The notes beneath the pieces are model-generated. The model made no database searches. It had not been told where the DNA came from and was given only the letters and a program-made list of their open reading frames with translations. From positions 10,517 through 52,673 of the forward strand of contig PLRX01000083.1 of the NCBI GenBank assembly GCA_003164095.1: a stretch of DNA of 42,157 nt, in the 5' to 3' direction. Origin of the DNA: Acidimicrobiaceae bacterium. GTDB lineage: Bacteria; Actinomycetota; Acidimicrobiia; Acidimicrobiales; RAAP-2. Of this stretch, positions 1 through 42,157 are shown piece after piece; the stretch's first letter is position 1, and every line of letters begins with the position of its first letter. The position numbers and the translations under genes were made by a program.

Positions 1-939
1 TCGGCATTCATGACCGAGCGGCTCGTGCACTGGATCGACCGCCAGGACGGACCGTGGTTCGCCCACGCCAGCTACTGGCGCCCGCATCCGCCCTATGCGG
101 CGGCTGGCAGGTGGGCCACCCGGTACGACCCCGAGGAGGTGGGAGTGCCGCTCGCTCCGGACCCCGGCATCCACCCCGTGGTCGATGTCGCACGGACGCT
201 CGACGTGTGCCGGGCGCCCGAGGACCCGCTGGCCATGGCCCGGCTCCGGGCCCAGTACTTCGGCATGGTGTCCGAGGTCGACGACCAGGTGGGCCGGGTG
301 CTCGCCCACCTCGAGGCGACGGGACAGGACGAGGACACCCTGGTGGTCCTGACCGCGGACCACGGCGAACAGCTGGGCGACCACGGGTTGATCGAGAAGC
401 TCGCCTTCTACGAGTCGACCTACGCGATCCCCTGCATCGTGCGTGCACCCGGCCGGGCGGGGACGGCGGGCCGGGTGGTCGACGAGTTCACCGAGTCCGT
501 CGACGTGCTCCCGACGATCGCCGAGCTGCTCGGACACGAGGCTCCGGCCCAGTGCGACGGATCGTCCCTGGTCCCGTTCCTCGACGGCGACACGCCCGCG
601 CAGTGGCGGACGTCGACCCACTGGGAATGGGACTGGCGCGACATGGTCATGGGGCCCCACCGCACCGCCGGGGGGCCCGACCTCCGACTGGAGCGGACCA
701 ACCTGGCCGTCGAGCGCACGTCGACGCACGCCTACGTGCAGTTCGGCGACGGCACGTGGCTGTGCTTCGACCTGGCGGTCGATCCGGAGTGGCACACGAC
801 CACCAGCGACCCGTCGGTGGTGCTCCCCCTGGCCCAGTCGATGCTGACGTGGCGGTCGAGCCACCTGGGCGGGGCCTACACCCAGCAACTGCTCGGTCCC
901 GATCGACGGGGGCTGTGGTCGGAGTTGCGTACCGCCTGA
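1..939 (+). CDS. Sulfatase / alkaline-phosphatase-superfamily hydrolase, C-terminal part (5' truncated by window edge)
   Basis: The frame is open to the first base, so the gene starts outside the window; the first in-window ATG is at 10. The visible 312 residues match the C-terminal half of arylsulfatase/phosphonate monoester hydrolase-type enzymes. There is an HASYWRPHPPY segment, then the metal-binding TADHGEQLGDHGL motif (Asp-His of the second metal-site half) and a downstream EKLAFYES segment typical of these hydrolases. The N-terminal C/S-x-P-x-R formylglycine motif would lie upstream and cannot be seen, so sulfatase cannot be separated from phosphonate/phosphodiester hydrolase. No signal peptide can be judged. 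The C-terminus ends at a TGA. Substrate unknown. Confidence 0.85.
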   Translation, partial: SAFMTERLVHWIDRQDGPWFAHASYWRPHPPYAAAGRWATRYDPEEVGVPLAPDPGIHPVVDVARTLDVCRAPEDPLAMARLRAQYFGMVSEVDDQVGRVLAHLEATGQDEDTLVVLTADHGEQLGDHGLIEKLAFYESTYAIPCIVRAPGRAGTAGRVVDEFTESVDVLPTIAELLGHEAPAQCDGSSLVPFLDGDTPAQWRTSTHWEWDWRDMVMGPHRTAGGPDLRLERTNLAVERTSTHAYVQFGDGTWLCFDLAVDPEWHTTTSDPSVVLPLAQSMLTWRSSHLGGAYTQQLLGPDRRGLWSELRTA

Positions 940-968
940 GCGGATCGAGGACGGCCGGAGGGGTCGCC

Positions 969-1325
969 TCAGGCGGGTGGCGACGACCGGGTCATCCGTG
1001 CGACCACCGCGTCTGGGTCGTCGACGGTCAGGATCCAGCGCTGGAACTCCTGACCGTCGAACTCGACGACCACCGCTGGGCCCTTGCCGTGGACGGCGGC
1101 GAAGTCCTTGCCGAACGACCCACGTCGGGTACCCACGGCAATGACGCCGGGCAGCCCCGTGCCGGGGGCGCGGATGCCCCGCAGCTCGGCCCAGGGGTCC
1201 TCGACCGCCCGGACCGCGGTGAGGGCGTCGAGGGGGGCGTCCAGATCGCCCCGGAAGCCCTCGAGGTGCTCGAGCCGGGAAAGCGCCAGCGTGACGGTCG
1301 TACCGTTGACGACGAGGTCGGCCAT
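969..1325 (-). CDS. Small conserved hypothetical protein, bPH-like fold
   Basis: 118 residues. The segment IRAPGTGLPGVIAVGTRRGS followed by GKDFAAV and a WILTVDDPDAVVARM tail resembles actinobacterial proteins with a bacterial PH-like (bPH) domain; function unknown. It has no signal peptide or membrane segment. The ATG at 1325 is chosen because a TAGGCT hexamer ends 6 bases upstream, suggesting a leaderless transcript; no Shine-Dalgarno sequence is seen. It is convergent with the sulfatase (stops about 30 bases apart). Confidence 0.6.
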   Translation of the reverse strand: MADLVVNGTTVTLALSRLEHLEGFRGDLDAPLDALTAVRAVEDPWAELRGIRAPGTGLPGVIAVGTRRGSFGKDFAAVHGKGPAVVVEFDGQEFQRWILTVDDPDAVVARMTRSSPPA

Positions 1326-1331
1326 GTCCGC

Positions 1332-1337
1332 AGCCTA
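1332..1337 (-). promoter_or_regulatory. -10 element (TAGGCT) of a leaderless promoter
   Basis: TAGGCT on the minus strand followed by 6 bases and the ATG at 1325. The TAnnnT-N6-start arrangement recurs in this window and places the transcription start on the start codon. Confidence 0.5.
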
Positions 1338-1438
1338 CCGGTGGCGGGCCATCGCCCAAGGGCCGCACCAGGCGGTCGCGCCGTGGTCCGGTGGGCCCGG
1401 AGAGGTGCCGCCCGAAGGGTCGGGCCCCCTGATGTTGG

Positions 1439-3100
1439 TCAGGCGTCCTGGAGGTCCCGTCGCACGAAGGCCGCGCAGCCGGCGGCCGAGGCGATGAGCC
1501 CGGTGGCCACCATCCATCCGATGGCCTGCCAGTTCGGCGGAACCGACGGGGCTGCCGCCATCTGATGGAAGACCGAGGTGTCGGCCAGCCAGTGGTCGAT
1601 CCCGCCGAACCCACCGACGACGTCCACCAGTATCGACCACGCCACCACGGCGTACACGGCAGGCGCGGCGGCCCGGGGGGCGATGCCGAAGACGAGGACA
1701 CCGAGCCCGAGCACGCACACCGAGGGCGCCAGGGTGTTGAGCCCGGCCCCCACCACGGTGGCCGCACCCAGGTGGGCACCGCCTGCCGCCGCTCCGGCCG
1801 ACATGGCCAGCCCGGCGAGCGTGGCGCAGGTGGCGAGGGCGACGACCGCCACCAGCAGCCGGCCGGCCAGCCAACTGCGACGGGTCACCGTGCGGGTCAG
1901 CAGCGGGTCGAGCCGACCCTCCAATTCCTCCGACCGGGCCGCCGTCACCTGGGTGGCCGCCGTGAAGGCCAGCAGGACCGCCACGATCAGGAAGGTGACC
2001 CCGAGATAGGCCGAGGCACCACTGCCCGATGCGCCGAGCCGGGAGAACACGTCCCGCACGGAGGAGCCCGAGAGCGAGCGGCCGGCGCCCTCGGCCACCA
2101 GGCCGAAGACCAGGCCGGTGACGACGAGTGCCGCCGCCCAGGCCACCAGTGTCGGGCGCAGGAGTCGGACGGACAGGCCGAGTTGACCGTCGAGCAGTCG
2201 GAGGCGGGGCTCGGCCCGGTCCCGGTCGGGCAGCGTGCTCGAGCCGATGTCGCGGGCGGCGGCCAGGCGGACGGCGACGGCGCCGACCACGACGACGAAG
2301 GCGACGATTGGTACGAAGGGCAGCCACCGGGGTGAGGTCAGCGGCTGGAGTCCCTCGACCCAGCCGACGGGCGTGCACCAGACGAGCCAGTGGAGGCCGG
2401 TGCCCGAGTCGGCCACGAGGCGGAGGGCGTAGCTCACGCCCAGGAACGCCCCTGCGTACCCGGCGGCCTGTCGCCGGGTGGGGGAGAGCTGACTGGTCAG
2501 GGCGCCGACCGCGGTGAACATGAGCGCTCCGGCGACGAGCGACAGCGCGAAGAACAGGCCGGCCCCGGGAGCGATGGCCACCCGGGACGACCGACCGGCC
2601 ACCACGAGGAGCAGCGCGGTCACGGCCCAGAGTGCGGTGACCCCGGCAAGCAGCCCCACCAGCGCCTGCGCGGTCGCCCGGCCGCGGGTCGTCGCCCCGG
2701 ACAGCAGGAGCTCCCACCGGCCCGTGTCCTCCTCGCCCCGCAGCAGCTTGGTAGCCGTCAGCAGACCCCAGACGGCACCCACCAGGGTGAGGGTGAGGAA
2801 AGTCTTGAAGACGGTGAACCCGGCCACGGTGTCGAGGTGGGGTGCCGGTCCGAAGAGGGCGATGGTCGTCCGGTTCGACCCGAAGGCGGTCGCCAGGGCC
2901 GTCCTCTGGGCCGGGGTCTTGTAGATGCCCGAGTAGCTCCAGGCCGATGAGATGACGATGGCACCGAAGACGTAGCCCCACGCCGCTCCGGAGCGGATGG
3001 TGCGCCGTGCCGTGCGGCGGAGCACGACCGAGGCCGGGGACCGACCTGCCGACGCGGCGCCCGTCCCGGCGACGGGCGCGTCGACGACGTCAACCGTCAT
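1439..3100 (-). CDS. ABC exporter permease (large ABC-2-like membrane protein)
   Basis: About 553 residues with roughly a dozen hydrophobic segments in two halves, separated by a hydrophilic loop near residues 290-310. This is typical of actinobacterial multidrug/polyketide-antibiotic exporter permeases encoded next to an ATPase. The segment LLRGEEDTGRWELLLSGATTR, repeated in the second half as ARSEELEGRLDPLLTRTVTR, is characteristic of this two-repeat permease family. ATG at 3100 overlaps the end of the upstream ATPase gene by 11 bases; a GTG at 3112 is an alternative start. It should form a membrane complex with the neighbouring ATPase. Substrate unknown. Confidence 0.8.
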   Translation of the reverse strand: MTVDVVDAPVAGTGAASAGRSPASVVLRRTARRTIRSGAAWGYVFGAIVISSAWSYSGIYKTPAQRTALATAFGSNRTTIALFGPAPHLDTVAGFTVFKTFLTLTLVGAVWGLLTATKLLRGEEDTGRWELLLSGATTRGRATAQALVGLLAGVTALWAVTALLLVVAGRSSRVAIAPGAGLFFALSLVAGALMFTAVGALTSQLSPTRRQAAGYAGAFLGVSYALRLVADSGTGLHWLVWCTPVGWVEGLQPLTSPRWLPFVPIVAFVVVVGAVAVRLAAARDIGSSTLPDRDRAEPRLRLLDGQLGLSVRLLRPTLVAWAAALVVTGLVFGLVAEGAGRSLSGSSVRDVFSRLGASGSGASAYLGVTFLIVAVLLAFTAATQVTAARSEELEGRLDPLLTRTVTRRSWLAGRLLVAVVALATCATLAGLAMSAGAAAGGAHLGAATVVGAGLNTLAPSVCVLGLGVLVFGIAPRAAAPAVYAVVAWSILVDVVGGFGGIDHWLADTSVFHQMAAAPSVPPNWQAIGWMVATGLIASAAGCAAFVRRDLQDA

Positions 3101-4001
3101 GGGGGGATGCACCGTCGTGGTCGCCGTACAGCGTCAGGAAGAGCTCCTCGAGCGACGGCTCGCGGCTGCGCAGCTGGCGGACGCCGGATGTCGCCAGCAC
3201 CTTCAGCAACGGCTCCATCGACCCGCGCACCTGGAGGCTGGCGTGGCGACCGTTGGCCGACGCCGACAGCACCCCGTCCACCGTCGACAGGTCGGGGGCG
3301 TCGCCCTCGAAGGTCACCTCCACCGTCACGGCGGACAGGTGGCGCATCTCGGCGAGCGTCCCCATCTCGATGAGGCGGCCTTCGCTCAGGACGCCGACCC
3401 TGTCGCACAGCGCCTCGACCTCGCTCAGCAGGTGGGAGGAGAGGAACACGGTCCGACCCCGCCCCTTGGCCTCGAGCACGCAGCTGCGGAACTCGTGGAC
3501 CATCAGGGGGTCCAGCCCCGCGGTCGGCTCGTCCAGCACCAGCAGGTCCGGCCGGGACGCCAGCGCAGCGATCAGCACCACCTTCTGCCGGTTCCCCTTG
3601 GAGTAGGCCCGCACCTTCTTCGACGGGTCGAGGGCGAAGCGCTCGACGAGGTCGTCGCGGTAGGGGACGTCGACGGTTCCCTGGACCTGGCCGAGCAGGT
3701 GCAGGGCCTCGGCGCCGGTCAGGTTCGGCCACAGCGAGGGCTCGCCGCTGACGTAGGCGAGGCGACGGTGCACGGCCACGGCGTCCTGCAGGCTGTCGAG
3801 CCCGAAGAGCTGGGCCGTGCCCGATGTCGGACGGATCAGGCCGAGCAGCAGGCGGATGGTGGTCGTCTTGCCGGCCCCGTTGGGACCCAGGTAGCCGACC
3901 ACCTCGCCCGGCGAGACCTCGAGGTCGAGGTCGACCAGTGCGTCGGTGCCCCGGTAGCGCTTGGTCAGCCCGCGTGTGCGGATGACCGGGGTGTCGGTCA
4001 T
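3090..4001 (-). CDS. ABC exporter ATP-binding protein
   Basis: 303 residues, a soluble nucleotide-binding subunit. Walker A is GPNGAGKTTT near residue 40; the signature region is unusual (KVRAYSKGNRQKV, where LSGGQ is expected), as in many DrrA/CcmA-like exporters. Walker B is LLVLDEPTAGLD, followed by the switch histidine in SSHLLSEVEALCD. A C-terminal domain of about 90 residues is typical of drug-exporter ATPases. ATG at 4001 overlaps the universal stress protein stop as ATGA, so the genes are translationally coupled. The open frame further upstream only shadows the stress-protein gene. It energises the permease encoded just downstream. Confidence 0.88.
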   Translation of the reverse strand: MTDTPVIRTRGLTKRYRGTDALVDLDLEVSPGEVVGYLGPNGAGKTTTIRLLLGLIRPTSGTAQLFGLDSLQDAVAVHRRLAYVSGEPSLWPNLTGAEALHLLGQVQGTVDVPYRDDLVERFALDPSKKVRAYSKGNRQKVVLIAALASRPDLLVLDEPTAGLDPLMVHEFRSCVLEAKGRGRTVFLSSHLLSEVEALCDRVGVLSEGRLIEMGTLAEMRHLSAVTVEVTFEGDAPDLSTVDGVLSASANGRHASLQVRGSMEPLLKVLATSGVRQLRSREPSLEELFLTLYGDHDGASPHDG

Positions 4002-4462
4002 CCGCCAGGTCCGTCCCGGACGACGAGCACCGGGCAGTGGGCGCGGGCGGAGCAGTACTCGGTGACCGAGCCGAGGAGCAGTCCGCCCAGCTCGCCGTGT
4101 CCACGGCTGCCGAGGGCGAGCAGGCCGGCACCCCGTGAGGCGTCCACCAGCACCGTGGAGGGGTGCCCCTCCATCACCAGCGGGACGAACTCGACGTCCG
4201 GGTGGTGCTGACGGGCGGACTGGATCGCCTCGCGCACCAGTCGGCCAGCGTCGGCCGCCGGGTCGTAGTCCGACGGAATCATCACCGCGGCACCGTATCC
4301 GGAGGGCCACTCCCAGGTGGCGATGACCTCGACCGTGGCACCGGTCGACCCGGCCATGCCGGCGGCCCAGTCCAGGGCGGCAGCCGACGCCGGTGACCCG
4401 TCCATCCCGACGACGATACGTCCGGCCCGCTTCGGATCCTGTGCCGCGTCCTGCGTCGTCAC
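3998..4462 (-). CDS. Universal stress protein (UspA family)
   Basis: 154 residues from a GTG at 4462, chosen because GGGAGG lies 5 bases upstream; an in-frame ATG at 4525 has no such site. IVVGMDGSPASAAALDWA is the classical start of the Usp fold. The C-terminal LALGSRGHGELGGLLLGSV has the G-2x-G-9x-G(S) nucleotide-binding pattern of ATP-binding members. It heads the operon with the ABC exporter and lies 159 bases from the DevS-like kinase stop. DosR-box-like sequences and a TAGCGT -10 lie upstream (see 4553-4579), so hypoxic induction is plausible, as for several mycobacterial Usp genes. Confidence 0.9.
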   Translation of the reverse strand: MTTQDAAQDPKRAGRIVVGMDGSPASAAALDWAAGMAGSTGATVEVIATWEWPSGYGAAVMIPSDYDPAADAGRLVREAIQSARQHHPDVEFVPLVMEGHPSTVLVDASRGAGLLALGSRGHGELGGLLLGSVTEYCSARAHCPVLVVRDGPGG

Positions 4463-4523
4463 CTGTGCCTCCCGTAGGGTCCGGGCCGACGGTCCGTCCG
4501 TCGGGCCCTGCACTCCACCGGGC

Positions 4524-4529
4524 ACGCTA
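4524..4529 (-). promoter_or_regulatory. Candidate -10 (TAGCGT) for the uspA-ABC operon
   Basis: TAGCGT on the minus strand gives a predicted start near 4517 and a leader of about 55 bases that contains the GGGAGG ribosome site. Predicted only from sequence. Confidence 0.4.
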
Positions 4530-4552
4530 CGGAGCCGTGCGGGGGCCAGGTA

Positions 4553-4579
4553 GAGGATTTGGTCCCCGCCGGAGGTCCT
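4553..4579 (-). promoter_or_regulatory. Two overlapping DosR/DevR-box-like sites upstream of uspA
   Basis: On the minus strand GGGACCAAATCCTC (4566-4553) shares the GGGAC half-site and AT-rich centre of the DosR core GGGACTWWAGTCCC. Its centre is about 42.5 bases before the predicted transcription start, the usual position for a proximal DosR box. A second weaker match, AGGACCTCCGGCGG (4579-4566), adjoins it. Right half-sites are imperfect. Confidence 0.4.
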
Positions 4580-4621
4580 GACGTTCGCTCCGGCGTGGGT
4601 CCCGGGACCGGTGGCTGGTCG

Positions 4622-5821
4622 TCAGCCGTCGCCGGCGGGGACGACCGCCCTGTCGTTGAAGGTGGGGACCTGCCAGACGACGGTGGTCCCGCCGAGCGCC
4701 GGATGGGTCACCTCCAGCGTGCCGCCGAGACCCTCGGCCCGGGCCCGCATGTTGGCCAGGCCCATCCCGCCTTCGGTGGCCTGTGCGTCGACGAAGCCCT
4801 TGCCGTTGTCGGTGACCTCCATGCGGCAGAACCGACCGACCATGGAGAGGCGGATACGGGCCCGGGTGGCCTCGGAGTGCCGGCCGATGTTGGTCAGCGC
4901 CTCGCGCAAGGTGGGGAGCAGCTGGTCGGCGACCGCATCGGTGACAGCGGTGTCCACGGCGCCCTTGAACTCGACCGGCACGTCGAAGCCGACCACCGGG
5001 CGCAGCTCTTCGGCCAGGGCCAGCACGTGGGACCGGATGCCCCGGCCGTTGCCAGCCCCACCGAGTTCGAAGATGGTGGCCCGCACCTGGCGGATCGTCT
5101 CGTCGATGTCTGCGATGGCCGACTCCAGTCCGGGGCTCACGACCCGGCCCCCCGGCGTTGCCGCCAACCCCTGCAGTGACAGCCCGATGGCGAAGAGCCT
5201 CTGGATCACGCCGTCGTGGAGGTCACGGGCCAGGCGGTCCCGGTCCTCGTAGACGGCGACCTCGCCGGCACGCTGGTGGAGGCGGGCGTTCTCGACGGCG
5301 ATGCCGGCGGCGACAGCCAGCGCCTCGATGACCACCTCGTCGTCCTGCGTGAACTCGTCGGCGCCGAGCTTGTCAGTCAGGTACAGGTTCCCGTAGACGC
5401 GGTCGTGGACCTTGATCGGGGCGCCGAGGAACGACGTCATGGGTGGGTGCCCGGGTGGGAACCCGGCGCTGGCCGGGTGGTCGGCGATCACCCGGATGCG
5501 GATCGGCTTGGGGTCGGTGATGAGGACCCCGAGCACACCCTTGCCGGTGGGGAAGGGACCCTGGAGGAGGCGCATCTCGTCCTCGGGCTCGAGGCCGGAC
5601 ACCAGGAAATCGACGGTGGCGTGGCCCTCCTCGTCCAGTACGCCGAGTGCGCCGTAGCGCGCGTTGGCGAGTACCCGGGCCTCGGCGACGATGTGGTTCA
5701 GCAGGTCGCCGAGGTGCAGGTTGGACTCGAGGAGCAAGGCCGCCTCGAGCACCCGGCGCAGTTTCACGGGGTCTTCGATGGCGTCGTACGCCGCCTTGCT
5801 GTGCTCCGGGTCGTCGCCCAC
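4622..5821 (-). CDS. devS: DevS/DosS-like sensor histidine kinase with a single GAF domain
   Basis: 399 residues. A GAF domain spans about 20-185 and is followed by a HisKA_3 dimerisation/phosphoacceptor segment (DRLARDLHDGVIQRLFAIGL, His202) and an HATPase_c domain (N box ALTNIGRHS, G boxes DNGKGF and GGMGLANM). The GAF aligns with DosS GAF-A: GFPPGHPPM places His125 at the DosS haem ligand His149. NLYLTDK places Tyr147 at DosS Tyr171. ARYGALG has Gly60 where DosS has Glu87 and DosT a glycine. DosS and DosT carry two GAF domains; this protein has one. It probably senses O2/CO/NO or redox through haem (inference) and phosphorylates the divergent DevR-like regulator. GTG start with TAACCT 6 bases upstream, suggesting a leaderless transcript. 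Confidence 0.88.
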   Translation of the reverse strand: MGDDPEHSKAAYDAIEDPVKLRRVLEAALLLESNLHLGDLLNHIVAEARVLANARYGALGVLDEEGHATVDFLVSGLEPEDEMRLLQGPFPTGKGVLGVLITDPKPIRIRVIADHPASAGFPPGHPPMTSFLGAPIKVHDRVYGNLYLTDKLGADEFTQDDEVVIEALAVAAGIAVENARLHQRAGEVAVYEDRDRLARDLHDGVIQRLFAIGLSLQGLAATPGGRVVSPGLESAIADIDETIRQVRATIFELGGAGNGRGIRSHVLALAEELRPVVGFDVPVEFKGAVDTAVTDAVADQLLPTLREALTNIGRHSEATRARIRLSMVGRFCRMEVTDNGKGFVDAQATEGGMGLANMRARAEGLGGTLEVTHPALGGTTVVWQVPTFNDRAVVPAGDG

Positions 5822-5827
5822 GCGCCC

Positions 5828-5833
5828 AGGTTA
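5828..5833 (-). promoter_or_regulatory. -10 element (TAACCT) of the devS leaderless promoter
   Basis: TAACCT on the minus strand, then 6 bases, then the GTG at 5821. There is no Shine-Dalgarno sequence. Confidence 0.5.
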
Positions 5834-5887
5834 CGCCGACCCGGAGGCCCCACCACTGACGGACAGGCCTCCCACGTGCTCAAATGG

Positions 5888-6565
5888 ATGTCCATGACCA
5901 TCCGAGTCTTCCTCCTCGACGACCACGAGATCGTCCGGACGGGCCTCCGATCCCTGCTCGAGTCGACCGACGACCTCGAGGTGGTGGGAGAGGCGGGCAC
6001 CGTCGCCGAGGCACTGAGCCGGCTCCCGGCGCTCAGGCCCGACGTGGCGATCCTCGACGTGCGCCTGCCCGACGGCAGCGGTGTCGAGGTCTGTCGGGAG
6101 ATCCGGGCGCAGCTTCCGACGATCGCCTGCATCATGCTCACCTCGTACGCCGACGACGAGGCACTGTTCGCCTCGATCATGGCCGGCTCGTCCGGCTACG
6201 TCCTCAAGCAGGTCGGCGGAAACAGCCTGATCGACGATGTCCGCAAGGTGGCAGCCGGCCAGTCGCTGCTCGACCCGGCCCTGACCGATCGGGTGCTGCG
6301 CCGGCTGCGGGAGGGTCCCGAGGAGGAGCCGCTCCTCGCCACCCTCACGCACCAGGAGCGGCGGATACTCGACCTCATCGCCGAGGGCAAGACCAACCGC
6401 CAGATCGCCGAGGCGATGTTCCTGGCCGAGAAGACCGTCAAGAACTACGTCTCCAACCTGCTCACCAAGCTCGGGATGGAGCGCCGTACGCAGGCCGCGT
6501 CGTATGCCACCCGGATCCACGAGCGCTCCGAGCATGAGCGCCGGACCGACGCCACCGGCACCTGA
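5888..6565 (+). CDS. devR: DevR/DosR-like NarL-family response regulator
   Basis: 225 residues (224 or fewer if the ATG at 5894 is used). The N-terminal receiver has RVFLLDDHEIVR, phosphoacceptor Asp57 in DVAILDVRLPDGSG, and the LTSY and K-containing GYVLK motifs. The C-terminal LuxR/NarL helix-turn-helix contains FLAEKTVKNYVSNLLTKLGM and ERRTQAA, nearly identical to mycobacterial DosR including the Lys/Lys/Asn residues that contact DNA. It should therefore read a DosR-box-like site. It is divergently paired with the DevS-like kinase (66 bases between starts). No clear ribosome site is seen. Candidate target boxes lie upstream of uspA, cydA and between 7345 and 7633. Confidence 0.9.
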   Translation: MSMTIRVFLLDDHEIVRTGLRSLLESTDDLEVVGEAGTVAEALSRLPALRPDVAILDVRLPDGSGVEVCREIRAQLPTIACIMLTSYADDEALFASIMAGSSGYVLKQVGGNSLIDDVRKVAAGQSLLDPALTDRVLRRLREGPEEEPLLATLTHQERRILDLIAEGKTNRQIAEAMFLAEKTVKNYVSNLLTKLGMERRTQAASYATRIHERSEHERRTDATGT

Positions 6566-6588
6566 GACCGGATCACCTCGGCTGAGCG

Positions 6589-6987
6589 TCAATCGCCGTC
6601 GGCGGTCGGTCCGCTGTCGACCGCGCGCCTCGGAAGCTTGACACCTTTGGCGATGAGCGCCTCCTCGAGTGCGGCACGGCCGTGCTCGGGAGCCTCGAAG
6701 GCCGCCGGGTCCGCAACGATGCTCCGACGACGGGCCAGCCGGATGAGGGCAGCGTCGTACGCGAGTTGGTCGGCCACGGCCTGGAGCGCCCACCCGGGGT
6801 CCGATCGGGCGGCATGGCGGTCCATGACGTTCCGGAGTCGGATCACGTCGGCGAGCGGTCCCTGCGAGCGCGATCGCGCCTCGGGGTCCTCCTCGTAGTC
6901 GAGGACCGCCTCCAGCAGCTGCGAGTACATGACGTTCACCTGCAGGTCCCGCCCTTCGGGCTCCGGGTCGCATTGCGGGGTAGACAT
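6589..6987 (-). CDS. Hypothetical helical protein
   Basis: 132 residues from ATG 6987, preceded by GAGG at a suitable distance. No recognised family. It is predicted mostly helical and charged, with QLLEAVLDYEEDPEARSRSQ and a DRHAARSDPGWALQAVADQLAYDAALIRLAR-like central region, described here in pieces; no membrane segment or cysteine cluster. It lies 34 bases downstream of the coiled-coil gene at 7022-7345 on the same strand, so the two probably form an operon, and it is convergent with devR (23 bases between stops). Confidence 0.6.
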   Translation of the reverse strand: MSTPQCDPEPEGRDLQVNVMYSQLLEAVLDYEEDPEARSRSQGPLADVIRLRNVMDRHAARSDPGWALQAVADQLAYDAALIRLARRRSIVADPAAFEAPEHGRAALEEALIAKGVKLPRRAVDSGPTADGD

Positions 6988-7021
6988 CGACCTCACCCGT
7001 TCCGCCACCCGTACCCGAGGC

Positions 7022-7345
7022 TTACTCGCCCCGGCTCCGCCGGATGGTGGCCTCGGCCGACTCGTAGGCCTGACGGAGGTCGTCGATGAGCTTTTCGACA
7101 CCGGATCGCAGCGACCCGAGGTTGTTGCCGGCGTCCGTCGGGATCTTCAGCAGCTGGTTCTTCGCGGCCAGATAGGCGTTCTGTGCGGCGTCGGCCTTGG
7201 AGCGGACGGACTCGGACACGTCCTTCGATGCCAGGTCGGCCTGCACGAGTAGCTCGTCGATCCGACCCCGCCATTCCTCGAGCACACGCTCCAGGCGCTC
7301 GACTGTGGCGCCCTCGTTCGACGACTGGTCTTCTGTGGTGGTCAT
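7022..7345 (-). CDS. Small coiled-coil protein, unknown function
   Basis: 107 residues, entirely helical with heptad-like spacing (RLERVLEEWRGRIDELLVQA; AYLAAKNQLLKI; GVEKLIDDLRQAYESAEATI). The start at 7345 is well supported by GAGGAG about 5 bases upstream. The composition resembles phasin-like or apolipoprotein-like coiled coils, but no family can be named. First gene of a likely two-gene leftward operon. A DosR-box-like sequence lies in the 287-base gap between it and the divergent STAS gene. Confidence 0.65.
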   Translation of the reverse strand: MTTTEDQSSNEGATVERLERVLEEWRGRIDELLVQADLASKDVSESVRSKADAAQNAYLAAKNQLLKIPTDAGNNLGSLRSGVEKLIDDLRQAYESAEATIRRSRGE

Positions 7346-7496
7346 TGCTCCTCCTCAGGGGGGCGGGCCGGAGGGCCCGTACGCCCAGATTGGCGCCTGC
7401 GGGGAGGTCGCGGTAGGGCCGAACGTCCCGTCGGCCCCGAGCGCGACGACGCCGGGCGCCCGGAGCGCCCATCTGCGGGCCACCGTGGGGCGGTTA

Positions 7497-7510
7497 GGGA
7501 CTTTCGGCAC
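7497..7510. promoter_or_regulatory. DosR/DevR-box-like site between the coiled-coil and STAS genes
   Basis: GGGACTTTCGGCAC, flanked by TTA on the left, matches the left half and centre of the DosR core GGGACTWWAGTCCC; the right half (GGCAC) is degenerate. It lies about 40 bases before the start predicted from TACGAT at 7531-7536, so rightward regulation of the STAS gene is favoured. Confidence 0.45.
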
Positions 7511-7530
7511 TGGGGATCGGGATCGGCCTC

Positions 7531-7536
7531 TACGAT
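7531..7536 (+). promoter_or_regulatory. Candidate -10 (TACGAT) for the STAS gene
   Basis: TACGAT, 27 bases downstream of the centre of the DosR-like box. It predicts a start near 7543-7546 and a leader of about 90 bases before the ATG at 7633. Confidence 0.35.
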
Positions 7537-7632
7537 CATGAGGGTGGCCGGAACGGGGCCCGCGGGGTGGGAGCACCGGGGAGCCGCGAAGCCGGTCGTC
7601 AAACGGCGCTGGACCGAGCGGAGGTGGGGTCC

Positions 7633-8052
7633 ATGGAGGTCGAACAGACCGGAGTGGTGGGGTCGACACGGGGTGGTTCGTCCGACGATCTGCCGTCCCC
7701 GCTGGCGACGGCAGGGCCCATCGGGCTCGCCGACTGGCGCGGCGACGTCGCGCTCGAGCTCTGGGTGGAGACGGACGTCGAACCGGTGCGCATCCGCATG
7801 GCCGGGCGCCTCGACGCAACCACCGCGGCCAACCTCGACGAGGTCATCCGCGAGCTGCTGGCCGACGGGACCCGTCACATCGAGCTGAGCACCGACGGCC
7901 TCCGTGGGGTCGACAGCTCGGCCGTCGGCGCCCTCGCCGACGTCGAGCGGCGCGTGCGACGGTCCGGCGGGACCCTCTTGCGGGTGGCGCCGATGAGCGG
8001 CCCCTTCCTACGGACCCATCCGTCGGCGCCTCCTCCGGGACCACGACGCTGA
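7633..8052 (+). CDS. STAS-domain protein, anti-sigma-factor antagonist type
   Basis: 139 residues from ATG 7633, with the purine-rich GAGGTGGGG upstream; in-frame starts further upstream lack a site. Residues about 45-125 form a STAS domain: PVRIRMAGRLDATTAANLDEV, then IELSTDGLRGVDSSAVGAL, where the Asp-Ser-Ser holds the serine that partner kinases phosphorylate in SpoIIAA-like proteins. An N-terminal extension of about 40 residues and a Pro/Arg-rich tail are extra. No anti-sigma kinase gene is adjacent, so the partner is unknown. It may be under DevR-like control (see 7497-7510). Confidence 0.8.
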   Translation: MEVEQTGVVGSTRGGSSDDLPSPLATAGPIGLADWRGDVALELWVETDVEPVRIRMAGRLDATTAANLDEVIRELLADGTRHIELSTDGLRGVDSSAVGALADVERRVRRSGGTLLRVAPMSGPFLRTHPSAPPPGPRR

Positions 8053-8097
8053 CCGGCGAGCGTGCGGAGGGCGAAGGCGGACCACCCGCCCGGGGCC

Positions 8098-8103
8098 TAG
8101 CAT
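8098..8103 (+). promoter_or_regulatory. -10 element (TAGCAT) of a leaderless promoter
   Basis: TAGCAT, 7 bases, then the ATG at 8111 of the GNAT gene; no ribosome-binding site is present. Confidence 0.5.
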
Positions 8104-8110
8104 CGTGGCG

Positions 8111-8668
8111 ATGCCCGACGCCGGACCGATCGCCAGCGACGGCTACCCCGCAGGGCTGGAGTCGACCGAGCGCCTGCGGGACGGCTCAGTAGTCCTCTTC
8201 CGGCCGATCCGGATGACCGACGGTGAGCGCATGGCCGCCTTCCACGAGACGCTGTCGCCGCGCTCGGTGTACCGGCGCTTCTTTTCGGCGCACCCACGCC
8301 TGTCCGCCGGTGAGGTGGAGCGGTTCACCCACGTGGACTACGCCGAACGGATGGCCTTCGTGGTGACGGACGATGGTCGCATCGTCGCGGTCGGTCGGTA
8401 CGAGCGCCTGCAGGACACCGATGAGGCCGAGGTGGCCTTCGTCGTGACCGACGACTACCAACACCGGGGGATCGGCTCCCGGCTGCTCGTCCACCTGGCC
8501 GAGGTGGCCCGAGGGCAGGGCATCGCCCGCTTCCACGCCCAGACCCTGTCGGAGAACCGGGACATGCTCAGCGTGTTCCTGTCCTCCGGTTACCCCGTCA
8601 CGACGACCTCGGAGTCCGGCACGGTGACCGTCCGGTTCCCCATCGACTCCGTCGAGGTGTCGGACTAA
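8111..8668 (+). CDS. GNAT-family N-acetyltransferase
   Basis: 185 residues. VLFRPIRMTDGERMAAFHETLSP and SVYRRFF are typical of the GNAT domain found in Pat-type protein acetyltransferases. The acetyl-CoA-binding motif A is VAFVVTDDYQHRGIGSRLL (Q/R-x-x-G-x-G/A). No cyclic-nucleotide domain is fused, unlike mycobacterial Pat. Substrate unknown; protein lysine acetylation is possible. ATG 8111 is preferred over the GTG at 8105 because of the TAGCAT -10 seven bases upstream. Its stop codon overlaps the convergent cydC stop as CTAA. Confidence 0.85.
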   Translation: MPDAGPIASDGYPAGLESTERLRDGSVVLFRPIRMTDGERMAAFHETLSPRSVYRRFFSAHPRLSAGEVERFTHVDYAERMAFVVTDDGRIVAVGRYERLQDTDEAEVAFVVTDDYQHRGIGSRLLVHLAEVARGQGIARFHAQTLSENRDMLSVFLSSGYPVTTTSESGTVTVRFPIDSVEVSD

Positions 8669-10347
8669 CCGTCCCGACGGGAGGTGGCGACGACCCGACC
8701 GGCGTCGACGACGGCCACGTCGTCGAATCCGGCGAGCTCCTCATCGCGATGGGTGATGTAGACGACCGAGGTGCCCTCGGACGCCGTCACCACGTCGTCG
8801 ACCAGGCGCCGTGCTGTCGGGCGGTCCAGGCCCGAGGTGGGCTCGTCGAGGACGAGCACGCGTGAGCCGGCCAGCAGGGCCCGTGCCAGGGCCACCCGTT
8901 GGCGCTGCCCGCCGGACAGGCGGGCGCCCCGTTCGCCGACCGGGGTGTCCATGCCGTCGGGCAGTGAGTCGATCCACGGTCCGAGCTGGGCACGCCGGGC
9001 CGCCTCGGCGATGTCGGCGGCCGAGGCCCCGGGCCGGGCGACGGCGATGTTGCCGCCGATGGTGGTGGGAAACAGGTGGGCGTCCTGGCCGACCCAGCCG
9101 ATGCGGCTGCGCACCCTGTCCTGGGGCAGCTGGTCGAGGGCCGTGCCCCCGAGCCGGGCGGTGCCGGACTCCAGGCCCCAGAAGCGCAGGAGCACATTGA
9201 CGATGCTGCTCTTGCCCGCCCCGCTGGGACCGACCACCGCCAGGTGCCGTCCCTCGGGGACGGCCAGCGACAGGCCGTCGAGCACCCGGGGCCCGCCATC
9301 CGTGTAGCGGAGGACGGCGTCCTCGAGTGCGACGTCGGACCCGGCCGGCAGGGGTGCGGGTGCGTCCGGGTCCTGGACCGGCACCGGCAGGTCTGCCACG
9401 GCCACCAGCCGTGCCGCCGCCTCCCGGTGGTCGGCCATCCGGGCCACCGCGTCGGCAGCCGGCGCCACCACCTCGAACGCGCCCAGTGCCACCAGGGGCA
9501 GCACCGCGGCCATGAACGCCGGAAGCCGGTGGGCACCGATGGCCGAGGTCGACACGGCGAGCAGTCCGACGACCGCACCACCGGTGCAGAGCGTCACGAG
9601 GGCCGACACGGCCCCGTCGGACCATGACCGGTGCCGGGCCCGCCGCTCGAGCGCGGCGTCCGATGCCAGCGCCCGCTCCAGGTACTCCTCGTCGCGGCCC
9701 ATCGCCACCAGGTCCGGCGCGGCTGCCAGTAGCTCGACCACGTCGGCACCGAGCTCGCCGCGCAGTGCCCCTTCGCCGGTCCCGAGGCGTCGCCGCCGGA
9801 CCCAGGCCAGACCGGAGGCGGCCAGTCCGCCACCGAGCAGGAACACGGCCAGGACGAGGCCGCCGACGGGTAGCACGAAGGTCACCACCGCCACCGTGAC
9901 CGTCGCCGTCACCGCCGCCACCAGGAGAGGCGCCACACCGCGGAGGTAGACGTCCTGCAGCAGGTCGACGTCGGCCGTGGCCCGGGTCAGCAGATCGCCG
10001 TCCCTCCACCCGGCGACCCCGGCGGGCGACCGCGGGGCGATCTCGTCGTAGAGCCACAGTCGCACCCGTCCGAGCGCACCCAGGGCGGCGTCGTGGGAGA
10101 CCAGTCGCTCCGCGTAGCGGAGGGGACCGCGGGACAGCGCCAGCAACTGGACGGCGGCCATGAGGACCGTGAGTGTGTAGAGCGGTGGGCGCAGCGCCGC
10201 CTTGTCGATGAGGGCACCGGAGCAGGCGAGCAGTCCGACCGTGCACAGCGCGGCGGCCGCGCCCAGTGCGGTGCTGAACAGGAACCGGGGACCGTCCGGG
10301 GCGCCGATGCGCAGCACCCGGGCCAGCGGGCCCTGACCGCGGATCAC
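8665..10347 (-). CDS. cydC: CydC: thiol-reductant ABC exporter subunit
   Basis: 560 residues: an N-terminal membrane domain with about six hydrophobic segments (to about residue 320) and a C-terminal ATPase. Walker A is GPSGAGKSS, the signature LSGGQRQRVALARAL, Walker B VLVLDEPTSGLD and the switch histidine lies in YITHRDEE. With CydD it forms the heterodimeric exporter of cysteine/glutathione (mycothiol context in actinobacteria) needed to assemble cytochrome bd. The GTG at 10347 overlaps the cydD stop as GTGA, and the sequence VIRGQGPLARVLRI begins the family-like region. The stop overlaps the convergent GNAT gene by 3 bases, leaving no room for a terminator. Confidence 0.92.
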   Translation of the reverse strand: MIRGQGPLARVLRIGAPDGPRFLFSTALGAAAALCTVGLLACSGALIDKAALRPPLYTLTVLMAAVQLLALSRGPLRYAERLVSHDAALGALGRVRLWLYDEIAPRSPAGVAGWRDGDLLTRATADVDLLQDVYLRGVAPLLVAAVTATVTVAVVTFVLPVGGLVLAVFLLGGGLAASGLAWVRRRRLGTGEGALRGELGADVVELLAAAPDLVAMGRDEEYLERALASDAALERRARHRSWSDGAVSALVTLCTGGAVVGLLAVSTSAIGAHRLPAFMAAVLPLVALGAFEVVAPAADAVARMADHREAAARLVAVADLPVPVQDPDAPAPLPAGSDVALEDAVLRYTDGGPRVLDGLSLAVPEGRHLAVVGPSGAGKSSIVNVLLRFWGLESGTARLGGTALDQLPQDRVRSRIGWVGQDAHLFPTTIGGNIAVARPGASAADIAEAARRAQLGPWIDSLPDGMDTPVGERGARLSGGQRQRVALARALLAGSRVLVLDEPTSGLDRPTARRLVDDVVTASEGTSVVYITHRDEELAGFDDVAVVDAGRVVATSRRDG

Positions 10348-12148
10348 CCGTTCACCCCTGAAGGTGCGGTGCGGCAGTCGTCCGCCCGGTCGGTGGTGGA
10401 CGACCCGCGCCCGGGCGGGGTACCGAGGATTGTGGCGGACGGCTCGGCGACGGTCGTTCCTGCGACGGTCTGTCCGGCGAGAAGGGTGATCGTGCGGTCG
10501 ACCCGGCCGACGAGACCGCCCCGGTGGGCGGCCATCACCAAGGTCCGTCCCGCCAGCCACGGTGCCAGCGCGTCGCGCAGCTCCTCCTCGCGAGCTGCGT
10601 CGAGGTGGGCGGTGGGCTCGTCGAGTAGCACCACAGGCACGTCGCGCAGCACGGCACGCCCGATGGCGATCCGCTGGCGCTCACCTGCGCTCAGCGTGAG
10701 GCCACCTTCGCCGACCGGGGTGGCGAGGCCGCCGGGCAGGCGCGCCACCAGGCCGTCGAGCCCGGACCGGACCAGGGCCCGTGCCAGCTCGTTCGCAGTG
10801 GCGTCAGGATTGCCGAGTCGCAGGTTGTCCTCGAGGGAGCCGCGCACCAACGCCGGGCGCTGGGGGACCCAGGCCACGTGCCGGCGCCACTCGCGCATCG
10901 AGCAGGCGGACAGGGGCTCGTCACCGACCAGCACCTCACCCGACTCCGGCACCACGAAGCCCATCAGGACGTTCAGCAGCGTCGACTTGCCCGAGCCCGA
11001 CTCACCCACCACCGCAACGTGCTCCCCTGGGCGGAGTGACAGGTCCACCCCGTCGAGGACCGGCTGGGCCCGTCCGGTATGGCGCACCGTGACGCCGGCC
11101 AGGCGGACCGGCTGCAGCGACAGGTCGGGCAGCGGACGCGCCCCAGCCCAGTCGGTCGGCGGCGACGCGGCATCGGCGGCGTCGAGCACATCGAGGATGC
11201 GGGCAGCCGCGGCCCGGCCCTCTGCGCTGGAGTGGAACTCGGCACCGGCCCGGCGAAGCGGTAGGTACACCTCGGGAGCCAGGACGAGGATGGCCAGGGC
11301 CGTGCCCAGGGGGAGAGTGCCGTGCAGGAGGCGCAGGCCGAGGAAGAGCGCCACCAGGGCGGTGCCGACCGAGGCCATGGTCTCGAGCGCCAGCGACGAC
11401 AGGAACGCCACCTTCAGGGTGGACATGGTCTCGTCGTGGAGTTCCCGGTTGGCACGCTCGAGGGTGTGGCGGCCGTCCCTCGTCCGACCGAAGGCGCGCA
11501 GGGTGGGCAGGCCCTGGAGCAGGTCGTAGAAGGTGGCGGCCAACCCGGAGAGCCTGGCCCACTGGCGGTCGGCGTTCCGGGTGGCCTCGAGGCCGAGGAG
11601 GATCATGAACAGGGGGATGACCGCCACGGTCACCGCCAGGATGACCGCGCTGAACCAGTCGCGGACGACGATGCAGGCCAGCAGGACGACCGGTGTCAGG
11701 GCCGACAGGACCAGGGTCGGCAGGTAGCGGGCGAAGTAGCCGTCGAGGGCGTCCACGCCCTGGGTGGCTGAGGCCGCCAGCTCGCCGGTCCGTTCGCCCG
11801 CCAGCCACGATGGCCCGAGCGCCACGGCCCGGGTCAGCAGCTGGCGCCTCAGGGTCGACGTGACCGAGGCGGAGGTGCGGTGGGCGGCCACCTCGCCCGC
11901 CCACGCTGCAACGGCCCGCAGGCCGAAGGCACCCGCCAGTGCGACCAGGGCGGGGACGGTGTGATGCAGTCCGTCATGGTCGATCAGGACCTCCTGGACG
12001 ATCGCCCCGATCAGGGCGGCCTGGGCCACCAGCGCCGCGGTCCCGACCAGGCCGACCGCCACGGCACCAGCCAGGTAGTGACGGGTGGCCCTGGCCCGAT
12101 CGAGGAGACGGGGGTCGACGGGTCGACGGTCGTCGGGTCCGGTGTCGC

Positions 12149-12152
<4 letters not shown>
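10344..12152 (-). CDS. cydD: CydD: thiol-reductant ABC exporter subunit, probable CTG start
   Basis: Membrane domain followed by an ATPase with Walker A GESGSGKST, signature LSAGERQRIAIG and Walker B VVLLDEPTAHLD; it heterodimerises with CydC. The first standard start in frame is GTG 12062. However, the open frame extends upstream and encodes PVDPRLLDRARATRHYLAG, which matches the conserved CydD N-terminus. Between that sequence and the cydB stop the only plausible start is CTG at 12152, which overlaps the cydB TGA as CTGA, mirroring the GTGA overlap with cydC. From CTG the protein is 602 residues. The start is inferred; GTG 12062 (572 residues) is the conservative alternative. Confidence 0.9.
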
Positions 12153-13291
<1,139 letters not shown>

Positions 13292-13310
13292 CGTCGATCC
13301 TCTCTCTCGC

Positions 13311-14783
13311 TCAGTAGATGAGGGCCGGGGCCCGGTCGTCGTGGTGCTCGGAGTCGCCGTCGAAGTCGGCGGTCACGTCGTCAGCGGATCCGTCGCCGCC
13401 GGTCGGCTTCGGCTGGCCGTGCTCGTCCACGCTGTCGGGATCGAGCTTGGCGTAGCGGGCCATCAGGCCGAAGTCGATGATGGCCAGGATGGAGTAGATG
13501 GCGGTGAAGCCGACCAGCGTGGTGACCACGTAGCCCGTGCCGATGGGGGACACGCCCTTCGCCGTCTTGAGCAGCCCGTACACGACCCAGGGCTGGCGTC
13601 CCATCTCGGTGAAGATCCACCCGGTCGCATTGGCGACGAAGGGGAGCAGCAGCGCCGGGACCGCCAGTCTCAGGAACCACTTCGACGTGTCCAGCTTCCG
13701 TCGGTAGAGCAGGACCATGCCCCAGGCCAGGCCAAGGAACATCAGGATGCCGCAGCCCACCATGATCCGGAAGGTCCAGTAGGTCACCCACAGCACGGGC
13801 ACGTAGCTGCCCTTGCCGTACTTGGCGGTCTCGCTGGCCTGGATCTGGTTGATGCCCTGGACGGAGCCGTCCCAGCTGTTGTCCGACAGCACGGACAGTG
13901 CGTGGGGGATCCGGATCTGGAAGACGGGATCACCCGACAGGTTGCCGATCGTCAGGAGCGAGAAGCTCGCTCCGTTCTGCGTGTTGTACACCGCCTCCGC
14001 TGAAGCCATCTTCATGGGTTGCTGCTTCTCCATGAGGCGGGCCTGGTTGTCGCCGAAGAACATGGTGGCGACGACGGCCACGACGCCCACGATCAGGGCC
14101 AGCTTGGCCGAGGCCGAGAACACGGGGTGCGGGCCCTCGCCGGCCTTCTGGGTCCGGCGCAGGTGCCAGGCGCTGATGCCCAGCATCAGCATCGCCGCCG
14201 TCACCAGGGCGGCAGTCAACACGTGGAGGAAGGAGCTGATGAGCGTGCTGTTGGTCATGACCGCCCAGAAGTTGGTCATGATCGCCCGGTTGCCCTGGAT
14301 CTTGTAGCCGACGGGATGCTGCATCCAGGCATTGGCCGCGAGGATGAAGTAGGCGGACAGCATCGTGCCGATGCTGACCAGCCAGATGGAGGCCAGGTGC
14401 ACCCGGGCCGAGACCCGACCCTTGCCGAAGATCCAGATGCCGAGGAACGTCGACTCGAGGAAGAACGCCAGCAGGGCTTCGACGGCCAGCGGGGCACCGA
14501 AGACGCTGCCCACGTAGCGGGAGTACACCGACCAGTTCATGCCGAACTGGAACTCCTGGACGATGCCCGTGACGACGCCGATGGCGAAGTTGATGAGGAA
14601 CAGGCGACGCCAGAAGATCGTCATCTGCTCCCACTTCGCCTGTTTGGCGGCATCACCTCGCGACCGGTACGCGGCCGTCTGCATGATGGCCAGCAGCAGG
14701 GCGAGGCCGATGGTGAGAGGGACGAAGATGAAGTGGAAGACGGTAGTGATACCGAACTGCCAGCGGGAGAGTAGAAGTGTCAT
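13311..14783 (-). CDS. cydA: CydA: cytochrome bd oxidase subunit I
   Basis: 490 residues with about nine membrane segments. His in RWQFGITTVFHFIFVPLTIG (residue 18) corresponds to the haem ligand His19 of E. coli CydA. PVGYKIQGNRA and the conserved GWIFTEMGRQPWVVYGLLKT block near residue 390 are typical. The quinol-binding Q loop is of the short type. The terminal 40 residues are hydrophilic. It catalyses quinol oxidation with O2 reduction at high affinity. ATG 14783 is preferred over the adjoining GTG 14786. No ribosome site is visible, and a strong DosR-box-like sequence lies 44.5 bases upstream, suggesting a leaderless or nearly leaderless DevR-dependent transcript. Confidence 0.96.
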   Translation of the reverse strand: MTLLLSRWQFGITTVFHFIFVPLTIGLALLLAIMQTAAYRSRGDAAKQAKWEQMTIFWRRLFLINFAIGVVTGIVQEFQFGMNWSVYSRYVGSVFGAPLAVEALLAFFLESTFLGIWIFGKGRVSARVHLASIWLVSIGTMLSAYFILAANAWMQHPVGYKIQGNRAIMTNFWAVMTNSTLISSFLHVLTAALVTAAMLMLGISAWHLRRTQKAGEGPHPVFSASAKLALIVGVVAVVATMFFGDNQARLMEKQQPMKMASAEAVYNTQNGASFSLLTIGNLSGDPVFQIRIPHALSVLSDNSWDGSVQGINQIQASETAKYGKGSYVPVLWVTYWTFRIMVGCGILMFLGLAWGMVLLYRRKLDTSKWFLRLAVPALLLPFVANATGWIFTEMGRQPWVVYGLLKTAKGVSPIGTGYVVTTLVGFTAIYSILAIIDFGLMARYAKLDPDSVDEHGQPKPTGGDGSADDVTADFDGDSEHHDDRAPALIY

Positions 14784-14820
14784 CACCGATGATGAAACCA
14801 GCGAATGAAATGGTCACCTA

Positions 14821-14834
14821 GGGCCGAAGGTCCC
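14821..14834 (-). promoter_or_regulatory. DosR/DevR-box-like site upstream of cydA
   Basis: Minus-strand GGGACCTTCGGCCC, with TC on its left and TAGG on its right, an imperfect palindrome with both half-sites of the DosR core (GGGAC and G-CCC). It is the best match in the window. The centre is 44.5 bases before the ATG at 14783 and 41.5 before the GTG at 14786, matching a box that overlaps the -35 position if the transcript is leaderless. Downstream a weak TTTCAT (14797-14792) could be the -10. Confidence 0.55.
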
Positions 14835-14836
14835 GA

Positions 14837-14852
14837 TGTGATCAGGCGCACG
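14837..14852 (-). promoter_or_regulatory. Possible CRP- or Rex-type site upstream of the cydA DosR-like box
   Basis: CGTGCGCCTGATCACA on the minus strand matches the shared TGTGA-N6-TCACA pattern at 8 of 10 fixed positions (right half perfect). The centre is about 60 bases before the cydA start. Both CRP and Rex are known regulators of actinobacterial cyd operons; the sequence cannot separate them. Confidence 0.3.
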
Positions 14853-15010
14853 AGCGCGATGGCCACCATCGGATCCGGCGATGCCTCCAGGGGTATCCGG
14901 ACCGACCGTCAGACCGTGATCCGCCAGGCCCGAGAAGGAGGTCGGTGAGGGATCGGACCCGGGCCGGTGTGGGCCGGTCGCTGGGATCCGGGCCGGCGTG
15001 CGCCGGTGGA

Positions 15011-15850
15011 TCAGACGAGGTACCAGACCTCGTCCTCGTCGTCCGTCGGCAGACCGTGCCGATCGGCGACATCGTCGGTGTCAGTGGTGCGGCCCGGTTC
15101 GACACCGTCCTGGGGACGGCCCCTCGTTGCATCGGTGCGGGGTGGGGGGAACCCGACCAGCCGGCCCATCTCGAGGAGCGTCCGCTCGAACACCGGGTCG
15201 ACCTCGTCGATCACCCGGTGGAAGTGGCCGAACAGCTCGAACGAGATGATCCCGAAGAGCTGTGTCCATGCCGCCACGGCCCGAACCGCCACGTCTTCGG
15301 TGACGTCCGGCAAGGCGAGGGCGACGAGTGTCCGGAGCGCGGCCAGTCCGTCCGCCCCGAGTGGGGGGAGCGCCCCGTCGCTGACGGGCCTCGTGAGCAC
15401 GCCGGCTTGGGCTGCGTCGACGACGAGTCGGGCGAGCACCAGCGTGACCCGGCTCGCCGGGCCGACGGTGTCCTCGGGGGCCCGGTAGCCCGGCACGGGC
15501 GATCCGTAGACCAACGCGTACTCGTGGGGGTTGTCGAGGGACCACCGACGGATGGCCCGTCCGGTAGCGCACCATCGTCCGCCATAGTCGTCGCGTCGGC
15601 AGGTCGCGTCGGCCTCCTCGGCAGCGGCCCCGACGGCGTCGTAGGCATCGACGATCAGGGCGGTCAACAGGTCGTCTCGACTGGGGAAGTAGCGGTAGAT
15701 GGCGGACGACGACATGCCGAGCTCGCGGGTGACGGCACGCAGCGACAGGCCCGGCGCGCCCTCGGCGGCCAGTTGCCGCCGGGCCTCGTCCTTGATCTCG
15801 ACGGTCAATTCGGCCCGCAGGCGGGCCCGCAGCCCGGTGGAGGGAGGCAT
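15011..15850 (-). CDS. TetR-family transcriptional regulator
   Basis: 279 residues. The N-terminal helix-turn-helix spans about 15-60: ARRQLAAEGAPGLSLRAVTRELGMSS followed by AIYRYFPSRDDLLTALI. The C-terminal ligand domain, with WSLDNPHEYALVYGSPVPGY and a FGIISFELFGHF segment, resembles the TetR WHG-type domain. An acidic tail of about 45 residues follows. It is divergent from the epimerase-like gene, and two copies of an operator-like repeat lie in the shared gap, so it probably represses itself and the neighbour. Confidence 0.88.
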   Translation of the reverse strand: MPPSTGLRARLRAELTVEIKDEARRQLAAEGAPGLSLRAVTRELGMSSSAIYRYFPSRDDLLTALIVDAYDAVGAAAEEADATCRRDDYGGRWCATGRAIRRWSLDNPHEYALVYGSPVPGYRAPEDTVGPASRVTLVLARLVVDAAQAGVLTRPVSDGALPPLGADGLAALRTLVALALPDVTEDVAVRAVAAWTQLFGIISFELFGHFHRVIDEVDPVFERTLLEMGRLVGFPPPRTDATRGRPQDGVEPGRTTDTDDVADRHGLPTDDEDEVWYLV

Positions 15851-15881
15851 AGCCCCAGTCTGCCATCACGAGAGCGATGGA

Positions 15882-15901
15882 TCAATAACAGAGCAGTGCT
15901 C
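15882..15901. promoter_or_regulatory. TetR operator-like repeat, copy 1
   Basis: TCAATAACA followed by GAGCAGTGCTC, an 11-base perfect palindrome (arms GAGCA/TGCTC around G), extended to AGAGCA/TGCTCT. It lies 32 bases upstream of the TetR start. Confidence 0.6.
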
Positions 15902-15930
15902 TTGCAAATGGCGAGGTGATGGTGAATACT
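15902..15930 (+). promoter_or_regulatory. Promoter of the epimerase-like gene
   Basis: TTGCAA (15902-15907), a 17-base spacer and AATACT (15925-15930) give a reasonable -35/-10 pair on the plus strand. It sits exactly between the two operator repeats, with the predicted start inside copy 2. Confidence 0.45.
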
Positions 15931-15932
15931 GG

Positions 15933-15953
15933 TCAATAACAAGAGCAGTGCTC
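15933..15953. promoter_or_regulatory. TetR operator-like repeat, copy 2
   Basis: TCAATAAC then AA and GAGCAGTGCTC, the same element as copy 1 with one extra A. Copies start 51 bases apart, about five helical turns, so two dimers could bind the same face of the DNA. Confidence 0.6.
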
Positions 15954-15993
15954 GCACAAAGGAGCACGAGCAGGGCCCGAGCGGGCCACGGTC

Positions 15994-16007
15994 GGGCCGG
16001 TCGGCCC
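15994..16007. repeat. Inverted repeat in the epimerase leader
   Basis: GGGCCGGTCGGCCC: arms GGGCCG/CGGCCC around GT. It could form a short hairpin in the 5' leader. It faintly resembles the cydA DosR box but lies downstream of the promoter. Confidence 0.3.
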
Positions 16008-16026
16008 TCGGAACGGGAGGCACACC

Positions 16027-16971
16027 ATGGGAAGGCATGTCATCGTCGGAGCAGGTCCAGTAGGCACCGCCACGGCGCACGCGCTGGTCGGGGCCGGGCA
16101 CGAGGTGACCATCGTCACCCGGTCGGGCTCGGGTCCGACCGGGCCGGGGATCACACGGGTGGCGGCGGACGCGTCGGACCCGCTCGGGCTGGCCGAGGCC
16201 ACCGGTGCGGCTGACGCCCTCTACAACTGCGCCAACCCGCCGTACCACCGGTGGTCGGAGCTGTGGCCCCCGATGGCCGTGTCGATGCTCGAGGTGGCCG
16301 CACGGTCGGGTGCCGTGCTCGTCATCATGGGCAACCTCTACGGCTACGGGCCGCTCGACCACCCGATCCGCGAGGACGACCCGCTGGCTGCGACCGGGAC
16401 GAAGGGGCGGGTGCGGGTCGCCATGTGGGAGGAGGCCATTGCTGCCCATCGGGACGGCCGTGTCCGGGTCACCGAGGCCCGAGCGTCGGACTTCTTCGGG
16501 TCGGGTGTGGTCGACACCAGTCATTTCGGTCGGAACGTCAGCCGACTCCTGGCGGGTGGGAAGGTCCGGGTGCTGGGTGACCCGGACGCACCCCACTCGT
16601 GGACGTACGTACCCGACGTCGGGCGGACGCTGGCCGTCCTCGGCACCGACGAGCGGGCATGGGGCCGGCCGTGGCACGTCCCCACCGGTCCGGCCCTCTC
16701 ACAGCGCGAGCTGGCCGTCAGGTTCTGTGCGGTGGCGGGGGCTCCGTCGCCGTCGGTGGCAGCGCTCCCGGCGGGCTCGCTCACCCTGGCCGGGGTGGTG
16801 TCGGCCCAGATGCGCGAGCTGAAGGAGACCCGGTACCAGTTCGACCGCCCGTTCATCATCGACTCGGCGGCGTGCACTGCGACCTTCGCCATCGAGTCCA
16901 CGCCCTTGGACGACGCCCTCACGTGCGTGGCCGACGATGCACGGGACGGGTCGCTGACCGCGGCGCCCTGA
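16027..16971 (+). CDS. NAD(P)-dependent epimerase/reductase-like protein (atypical SDR)
   Basis: 314 residues. The Rossmann start HVIVGAGPVGTATAHALVGAGHEVTIV carries the glycine-rich dinucleotide motif. Other family-like segments are ADALYNCANPPYHRW, MGNLYGYG (in the position of the usual Tyr of extended SDRs) and ASDFFGSGV. The canonical YxxxK is not evident, so it is an atypical extended SDR; reaction and substrate unknown. GGGAGG lies 6 bases before the ATG at 16027. Probably controlled by the divergent TetR regulator. Confidence 0.82.
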   Translation: MGRHVIVGAGPVGTATAHALVGAGHEVTIVTRSGSGPTGPGITRVAADASDPLGLAEATGAADALYNCANPPYHRWSELWPPMAVSMLEVAARSGAVLVIMGNLYGYGPLDHPIREDDPLAATGTKGRVRVAMWEEAIAAHRDGRVRVTEARASDFFGSGVVDTSHFGRNVSRLLAGGKVRVLGDPDAPHSWTYVPDVGRTLAVLGTDERAWGRPWHVPTGPALSQRELAVRFCAVAGAPSPSVAALPAGSLTLAGVVSAQMRELKETRYQFDRPFIIDSAACTATFAIESTPLDDALTCVADDARDGSLTAAP

Positions 16972-17063
16972 GGTTCGAGCATCGCAGCAGTAACGGTGGT
17001 GGCGACGATGGCGATGGCGAAGGCGATGTCGGCGGGGCCCTACCGGTCCCCCGCCACCGTCGC

Positions 17064-17069
17064 TAGGGT
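17064..17069 (+). promoter_or_regulatory. Candidate -10 (TAGGGT) of the lipoprotein gene
   Basis: TAGGGT ends 11 bases before the ATG at 17081, giving a leader of only about 4-5 bases if it is used. Confidence 0.3.
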
Positions 17070-17080
17070 CGGGCACACCT

Positions 17081-18250
17081 ATGGCGGCCACCCGACGCAG
17101 CCCCATCGCTCCGGCGGTGTGGTCCCGGCACCACCGCACCGCTCCGGCTGCCCGCTTCGCACTCGTCGTGGCCGGGTGCTCCGTGTTGGCCGGGTGCTCC
17201 GTGGTCGCCACTCCCGACTCGCCGACCGTGCCGGGCACCCCGCAGGCGACAGCCGGCCCGGTGGGCTACGTCGTGTGCCCCGACTCCGTGACCCCGGTCG
17301 AGCTCCGCTCGCACCTCGCCGAGGCGCCGATCCCGTTGCCCGTCGACGGGACACCGCCACTGGGCGACTACGCAGTTGCGGTGTCACCGGACGGCCGCAG
17401 CGCATTCGTCGTCACCCAGTCGACGCCGCCAGGGCAGTCGGCCCGCAACGTCCTGATCCCCATCGACCTGACGACCCGGCACGCCGGCTCCCCGATCGTC
17501 CTCCCCGGCAATGGAACATCGGGTGCGGTGGTGGTGATGCACGACGGACGGACGGTGCTGGCCGCGAGTGGCACCACCGTCGTGCCGGTGGACATCGCCA
17601 CCCGGGCGGTGGGCCAACCACTCGACCTCGGCGCGGGACGGACCGTGTCCGGCATGGCGCTCAGCCCGACGTCGGACATCCTCTATGTGCTCGTGCCCGA
17701 CGGCGTGGTCCCGGTCGACACCGCGACGGCCACAGCGGGGGTGCCGATCGTCACCGGCCTGACGGTGTCGTCGGTGTCGTCCCCCCACGGGCTCGTGGTC
17801 TCACCCGACGGTGCCACGCTGTGGGTGGCAGGCCAGGGGCCCCCTGACTTCGGCGGCCGGGTGGTGCCTGTGTCCACGGCCACCGGAACGGTCGGTACGA
17901 CCACGAGCTTCGACGCGTTCGGCATCACCGACCCGGCCGCACTGGCTGTCACGCCGGACGGTTCCCAACTGCTCGTCGCCGACTCGGCCAACAATTGGAT
18001 CGACACCGTGCTGACGGCGGACCCCGCACAGCCGCTCCCGCCGCTCCGGCTCCCCACCGGTAGCGGTACTGCATCGGCATCCGGCGCGGACCATCCCACC
18101 GACGTGGTCACGAGCCCGGAGGACGTCGGCGCGTTCGTGGTGACCGGGCTCGGCACCGTACTGCCCTACCTCCCGACGCACCGGACCTACGGGACGCCGA
18201 TCCGGGTGTGCACGGGTGCCACCTCGATGGCCGTGTCCGTTCCGACCTGA
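17081..18250 (+). CDS. Lipoprotein with a YncE/YVTN-type beta-propeller
   Basis: 389 residues. The signal segment ARFALVVAGCSVLAGC contains two lipobox-like cysteines (33 and 39; LAGC at 39 is the better). The rest is a series of about six to seven repeats with YAVAVSPDGRSAFVV, VPVDIATRAVGQPL and ALAVTPDGSQLLVAD units, typical of YVTN/NHL-like beta-propellers, so it should be exported and membrane-anchored outside. Ligand unknown. The preceding 109-base gap holds short GATGGCGA repeats. Convergent with the wax ester synthase gene. Confidence 0.8.
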   Translation: MAATRRSPIAPAVWSRHHRTAPAARFALVVAGCSVLAGCSVVATPDSPTVPGTPQATAGPVGYVVCPDSVTPVELRSHLAEAPIPLPVDGTPPLGDYAVAVSPDGRSAFVVTQSTPPGQSARNVLIPIDLTTRHAGSPIVLPGNGTSGAVVVMHDGRTVLAASGTTVVPVDIATRAVGQPLDLGAGRTVSGMALSPTSDILYVLVPDGVVPVDTATATAGVPIVTGLTVSSVSSPHGLVVSPDGATLWVAGQGPPDFGGRVVPVSTATGTVGTTTSFDAFGITDPAALAVTPDGSQLLVADSANNWIDTVLTADPAQPLPPLRLPTGSGTASASGADHPTDVVTSPEDVGAFVVTGLGTVLPYLPTHRTYGTPIRVCTGATSMAVSVPT

Positions 18251-18343
18251 CCGGGCGATTCGGCCGGGGTCGCCGGGGCTGGGCCGACTGCACGGACCGG
18301 GGGGGTGGCTCCGGGCCGCGGGTGACGCAGGACTGCAGGTGAC

Positions 18344-19831
18344 TCAGTACTGCGGGTGGACGGCGGCACGTGCCGCCTCGACGGCCTCGGCCGCCTGCTC
18401 GGACCGGAACTCGGCCGGCGGTAGCCCGGCCGCCGCCAGAAGCTCGTCGAGTGCGACGGGGATGTCGGCCGCCAACTGCCAGACCCGGGGCATCGCCTCG
18501 GGGCACGAGATGATCCCCCAGTAGAGGGTGCCGCGGTAGCTCATGATGGTGATGTTGAGACCCAGGCCGTCCATGACCGGGCCCAACGGGAACCCGGCCA
18601 CCATCTCGGCGCCCGCCAGGTACAGGGGGAAGTCGGGACCGGGCACGTTGGAGATGATGAGGTTGGCCACGGGACGGTGCCGGTCGGCCAGCCGCATCCT
18701 GCTGTAGAGGCGGGCTGCGGCAGCGAACGTATTGGGCGTGGCGTGCTCGGCCCAGTTGACGAGCATGTCAGCACCGAGTGCGTTGTGCTCCTCCTTCGCA
18801 CCCTTGGTGCCCTCCCGAATGGCCTCCAGCCGCTCCAGTGGGTCGTCGAGGTGCGCCGGCAGTTGGACGAACATCGACGACACCTTGTTGGACCCGTAGG
18901 GGGCGTCGACGTCGGGGTGTACCGAGACGGGCACGACGGCGACCAGCGGCTTGTCCGGGAGCTCGTCGCCGTCGACCAGGAACGTTCGGAGCGCGCCCGT
19001 GCACACCGCCAGCACCACGTCGTTGACCGTGGAGCCGGTGGCGTTCTTCAGGCGCTTGACGTCCTCCAGGCCGATGGCCGACAGGGCCACCTGCCGGCGG
19101 CGCGTGAGCGTCCCGTTGAACGAGGTCCGGGGAGCGGACAGCGGTAGCGCCGCCCTCGACTGTGGTGCGCGGTGTTCCGGCTCGTTGCGGACGCGTCGGA
19201 CGTCGAGCAGGCGCTGACCGGTACGCAGCACATCCCGGGTCAGTTCGAAGGGACGGAAGACCCGCGCGGCAATCGCCTCGCTGATGAGCTCCGCGCTCGA
19301 GGGGATGTGCGGGTCGCCGACCACCTCGGGCGGCTCCGGCTCGGGACCCGGGTCGACCTCGAGGTCGAAGAGCACCGACAGGAGGGCCGCGCCGGACATG
19401 CCGTCGATGGTGGAGTGGTGCATCTTGGCGATGACCGCGATGCGCCCGTCGGCAACCCCCTCGACGACCCAGATCTCCCACAGCGGCTTGGACCGGTCGA
19501 GCTGTCGGCTGGCGATGTCGCCGGCCAGGGCGGCCAGCTCCAGGAGGCCGCCCGGGGCGGGCACCGCGGTGCGGCGCACGTGGTAGTCGATGTCGAAGTG
19601 GGGGTCGTCGACCCAGACCGGGTGGCCGAGTCGGAACGGCACCTCCACCAGCAACCGACGGAAGACAGGGGCCTGATGGGTGCGTGAGGCGATCTGGGCC
19701 TGCATCTTGGCGAACGAGTATCCGTCCGGCACGGTGGACGGGTCGAACACCGTGACCATCTCCACGTGCATGTGGAGGGTCGGCGTCTCGAGATAGAGGA
19801 AGCTGGCGTCGAGGCCGCTCAGTGGCTCCAT
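18344..19831 (-). CDS. Wax ester synthase / diacylglycerol acyltransferase (WS/DGAT)
   Basis: 495 residues. MEPLSGLDASFLYLETPTLH is the standard start of the family. The catalytic HHxxxDG motif is MHHSTIDGMSG (His138, His139, Asp143, Gly144). Later blocks are NDVVLAVCTGALR, PVSVHPD, GSNKVSSMFVQLP and NLIISNVPGPDFPLYLAGA. It transfers acyl groups from acyl-CoA to diacylglycerol or fatty alcohols, making storage triacylglycerol or wax. ATG 19831 has GGGAGGGG 5 bases upstream; longer frames are shadows. A divergent esterase lies 176 bases away. In M. tuberculosis the homologue tgs1 is in the DosR regulon; here no convincing box was found upstream. Confidence 0.93.
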   Translation of the reverse strand: MEPLSGLDASFLYLETPTLHMHVEMVTVFDPSTVPDGYSFAKMQAQIASRTHQAPVFRRLLVEVPFRLGHPVWVDDPHFDIDYHVRRTAVPAPGGLLELAALAGDIASRQLDRSKPLWEIWVVEGVADGRIAVIAKMHHSTIDGMSGAALLSVLFDLEVDPGPEPEPPEVVGDPHIPSSAELISEAIAARVFRPFELTRDVLRTGQRLLDVRRVRNEPEHRAPQSRAALPLSAPRTSFNGTLTRRRQVALSAIGLEDVKRLKNATGSTVNDVVLAVCTGALRTFLVDGDELPDKPLVAVVPVSVHPDVDAPYGSNKVSSMFVQLPAHLDDPLERLEAIREGTKGAKEEHNALGADMLVNWAEHATPNTFAAAARLYSRMRLADRHRPVANLIISNVPGPDFPLYLAGAEMVAGFPLGPVMDGLGLNITIMSYRGTLYWGIISCPEAMPRVWQLAADIPVALDELLAAAGLPPAEFRSEQAAEAVEAARAAVHPQY

Positions 19832-20007
19832 CGGTCCCCCTCCCCACTCGGTCCGCTCCCGACGCCGCCGGCCCCGGGGACGCTCCGCGGCCGACCCGGG
19901 CCGCCGCCGACGCACCGACCTCCGGCCGGGTACTGATGATGCCCCACCCCGGGCGTGCGATCCACACCCGGTTTCCGCCGACGTCCCCGACGGTGTTTGA
20001 TGGTGGG

Positions 20008-21336
20008 GTGATCTGGGTGTTCCTGGCCTTCACGGTCGTCGCTGCGGGGTCGGCACTGCTCGTGTACGTGCCGGTCCGCAGGGAGCCGTTCGCCGTGGCG
20101 ACGTTCCTGTGCGCCTGGCTGGTCGGCGAGCTGCCCGTGCACGTCGCGGTAGTGGTGCTGGCGGGCACGGTGGCCATCGGCGGGAACGTGAGCTCCCATG
20201 GGCCGGTGTGGTGGCTGTCGCTGCTGCTCGGCATCGTGGCCACGATCGGTTACCTCGGGCTCGCTGTGTCGGCGCACCGGTCGGCCGGCCTGGTGGACGA
20301 GGTACTCGAGTCCGCCGCCGGTGGGCCGATCGACGCCGAGGGCATCGACCCGGCACCGGCCTGGTTGTCGTGGTGGCGGGTGGTCCTGGCCGTCCCGTTC
20401 CGGTTCGGCGGGATCCGGCGGATCCGCAACATCGACTACGTCGGCGACGGGCTCTATCGGCACAAGCTCGACATCGTGGTGCGGCGGGCCGACCCGCCGA
20501 CCAACGCCCCGGTGCTCGTCTACATCCACGGGGGCGCCTGGGTCATCGGCGACAAGCGTGAGCAGGGTGTCCCGATGCTGCACGAGCTGGTCCAGCGGGG
20601 CTGGGTCTGTGTGGCGATCAACTACCGCCTGAGCCCGAAGGCCACCTGGCCCGACCACATCGTCGACTGCAAGCGGGCGCTGGCCTGGGTGCGCGCCAAC
20701 ATCCACGAGTACGGGGGCGACCCCTCGTTCCTCGCCGTCTCGGGTGGCTCGGCCGGTGGGCACCTGTCGGCACTGGCCGCGCTGACACCTGACGCGCCCG
20801 AGTGGCAGCCGGGATTCGAGGATGCCGACACGTCGGTGAGCGCCTGTGTCCCGTTCTACGGGGTGCACGACATGACGGGCTCGCCGGAGGCCGAGGGCGC
20901 CCACGGCCACGGACTGGTCGAGCTCCTCGAGAAGCGGGTCATGAAGCTGCCCTACGTCGAAAACACCCCGACGTACGACCAGGCCTCGCCCGACCAACGG
21001 ATCACAGCGGACGCGCCTCCCTTCTTCGTGGTGCAGGGGTCCAACGACACCCTGGTGCCGCCACAGGTCGGACGACGCTTCGCCGCCCGGCTCGCCGCGA
21101 CCTCCACGTCACCCGTCGCCTACCTGGAGTTGCCCAGGACCCAGCACGCGTTCGACGTGCTCGTGTCGATCCGGTCCCGCAACACCACGCTCGGTGTGGT
21201 GCGCTTCCTCGAGGGCGTCCGGGCCCGGGCGGCACGCGCTCCCGAGGTGCAGCAGCCGATGGAATCCGGCCGGGACGACGACCGGGTCGGAGACGCAAAC
21301 CAGGGCGAGGTTCTGGACACGGGGCAGAGTTTCTGA
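20008..21336 (+). CDS. Membrane-anchored alpha/beta-hydrolase (esterase/lipase, HSL/BD-FAE-like)
   Basis: 442 residues from GTG 20008. The first about 95 residues form three hydrophobic segments (VIWVFLAFTVVAAGSALLVY, then AVATFLCAWLVGELPVHVAVVV in part, and WWLSLLLGIVATIGYL). The hydrolase domain follows: oxyanion motif VYIHGGAWVIGD, nucleophile elbow VSGGSAGG, acid in GSNDTLVPP and His in TQHAFD. The C-terminal 30 residues are hydrophilic. It probably hydrolyses lipid esters at the membrane. Divergent from the WS/DGAT gene, suggesting a linked lipid synthesis/turnover function (inference). Confidence 0.85.
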   Translation: MIWVFLAFTVVAAGSALLVYVPVRREPFAVATFLCAWLVGELPVHVAVVVLAGTVAIGGNVSSHGPVWWLSLLLGIVATIGYLGLAVSAHRSAGLVDEVLESAAGGPIDAEGIDPAPAWLSWWRVVLAVPFRFGGIRRIRNIDYVGDGLYRHKLDIVVRRADPPTNAPVLVYIHGGAWVIGDKREQGVPMLHELVQRGWVCVAINYRLSPKATWPDHIVDCKRALAWVRANIHEYGGDPSFLAVSGGSAGGHLSALAALTPDAPEWQPGFEDADTSVSACVPFYGVHDMTGSPEAEGAHGHGLVELLEKRVMKLPYVENTPTYDQASPDQRITADAPPFFVVQGSNDTLVPPQVGRRFAARLAATSTSPVAYLELPRTQHAFDVLVSIRSRNTTLGVVRFLEGVRARAARAPEVQQPMESGRDDDRVGDANQGEVLDTGQSF

Positions 21337-21341
21337 CGTAG

Positions 21342-21424
21342 AGTCACATATTCGTGTTGGTCCGGCCTTGTGCCTGGGGGGCACGGCCGACGTTCGGACA
21401 CAAGGGAAGAAACAAGGGGGAGCC
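21342..21424 (+). promoter_or_regulatory. Leader of the BCAA-type ABC operon with two competing stems
   Basis: CCTTGTG (21366-21372) can pair with CACAAGG (21399-21405). Inside it, GTGCC (21370-21374) can pair with GGCAC (21380-21384), and CCGA/TCGG (21387-21397) can form a small hairpin. The first two share bases, so they exclude each other. TAGAGT about 21341-21346 could be a -10. No known riboswitch class was recognised. Confidence 0.3.
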
Positions 21425-22750
21425 TTGCGCTCAGGTACTTGGAAGCGTCGCACCACCGCGCTGGCGATGGTCATGGCCGTCGGACTCGGCGCTGCAGCCT
21501 GTAGCTCCACAACCTCGTCGTCGACCACCACGACAGCAGCGGGTGGATCATCCAACTCGGGCACGGCCTCCCGGCCGATCCCGTCGAGCGCCTACTCGGA
21601 CCACACCGGCGTGACCTCGAACTCGATCCAGATCGGCAACGTGTCGACGCTGTCGCTCGGGCTCTTCAAGGGTGCCCAGGTCGGCACCCAGGCCTACGTC
21701 GACTACGTCAACTCGACGGGTGGGGTGAACGGCCGCAAGCTGGTGCTGAACACCGCCGACGACGGCTTCACCGGGGCGGGCAACAAGCAGGCCACGCAGA
21801 ACGCCGTCCAGAACGACCTCGCCCTTGTCGGCGACTTCTCCCTCGAGGACAGCTTCGGCGGCGCGGTGCTGGCCGCCAACCCCGGGTTCCCCGACGTGTC
21901 CCAGGTCCTGGACGACGCCACCAACAAGCTTCCCAACGTCTACAGCCCGATCCCGCTGGCCGACGGTTGGGCTTCGGGGCCGATGAACTACTACGCCAAC
22001 AAGTTCAAGGCCGACAAGGACAAGGCAGGAGCATTCCTGGCCAACTCGCCCTCGGCCACGCAGACCTGGGAAGGGGAGAAGTACGTCGCCGAAAAGGCGG
22101 GGTTCACGTTCGTCAGCGAGCAGACCTACGCCACCACCCAGACGGACTTCAACGAGCAGGTCATCGCCATGAAGAACGCCGGCGTGAAGATCATCTTCAT
22201 GGACCAGATGCCGGCCAACTACGCCTCGTCGGTGTTCAAGGCCCTGGCCCAGCAGAGCTTCCATCCCCAGATCCTCCTGGGTGCGGCCACATACTCGAAC
22301 GAGCTGGTCAGCCAGTCGGGCGGCGCGGCGAACGTCGACGGGGCCTACCTGTCCCAGAACCTGGCGCTCTACCTGGGCACCGACGAGACCGCCGTGCCGG
22401 CCGTGGGGACCTTCCTCCAGTGGGTCCAGAAGGCCTCGCCAGGGTTCAATCCCGACCTGTTCACCGCCTACGGGTGGCTGTCGGCCGACCTCTTCGTCCA
22501 GGGCCTGAAGAACGCAGGCTCCAATCCGAGCCGGGGCTCGCTGCTCCAGGCGCTGTCCAAGGTGACGTCCTTCAACGGCAACGGCTTCAACGCACCGTCG
22601 AACCCGTCCACGAAGACGCCGCCGAACTGTTACCTGATCGCCACCATCACCAACGGCCAGTTCGTCCGGTCGCCGGACAACCCGCCGACCACGAGCAGCA
22701 CCAATGGGTTCCGGTGTGACGGGTCGTACATCGTCAAGCCCGGCACCTGA
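21425..22750 (+). CDS. Branched-chain amino-acid-type ABC transporter substrate-binding lipoprotein
   Basis: 441 residues from a TTG at 21425, chosen because GGGGGAG lies 3-4 bases upstream and it restores a full lipoprotein signal (KRRTTALAMVMAVGLGAAAC, Cys26); the next ATG would remove the charged n-region. A Ser/Thr-rich linker follows, then a Peripla_BP_6 (LivJ/LivK-like) domain beginning ITSNSIQIGNVSTLS in pieces, with GVNGRKLVLNTADDGF typical of the family. It binds its ligand outside and delivers it to the permease encoded next. Ligand not determinable: amino acids, urea, amides or short aromatics are possible. First gene of a four-gene operon. Confidence 0.88.
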   Translation: MRSGTWKRRTTALAMVMAVGLGAAACSSTTSSSTTTTAAGGSSNSGTASRPIPSSAYSDHTGVTSNSIQIGNVSTLSLGLFKGAQVGTQAYVDYVNSTGGVNGRKLVLNTADDGFTGAGNKQATQNAVQNDLALVGDFSLEDSFGGAVLAANPGFPDVSQVLDDATNKLPNVYSPIPLADGWASGPMNYYANKFKADKDKAGAFLANSPSATQTWEGEKYVAEKAGFTFVSEQTYATTQTDFNEQVIAMKNAGVKIIFMDQMPANYASSVFKALAQQSFHPQILLGAATYSNELVSQSGGAANVDGAYLSQNLALYLGTDETAVPAVGTFLQWVQKASPGFNPDLFTAYGWLSADLFVQGLKNAGSNPSRGSLLQALSKVTSFNGNGFNAPSNPSTKTPPNCYLIATITNGQFVRSPDNPPTTSSTNGFRCDGSYIVKPGT

Positions 22751-22819
22751 CGCCGGACGAGCAACAGGCACTAACGAGATGGGCCCGGGGGGGATCCCGA
22801 CGAAGATGAAGGAGGTCGC

Positions 22820-24746
22820 ATGAGCAATTTCCTCCAGTTCACGGTGTTCGGGATCATGCTCGGGGCCGGCTATGCTATAGCTGCCACCGGGCTGGTGGTC
22901 ACCTACACCACCTCGGGCGTCTTCAACTTCGCCCAGGGCGCGGTCGGGATGATCGCCGCGTTCGGCTACTGGGAGCTGGTCTCCGATCACCACCAGCCGA
23001 CGCTCGTCGCCCTGCTGATCGTCCTCATCCTCGGTGCGTCGATCGCGGGGGCCTTCGTCGAGCGGGTCCTCATGCGTCGGCTCCACGGCGCCTCGGCCGA
23101 GCGACCCGTCATGGTCACCCTCGGACTGATGGTCATCCTCACGGGAATGGCCACCGTGATCTGGTCGCCGACGGTGCAGCGCTCGGTGAACCCGCAGATC
23201 AACGGCCAGTTCCGCCTGGTGGGCATCAATATCCAGAATCAGTACGTCCTCATCATCGGCGTGGCCGTCGCCGTGGCCATCGGGCTGCGGGTGCTCTTCC
23301 ACTCGACCCGCACCGGCTACGCCCTGCGCGCCGTGGTCGACGACCCGGAGCTGCTCGCCATGTCGGGGGTGTCGCCCAACCGGATGAGCCAGTACGGGTG
23401 GATGCTGGGCTTCTTCATGGCCGCACTGTCCGGTGTGCTGCTGGCCCCCACCCAGACGACGGGCATCAGCATCGAGTCCTTCACCCTTCTGGTCGTCAGC
23501 GGCTATGCCGCCGCCATCGTCGGTCGCCTCAAGAACATCCCGGTGACGTTCGCCGCGGCCATCGCCATCGGCCTCGCCGAGAACTACGTCCTCAACTACA
23601 TCGAGCCCCACCTCTCGTCCCAGCTCCAGACGGACGTCACCAGCGCCCTGCCGATGGTGTTCCTGTTCATCGCACTGGTCACGCTCCCCTCGGTGCGCCT
23701 CCGCGCGGTCGGCCGACTCACCTCGATGCGGGCACCCCGGGTGGCGAGCGGCAAGGAGTCGCTGATCGCCAGCGGGGTGTTCCTGGTCATCGCCGTAGTG
23801 GTCGGCTTCGCCTTCGCCAACGACAATGTGAAGGGCACGACACTGCTGACCCTCGGCGGCATGGTGATGTGCCTGGCCATCGTCGGGCTGTCGTTGGTCC
23901 TGCTGACCGGCTACTCGGGCCAGGTGTCGCTCTGCCAGTTCTCCTTCATGGGGATCGGGGCCTTCGTGATGGGCAAGGTGGCGGGTGGCGGCTCCGTGCT
24001 CGGACTCCTCGCGGCCATCGTCATCTGCGCGGGACTGGGCGCCCTCGTGGCGCTGCCCACCATCCGGCTCTCCGACCTGTACCTGGCGTTGGCCACCTTC
24101 GCCTTCGCCGACGCCGTGGCCAACGGCTTCTTCGCCGACGGCCGCATCTACGGGTCCGGCGGGCTGCAGATCGGCCGGATCGTGCTGCCCGGGCTGTCCT
24201 TCGGTAGCGACACCGCCGAGTTCCTCCTCGTCACCGTGTTCTTCGTGCTGGCCGCCCTGATGGTTCTGGCCATCCGGCGCAGCCTCTTCGGCCGCCGGCT
24301 CGTGGCGGTCAACGACTCGCCGGCCGCGTACGCCACCGTGGGCCTCGACATCGGCTTCACCAAGGTGGCCGTGTTCGCCATCGCTGCCGGCATGGCCGGA
24401 CTGGCCGGCGCCCTGTACGGGACGGTGCAGGGCATCGTGGGCACGACCGACTTCGACATCTTCCCCGGCATCATCTTCGTGCTCTTCGTGACCATCTGGA
24501 GCATCAGGACCGTGTCGGGCGCCTTCATGGCCGCGCTGACCTACGTGGTCCTCAACCAGTTGTGGCCCTCCAGCATCGGCATCTTCGCCGGCATCGGGAT
24601 CATCCTCATCGGCCGGGCCGCCAACGGCATCCTCGGGATCGAGTCGTTCCACATCCGGCTCCCGTGGACCAAGGGCGGTGGTGGTGTGGCGCTGGCCGAG
24701 CCGTCGCCGGCGTTCTCCGGCGTTGCACCCGGAGGGGAGGGCTCCC

Positions 24747-24760
<14 letters not shown>
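22820..24760 (+). CDS. Fused LivH-LivM-type ABC permease
   Basis: 646 residues. The first half (about 1-290) is a LivH domain: GYAIAATGLVVTYTTSGVFNFAQGAVGMI and the EAA-like loop near ALRAVVDDPELLAMSGV. The second half (about 320-620) is LivM: LVLLTGYSGQVSLCQFSFMGIGAF and RLVAVNDSPAAYATVGLD with GLAGALYG. Separate proteins in most bacteria, the two are one polypeptide here, as in many actinobacteria. AAGGAGG lies 5 bases before ATG. The stop lies 14 bases inside the next gene. Forms the inner-membrane channel with LivG/LivF-type ATPases. Confidence 0.92.
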
Positions 24761-26500
<1,740 letters not shown>

Positions 26501-26522
26501 GTCCCGACCGGACGGTCGGACG
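26501..26522. terminator. Candidate hairpin between livF-type and valS stops
   Basis: GTCCCGACCG paired with CGGTCGGAC around GA (one bulged C), followed by GGGGG rather than a T-run. It lies just after the livF-type stop and may end both convergent transcripts. Confidence 0.4.
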
Positions 26523-26571
26523 GGGGTGTGCAGGCTGCGGCCCGGACCCGCCGCCGCCCCGAGTGCGGCGC

Positions 26572-29190
26572 CTACTCCTCGACGAGTGCGACGACGACGT
26601 CCAGCTCGTCGCCCGTCCTCGTCACGAGTTCGAGGACGCCGCCGGCATCGCGCAGGTCACCCTCCGCTGCGGCCAGGGCCCCGAGTCGAGCCGGTGTGTC
26701 GGTGACGGTCAGCGTGGCCACCCCGGCCCGCATCGACCGCTTGGCCGTGGTCTTGGCCCGGCGCACCAGGCCGAGCACGTCGGCGGACACCTCGAGCACG
26801 GCGTCGGTGGCCGGGTCGATCCCTGCGGCACCCGGTCCGAGCTCGTCGACGGTCGGCCAGGAGGCGGCGTGGATCGAGCCCGGACGCCACCACGACCAGA
26901 CCTCCTCGGTCACGAACGGCAGGGTCGGCGCCAGCAGTCGCAGCAGGACCGACAGTGCGGCGGCCAGGGCGGCACGTGCCGAGGTGGTGGCGGCGTCGGC
27001 CGGGTTGCCGTAGGCACGGGACTTGACCAGCTCGAGGTAGTCGTCGCAGAAGGCCCAGAAGAAGGCCTCGGTGCGTTCGAGCGCACGGGCGTAGTCATAG
27101 CCCTCGTAAGCGGCGGTGGACTCCTCGACGACCACGGCCAAGCGACCGAGCATGGCCCGGTCGATAGGGGCGGTCACGGCCTCGACGGGTGGGACCACGA
27201 GGACGCCGTCGTCACCGGTCAGCCGGCCGAGGGCGAAGCGCGAGGCGTTCAGCACCTTCATGGCGAGGCGCCGGCCCACCTTCATCTGGCCCTCGTCGAC
27301 CGCGGTGTCGGTGCCGGGCCGACCGCTGGCCGCCCAGTACCGCACGGCATCGGCACCGTGCTGCTCCAGCAACGGCAGGGGGGTGACCACGTTGCCCTTC
27401 GACTTGGACATCTTCTTGCGGTCCGGGTCGAGGACCCAGCCACTGACGGCGGCGTCGCTCCACGGCAGCACGCCGTGCTCGAGCTCGGCGCGCACCACCG
27501 TCGAGAAGAGCCAGGTCCGGATGATGTCGTGGGCCTGGGGACGCAGGTCCATCGGGAACACCCGCGAGAACAGGTCGGGGTCGTCCTCCCACCCGCCGGC
27601 GATCTGCGGCGTCAGCGACGACGTGGCCCAGGTGTCCATGACGTCCGGGTCGCCCACGAACCCGCCGGGCTCACCCCGCTGGTCCGCCGTGTACCCCTCG
27701 GGCACATCGGTCGACGGGTCGACGGGCAGCCGGTCCTCCGTGGGGAACACCGGCGCGTCGAAGTCCACCTCACCGTCGGCGTCGACCAGGTACCAGACCG
27801 GCAGGGGCACCCCGAAGAAGCGCTGGCGGCTGATGTTCCAGTCGCCGGTCAGTCCCTCGACCCAGGCCCGGTACCGGTGGGCCATGTAGCCGGGGTGCCA
27901 GTGCAGCTCCTCGCCCCGGGCCAGGAGTGCCTCGCGGTGGGGGAGCGTCTCGACGAACCACTGACGGGACGACACGATCTCGAGGGGCCGGTCACCCTTC
28001 TCGAAGAACTTGACCGGATGGGTGATCGGCCGGGGCTCGCCGAGCAGGTCGCCCGAGGTGGTCAGCAGCTCGATGATCCGGGCCTGGGCCTGCTTGACCG
28101 TGCGCCCGGCGAGCTCGGCGTAGGCGGCGTCGGCAGCCGCCGGGTCGTCGGACTCCCATCCCTCGGTGCCGAACGCCACCGGCAGCAGCCGGCCGTCACG
28201 GCCGACGACGGTGCGGGTGGGGAGGCCGAGTTCCCGCCACCACACGACGTCCGTGGTGTCGCCGAAGGTGCAGATCATGGCGATGCCGGACCCCTTCTCG
28301 GGGTCGGCCAGCTCGTGGGCGAGCACGGGCACCTGTACACCGAACAGCGGCGTGGTGACCGAGGTTCCGAACAGCGGTTGGTAGCGGGCGTCGTCGGGGT
28401 GGGCGACCAGGGCGACACAGGCCGGCAGCAGCTCCGGCCGGGTGGTCTCGATCTCCACTCCGCCCTCGGCGCCGACCCGGGGGAAGCGGAGGCGGTGGTA
28501 GGCGCCGGGGCGCTCCCGGTCTTCGAGCTCGGCCTGGCTCACCGCAGTGCGGAAGTCGACGTCCCACAGGGTGGGTGCGGTGCGCTGGACGACCTGGCCG
28601 CGCGCGGCCAGGCGGAGGAAGCCGCGCTGGGACACCCGACGGGCGCGCTCGCCGATGGTGGCATACGTGTGGGACCAGTCCACCGACAGGCCGAGGGTCC
28701 GCCACAGGTGTTCGAAGACCTGCTCGTCCTCGAGGGTCAGCTGGTGGCACAGGGCCACGAAGTTGGGGCGGGAGATCGCGACCGGGTCCTTCGGCGGATC
28801 GGCCGGCGGCACGTAGTCGGGGTCGTAGGGGAGCGAGGGATCGCAGCGGACACCGAAGTAGTTCTGCACCCGACGCTCGGTGGGCAGGCCGTTGTCGTCC
28901 CACCCCATGGGGTAGAAGACCTGCCGGCCGCGCATGCGTTGGAAGCGGGCGACGGTGTCGGTGTGCGTGTACGAGAACACGTGACCGATGTGGAGCGATC
29001 CCGAGACCGTTGGCGGTGGCGTGTCTATCGAGAAGACCTGGTCGCGGGTGGCGGTGCGGTCGAACGCATAGATGCCCTCGGCCTCCCATCGGGCCGACCA
29101 GGCGGCCTCCAGGCCCTCGAGGCCGGGCTTGTCGGGGATGCCGCGCCCGGTTGGCGGGGCGTGGGATGGTCCGTTCGTCTGCTCCGGCAT
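26572..29190 (-). CDS. valS: Valyl-tRNA synthetase
   Basis: 872 residues. HIGH motif is SGSLHIGHVF near residue 60; KMSKS is KKMSKSKGN. PMGWDDNGLPTERRVQNYFGV is typical of ValRS, in particular the shorter archaeal/type-2-like form. The editing CP1 region includes ETTRPELLPACVALVAHPDD and DVMDTWATSSL. It lacks a long C-terminal coiled coil, ending in VVVALVEE. It charges tRNA-Val in the cytoplasm. ATG 29190 follows MPEQTNGPSH. The start is 21 bases from the divergent cysS start. Confidence 0.95.
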   Translation of the reverse strand: MPEQTNGPSHAPPTGRGIPDKPGLEGLEAAWSARWEAEGIYAFDRTATRDQVFSIDTPPPTVSGSLHIGHVFSYTHTDTVARFQRMRGRQVFYPMGWDDNGLPTERRVQNYFGVRCDPSLPYDPDYVPPADPPKDPVAISRPNFVALCHQLTLEDEQVFEHLWRTLGLSVDWSHTYATIGERARRVSQRGFLRLAARGQVVQRTAPTLWDVDFRTAVSQAELEDRERPGAYHRLRFPRVGAEGGVEIETTRPELLPACVALVAHPDDARYQPLFGTSVTTPLFGVQVPVLAHELADPEKGSGIAMICTFGDTTDVVWWRELGLPTRTVVGRDGRLLPVAFGTEGWESDDPAAADAAYAELAGRTVKQAQARIIELLTTSGDLLGEPRPITHPVKFFEKGDRPLEIVSSRQWFVETLPHREALLARGEELHWHPGYMAHRYRAWVEGLTGDWNISRQRFFGVPLPVWYLVDADGEVDFDAPVFPTEDRLPVDPSTDVPEGYTADQRGEPGGFVGDPDVMDTWATSSLTPQIAGGWEDDPDLFSRVFPMDLRPQAHDIIRTWLFSTVVRAELEHGVLPWSDAAVSGWVLDPDRKKMSKSKGNVVTPLPLLEQHGADAVRYWAASGRPGTDTAVDEGQMKVGRRLAMKVLNASRFALGRLTGDDGVLVVPPVEAVTAPIDRAMLGRLAVVVEESTAAYEGYDYARALERTEAFFWAFCDDYLELVKSRAYGNPADAATTSARAALAAALSVLLRLLAPTLPFVTEEVWSWWRPGSIHAASWPTVDELGPGAAGIDPATDAVLEVSADVLGLVRRAKTTAKRSMRAGVATLTVTDTPARLGALAAAEGDLRDAGGVLELVTRTGDELDVVVALVEE

Positions 29191-29198
29191 GATCGGGT

Positions 29199-29204
29199 TA
29201 CCGT
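29199..29204 (+). promoter_or_regulatory. -10 element (TACCGT) of the cysS leaderless promoter
   Basis: GGTTACCGT, 7 bases, GTG 29212. It shares five bases with the valS -10 on the opposite strand. Confidence 0.5.
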
Positions 29205-29205
29205 A
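29200..29205 (-). promoter_or_regulatory. -10 element (TACGGT) of the valS promoter
   Basis: GGGTACGGT on the minus strand, 9 bases before the ATG at 29190, giving a leader of about 2-3 bases. Confidence 0.4.
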
Positions 29206-29211
29206 CCCTGC

Positions 29212-30606
29212 GTGCTCACGCTCCACGACACGGCCACCGGCCAGGTGGTCCCCCTCCGACCCCGCCAGGCGGGGAAGATCGGCCTCTACGTGTGCGGCCC
29301 GACGGTCGACGGGGTGCCCCACCTCGGACACGGCCGGTTCTCGCTGGTGTTCGACGTGCTGCGCCGGTACCTCCTGTTCAGCGGCCTCGAGGTGACGTAT
29401 GTCTCCAACATCACCGACATCGAGGACAAGATCATCGAGCGGGCGGCCGACCGCGGCGTGCCGATCGAGGAATTCACCGCCTCCAACGAGGCACTGTGGT
29501 GGGAGATCATGGACGCCCTCGGCGTTCTGCGACCGGACGAGACGCCCCACGCCACCGCGTACGTCGATCGCATGGTCGACCTGATCCGTGACCTGGTGGA
29601 GCGGGGCGTGGCCTACGAGACAGCCACCGGTGTCTACCTGTCCGTGCTGGACGTGCCTGGCTACGGCCTGCTGGCCCGTCAGCCGCTCGACTCGCTACGG
29701 GCGGGGGCCCGCATCGAGGCCGACGAGGAGAAGCGGTCGCCGCTCGACTTCGTGCTGTGGAAGAAGGCCAAGCCGGGCGAGCCCAGCTGGGACGCGCCGT
29801 GGGGCGCGGGCAGGCCCGGCTGGCACACCGAGTGCGTGGTGATGGCCCTCGACCTACTCGGCGAGGGCTTCGAGCTGCACGGTGGCGGCCAGGACCTGAT
29901 ATTCCCGCACCACGAGAACGAGCGGGCCCAGGCCGTGGCCGACGGCAAGGAATTCGCCCGCCACTGGATGCACAACGGCTGGGTGACCGTCGGCGGCGAA
30001 AAGATGTCCAAGTCCCTCGGCAACTTCACCTCGTTGGCCGACCTCCTCGAGCGCTCCGACGCACGCGCCTACCGGGTGCTGGTCCTTCGATCCCACTACC
30101 GATCCCCCATCGAGGTGACCCCGGACACGATCGCCCAGGCCGAGGCCGGACTCGCCCGCCTCGACGAGCTGGCACGCCGCTTCGACCTATCGGACCTCCT
30201 GGCCGACGGTCCCCTGACCGGGCCCTCCTCGCAGGACGGCGAGCTCGACAGTGACGCCGTCGCCGCCTTCGTGGCGGCCATGGACAGCGACCTCGACACC
30301 CCCGGGGCGCTGGCCACCGTGTTCGACCTCGCCCGCCGCGCCAACGCCGCGGCCGACGCCGGCGACGACGACGGAGCGGCTCGTGCTGCGCGGACGGCCG
30401 CCTTACTGGCCGGGGCGCTCGGCCTCCGACTGGGGGCAGACGGTGCCGCCGAGGTGGACGACGCGGCAGCCGGACTCGTTGCGGCCCGGGACGATGCGCG
30501 GGCGTCGAAGGACTGGGCCAGGGCCGATGCGCTGCGCGACGAGCTCGAGGCCGCGGGATGGCTCGTCGAGGACAGTGCGGAGGGCACCCGCATCCGCCGC
30601 CGGTGA
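29212..30606 (+). CDS. cysS: Cysteinyl-tRNA synthetase
   Basis: 464 residues from GTG 29212. LYVCGPTVDGVPHLGHGR contains the zinc ligand Cys28 and the HIGH motif as HLGH. HTECVVMAL and FPHHENERAQ supply the other zinc ligands (Cys, His, Glu), and KMSKSLGN is intact. VSNITDIEDKI is typical of CysRS rather than the mycothiol ligase MshC (which has a different segment after YVCG). A C-terminal DALR-type domain ends in ARADALRDELEAAGWLVED. Divergent from valS. Confidence 0.96.
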   Translation: MLTLHDTATGQVVPLRPRQAGKIGLYVCGPTVDGVPHLGHGRFSLVFDVLRRYLLFSGLEVTYVSNITDIEDKIIERAADRGVPIEEFTASNEALWWEIMDALGVLRPDETPHATAYVDRMVDLIRDLVERGVAYETATGVYLSVLDVPGYGLLARQPLDSLRAGARIEADEEKRSPLDFVLWKKAKPGEPSWDAPWGAGRPGWHTECVVMALDLLGEGFELHGGGQDLIFPHHENERAQAVADGKEFARHWMHNGWVTVGGEKMSKSLGNFTSLADLLERSDARAYRVLVLRSHYRSPIEVTPDTIAQAEAGLARLDELARRFDLSDLLADGPLTGPSSQDGELDSDAVAAFVAAMDSDLDTPGALATVFDLARRANAAADAGDDDGAARAARTAALLAGALGLRLGADGAAEVDDAAAGLVAARDDARASKDWARADALRDELEAAGWLVEDSAEGTRIRRR

Positions 30607-30626
30607 CGGCCCGACCCCGGGGGCGA

Positions 30627-30641
30627 CCACGGCCGCCGTGG
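30627..30641 (+). terminator. Candidate hairpin after cysS
   Basis: CCACGGC and GCCGTGG, a perfect 7-base stem around a single C, 20 bases after the cysS stop. No T-run, as usual in high-GC actinobacteria. Confidence 0.35.
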
Positions 30642-30721
30642 CCGACTGGACCGGTCGTGAACGCCGTGTGAACACACACGTTTCCGGCCGTTTGGCGGGT
30701 GGTCCGGCGAATCGGGACTGC

Positions 30722-30727
30722 TAGCGT
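30722..30727 (+). promoter_or_regulatory. Candidate -10 (TAGCGT) of the cold-shock gene
   Basis: TAGCGT predicts a start near 30734 and a leader of about 110 bases, fitting cold-shock mRNAs. A GTGTG/CACAC inverted repeat lies further upstream at 30666-30677. Confidence 0.35.
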
Positions 30728-30845
30728 TTTGGCTGTCGGAGAGTCCCCGTCGGTGGGTGGACGTCGGCCCACCCCGCGGGTGGTCGGCCCCGATACCGGT
30801 GGTGCTCTGCGAGCACGCGCAGGTGAAGGAAAGGGGAACGCCGCC

Positions 30846-31055
30846 GTGGCTTCCGGAACAGTCAAGTGGTTCAACGCCGAGAAGGGCTTCGGCTTCATCT
30901 CCCAGCCCGACGGTGGTGCCGACGTGTTCGTGCACCACACCGCCATCCAGATGAACGGATTCCGCTCCCTCGAGGAGGGCCAGGCCGTCGAGTTCGACCT
31001 GCAGGAGGGCCCGAAGGGCCTCCAGGCCGTCGACGTGCGTCCCGTCCAGGTGTAG
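30846..31055 (+). CDS. Cold-shock protein (CspA family)
   Basis: 69 residues, full length for the family. [18 protein letters not shown] is the RNP1 region and [10 protein letters not shown] the RNP2 region of the OB fold; it binds single-stranded nucleic acid and acts as an RNA chaperone. GTG 30846 is chosen because the protein then begins MASGTVKWF, as is usual; GGAAAGGGG lies 8-9 bases upstream. Monocistronic. Confidence 0.95.
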
Positions 31056-31340
31056 CCCGCCTCCCCTCACCGGGCCCGGGGGTCGCCGGGCGTCTTCGAG
31101 CACTCCTACCGCGTCAGCCCGATGCGGAGGTCCCCCGTCTCGCGTCCCGACCCTCGTCGGGCACCGGGTGAACCTCGTCGGCCGCCCCGGGGAGGGGGTG
31201 GTTGCCGCTGGCATCCCACCGTGGTTACTATTGAGTAACTACTAACGGCCCACCGGCGACGGTGCGCGTGCGGCCACGGCGCCGACACCGGTCGACCCCA
31301 GTGCATGAGGGGCCCCCGGGCCAGAACGGAGCAGTGCACC
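31056..31340. other. Intergenic region before the acyl-CoA dehydrogenase (285 bases)
   Basis: The first part holds GC-rich CCGGGCCCGGG sequence that may act in termination. The last 120 bases contain the operator-like palindrome at 31224-31239 and an AT-rich stretch (TACTATTGAGTAACTACTAA) likely to be the promoter. No coding frame is convincing. Confidence 0.5.
31224..31239. promoter_or_regulatory. Perfect 16-base palindrome upstream of the acyl-CoA dehydrogenase
   Basis: GTTACT-ATTG-AGTAAC: 6-base arms, 4-base spacer, in an otherwise GC-rich background. It is typical of a TetR-type operator. The regulator is not identified; either TetR gene in the window or another could bind it. Confidence 0.5.
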
Positions 31341-32555
31341 ATGTCTGAATTCTCCCTCGACCTCGACGAGGACCAGATCCAACTCCAGAAGTGGCTCCAC
31401 GACTTCGCCGAGAACGTGATCCGACCCGCCGCCCACGAGTGGGACGAGCGTGAGGAGACCCCGTGGCCGATCATCCAGGAGGCCGCCAACATCGGCCTGT
31501 ACTCCTTCGACTTCGTGGCCAACGCCTTCATGGACAAGAGCGGCCTGCTCATGCCCATCGCCGCGGAGGAACTGGCCTGGGGTGACGCCGGTATCGCCCT
31601 GGCCATCCTCGGCAGCACGCTCGGCCTCGCCGGCATCGCCGGCAACGGCACCCCCGAGCAGCTCATGGAGTGGGGCCCGCAGTGCTTCGGTACTCCCGAG
31701 AAGCCCCAGCTGGCCGCCTTCGCCGTGTCCGAGCCGGACGCCGGGTCCGACGTCTCGTCGCTCCGCACCAAGGCCGTCTACGACGAGGCCAAGGACGAGT
31801 GGGTGCTGAACGGCACCAAGACGTGGATCACGAACGGCGGGATCGCCGACATCCACGTGGTCGTCGCCTCGGTCGACTCCACCCTCGGGTCCCGTGGTCA
31901 GGCCAGCTTCATCGTGCCCCCCGGCACCCCTGGCATCTCCCAGGGTCAGAAGTTCCAGAAGATGGGCATTCGGGCCTCCCATACCGCCGAGGTCGTCCTC
32001 GAGGACTGCCGTGTCCCGGGCCACTGCCTGCTCGGCGGCAAGGACAAGCTCGACGAGAAGATCGCCCGGGCGAAGGAGGGCAAGCGGAGTGGCGGCCAGG
32101 CTGCCATGAAGACCTTCGAGGGCTCCCGTCCGACGGTCGGCGCCCAGGCCCTCGGCATCGCCCGCGCCGCCTTCGAGTACTCGCTCGAGTACGCCAAGGA
32201 GCGCAAGGCCTTCGGTCGGGCCATCATCGAGAACCAGGCGATCGCCTTCAAGCTCGCCGACATGAAGACCCGGATCGACGCTTCCCGCCTGCTGGTGTGG
32301 CGGGCCTCGTGGATGGGTGCCAACGGCAAGGAGTTCACGTCGGGCGAGGGCTCGATGTCGAAGCTCTACGCCGGCGAGACCGCCGTGTACGTGACCGAGG
32401 AGGCCATCCAGATCCTTGGCGGCTACGGCTATGTGCGCGACTACCCGGTGGAGCGGTGGCACCGTGACTCGAAGATCTTCACCATTTTTGAGGGCACCAG
32501 CGAGATTCAGCGACTCATCATCAGCCGGGCCATCTCGGGCGTCCACATCAAGTAG
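31341..32555 (+). CDS. Acyl-CoA dehydrogenase
   Basis: 404 residues. FAVSEPDAGSDVSSLRTKA and TWITNGG are the FAD-binding blocks. ALGIARAAFEYSLEYAKERKAFGR and QILGGYGYVRDYPVERWHRD are C-terminal blocks, and FTIFEGTSEIQRL carries the catalytic-base glutamate position of medium/short-chain enzymes. It performs flavin-dependent alpha,beta-dehydrogenation of an acyl-CoA, in fatty-acid or branched-chain amino-acid breakdown; the chain length cannot be told. An insertion RAKEGKRSGGQAAMKTFEG lies mid-protein. ATG 31341; weak GGAG upstream. Downstream is a strong hairpin. Confidence 0.93.
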   Translation: MSEFSLDLDEDQIQLQKWLHDFAENVIRPAAHEWDEREETPWPIIQEAANIGLYSFDFVANAFMDKSGLLMPIAAEELAWGDAGIALAILGSTLGLAGIAGNGTPEQLMEWGPQCFGTPEKPQLAAFAVSEPDAGSDVSSLRTKAVYDEAKDEWVLNGTKTWITNGGIADIHVVVASVDSTLGSRGQASFIVPPGTPGISQGQKFQKMGIRASHTAEVVLEDCRVPGHCLLGGKDKLDEKIARAKEGKRSGGQAAMKTFEGSRPTVGAQALGIARAAFEYSLEYAKERKAFGRAIIENQAIAFKLADMKTRIDASRLLVWRASWMGANGKEFTSGEGSMSKLYAGETAVYVTEEAIQILGGYGYVRDYPVERWHRDSKIFTIFEGTSEIQRLIISRAISGVHIK

Positions 32556-32879
32556 TCGACGGGCCACCACCGTGGCCTCACGGGCCCCCGCCACCCGATC
32601 CAGGGGCGGGGGCCCCGTCGCGTCCGGGCCGCTGAGTGGTCGCCGGCGACGTCATCGAGGATTGGCTGGTCGTTGCCACTTGGCCCGACCGGGAGAGGGC
32701 GGGGTTCTGCGGGCGTGCGAGTTGAGTGCCGACGGAGGAAGCGACGGCATCGCACCCGAGCCTCCGGATCTGCACGGGGGCCTTTGGTCCGACTGGCGCG
32801 ACGTGATCCCGGTCGCAAGGGGGCGACCCTGGCCCTGCGCACCCCGTCGGTGTCGGCCGAACAACAGTGATCCGCTGGA
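32556..32879. other. Intergenic region (324 bases) with no supported gene
   Basis: After the terminator at 32580-32618 there is no gene I can support. Short open frames on both strands have low-complexity Arg/Pro/Ser composition, as expected by chance. Base composition falls towards the right, where the small accessory genes begin. Confidence 0.5.
32580..32618 (+). terminator. Strong GC hairpin after the acyl-CoA dehydrogenase
   Basis: ACGGGCCCCCGCC (32580-32592) pairs with GGCGGGGGCCCCGT (32605-32618) with one bulged base and a 12-base loop. It starts 25 bases after the stop. There is no T-run. Confidence 0.65.
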
Positions 32880-33134
32880 GTGCAAACTGGCTTCGTGACG
32901 AAGATTCCGTTTCCCGACTCGTGGTTCGATCGTCACGAACCTGCGTTCGAACTGCCCTACGTCGGGATGAGTCGGCAGGAAGCCCGATCCGCTGCAAGCT
33001 CAGACGGAGTAGCTGAAATTCGGGTCATGGAAATTCCGCTGCGGTCGAACACTGCGTTCACGGCCGACCTGCGACCTCACCGGCTCAATCTACTGGTCGT
33101 TGAGGGACGGGTGGTTCGGGCCGCCTTCTTCTAG
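32880..33134 (+). CDS. Small protein resembling I78-type peptidase inhibitors
   Basis: 84 residues from GTG 32880 (79 from GTG 32895, which gives MTKIPFPDSWF). The run YVGMSRQEARSAAS, then the spaced TADLRPHRLNLLV and GRVVRA, follows the pattern of I78/potato-inhibitor-like small proteins, in which a G-x-S-x-x-E-A helix precedes a D-x-R-P-x-R-L-N beta hairpin. No signal peptide, so an external protease target is unlikely without another export route. Lower GC than neighbours. Family assignment is tentative. Confidence 0.45.
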   Translation: MQTGFVTKIPFPDSWFDRHEPAFELPYVGMSRQEARSAASSDGVAEIRVMEIPLRSNTAFTADLRPHRLNLLVVEGRVVRAAFF

Positions 33135-33212
33135 CGGGGTCCGGCGTCCCCGTCGAGGCTCCAGATCGCCGGTCGTGCGCGTCGTACCTCCGACAGGTGT
33201 ACTCCAGTGTTC

Positions 33213-33225
33213 CTACTTCAAGTAG
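33213..33225. promoter_or_regulatory. Autoregulatory operator-like palindrome of the mazEF-type operon
   Basis: CTACTT-C-AAGTAG, perfect 6-base arms. It overlaps the -10 element TAGTAT, so a bound antitoxin would block transcription. Confidence 0.5.
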
Positions 33226-33228
33226 TAT
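33223..33228 (+). promoter_or_regulatory. -10 element (TAGTAT) of the mazEF-type leaderless promoter
   Basis: TAGTAT, 6 bases, ATG 33235. Confidence 0.5.
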
Positions 33229-33234
33229 AGAAGT

Positions 33235-33453
33235 ATGAAGGTCAGTGTCAGCCTGCCGGACGAGGACGTGGAGTTCCTCGATGCGTACGCCAGCTCGAAG
33301 GGATTCGGATCCCGCTCGGCCGTGGTCCACAAAGCGGTGCGGCTATTGCGCGCCTCCGGGCTGGGGGGTGCCTACGAGGACGCCTGGCAGGATTGGGCGA
33401 CGGAGGGCCACGAAGCCGCGTGGGATGTCACCGTCGACGACGGTCTCGCCTGA
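33235..33453 (+). CDS. Ribbon-helix-helix antitoxin (MazE-type)
   Basis: 72 residues. MKVSVSLPDEDVEFLDAYAS then SRSAVVHKAVRLL is a ribbon-helix-helix DNA-binding fold (beta strand, then helices) seen in MazE/VapB-type antitoxins of actinobacteria. The acidic, Trp-containing C-terminus (AYEDAWQDWATEG) is the likely toxin-binding tail. Leaderless start (TAGTAT-N6-ATG). The stop overlaps the toxin start as TGATG. Probably represses its own operon through the palindrome at 33213-33225. Confidence 0.8.
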   Translation: MKVSVSLPDEDVEFLDAYASSKGFGSRSAVVHKAVRLLRASGLGGAYEDAWQDWATEGHEAAWDVTVDDGLA

Positions 33454-33800
33454 TGCGCCGTGGTGAGGTCCGACTGGTCGACCTCGATCCCGCGCGGGGT
33501 TCGGAGGCAGACAAGCGTCGGCCGGCAGTGATCGTCAGCAACGATGGAGCGAACACCACCGCCGAGCGCCTCGGACGGGGAGTCCTCACCGTTGTGCCGG
33601 TGACGTCGAGGACGGAGCGCGTCTATCCCTTCCAGGTCCTGTTGCCCGCACAGGAGACCGGCCTCCGACTCGACTCCAAGGCCCAGGCTGAGCAGGTCCG
33701 TGCGGTCGCCGTCGATCGCATCGGGGCTCAGGTCGGGTCGTTGCCACCCGACCTGCTTGCCGCCCTCGATGAGGCCCTGCGCCTCCATCTCGCCCTGTAA
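33453..33800 (+). CDS. MazF-type endoribonuclease toxin
   Basis: 115 residues. MRRGEVRLVDLDPARGSEADKRRPAVIVSND is the MazF/PemK signature (shown here: RGEV, then the KRRPAVIVS block), followed by LTVVPVTSRTERVYPFQV and DSKAQAEQVRAVAVDRIG. These enzymes cut mRNA at short motifs when the antitoxin is lost. Length and motifs look intact. Overlaps the antitoxin stop. Convergent with the orphan gene at 33896. Confidence 0.88.
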   Translation: MRRGEVRLVDLDPARGSEADKRRPAVIVSNDGANTTAERLGRGVLTVVPVTSRTERVYPFQVLLPAQETGLRLDSKAQAEQVRAVAVDRIGAQVGSLPPDLLAALDEALRLHLAL

Positions 33801-33895
33801 CCGGCGGAGCTGGCTGAGCCGCTGCGCGGAAGTAGGTCGGGGAGCCTCGATGCCATTGCGTCGACTTCTCGCATGAGTTGGGACGGCGGCACCCG

Positions 33896-34252
33896 TCAAG
33901 CGCGTTCCGCCGTTCCCTCGCGCTCGGCCCAGAACTCTGAGTCGTCGCCCAGGTGAACGTAGACGTGGCCCCGCAGCGAGCCGTCGCCTTGGAGAGTCGC
34001 GTTGCCTCGACCACAGGCGTGATCGCACTCGTCGTATCCCTCCCAGCTGAACTCCACGCCCGGGCCCATGGCCGTCTGCACGGGTCGACAATCCATCCAG
34101 CCCTCGACGGCGATGAATCTGAAACTGCCGGTGCCGTCGTGGCTGAATTCGAAGAAGCCCGGACCCAGCAGTTCGATCGAGTCTCGGTCCCAGAGATCCA
34201 TCTCGAGGATTCGCCACCTGCCGACCAGATTCACCGCGCTCCTCTCGGTCAT
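33896..34252 (-). CDS. Conserved hypothetical protein
   Basis: 118 residues, soluble. GRWRILEMDLWDRDSIELLGPGFFEF, in pieces, plus the central GWMDCRPV and VEFSWEGYDECDHACGRG, resembles a widespread bacterial protein family of unknown function with this W-x-I-x-E-M-x-x-W start. Three cysteines (DCRP, DECDHAC) could matter for a fold or metal but this is not established. ATG 34252; no ribosome site or TAnnnT element is clear. Confidence 0.65.
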   Translation of the reverse strand: MTERSAVNLVGRWRILEMDLWDRDSIELLGPGFFEFSHDGTGSFRFIAVEGWMDCRPVQTAMGPGVEFSWEGYDECDHACGRGNATLQGDGSLRGHVYVHLGDDSEFWAEREGTAERA

Positions 34253-34390
34253 GAGATGAGATCATGCTCGACCGATGTGGTCCGTGACGCGCCGCCGCCG
34301 TACGACCCGGGGGCGGGGGTCCCGTCGCGTCGGCACCGTGGCGCCCGGAGGCGGGAAACTGCGAATCCCCTTCCCGACGGACTGCACCGG

Positions 34391-34396
34391 TACCGT
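34391..34396 (+). promoter_or_regulatory. -10 element (TACCGT) of the membrane-protein gene
   Basis: GGTACCGT, 9 bases before ATG 34406, giving a leader of about 2-3 bases. Confidence 0.4.
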
Positions 34397-34405
34397 ATCG
34401 ATCTG

Positions 34406-36289
34406 ATGGCCGTCGACGCGCGGGGCGAGACCGCATCCGAGGTCCCCGTCCCCGTCGCGGCCGAGGGCGGACACGGCGCCCCCGATCGACTCGGATCCGC
34501 CGATCGTCGCCCGATGTGGGCCACGGCAGCCGTCGTCGCCACGTATGTGGCCCTCGCCGTCGTCGTCTACTGGAACGCCTGGTCCACCGACGTCACCACC
34601 CACATGCAGTTGGGCGCCGACCAGTACGCCAACGTCTGGTTCCTGCGTTGGATCCCGTTCGCCGTGCTCCACGGACTGAACCCGCTCTTCACCACCTGGG
34701 CCAACTACCCGTTCGGGGTGAACCTGGTGACCAACACCAGCTCGCCCCTGCTGGGGGTGCTCGGCATGCCGGTGACGCTCGCCTTCGGGTCGATCGCCAC
34801 CTTCAACGTGCTGTCGACGCTTGCGCTCGCCGGCTCCGCCACTGCCGGCTACGCGGTCGCTCGCAGGTGGACGACCTGGCGGCCGGCGGCCTGGGTCGGC
34901 GGCCTCTTCTATGGCTTCTCGCCCTACCAGATCGGCCAGGCGACAGGGCACCTCAATCTCACCTTCGTGGTACTCCCGCCGCTCATCCTCCTCGCCCTCC
35001 ACGAGGTGGTCGTGCGTCAGGCGTGGTCCCCACGCCGCGCCGGCGTGACACTCGGTCTGCTGGTGACCGCGCAGTTCTTCGTGTCGAGCGAGATCCTGGC
35101 GTCCACGGTCGTCATGGGAGCCGTGTGCCTGGTGACCGTCGCCGTCATCGGGCGCCGCTCGCTCGCCGCACGCCTCCACCGGGCGGTACTCGGTCTCGTC
35201 TGGGCGGTCGGTGTGGCCGGGGTCCTACTCGCCTACCCGGTCTGGTGCGCGGCGCGCGGACCAGGCTCCGTCTCGGGTCCGATCCAGTTGGTGCCCGAGG
35301 CCTACCGCGCCGACCTACTCGGCCTCGTCTACCCGGGCGCCTTCATGCGGATCGCACCGGCGTCCCTCACCCGCACGTCGGCCACCTTCGCCAACAGCAT
35401 CGTGGAGAACGGCTCGTACCTCGGCGTCACGCTCGTGGTGACGGTCGTCGTGTCCGCCGTCGTGTTGTGGCGTCGCTCGGTGCCGGTGCGGGTCGCCGCC
35501 ATCGGGGGTGGCGTCGCCTGGATCCTGTCGCTGGGCGGCGCGCTCGTCGTGCGGTCCGCCCCCGGTGCGCTGACCGGATTCCCACTCCCCGAGCGCCTCT
35601 TCACCCACCTGCCGCTCCTGTCGAACGCGATCCCGGTCCGCTACGCCCTGTATGTCGCCCTCTTCGCGTCGATGATCCTGGCCGTCGCCCTCGACGCCCT
35701 CCACCGGCGCGTCGTCGCACGAGCCCGTGCCGGTTGGCTTCGCACACCGCTCGGCTCGGCCATGGCCCCCGGCGTGCTCGCCGCCCTCTGCCTGGTGCCG
35801 GTGATCCCGGCCATCCCGCTGTCCGGGTTCGCCGACCCCGGGATCCCTGCCTACTTCGACTCGCCGTCGCTGCAGCGGGTCCCCGTCGGCTCGGTGGCGC
35901 TGCTCTACCCGTTCCCGTCATCGGCCAACTCTGAGGGCGAACTGTGGCAGGCCTCCGCCGACTTCTGGTTCAAGATGACGGGCAGCAACTTCCTCGTGCC
36001 CCAGCCCCCCGGTCGTGCGATCGCCTACAACCCGGCCATCGGGTACGGCGCGGACACCATCACCTCCCGGACCTTGGTCGCGCTGGCGGCGGGCATGCCG
36101 CCAGCGGAGACCCCGGCCCTGCACGCCGCGTTGGTGGCCCAGTTGCGGGGGTGGCACGTACAGACGGTGCTGGCGTCGACGGTCGGGCTGACCCACCCGG
36201 TCCAGTCCGTCCAGTTCCTGACGTGGCTGGCCGGTGAGCGGCCGACCCCTGACGGTGGCGTCCTGGTCTGGCGCCACTTCCTCGGCTGA
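34406..36289 (+). CDS. Large polytopic membrane protein, possible GT-C-like glycosyltransferase
   Basis: 627 residues: a hydrophilic N-terminus of about 35 residues, roughly 11-13 hydrophobic segments, and a C-terminal soluble region of about 150 residues (from IPAYFDSPSLQ). MQLGADQYANVWFLRWIPFAV, NPLFTTWANYPFGVNL and FYGFSPYQIGQATGHLNL resemble actinobacterial integral membrane proteins related to lipid-linked-sugar-dependent transferases. The Asp in GADQ follows the first transmembrane segment, where GT-C enzymes keep a catalytic Asp. Function is inferred only. ATG 34406 with a nearby TACCGT is preferred over upstream starts in the shadowed frame. Confidence 0.75.
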   Translation: MAVDARGETASEVPVPVAAEGGHGAPDRLGSADRRPMWATAAVVATYVALAVVVYWNAWSTDVTTHMQLGADQYANVWFLRWIPFAVLHGLNPLFTTWANYPFGVNLVTNTSSPLLGVLGMPVTLAFGSIATFNVLSTLALAGSATAGYAVARRWTTWRPAAWVGGLFYGFSPYQIGQATGHLNLTFVVLPPLILLALHEVVVRQAWSPRRAGVTLGLLVTAQFFVSSEILASTVVMGAVCLVTVAVIGRRSLAARLHRAVLGLVWAVGVAGVLLAYPVWCAARGPGSVSGPIQLVPEAYRADLLGLVYPGAFMRIAPASLTRTSATFANSIVENGSYLGVTLVVTVVVSAVVLWRRSVPVRVAAIGGGVAWILSLGGALVVRSAPGALTGFPLPERLFTHLPLLSNAIPVRYALYVALFASMILAVALDALHRRVVARARAGWLRTPLGSAMAPGVLAALCLVPVIPAIPLSGFADPGIPAYFDSPSLQRVPVGSVALLYPFPSSANSEGELWQASADFWFKMTGSNFLVPQPPGRAIAYNPAIGYGADTITSRTLVALAAGMPPAETPALHAALVAQLRGWHVQTVLASTVGLTHPVQSVQFLTWLAGERPTPDGGVLVWRHFLG

Positions 36290-36366
36290 GCCGAACGGCT
36301 CGGCCTGAGGGACGACTGCGTCGCGTCCGGCCGACGAAGACGTCCGGCGCCAGGTGCACGGTCGGG

Positions 36367-36372
36367 TACCGT
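36367..36372 (+). promoter_or_regulatory. -10 element (TACCGT) of a leaderless promoter
   Basis: GGGTACCGT, 6 bases, GTG 36379. Confidence 0.5.
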
Positions 36373-36378
36373 GACCCG

Positions 36379-36924
36379 GTGCTGAACAACGGGGCGGGAA
36401 CAGGGTCCGGGGAGCTCCAGGGCCCCGTACTCGTCACCCTGTGCACCGGCAACGCCGCCCGGTCGGTGATGGCCGGCGCCATGCTCCGGACCGCTCCGCT
36501 GACCGTGGTCACGGCGGGCACCCATGTCATCGAGGGCCAGCCCATGAGCCGGCGCACGCGTGCCGCCCTGGAGGCGGTGGGCCTCAACGCCGACGGCCAC
36601 CGCAGCCACCAGGTGACCGATGAGGACATCGACGGGTCGGTCCTGATCCTGGCCATGGCGGCCGAGCACGTGTCCTACATCCGTCGCAAGCACCCGCACG
36701 CCGCCCACCGAACAGCCTCCATCAAGCGCCTGGTGCGCGACCTGCCGCCCGGGCCCGGCGCCCTGGCCGACCGGCTTGCCACGCTCGCACTTGCCGACGT
36801 CGAGGTCGGGGAGTGGGAGGACGTCGAGGACCCTGCGGGTGGCGATGACGACCTCTACGTGTCGTGCGCCGAGGAGCTCGCCGACCTGTGCGCACGGCTA
36901 CTGCCCCTGCTCGACGACTCCTGA
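36379..36924 (+). CDS. Low-molecular-weight protein-tyrosine-phosphatase / arsenate-reductase-like protein
   Basis: 181 residues. The phosphate-binding loop C-x5-R is VTLCTGNAARSVMAG (Cys then Arg-Ser), and an acidic Asp-Pro in EDVEDPAGGDDDLY is the probable general acid. The loop CTGNAARS is closer to ArsC-type phosphatase-fold proteins than to the classical CxGNxCRSP, so arsenate reduction and tyrosine dephosphorylation are both possible. Leaderless GTG start. No ars genes are nearby, favouring a phosphatase role. Confidence 0.8.
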   Translation: MLNNGAGTGSGELQGPVLVTLCTGNAARSVMAGAMLRTAPLTVVTAGTHVIEGQPMSRRTRAALEAVGLNADGHRSHQVTDEDIDGSVLILAMAAEHVSYIRRKHPHAAHRTASIKRLVRDLPPGPGALADRLATLALADVEVGEWEDVEDPAGGDDDLYVSCAEELADLCARLLPLLDDS

Positions 36925-36946
36925 CCGCCCAGGTCTCCCGCACCGC

Positions 36947-37253
36947 TCACAGCGCCGTCCGCATGGCGACACGGGGGCCGAACCCGTCGAATCCCTCCGC
37001 CCGTTCGGCGGCCCGCAGCGCCGCCAGGCCCGGGGACGGGTCGTCGACGACCTCGAGTCCGACCCGCCGGTAGAACGGCGCGTTCCACGGGACGTCGCGG
37101 AACGTGGTCAGGGTGACGCCCGCCAGACCGGCATCCCGGGCCCATCCCGATCGTCCCGTAGAGCAGGTCGGCCTCGAACCCGATCTCCCGGAGGCGGGCG
37201 AACTCGACGGTCACGGCCGGCCGCACCGGCAGCCGGCTGCGCCCGGTGCCCAC
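36947..37253 (-). pseudogene. GNAT acetyltransferase remnant with internal deletion and frameshift
   Basis: In the minus frame ending at TGA 36947, residues WARDAGLAGVTLTTFRDVPW then NAPFYRRVGLEVVDD and ending GFGPRVAMRTAL are the C-terminal third of a GNAT acetyltransferase. No start codon fits that frame. In another frame, GTG 37253 encodes VRPAVTVEFARLREIGF and a GTIGMG end like a GNAT N-terminus. The two meet near 37135-37150 at GATGGGCCCGGGATG, so about 60-70 middle residues appear lost. It lies 13 bases downstream of the DUF4395 gene. Confidence 0.6.
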
Positions 37254-37266
37254 GACCGGTGGGCCG

Positions 37267-37764
37267 TCAGCGGCGGTCGGCGCTGAGCTCGGGATGGCGC
37301 AGCGACAGGTCGGCGCACTCCTCGCACACCGACTCCGGGATGACGCCGGCCTTCATCAGGAGGCCGAACGCCTTGCAGCCCAGGCAGATCCCGAAGGCGG
37401 CCTCGAGGAATGCGGCGCAGGCCAGCAGGGACACCACGACGAACGAGGCGGTGTGCCGGTCGAATCCGTACCAGAGCACCAGGGCGGTCGTGGAGAAGAC
37501 CACGCCGATCGCCTGGGCGAAGCGCTTCGGCGGCCCCGGTACCCACTTCGGTGCCACGGGCAGGCGCGGGGCCACGACCCGGGTGGCCAGCTGGCCGAGC
37601 GGGCTGAGGGTCGGCCCGGTCAGGACCCGAGCCCAGAAGCCGTAGGTCAGGGGGATGAGGATCCAGGGCTGGTCGAAGGCCACGGCGGCGACGCACAGGA
37701 GGACGACGCCGGTGGCCACGGTGCGGGCCGCATAGTCGTTCACGGGGTTCGGGAAGGAGAACAC
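37267..37764 (-). CDS. DUF4395-family membrane protein
   Basis: 165 residues. FSFPNPVNDYAARTVATGVV is the standard DUF4395 start, and the C-terminal FGICLGCKAFGLLM then VCEECADL holds the conserved cysteine pairs (CLGC and CEEC). About four hydrophobic segments. Function unknown; members are often near thiol/sulfur genes, and the CxxC pairs suggest redox or metal binding (inference). GTG start; TAAGAT 6 bases upstream. Confidence 0.8.
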   Translation of the reverse strand: MFSFPNPVNDYAARTVATGVVLLCVAAVAFDQPWILIPLTYGFWARVLTGPTLSPLGQLATRVVAPRLPVAPKWVPGPPKRFAQAIGVVFSTTALVLWYGFDRHTASFVVVSLLACAAFLEAAFGICLGCKAFGLLMKAGVIPESVCEECADLSLRHPELSADRR

Positions 37765-37770
37765 CCCTAT

Positions 37771-37776
37771 ATCTTA
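37771..37776 (-). promoter_or_regulatory. -10 element (TAAGAT) of the DUF4395 leaderless promoter
   Basis: TAAGAT on the minus strand, 6 bases, GTG 37764. Confidence 0.5.
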
Positions 37777-37842
37777 CCTGCTGGGTCGGGAATCGACCAC
37801 GGCCGCCGCGGCTCCGTCATCCGGACCGGCCGCCGCTCCGAA

Positions 37843-37848
37843 TACAGT
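37843..37848 (+). promoter_or_regulatory. Candidate -10 (TACAGT) of the ECF sigma gene
   Basis: TACAGT, 9 bases before ATG 37858. A very short leader would result. Confidence 0.35.
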
Positions 37849-37857
37849 TCCGTGCTG

Positions 37858-38436
37858 ATGGACGTGGAACAGGCCAGCGACGCCAATCTGGTCGTCGCGG
37901 TGGGTCGATGGTACGAACCGGCACTCGCCGAGGTCTACCGCCGCCACGGCGGCGCCGTCCACGCCCTGGCCCTTCGCATCCTGCGGTCGGACCCGCCCGC
38001 CGAGGAGGTCACCCAGGAGGTCTTCCTCGATCTCTGGCGGCACCCGGAGAAGTTCGATGCCCAACGGGGCACCCTGCGCTCATTCCTCCTGGCCCGGACC
38101 CACGGCAAGTCCGTCGACGTGGTCCGCTCCGAGGAGTCGCGCCGTCGACGTGAGGAGCGCACGACCCGTGAGACGGCCACTGCCGCCTATGACATCGACC
38201 GTGAGGTGTGGGACATGGCTGTTGCCGAACAGGTGAAGGACGCCCTCGGCGCGCTGCCCGACGAGCTGCGTCAGCCCATCGAACTGGCCTATTTCGGTGG
38301 CCGCACCTACCAGGAGGTGGCGGTGCTGCTGGACGAGCCCGAGGGCACGGTCAAGAGCCGGATCCGCTCGGGCCTCGGCCGGCTCCGGATCCACCTGATC
38401 GAGCGGGGCGTCGAGCCGGCAGGAGCGGGCCTGTGA
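37858..38436 (+). CDS. ECF-type RNA polymerase sigma factor
   Basis: 192 residues. Region 2 contains YEPALAEVYRRHGGAVHALALRIL and AEEVTQEVFLDLWRHPEKFD, with a conserved FLLARTHGKSVDVVRSEESRRR segment. Region 4 is LPDELRQPIELAYFGGRTYQEVAVLLDEPEGT then VKSRIRSGLGRLR, broken here for length. It resembles SigK/SigL-type factors that work with RskA-family anti-sigma proteins. The next gene begins inside its stop codon (GTGA), so the pair is co-translated. Confidence 0.92.
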   Translation: MDVEQASDANLVVAVGRWYEPALAEVYRRHGGAVHALALRILRSDPPAEEVTQEVFLDLWRHPEKFDAQRGTLRSFLLARTHGKSVDVVRSEESRRRREERTTRETATAAYDIDREVWDMAVAEQVKDALGALPDELRQPIELAYFGGRTYQEVAVLLDEPEGTVKSRIRSGLGRLRIHLIERGVEPAGAGL

Positions 38437-39329
38437 GCACGTCACCGACCCTGCTGAGCCATGCGGAGATCGAGGAGCAGCTCGGGGCCTACGCCCTCGA
38501 CGCGGTCGACCCCGAGACCGCGGCCGTCATCGAGGCGCACCTCGACGAGTGTGTCCGCTGCGCGGCCGAGGTGAGCCAGCACCACGAGGTGGCGGGACTG
38601 CTCGCCAACTCCGGTGGTGTGCCGCCCGCCGACCTGTGGGACGGCATCGCCCGCCGCCTCGGGGGGACGTCCGACGAGTCGTGGGACCGGCTGGCCGCAC
38701 GACTGGACGTGCCGACGGACCGCGAGTCGGCCAGCGCAGCGCCCGACGGCGTGTCATCGGACGGACGCGTGCCGCAGCCCGGCTCTCCGACCGCACCCGC
38801 TGCCGACGTGGTGCCGATCGGTGCGGCTCGGCGTCGGCCCCGCCTGGTGGCGGCCGGCGCGGGCCTGGTGGCGGCAGCTGCGGCGGTCATCGCCCTGGTC
38901 CTCGGCCTGCAGGTCCACCATCTCGACGGCCAGGTCAACGCGATGCAGGCCACGCAGAACCTGTCGACCGCGGAGCGGGCCGCAATCGCTGCCCCCGGCA
39001 CGACCCGGGTCCCCCTGTCCGTTCCGGGGGCGCACGGTCAGGGATCGACACCGGCGACCATCGTGCTGAATTCAGCGGGCACGGGATTCGTCATCAACGA
39101 TGCCGACGACGGCCTCGCCCGGCTGCCCGCCGACCGCACGTATCAGCTGTGGGGCGTGGTCGGGTCGAAGGTGATCTCGTTGGGTCTCCTCGGCTCACGG
39201 CCGGGCATCGTGCCCTTCAGCGTGGCCGGCTCGCACGGGGTGTCTGCGTTCGCCATCACCGACGAGGTGGCCGGTGGCGTGGTGACCTCGTCGAACCAAC
39301 CGGTGGCGGAGGGCAAGGTCCAGGTCTGA
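38433..39329 (+). CDS. Membrane anti-sigma factor with zinc-binding and RskA-type domains
   Basis: 298 residues. The N-terminal zinc anti-sigma domain has H-x3-C-x2-C as His36, Cys40 and Cys43 (EAHLDECVRC). One transmembrane segment follows near residues 150-170 (LVAAGAGLVAAAAAVIALVL). The external C-terminal domain (PLSVPGAHGQ, YQLWGVVGSKVISLGLLGSRPG) matches anti-sigma-K/RskA proteins. It should hold the ECF sigma at the membrane until a signal outside triggers proteolysis or reduction. GTG 38433 has AGGAG upstream and overlaps the sigma stop. Confidence 0.92.
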   Translation: MSTSPTLLSHAEIEEQLGAYALDAVDPETAAVIEAHLDECVRCAAEVSQHHEVAGLLANSGGVPPADLWDGIARRLGGTSDESWDRLAARLDVPTDRESASAAPDGVSSDGRVPQPGSPTAPAADVVPIGAARRRPRLVAAGAGLVAAAAAVIALVLGLQVHHLDGQVNAMQATQNLSTAERAAIAAPGTTRVPLSVPGAHGQGSTPATIVLNSAGTGFVINDADDGLARLPADRTYQLWGVVGSKVISLGLLGSRPGIVPFSVAGSHGVSAFAITDEVAGGVVTSSNQPVAEGKVQV

Positions 39330-39371
39330 CGGCTGGTACACAGTCGACTGGGAGCGTTCTGCCCCGGGAGG

Positions 39372-40070
39372 TCAGATGCGGTGGACCTGGCGGAGGCCGG
39401 CCCAGGCGAAGTCGGCCAGTTGCGCAGCCATACGGGACGCCTCGGCGGCCCGGTCGACCTCGTCCTCCGGGGTGGCGCCCTCCTCCGATGTGCGGTGGGC
39501 ACGGTGTGCGTCCAGCCAGTGACGGCTCGCCCCCTCGGCCATCCCGACGACGGCATGGGCGAGGAGCAGGCGGTGCTCGGGGTCGAGGCCGGCGTCGATG
39601 AGCGGGTCGATGGCCTGGGCGATCGTTTCCTCCACCCGCCGCAACGCAGCTCCGAGCTCGACGTCGTCGGGGGCGTCGCGGCCGTACAGGAGGCGGAAGG
39701 CGTGCTCGTTGTCCACCATGAGCTCGAAGTATCCGGCGAAGCCGAGTTCGACCTGCTGACGTGGGCCCTCGGCAGCCGCTGTCGCCTGGACGATGCGGTC
39801 GATCATCGAGTGGGAGAAGACGTCGAGCAGCTCGAGGTAGAGGGCACGCTTCGACTCGAAGTGCTGGTAGACGAGGGGCTTGGTGACGCCTGCGGCCTCG
39901 GCGATGTCGTCCATGGTCGTGGCCGAGTAGCCGTGCTCCGCGAACAGCGAGAGCGCGACGTCGAAGAGCTGGCGGCGGCGGGCGTCCGCGGTGAGTCGGC
40001 GGGCCGGCCGGGTGGCGGCGGGCACCTCTCGATCCGGGTGGCCCGTGGCGGTCGTCGGCATGGCGGTCAT
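39372..40070 (-). CDS. TetR-family transcriptional regulator
   Basis: 232 residues. Helix-turn-helix at about 28-75: RRRQLFDVALSLFAEHGYSA, then TMDDIAEAAGVTKPLVYQHF and ESKRALYLELL. The C-terminal ligand domain includes FELMVDNEHAFRLLYGRDA and VVGMAEGASRHWL. ATG 40070 is listed; ATG 40061 (residue 4) is an attractive alternative because TACCAT ends 7 bases before it. No partner gene is certain; the divergent neighbour is absent, since folP is on the same strand upstream. Confidence 0.88.
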   Translation of the reverse strand: MTAMPTTATGHPDREVPAATRPARRLTADARRRQLFDVALSLFAEHGYSATTMDDIAEAAGVTKPLVYQHFESKRALYLELLDVFSHSMIDRIVQATAAAEGPRQQVELGFAGYFELMVDNEHAFRLLYGRDAPDDVELGAALRRVEETIAQAIDPLIDAGLDPEHRLLLAHAVVGMAEGASRHWLDAHRAHRTSEEGATPEDEVDRAAEASRMAAQLADFAWAGLRQVHRI

Positions 40071-40074
40071 GGTA
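40069..40074 (-). promoter_or_regulatory. Candidate -10 (TACCAT) for the second TetR gene
   Basis: TACCAT on the minus strand, 7 bases, ATG 40061. It includes the first possible start codon at 40070, which would then be unusable. Confidence 0.4.
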
Positions 40075-40160
40075 GCCCCGGGCCGGAATCGGCCCTGGAC
40101 GGCCCCGCCCCCCCGGGTAGTCCTCCGTCATGGCGATGATGCTTGGCCGACGCTGCCGGT

Positions 40161-41066
40161 TCACGGCCGGTCGTACCGCAGCCCGTCCGCCAGCGGCTCG
40201 TCCCATACGAGGTCGTGCCCCCCTTCGAGCGCGGCCAGCACGGCGAGGTAGTCCCGGGTCGCTTCGACGTCGTGGACCCGCAGCAGCGAGTTCGGGGCCA
40301 GGCCGACGCAGAACCCGATGGCCGCCAGCGTGCCGGCGGCGCGCCCCCGTGGCGGCTGTCCGGTGATGGCGCCGATCACGTCCTTGCGCGACAGGGCCAG
40401 CAGGATCGGTCGGCCCAGTTCGACGAGGGACGGGAGACCCCGTAGCGCAGCGACGGTCTGAGCCGGGGTCTTGGCGAAGTCGGGCCCCGGGTCGAGGATC
40501 ACCTGCTCACGGGAGACGCCGCTGCGTTCCAGCAGATCGAGCCGTCCGCCGAGGAATGTGACGACGTCGTCGACCACCTGGTCGGGGGAGCCGTAGAAGG
40601 CGTCGCCGGGCGACAGGCGGGTCTTCGGTGCCAGCCGGGTGTGCATCACGATCAGCCCGGCGCCGCTCGACGCCACGACCTCGATCAGCTCCGGGTCGGC
40701 CAGCCCGGAGACGTCGTTGACGATGTTGGCTCCCGCGGCCACTGCCGCTGCCGCCACCTGCGGCCGGTACGTGTCCACGGAGATCACGACGTCCGACGCC
40801 CGTCGGATCGTCTCGATCAGGGTCCCGACCCGCTCGATCTCGACCTCCAGCGGGATCTCGGGCTGGTCGGTGCGTGCCGACTGGCCGCCGATGTCGAGGA
40901 CGTGCGCACCCGCCTCGGCCATGGCCAGGGCGTGGGCGGCCCGCGCGGCGATCCCGGCGGAGGCCAGGGCGTCGGAGTCGCTGAAGGACTCCGGTGACGC
41001 GTTCACGACGCCCATGATCAGTGGGCGGTCGACCTCGAGGGTGCCGTGGGTGTGGACGACCTTCAC
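40161..41066 (-). CDS. Dihydropteroate-synthase-like protein (FolP paralogue)
   Basis: 301 residues, a TIM-barrel pterin-binding protein. Retained: Asn in MGVVNASPESFSD, Asp in SVDTYRP, Asn in ANIVNDVSG, Asp in LDPGPDFAKT, Lys in LSRKDVIG, and Arg/His in RVHDV. Changed: the p-aminobenzoate/sulfonamide loop STRPG reads SARTD, and NVTPDSF reads NASPESF. It may be the true folP or a FolP2-like paralogue lacking synthase activity, as in mycobacteria. GTG 41066; a 12-codon open frame ends on it (see findings). No other folate genes are in the window. Confidence 0.78.
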   Translation of the reverse strand: MKVVHTHGTLEVDRPLIMGVVNASPESFSDSDALASAGIAARAAHALAMAEAGAHVLDIGGQSARTDQPEIPLEVEIERVGTLIETIRRASDVVISVDTYRPQVAAAAVAAGANIVNDVSGLADPELIEVVASSGAGLIVMHTRLAPKTRLSPGDAFYGSPDQVVDDVVTFLGGRLDLLERSGVSREQVILDPGPDFAKTPAQTVAALRGLPSLVELGRPILLALSRKDVIGAITGQPPRGRAAGTLAAIGFCVGLAPNSLLRVHDVEATRDYLAVLAALEGGHDLVWDEPLADGLRYDRP

Positions 41067-41223
41067 CTGCCGACCAGCCGCCAGTGCGCACCGCTCGTCA
41101 TGGCGCCCGGACCGGACCGCCGACTACAGCACGCGCCTCGCCCGGTGACCATGGGTAATGAGTAGCAGACCCTGTCGGGGGCCGGGGCCCGGGCCGGGTA
41201 CGACCGGGGCCGCCCGGTCGGGG

Positions 41224-41229
41224 TACCGT
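41224..41229 (+). promoter_or_regulatory. -10 element (TACCGT) of the enoyl-CoA hydratase-family gene
   Basis: GGGTACCGT, 6 bases, GTG 41236. Confidence 0.5.
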
Positions 41230-41235
41230 CGGGAC

Positions 41236-42105
41236 GTGCCAGACGCCTCCATTCCAGACGCCTCCATTCCAGACGCCTCCACTCCCGACGCCTCCGACGA
41301 CCTGTTGGCCGTGCGGGAGGGCGCGGTCCTCACCCTCACCATCAATCGACCCGAGCGCCGCAACGCCATGACCTGGGACGTCATCGCCGGACTGCGACGC
41401 GAGTTGGCCAAGGCCAAGATCGATTCGGCCGTGCGCGTGGTGGTCCTCGCCGGAGCCGGGGACCAGGCGTTCTGTGCCGGCGCCGATCTGTCCGGCATGG
41501 TCCCGAAGGACCCCGGCGGCACCTCGGATGAGTACTTCGACCACCACCTGGCGCGCGGCTGGCTGGCCCAGTTGTTCGAGGAGATGTGGCAGCTCGGCAA
41601 GCCGACCATCGCCCGGGTCCAGGGCTGGGCAATGGCCGGCGGATTCGGGCTCGCCCTGGCGTGCGACATGGTCATCGCCTCCGACAGCGCCCGGTTCGGT
41701 GCGCCCGAGCTCAACGTCGGCCTGTGGCCCTACATGGTGACCGTCTCCCTCCTGCGCTCCATGCCGCCGAAGAAGGCCCTGGAGCTCATGTTGACCAGCC
41801 GTGTGGTCGGTGCGGAGGAGGCCGACCGGATCGGGTTCGTGACGCGGGTGGTGCCCGACGCCGACCTGGACGCCGCCGTGGCCGACCTGGCAGCCGTGCT
41901 GGCCTCCAAGCCGCCCGGGGTGACGAAGCTGGGCCGCGATTCGTTCTACGCTGTCATCGACTCAGCGGCCTCCGAGGCCCTGCCCTATCTCCACGCCATG
42001 CTGACGGTGACCAGTCAGACGGCGGAGGCGAGGGAGGGGATCACCGCGTTCGCCGAGAAGCGGCCCCCGTCGTGGCAGGTGGCGTCGGACGACGGCACGG
42101 CCTGA
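41236..42105 (+). CDS. Enoyl-CoA hydratase/isomerase-family (crotonase) protein
   Basis: 289 residues from GTG 41236. LTINRPERRNAMTWDV and the oxyanion segment AFCAGADLSGM are standard. In the second active-site block, MAGGFGLALACDMVIASDSARFGAPELNVG, the first catalytic Glu of hydratases (Glu144 in rat mitochondrial enzyme) is replaced by Gly while the second (Glu164, in APEL) is kept, as in isomerase-type members. So hydration of enoyl-CoA is doubtful, and isomerase or other crotonase activity is possible. Its first 20 residues come from a 15-base tandem repeat. Confidence 0.9.
   Translation: MPDASIPDASIPDASTPDASDDLLAVREGAVLTLTINRPERRNAMTWDVIAGLRRELAKAKIDSAVRVVVLAGAGDQAFCAGADLSGMVPKDPGGTSDEYFDHHLARGWLAQLFEEMWQLGKPTIARVQGWAMAGGFGLALACDMVIASDSARFGAPELNVGLWPYMVTVSLLRSMPPKKALELMLTSRVVGAEEADRIGFVTRVVPDADLDAAVADLAAVLASKPPGVTKLGRDSFYAVIDSAASEALPYLHAMLTVTSQTAEAREGITAFAEKRPPSWQVASDDGTA
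41239..41298 (+). repeat. Four 15-base tandem repeats encoding PDAS[I/T/D]
   Basis: Units CCAGACGCCTCCATT (two identical), CCAGACGCCTCCACT and CCCGACGCCTCCGAC run from 41239 to 41298, immediately after the GTG start. The length is a multiple of three, so expansion would not shift the frame. Confidence 0.9.
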
Positions 42106-42152
42106 CCAGGCACCAGTACCCACTCACCAGATCCCGAGGAGCACCCACCTAC

Positions 42153-42157
42153 ATGGC
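42153..42157 (+). CDS. Possible start of the next gene (cut by window end)
   Basis: ATGGC closes the window; GAGGA lies 12 bases upstream. Too short to identify. Confidence 0.3.

Follow-up and report, generated by a model that had tools for sequence, protein, structure and literature searches.

A one-GAF relative of the DosS/DosT kinases paired with a DosR-type regulator in Acidimicrobiia, with a putative link to cytochrome bd

In mycobacteria, dosR and dosS share one operon, and DosT is unlinked from dosRS. Both kinases, DosS (DevS) and DosT, carry two GAF domains in tandem, GAF-A and GAF-B, together with a HisKA_3 and HATPase_c transmitter and a DosR-type partner. What GAF-B contributes to DosS counted as unexplained in a 2013 review (PMC4082495). 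Outside mycobacteria, the sections of two papers that concern us here describe the OsdK-OsdR pair of Streptomyces coelicolor, which resembles the present locus in its DosR-type regulator, an identically spaced box (AGGGCCGATCGGCCCT) and USP genes nearby (PMC5069765), and PolS-PolR of Microlunatus phosphovorus, also a DevS/DevR-like pair, which differs in having two GAF domains and phosphate genes as its studied targets (PMC6754071). The term 'cyd' is absent from the main text of the OsdR paper (PMC5069765), and mycobacterial cytochrome bd is under SenX3/RegX3 and CRP control according to the relevant part of a 2020 review (PMC7719681). In the open-licence full-text literature we found no description of a DosS-type haem kinase with one GAF domain.

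We analysed a stretch of 42,157 nucleotides from an Acidimicrobiaceae bacterium (the window; Table 1), in which the kinase gene is divergent from the regulator gene, unlike the common operon of mycobacterial DosRS. A sequence-only reading had proposed that 4622-6565 encodes a 399-residue DosS/DosT-type haem-GAF kinase with one GAF domain, outside mycobacteria and beside a DosR-type regulator; the coordinates are correct, the single GAF is confirmed by Pfam and frame length, and both sequence and fold support the assignment. Between its stops the kinase frame spans just 402 codons, so no second GAF was overlooked upstream. Among PDB sequences, residues 40-185 match DosT GAF-A best (2vzw, E 1.1e-42), followed by DosS GAF-A in four sequences (E 1.8e-42 to 2.2e-41). 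The predicted structure (pLDDT 88.1) has one continuous helix over residues 159-220, and its GAF domain aligns with DosS GAF-A at a VIA-align Z of 25.3 and an rmsd of 1.4 over 146 residues (51% identity); nine DosS/DosT GAF-A entries score Z 24.6-25.3 and the next GAF 19.3. Fold matches ranked under this group (other GAF domains, PDE, DesK) were set aside as shared fold only. The window kinase has the HisKA_3 and HATPase_c transmitter of DosS and DosT, its HATPase_c domain being 33-34% identical to DosS ATP-binding domain structures, and His202 and Asp203 are invariant in 82/82 aligned kinases, part of which were retrieved via a motif that includes the proximal haem His. The tandem GAF-A/GAF-B arrangement is absent, as is the insert of 143-174 residues that separates GAF and His domain in two-GAF relatives. 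GAF-His domain spacing is almost fixed among the kinases (0, +3/+4 or +7 residues, and -2 in two), which offers a testable mechanical model of signalling.

Table 1. Positions of the kinase-regulator pair, its neighbours and DosR-box-like sites in the window
Feature	Position	Strand	Basis
Universal stress protein gene, downstream of kinase	3998..4525	-	PF00582 E 4.5e-29
Putative single-GAF haem-type sensor histidine kinase, 399 aa	4622..5821	-	ORF, GTG start
HATPase_c domain, residues 298-386	4664..4930	-	Pfam
HisKA_3 dimerisation/phosphoacceptor domain, residues 194-253	5063..5242	-	Pfam; His202 in RDLHDGVIQ
GAF domain, residues 37-177	5291..5713	-	Pfam GAF_2 E 2e-16; fold match to DosS GAF-A
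Tyr147 codon, aligned with DosS distal Tyr171	5381..5383	-	alignment; 82/82 invariant
His125 codon, aligned with DosS proximal haem ligand His149	5447..5449	-	alignment; 82/82 invariant (part retrieved via a motif with this His)
Gly60 codon, site of DosS Glu87	5642..5644	-	alignment
DosR/DevR-type response regulator (225 aa) with Asp57 receiver and LuxR-type HTH; divergent from kinase	5888..6565	+	Pfam, PDB match
170-aa frame between 107-aa gene and dosR	6589..7101	-	related frames in L084, L110, L121
107-aa protein adjoining conserved box	7022..7345	-	related frames with dosRS in L084, L110, L121
DosR-box-like site GACGGGACGTTCGGCCCTAC between 107-aa and STAS genes	7413..7432	-	22.5 bits; footprint
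Second, weaker DosR-box-like site, same intergenic stretch	7494..7513	+	14.5 bits
STAS-domain protein frame, divergent from 107-aa gene	7567..8052	+	PF13466 E 2.3e-09
cydC	8665..10560	-	TIGR02868 464.3 bits, cut-off 329
cydD	10344..12062	-	TIGR02857 592.5 bits, cut-off 435
cydB	12149..13291	-	TIGR00203 E 6.2e-103
cydA, cytochrome bd oxidase subunit I	13311..14786	-	family match
DosR-box-like site ATCGGGACCTTCGGCCCTAG	14818..14837	-	24.3 bits; centre 41 bp upstream of cydA frame

The one-GAF form is not a one-off, because all 75 kinases of the class Acidimicrobiia that were read have one GAF. Among cultivated organisms, Desertimonas flava (L096) carries the one-GAF form. A tentative explanation, to which we give slightly less than an even chance, is that these kinases are streamlined descendants of a two-GAF form, GAF-B having been lost before the class arose and again elsewhere. 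The uniformity of the class speaks against this reading, as do the Chloroflexota and Bacillota rows and the Nitriliruptorales row, which are all one-GAF; two-GAF rows are found also in families f57, f59, f60, f63, f76 and f87, and the Streptomyces kinases of highest GAF identity examined differ from the window kinase in having two GAF domains. Trees were built from joined GAF and kinase pieces with the intervening stretch omitted, and the GAF-B stretches were compared separately. The first tree has five changes between the forms and does not reject a single clade of two-GAF rows (p-AU 0.085). In the wider tree (the first tree plus 51 kinases), which is unrooted and has many weak branches, a weakness that counts against streamlining, the two forms are interleaved with ten changes; two-GAF kinases fall to either side of the midpoint root, and starred (well-supported) branches force at least seven changes, both of which argue for streamlining, although transfer of two-GAF genes would yield the same picture. 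In five scattered kinases (L297, L298, L302, L305 and L306) the GAF-B domain scores 73-158 bits with a GAF-B profile, compared with 15-48 bits for the tested GAF-A domains, suggesting that most GAF-B domains share an origin, as streamlining would have it; that of L301, at 42 bits, looks separately acquired, which streamlining does not predict. Since the forms are interleaved and the GAF-B domains related, ancient loss and late gain are both possible, and our own former model of an ancestral one-GAF kinase with GAF-B as a late addition in Actinomycetes was withdrawn after the larger tree and this relatedness.

GAF-B is dispensable. We consider it an even bet that GAF-B is an optional module for tuning, dropped or acquired on no fewer than seven occasions while haem pocket and DosR partner were retained, that the haem domain of the one-GAF form drives the His domain directly via a phase-locked helix, and that a main output in Acidimicrobiia is cytochrome bd and not dormancy. 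Natural one-GAF relatives with pocket and partner provide a ready control for the role of GAF-B in ligand discrimination.

Within the GAF domain, His125, Tyr147 and Gly60 had been equated with His149, Tyr171 and Glu87 of DosS, and a check of letters and alignment columns bore this out. The proximal His and distal Tyr that characterize DosS and DosT are thus both in place, and together with Phe98 they are invariant in 75/75 class kinases, which are 35-52% identical to the window kinase and were retrieved by overall similarity, the pocket residues not being a criterion. One lineage, genus g138, holds eight kinases with a natural Tyr-to-Phe change at the distal Tyr, on which ligand discrimination by DosS depends. 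The sequence-only reading had further likened the kinase to DosT on account of Gly60; the Gly is indeed shared with DosT, but it is no DosT marker, because it is found at this site in nearly all relatives (75/75 class kinases, 107/108 of a partly overlapping set and 50/51 further kinases, Glu87 appearing once among those 51) and in one-GAF and two-GAF architectures alike. Gly is the family default at site 87 and the Glu87 of DosS the oddity. The Tyr171-Glu87-His89 network of DosS is lacking: where DosS has its Glu87-His89 pair, the window kinase has Gly and Leu and DosT has Gly and Arg, the His89 site being mostly Leu, Ile or Val across the class kinases. With Leu at this site, the pocket chemistry is not identical to that of DosS.

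The regulator has the receiver Asp and LuxR-type HTH of DosR/DevR, and DosR/DevR is its nearest solved relative (3c3w, E 7.5e-73, 248 bits; VraR next, 155.5 bits). The DosR DNA-contact segment, said by the same reading to be kept, is indeed retained, with only two differences from DosR across FLAEKTVKNYVS..RRTQAA, in lower case in VSnLLtKLG. The listed open reading frame 5216-6565 is the regulator frame extended upstream into the kinase gene. For 66 of the 75 class kinases, the fetched flank contains a regulator that shares 45% identity or more with that of the window, in divergent arrangement at 52 of these 66 loci; by this genetic linkage, the kinase is predicted to phosphorylate the DosR-type regulator. 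A second, unlinked kinase is present in the same genome (L002), a likeness to mycobacteria with their additional kinase. The arginine deiminase beside it was rejected as a conserved anaerobic link, being absent from all related loci scanned; the best site before its operon is weak (8.8 bits).

Boxes of the GGGAC-N4-GTCCC type lie before genes in the window, as read from the sequence. The box at 7413..7432 sits 850 bp past dosR, and its 16-base core GGGACGTTCGGCCCTA is identical in the window and in the related loci L084, L110 and L121, where the weaker neighbouring site is partly conserved. No site reaching 7 bits lies in the 66 bases between kinase and regulator, nor any reaching 9 bits in L222, L225 or L226. 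GGGACNTTNGKCCC occurs 13 times in the 349,550 bases of 74 class loci and 11 times in the 379,912 bases of 58 named loci, with 0.1 expected and no backwards match in either set. Among genomes of at least 1.5 Mb, its density is 0.80 per Mb in 108 DosR-positive versus 0.27 in 67 DosR-negative genomes, and that of the backwards control 0.26 and 0.21, respectively. It should be noted that the tighter pattern was selected after sites in the window's own genome had been seen, where it has 11 sites, at least two of them inside long frames (L064, L066), and, with one mismatch allowed, 31 places versus 13 for the backwards control. Two of the 31 are in the window, and another 24 (22 stretches) were inspected with their surroundings; those within long frames (e.g., L064, L066, L067, L072, L077 and L079) are probably due to chance. 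The tighter pattern replaced a loose one, GGGMCN4GKCCC, which was no better than chance, showing no enrichment in the window (38 versus 36.1 expected, one mismatch allowed) or in the own genome (117 versus 170 for the backwards control). Likewise, 15-base patterns of other spacing were discarded in favour of the OsdR consensus spacing.

Of 198 genomes, 19 have cydA, and 17 of these are DosR-positive. With a box defined as a site that exceeds the 99% shuffle score in the 300 bp before the gene, nine of the 17 (the window's own genome included) had one before cydA and eight had none above threshold, versus neither of the two DosR-negative genomes, one of which has just 77 readable upstream bases. 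Seven of the 17 pass when the threshold is instead taken from random stretches of the box-rich dosRS loci (95% at 11.9 bits), which is a stricter standard. Kinase, regulator and cydA stand side by side in one genome (G063) and within 4 kb in another (G108); of the three nearest relatives at dosRS, L084 and L121 showed no cydA. What appears to be new here are the DosR-box-like sites past dosR and just upstream of cydABDC, the latter of which would put cytochrome bd under the Dos system in Acidimicrobiia.

We propose, with a probability of roughly three in four, that a one-GAF haem sensor of O2 drives the DosR-type regulator and thereby switches on cytochrome bd and stress genes when O2 is low. 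Within the GAF domain, His125 would hold the haem iron and Tyr147 would hydrogen-bond the bound ligand, the kinase being off, or acting as a phosphatase, while O2 is bound. When O2 drops, the haem would become ferrous and unliganded (or CO/NO-bound), and the signal would run directly down the continuous helix (159-220) that joins the GAF domain to the helix of His202. This His would then be phosphorylated and pass its phosphate to Asp57, and the phosphorylated regulator would bind GGGACnTTnGKCCC boxes and induce local genes, chiefly cydABDC and also the STAS/107-aa gene pair, perhaps along with stress genes at other genomic sites, for example that of an Hsp20. O2 is our best guess for the signal because of the cyd linkage, and not because of Gly60. 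The short one-GAF switch is common among relatives, and its apparent target is an enzyme that uses oxygen with high affinity.

Cytochrome bd is also protective against NO, and this counts for a different, unlikely reading in which the same haem pocket answers to redox state or to NO/CO instead of O2, either through fast haem oxidation by O2 with an inactive ferric form or with NO/CO as the true activator. DosS does bind NO and CO as well as O2, and its interpretation as a redox sensor has been published; however, the argument as given in that source depends on Glu87, where all 75 class kinases have Gly, and Gly at this position accompanies a stable oxy complex in DosT, as does Gly or Ala in DosS E87G/E87A (PMC4082495). 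Three other GAF_2 matches are found in the window's own genome, two aligning without the pocket His or Tyr and the third aligning too poorly to be judged. That the GAF has ceased to bind haem and senses another small molecule, its pocket residues being inherited structure, is highly improbable: GAF domains bind many different ligands, but the invariance of His, Tyr and Phe98 at 35-52% identity makes a lack of function unlikely, and the two other GAF domains without these residues also argue against it.

As to the remaining neighbours, a USP gene also lies downstream of the kinase in L086, L110 and L121, and relatives of the STAS-domain frame are present in L084, L110 and L121. The 170-aa frame has no match in Pfam or NCBIfam. 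The true cydC start is probably further inside its frame. Plasmid matches comprise 63 records at 60-90% identity.

The sequence-only reading had described a kinase with one GAF domain, and this description holds: the domain search finds a single GAF, and since the frame measures only 402 codons from stop to stop, there is no room for a second one hidden upstream. Among solved structures, the haem GAF-A domains of DosT and DosS match most closely in sequence, and in the alignment His125, Tyr147 and Gly60 fall at DosS positions 149, 171 and 87, respectively. An AlphaFold2 model with an alignment of 82 sequences as input (pLDDT 88.1) predicts a GAF that matches nine DosS/DosT GAF-A entries in the PDB at Z 24.6-25.3 (rmsd 1.4-2.3, identity 50-52%), with the next-best GAF after this group at Z 19.3. 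In the model, a single helix (residues 159-220) joins the end of the GAF domain to the His202 helix.

Features of the kinase, its regulator and the neighbouring DNA in the window
Feature	Position	Strand	Basis
Kinase	4622-5821	-	frame, 399 residues
GAF domain of kinase	residues 37-177	-	domain search
HisKA_3 of kinase	residues 194-253	-	domain search
HATPase_c of kinase	residues 298-386	-	domain search
DosR-type regulator	5888-6565	+	top match DosR
107-aa gene and 170-aa frame	6589-7345	-	
Tight box, first	7416-7429		pattern
7413 site	7413-7432		matrix
GNAT acetyltransferase	8105-8668	+	NF058543, below cut-off
Tight box, second	14821-14834		pattern
14818 site	14818-14837		matrix

With the window kinase as query, 73 of 198 Acidimicrobiia genomes showed at least one match with an E value of 1e-50 or better. 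In the 75 class kinases read, the window's own not among them, the His, the Tyr, Gly at the Glu87 site and Phe98 are each present in 75/75, and neither His nor Tyr had been a criterion in finding them. None of the 75 carries an insert between the GAF and His domains; in 19 the frame extends at least 60 residues ahead of the GAF domain, and these extensions gave no match to a GAF profile (best E 1.4). One class kinase (L031) begins at a contig end. In 66 of the 75, the fetched flanks contain a regulator that shares 45% identity or more with the window's, and 52 of these pairs are divergent, as in the window. The own genome holds five GAF_2 matches, and by score only its two kinases belong to the family (215 and 197 bits vs at most 17).

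One-GAF kinases show an almost constant distance between the GAF and His domains: it is 0 in 74 of the 75 class kinases and +3 in one, and the other spacings among one-GAF kinases from the GTDB scan and the phylum search are +3, +4, +7 and -2 (twice). As +7 corresponds to one heptad and +3/+4 to roughly half a heptad, these lengths would fit a signal travelling along a coiled coil.

Scanning GTDB representatives with a motif yielded 80 loci, which were selected on the His motif and are hence uninformative on its conservation. Adding 30 kinases from the class and the own genome brought the readable set to 108, of which 89 are one-GAF and 19 carry an insert of 149-174 aa; these tallies count best matches and are not frequencies. 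The one-GAF rows come from Acidimicrobiia, Chloroflexota, Bacillota and Nitriliruptorales, plus Glycomyces, Cellulosimicrobium and Tsukamurella, and the two-GAF rows from Streptomyces, Kitasatospora, Rhodococcus, Gordonia, Actinomadura and Nocardioides. A phylum search matched 144 of 396 genomes at E 1e-35, from which 51 distinct kinases (31 one-GAF, 20 two-GAF) were picked by hand; there were 53 rows including two repeats, locus L277 yielded no kinase, and two of the 51 are identical to rows counted earlier.

Gly occupies the Glu87 site in 88/89 one-GAF and 19/19 two-GAF kinases and in 50/51 of the further set, and is therefore the family default. The earlier suggestion that the window kinase is perhaps closer to DosT, as an O2 sensor, needs correction: O2 sensing fits Gly60, because the E87G variant of DosS yields a stable oxy complex (PMC4082495), but Gly is not specific to DosT and the same argument covers nearly the whole family. 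The single Glu (L303, genome G335) is accompanied by His at 89, as in DosS, and the pair may have arisen together. Eight one-GAF kinases of one genus (g138, loci L267-L274, phylum search) keep the proximal His and have Phe for the distal Tyr in 8/8 read; their nearby regulator is just 42-45% like the window's. Since the corresponding change in DosS abolishes ligand discrimination (PMC4082495), these kinases may form a branch that is naturally non-discriminating or blind to O2.

A first tree, of 104 rows after five truncated ones were left out, called for five changes between the two forms and did not reject a single clade of two-GAF rows (p-AU 0.085). The enlarged tree (155 rows, with the 51 kinases added) needs ten changes, seven of them forced by well-supported branches, and places two-GAF rows on either side of its midpoint root. 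A GAF-B profile built from 33 kinases scores 73-158 bits against the GAF-B of five scattered kinases and 15-48 bits against GAF-A domains. From this tree and these scores, GAF-B is mostly one domain lineage that was lost, gained or transferred repeatedly, and our first view of the one-GAF form as ancestral was not borne out. The term "streamlined" may apply to the entire class, within which the window kinase is not exceptional. In the two-GAF kinase L301 (G438), the second GAF scores 42 bits, no better than GAF-A domains, and was possibly acquired separately.

The regulator has DosR as its top match (248 bits; runner-up 155.5). The DosR recognition helix is preserved, as the sequence-only reading had proposed for this divergent gene, and the stretch differs at two positions. 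The own genome contains 11 copies of a tight DosR-type box, GGGACNTTNGKCCC (backwards pattern 0); two are in the window and at least two others fall within long frames. Because this genome served to refine the pattern once the OsdR consensus was known, other genomes are the fair test. There, 74 class kinase loci hold 13 boxes per 349,550 bases and 58 named loci 11 per 379,912 (0.1 expected and backwards 0 in both; the sets share a few genomes). Box density is threefold higher in 108 genomes with a DosR relative than in 67 without (0.80 vs 0.27 per Mb; backwards 0.26 and 0.21), with own and small genomes excluded and kinship uncorrected. A looser consensus was not enriched in the window or own genome, and the stretch between kinase and regulator holds no box.

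A matrix derived from other genomes, including L084, L110 and L121, ranks the 14818 site first in the window (24.3 bits) and the 7413 site next (22.5 bits); only these two window sites reach 15 bits, vs 0.0 expected from five shuffles. The 7413 core GGGACGTTCGGCCCTA is identical in the window and these three loci while the DNA around it barely aligns, which makes the site a footprint. Relatives of the 107-aa, 170-aa and STAS genes accompany dosR and kinase in L084, L110 and L121, and the 107-aa protein and the family-less 170-aa frame are kept between dosR and the box-like site in all four genomes. The gene after the kinase encodes a USP in L086, L110 and L121; in L086 (Acidimicrobiales), USP and Hsp20-like (by eye) genes at 4227-4721 and 6706-7131 adjoin the dosRS pair, resembling the classical Dos regulon.

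The window carries a complete set of cydABDC genes, and the centre of the 14818 site falls 41 bp upstream of their cydA frame. Within the class cydA is rare, occurring in 19 of 198 genomes (E 1e-80), 17 of them with a DosR relative, and a site above 99% of shuffle scores (7.4 bits) lies within 300 bp upstream in 9/17, own genome included; in seven of these nine, the own genome and one other apart, it is centred 71-90 bp before the match. Neither of the two DosR-negative cydA genomes has such a site, one with only 77 bases readable. Against random stretches of box-rich dosRS loci (95% at 11.9 bits) 7/17 pass. Minus the own genome and G108, whose site (in L029) was already in the matrix, the 9/17 becomes 7/15. 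Kinase, regulator and cydA are consecutive in G063, and in G108 these three genes and the box fit into 4 kb. A clear box is missing from about half of the genomes with cydA, and cyd is not an obligatory target, since two of the three nearest relatives yielded no cydA. Other boxes of the own genome lie about 870 bp ahead of an Hsp20 gene (L063) and about 50 bp ahead of a small frame that precedes a cytochrome b gene (L075). A GNAT acetyltransferase gene whose product is like part of mycobacterial Pat (E 1.8e-30) separates cydC from the STAS gene.

DosS is on when deoxy-ferrous and off when O2-bound, and requires Tyr171 for ligand discrimination (PMC4082495). By homology, falling O2 would strip O2 from the haem of the window kinase and switch it on; the active kinase would phosphorylate the regulator, which would occupy the DosR-type boxes and raise cytochrome bd and stress genes. 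We infer every biochemical step here; the basis is sequence, pairing and site conservation. In the open-licence literature, including passages of PMC5069765, PMC4082495, PMC6754071, PMC11537054, PMC7719681, PMC13287260 and PMC10034137, we found neither a one-GAF DosS-type haem kinase nor a DosR-cydA link in Acidimicrobiia. The regulator may receive two inputs, since the own genome encodes a second kinase (L002), 52% identical to the window's and with no adjoining regulator. Arginine deiminase, found in none of the other loci scanned, is encoded (PF02274 E 3.8e-118) with an amino-acid permease downstream of the second one-GAF haem-type kinase in L002 and L068 (G000:C34).
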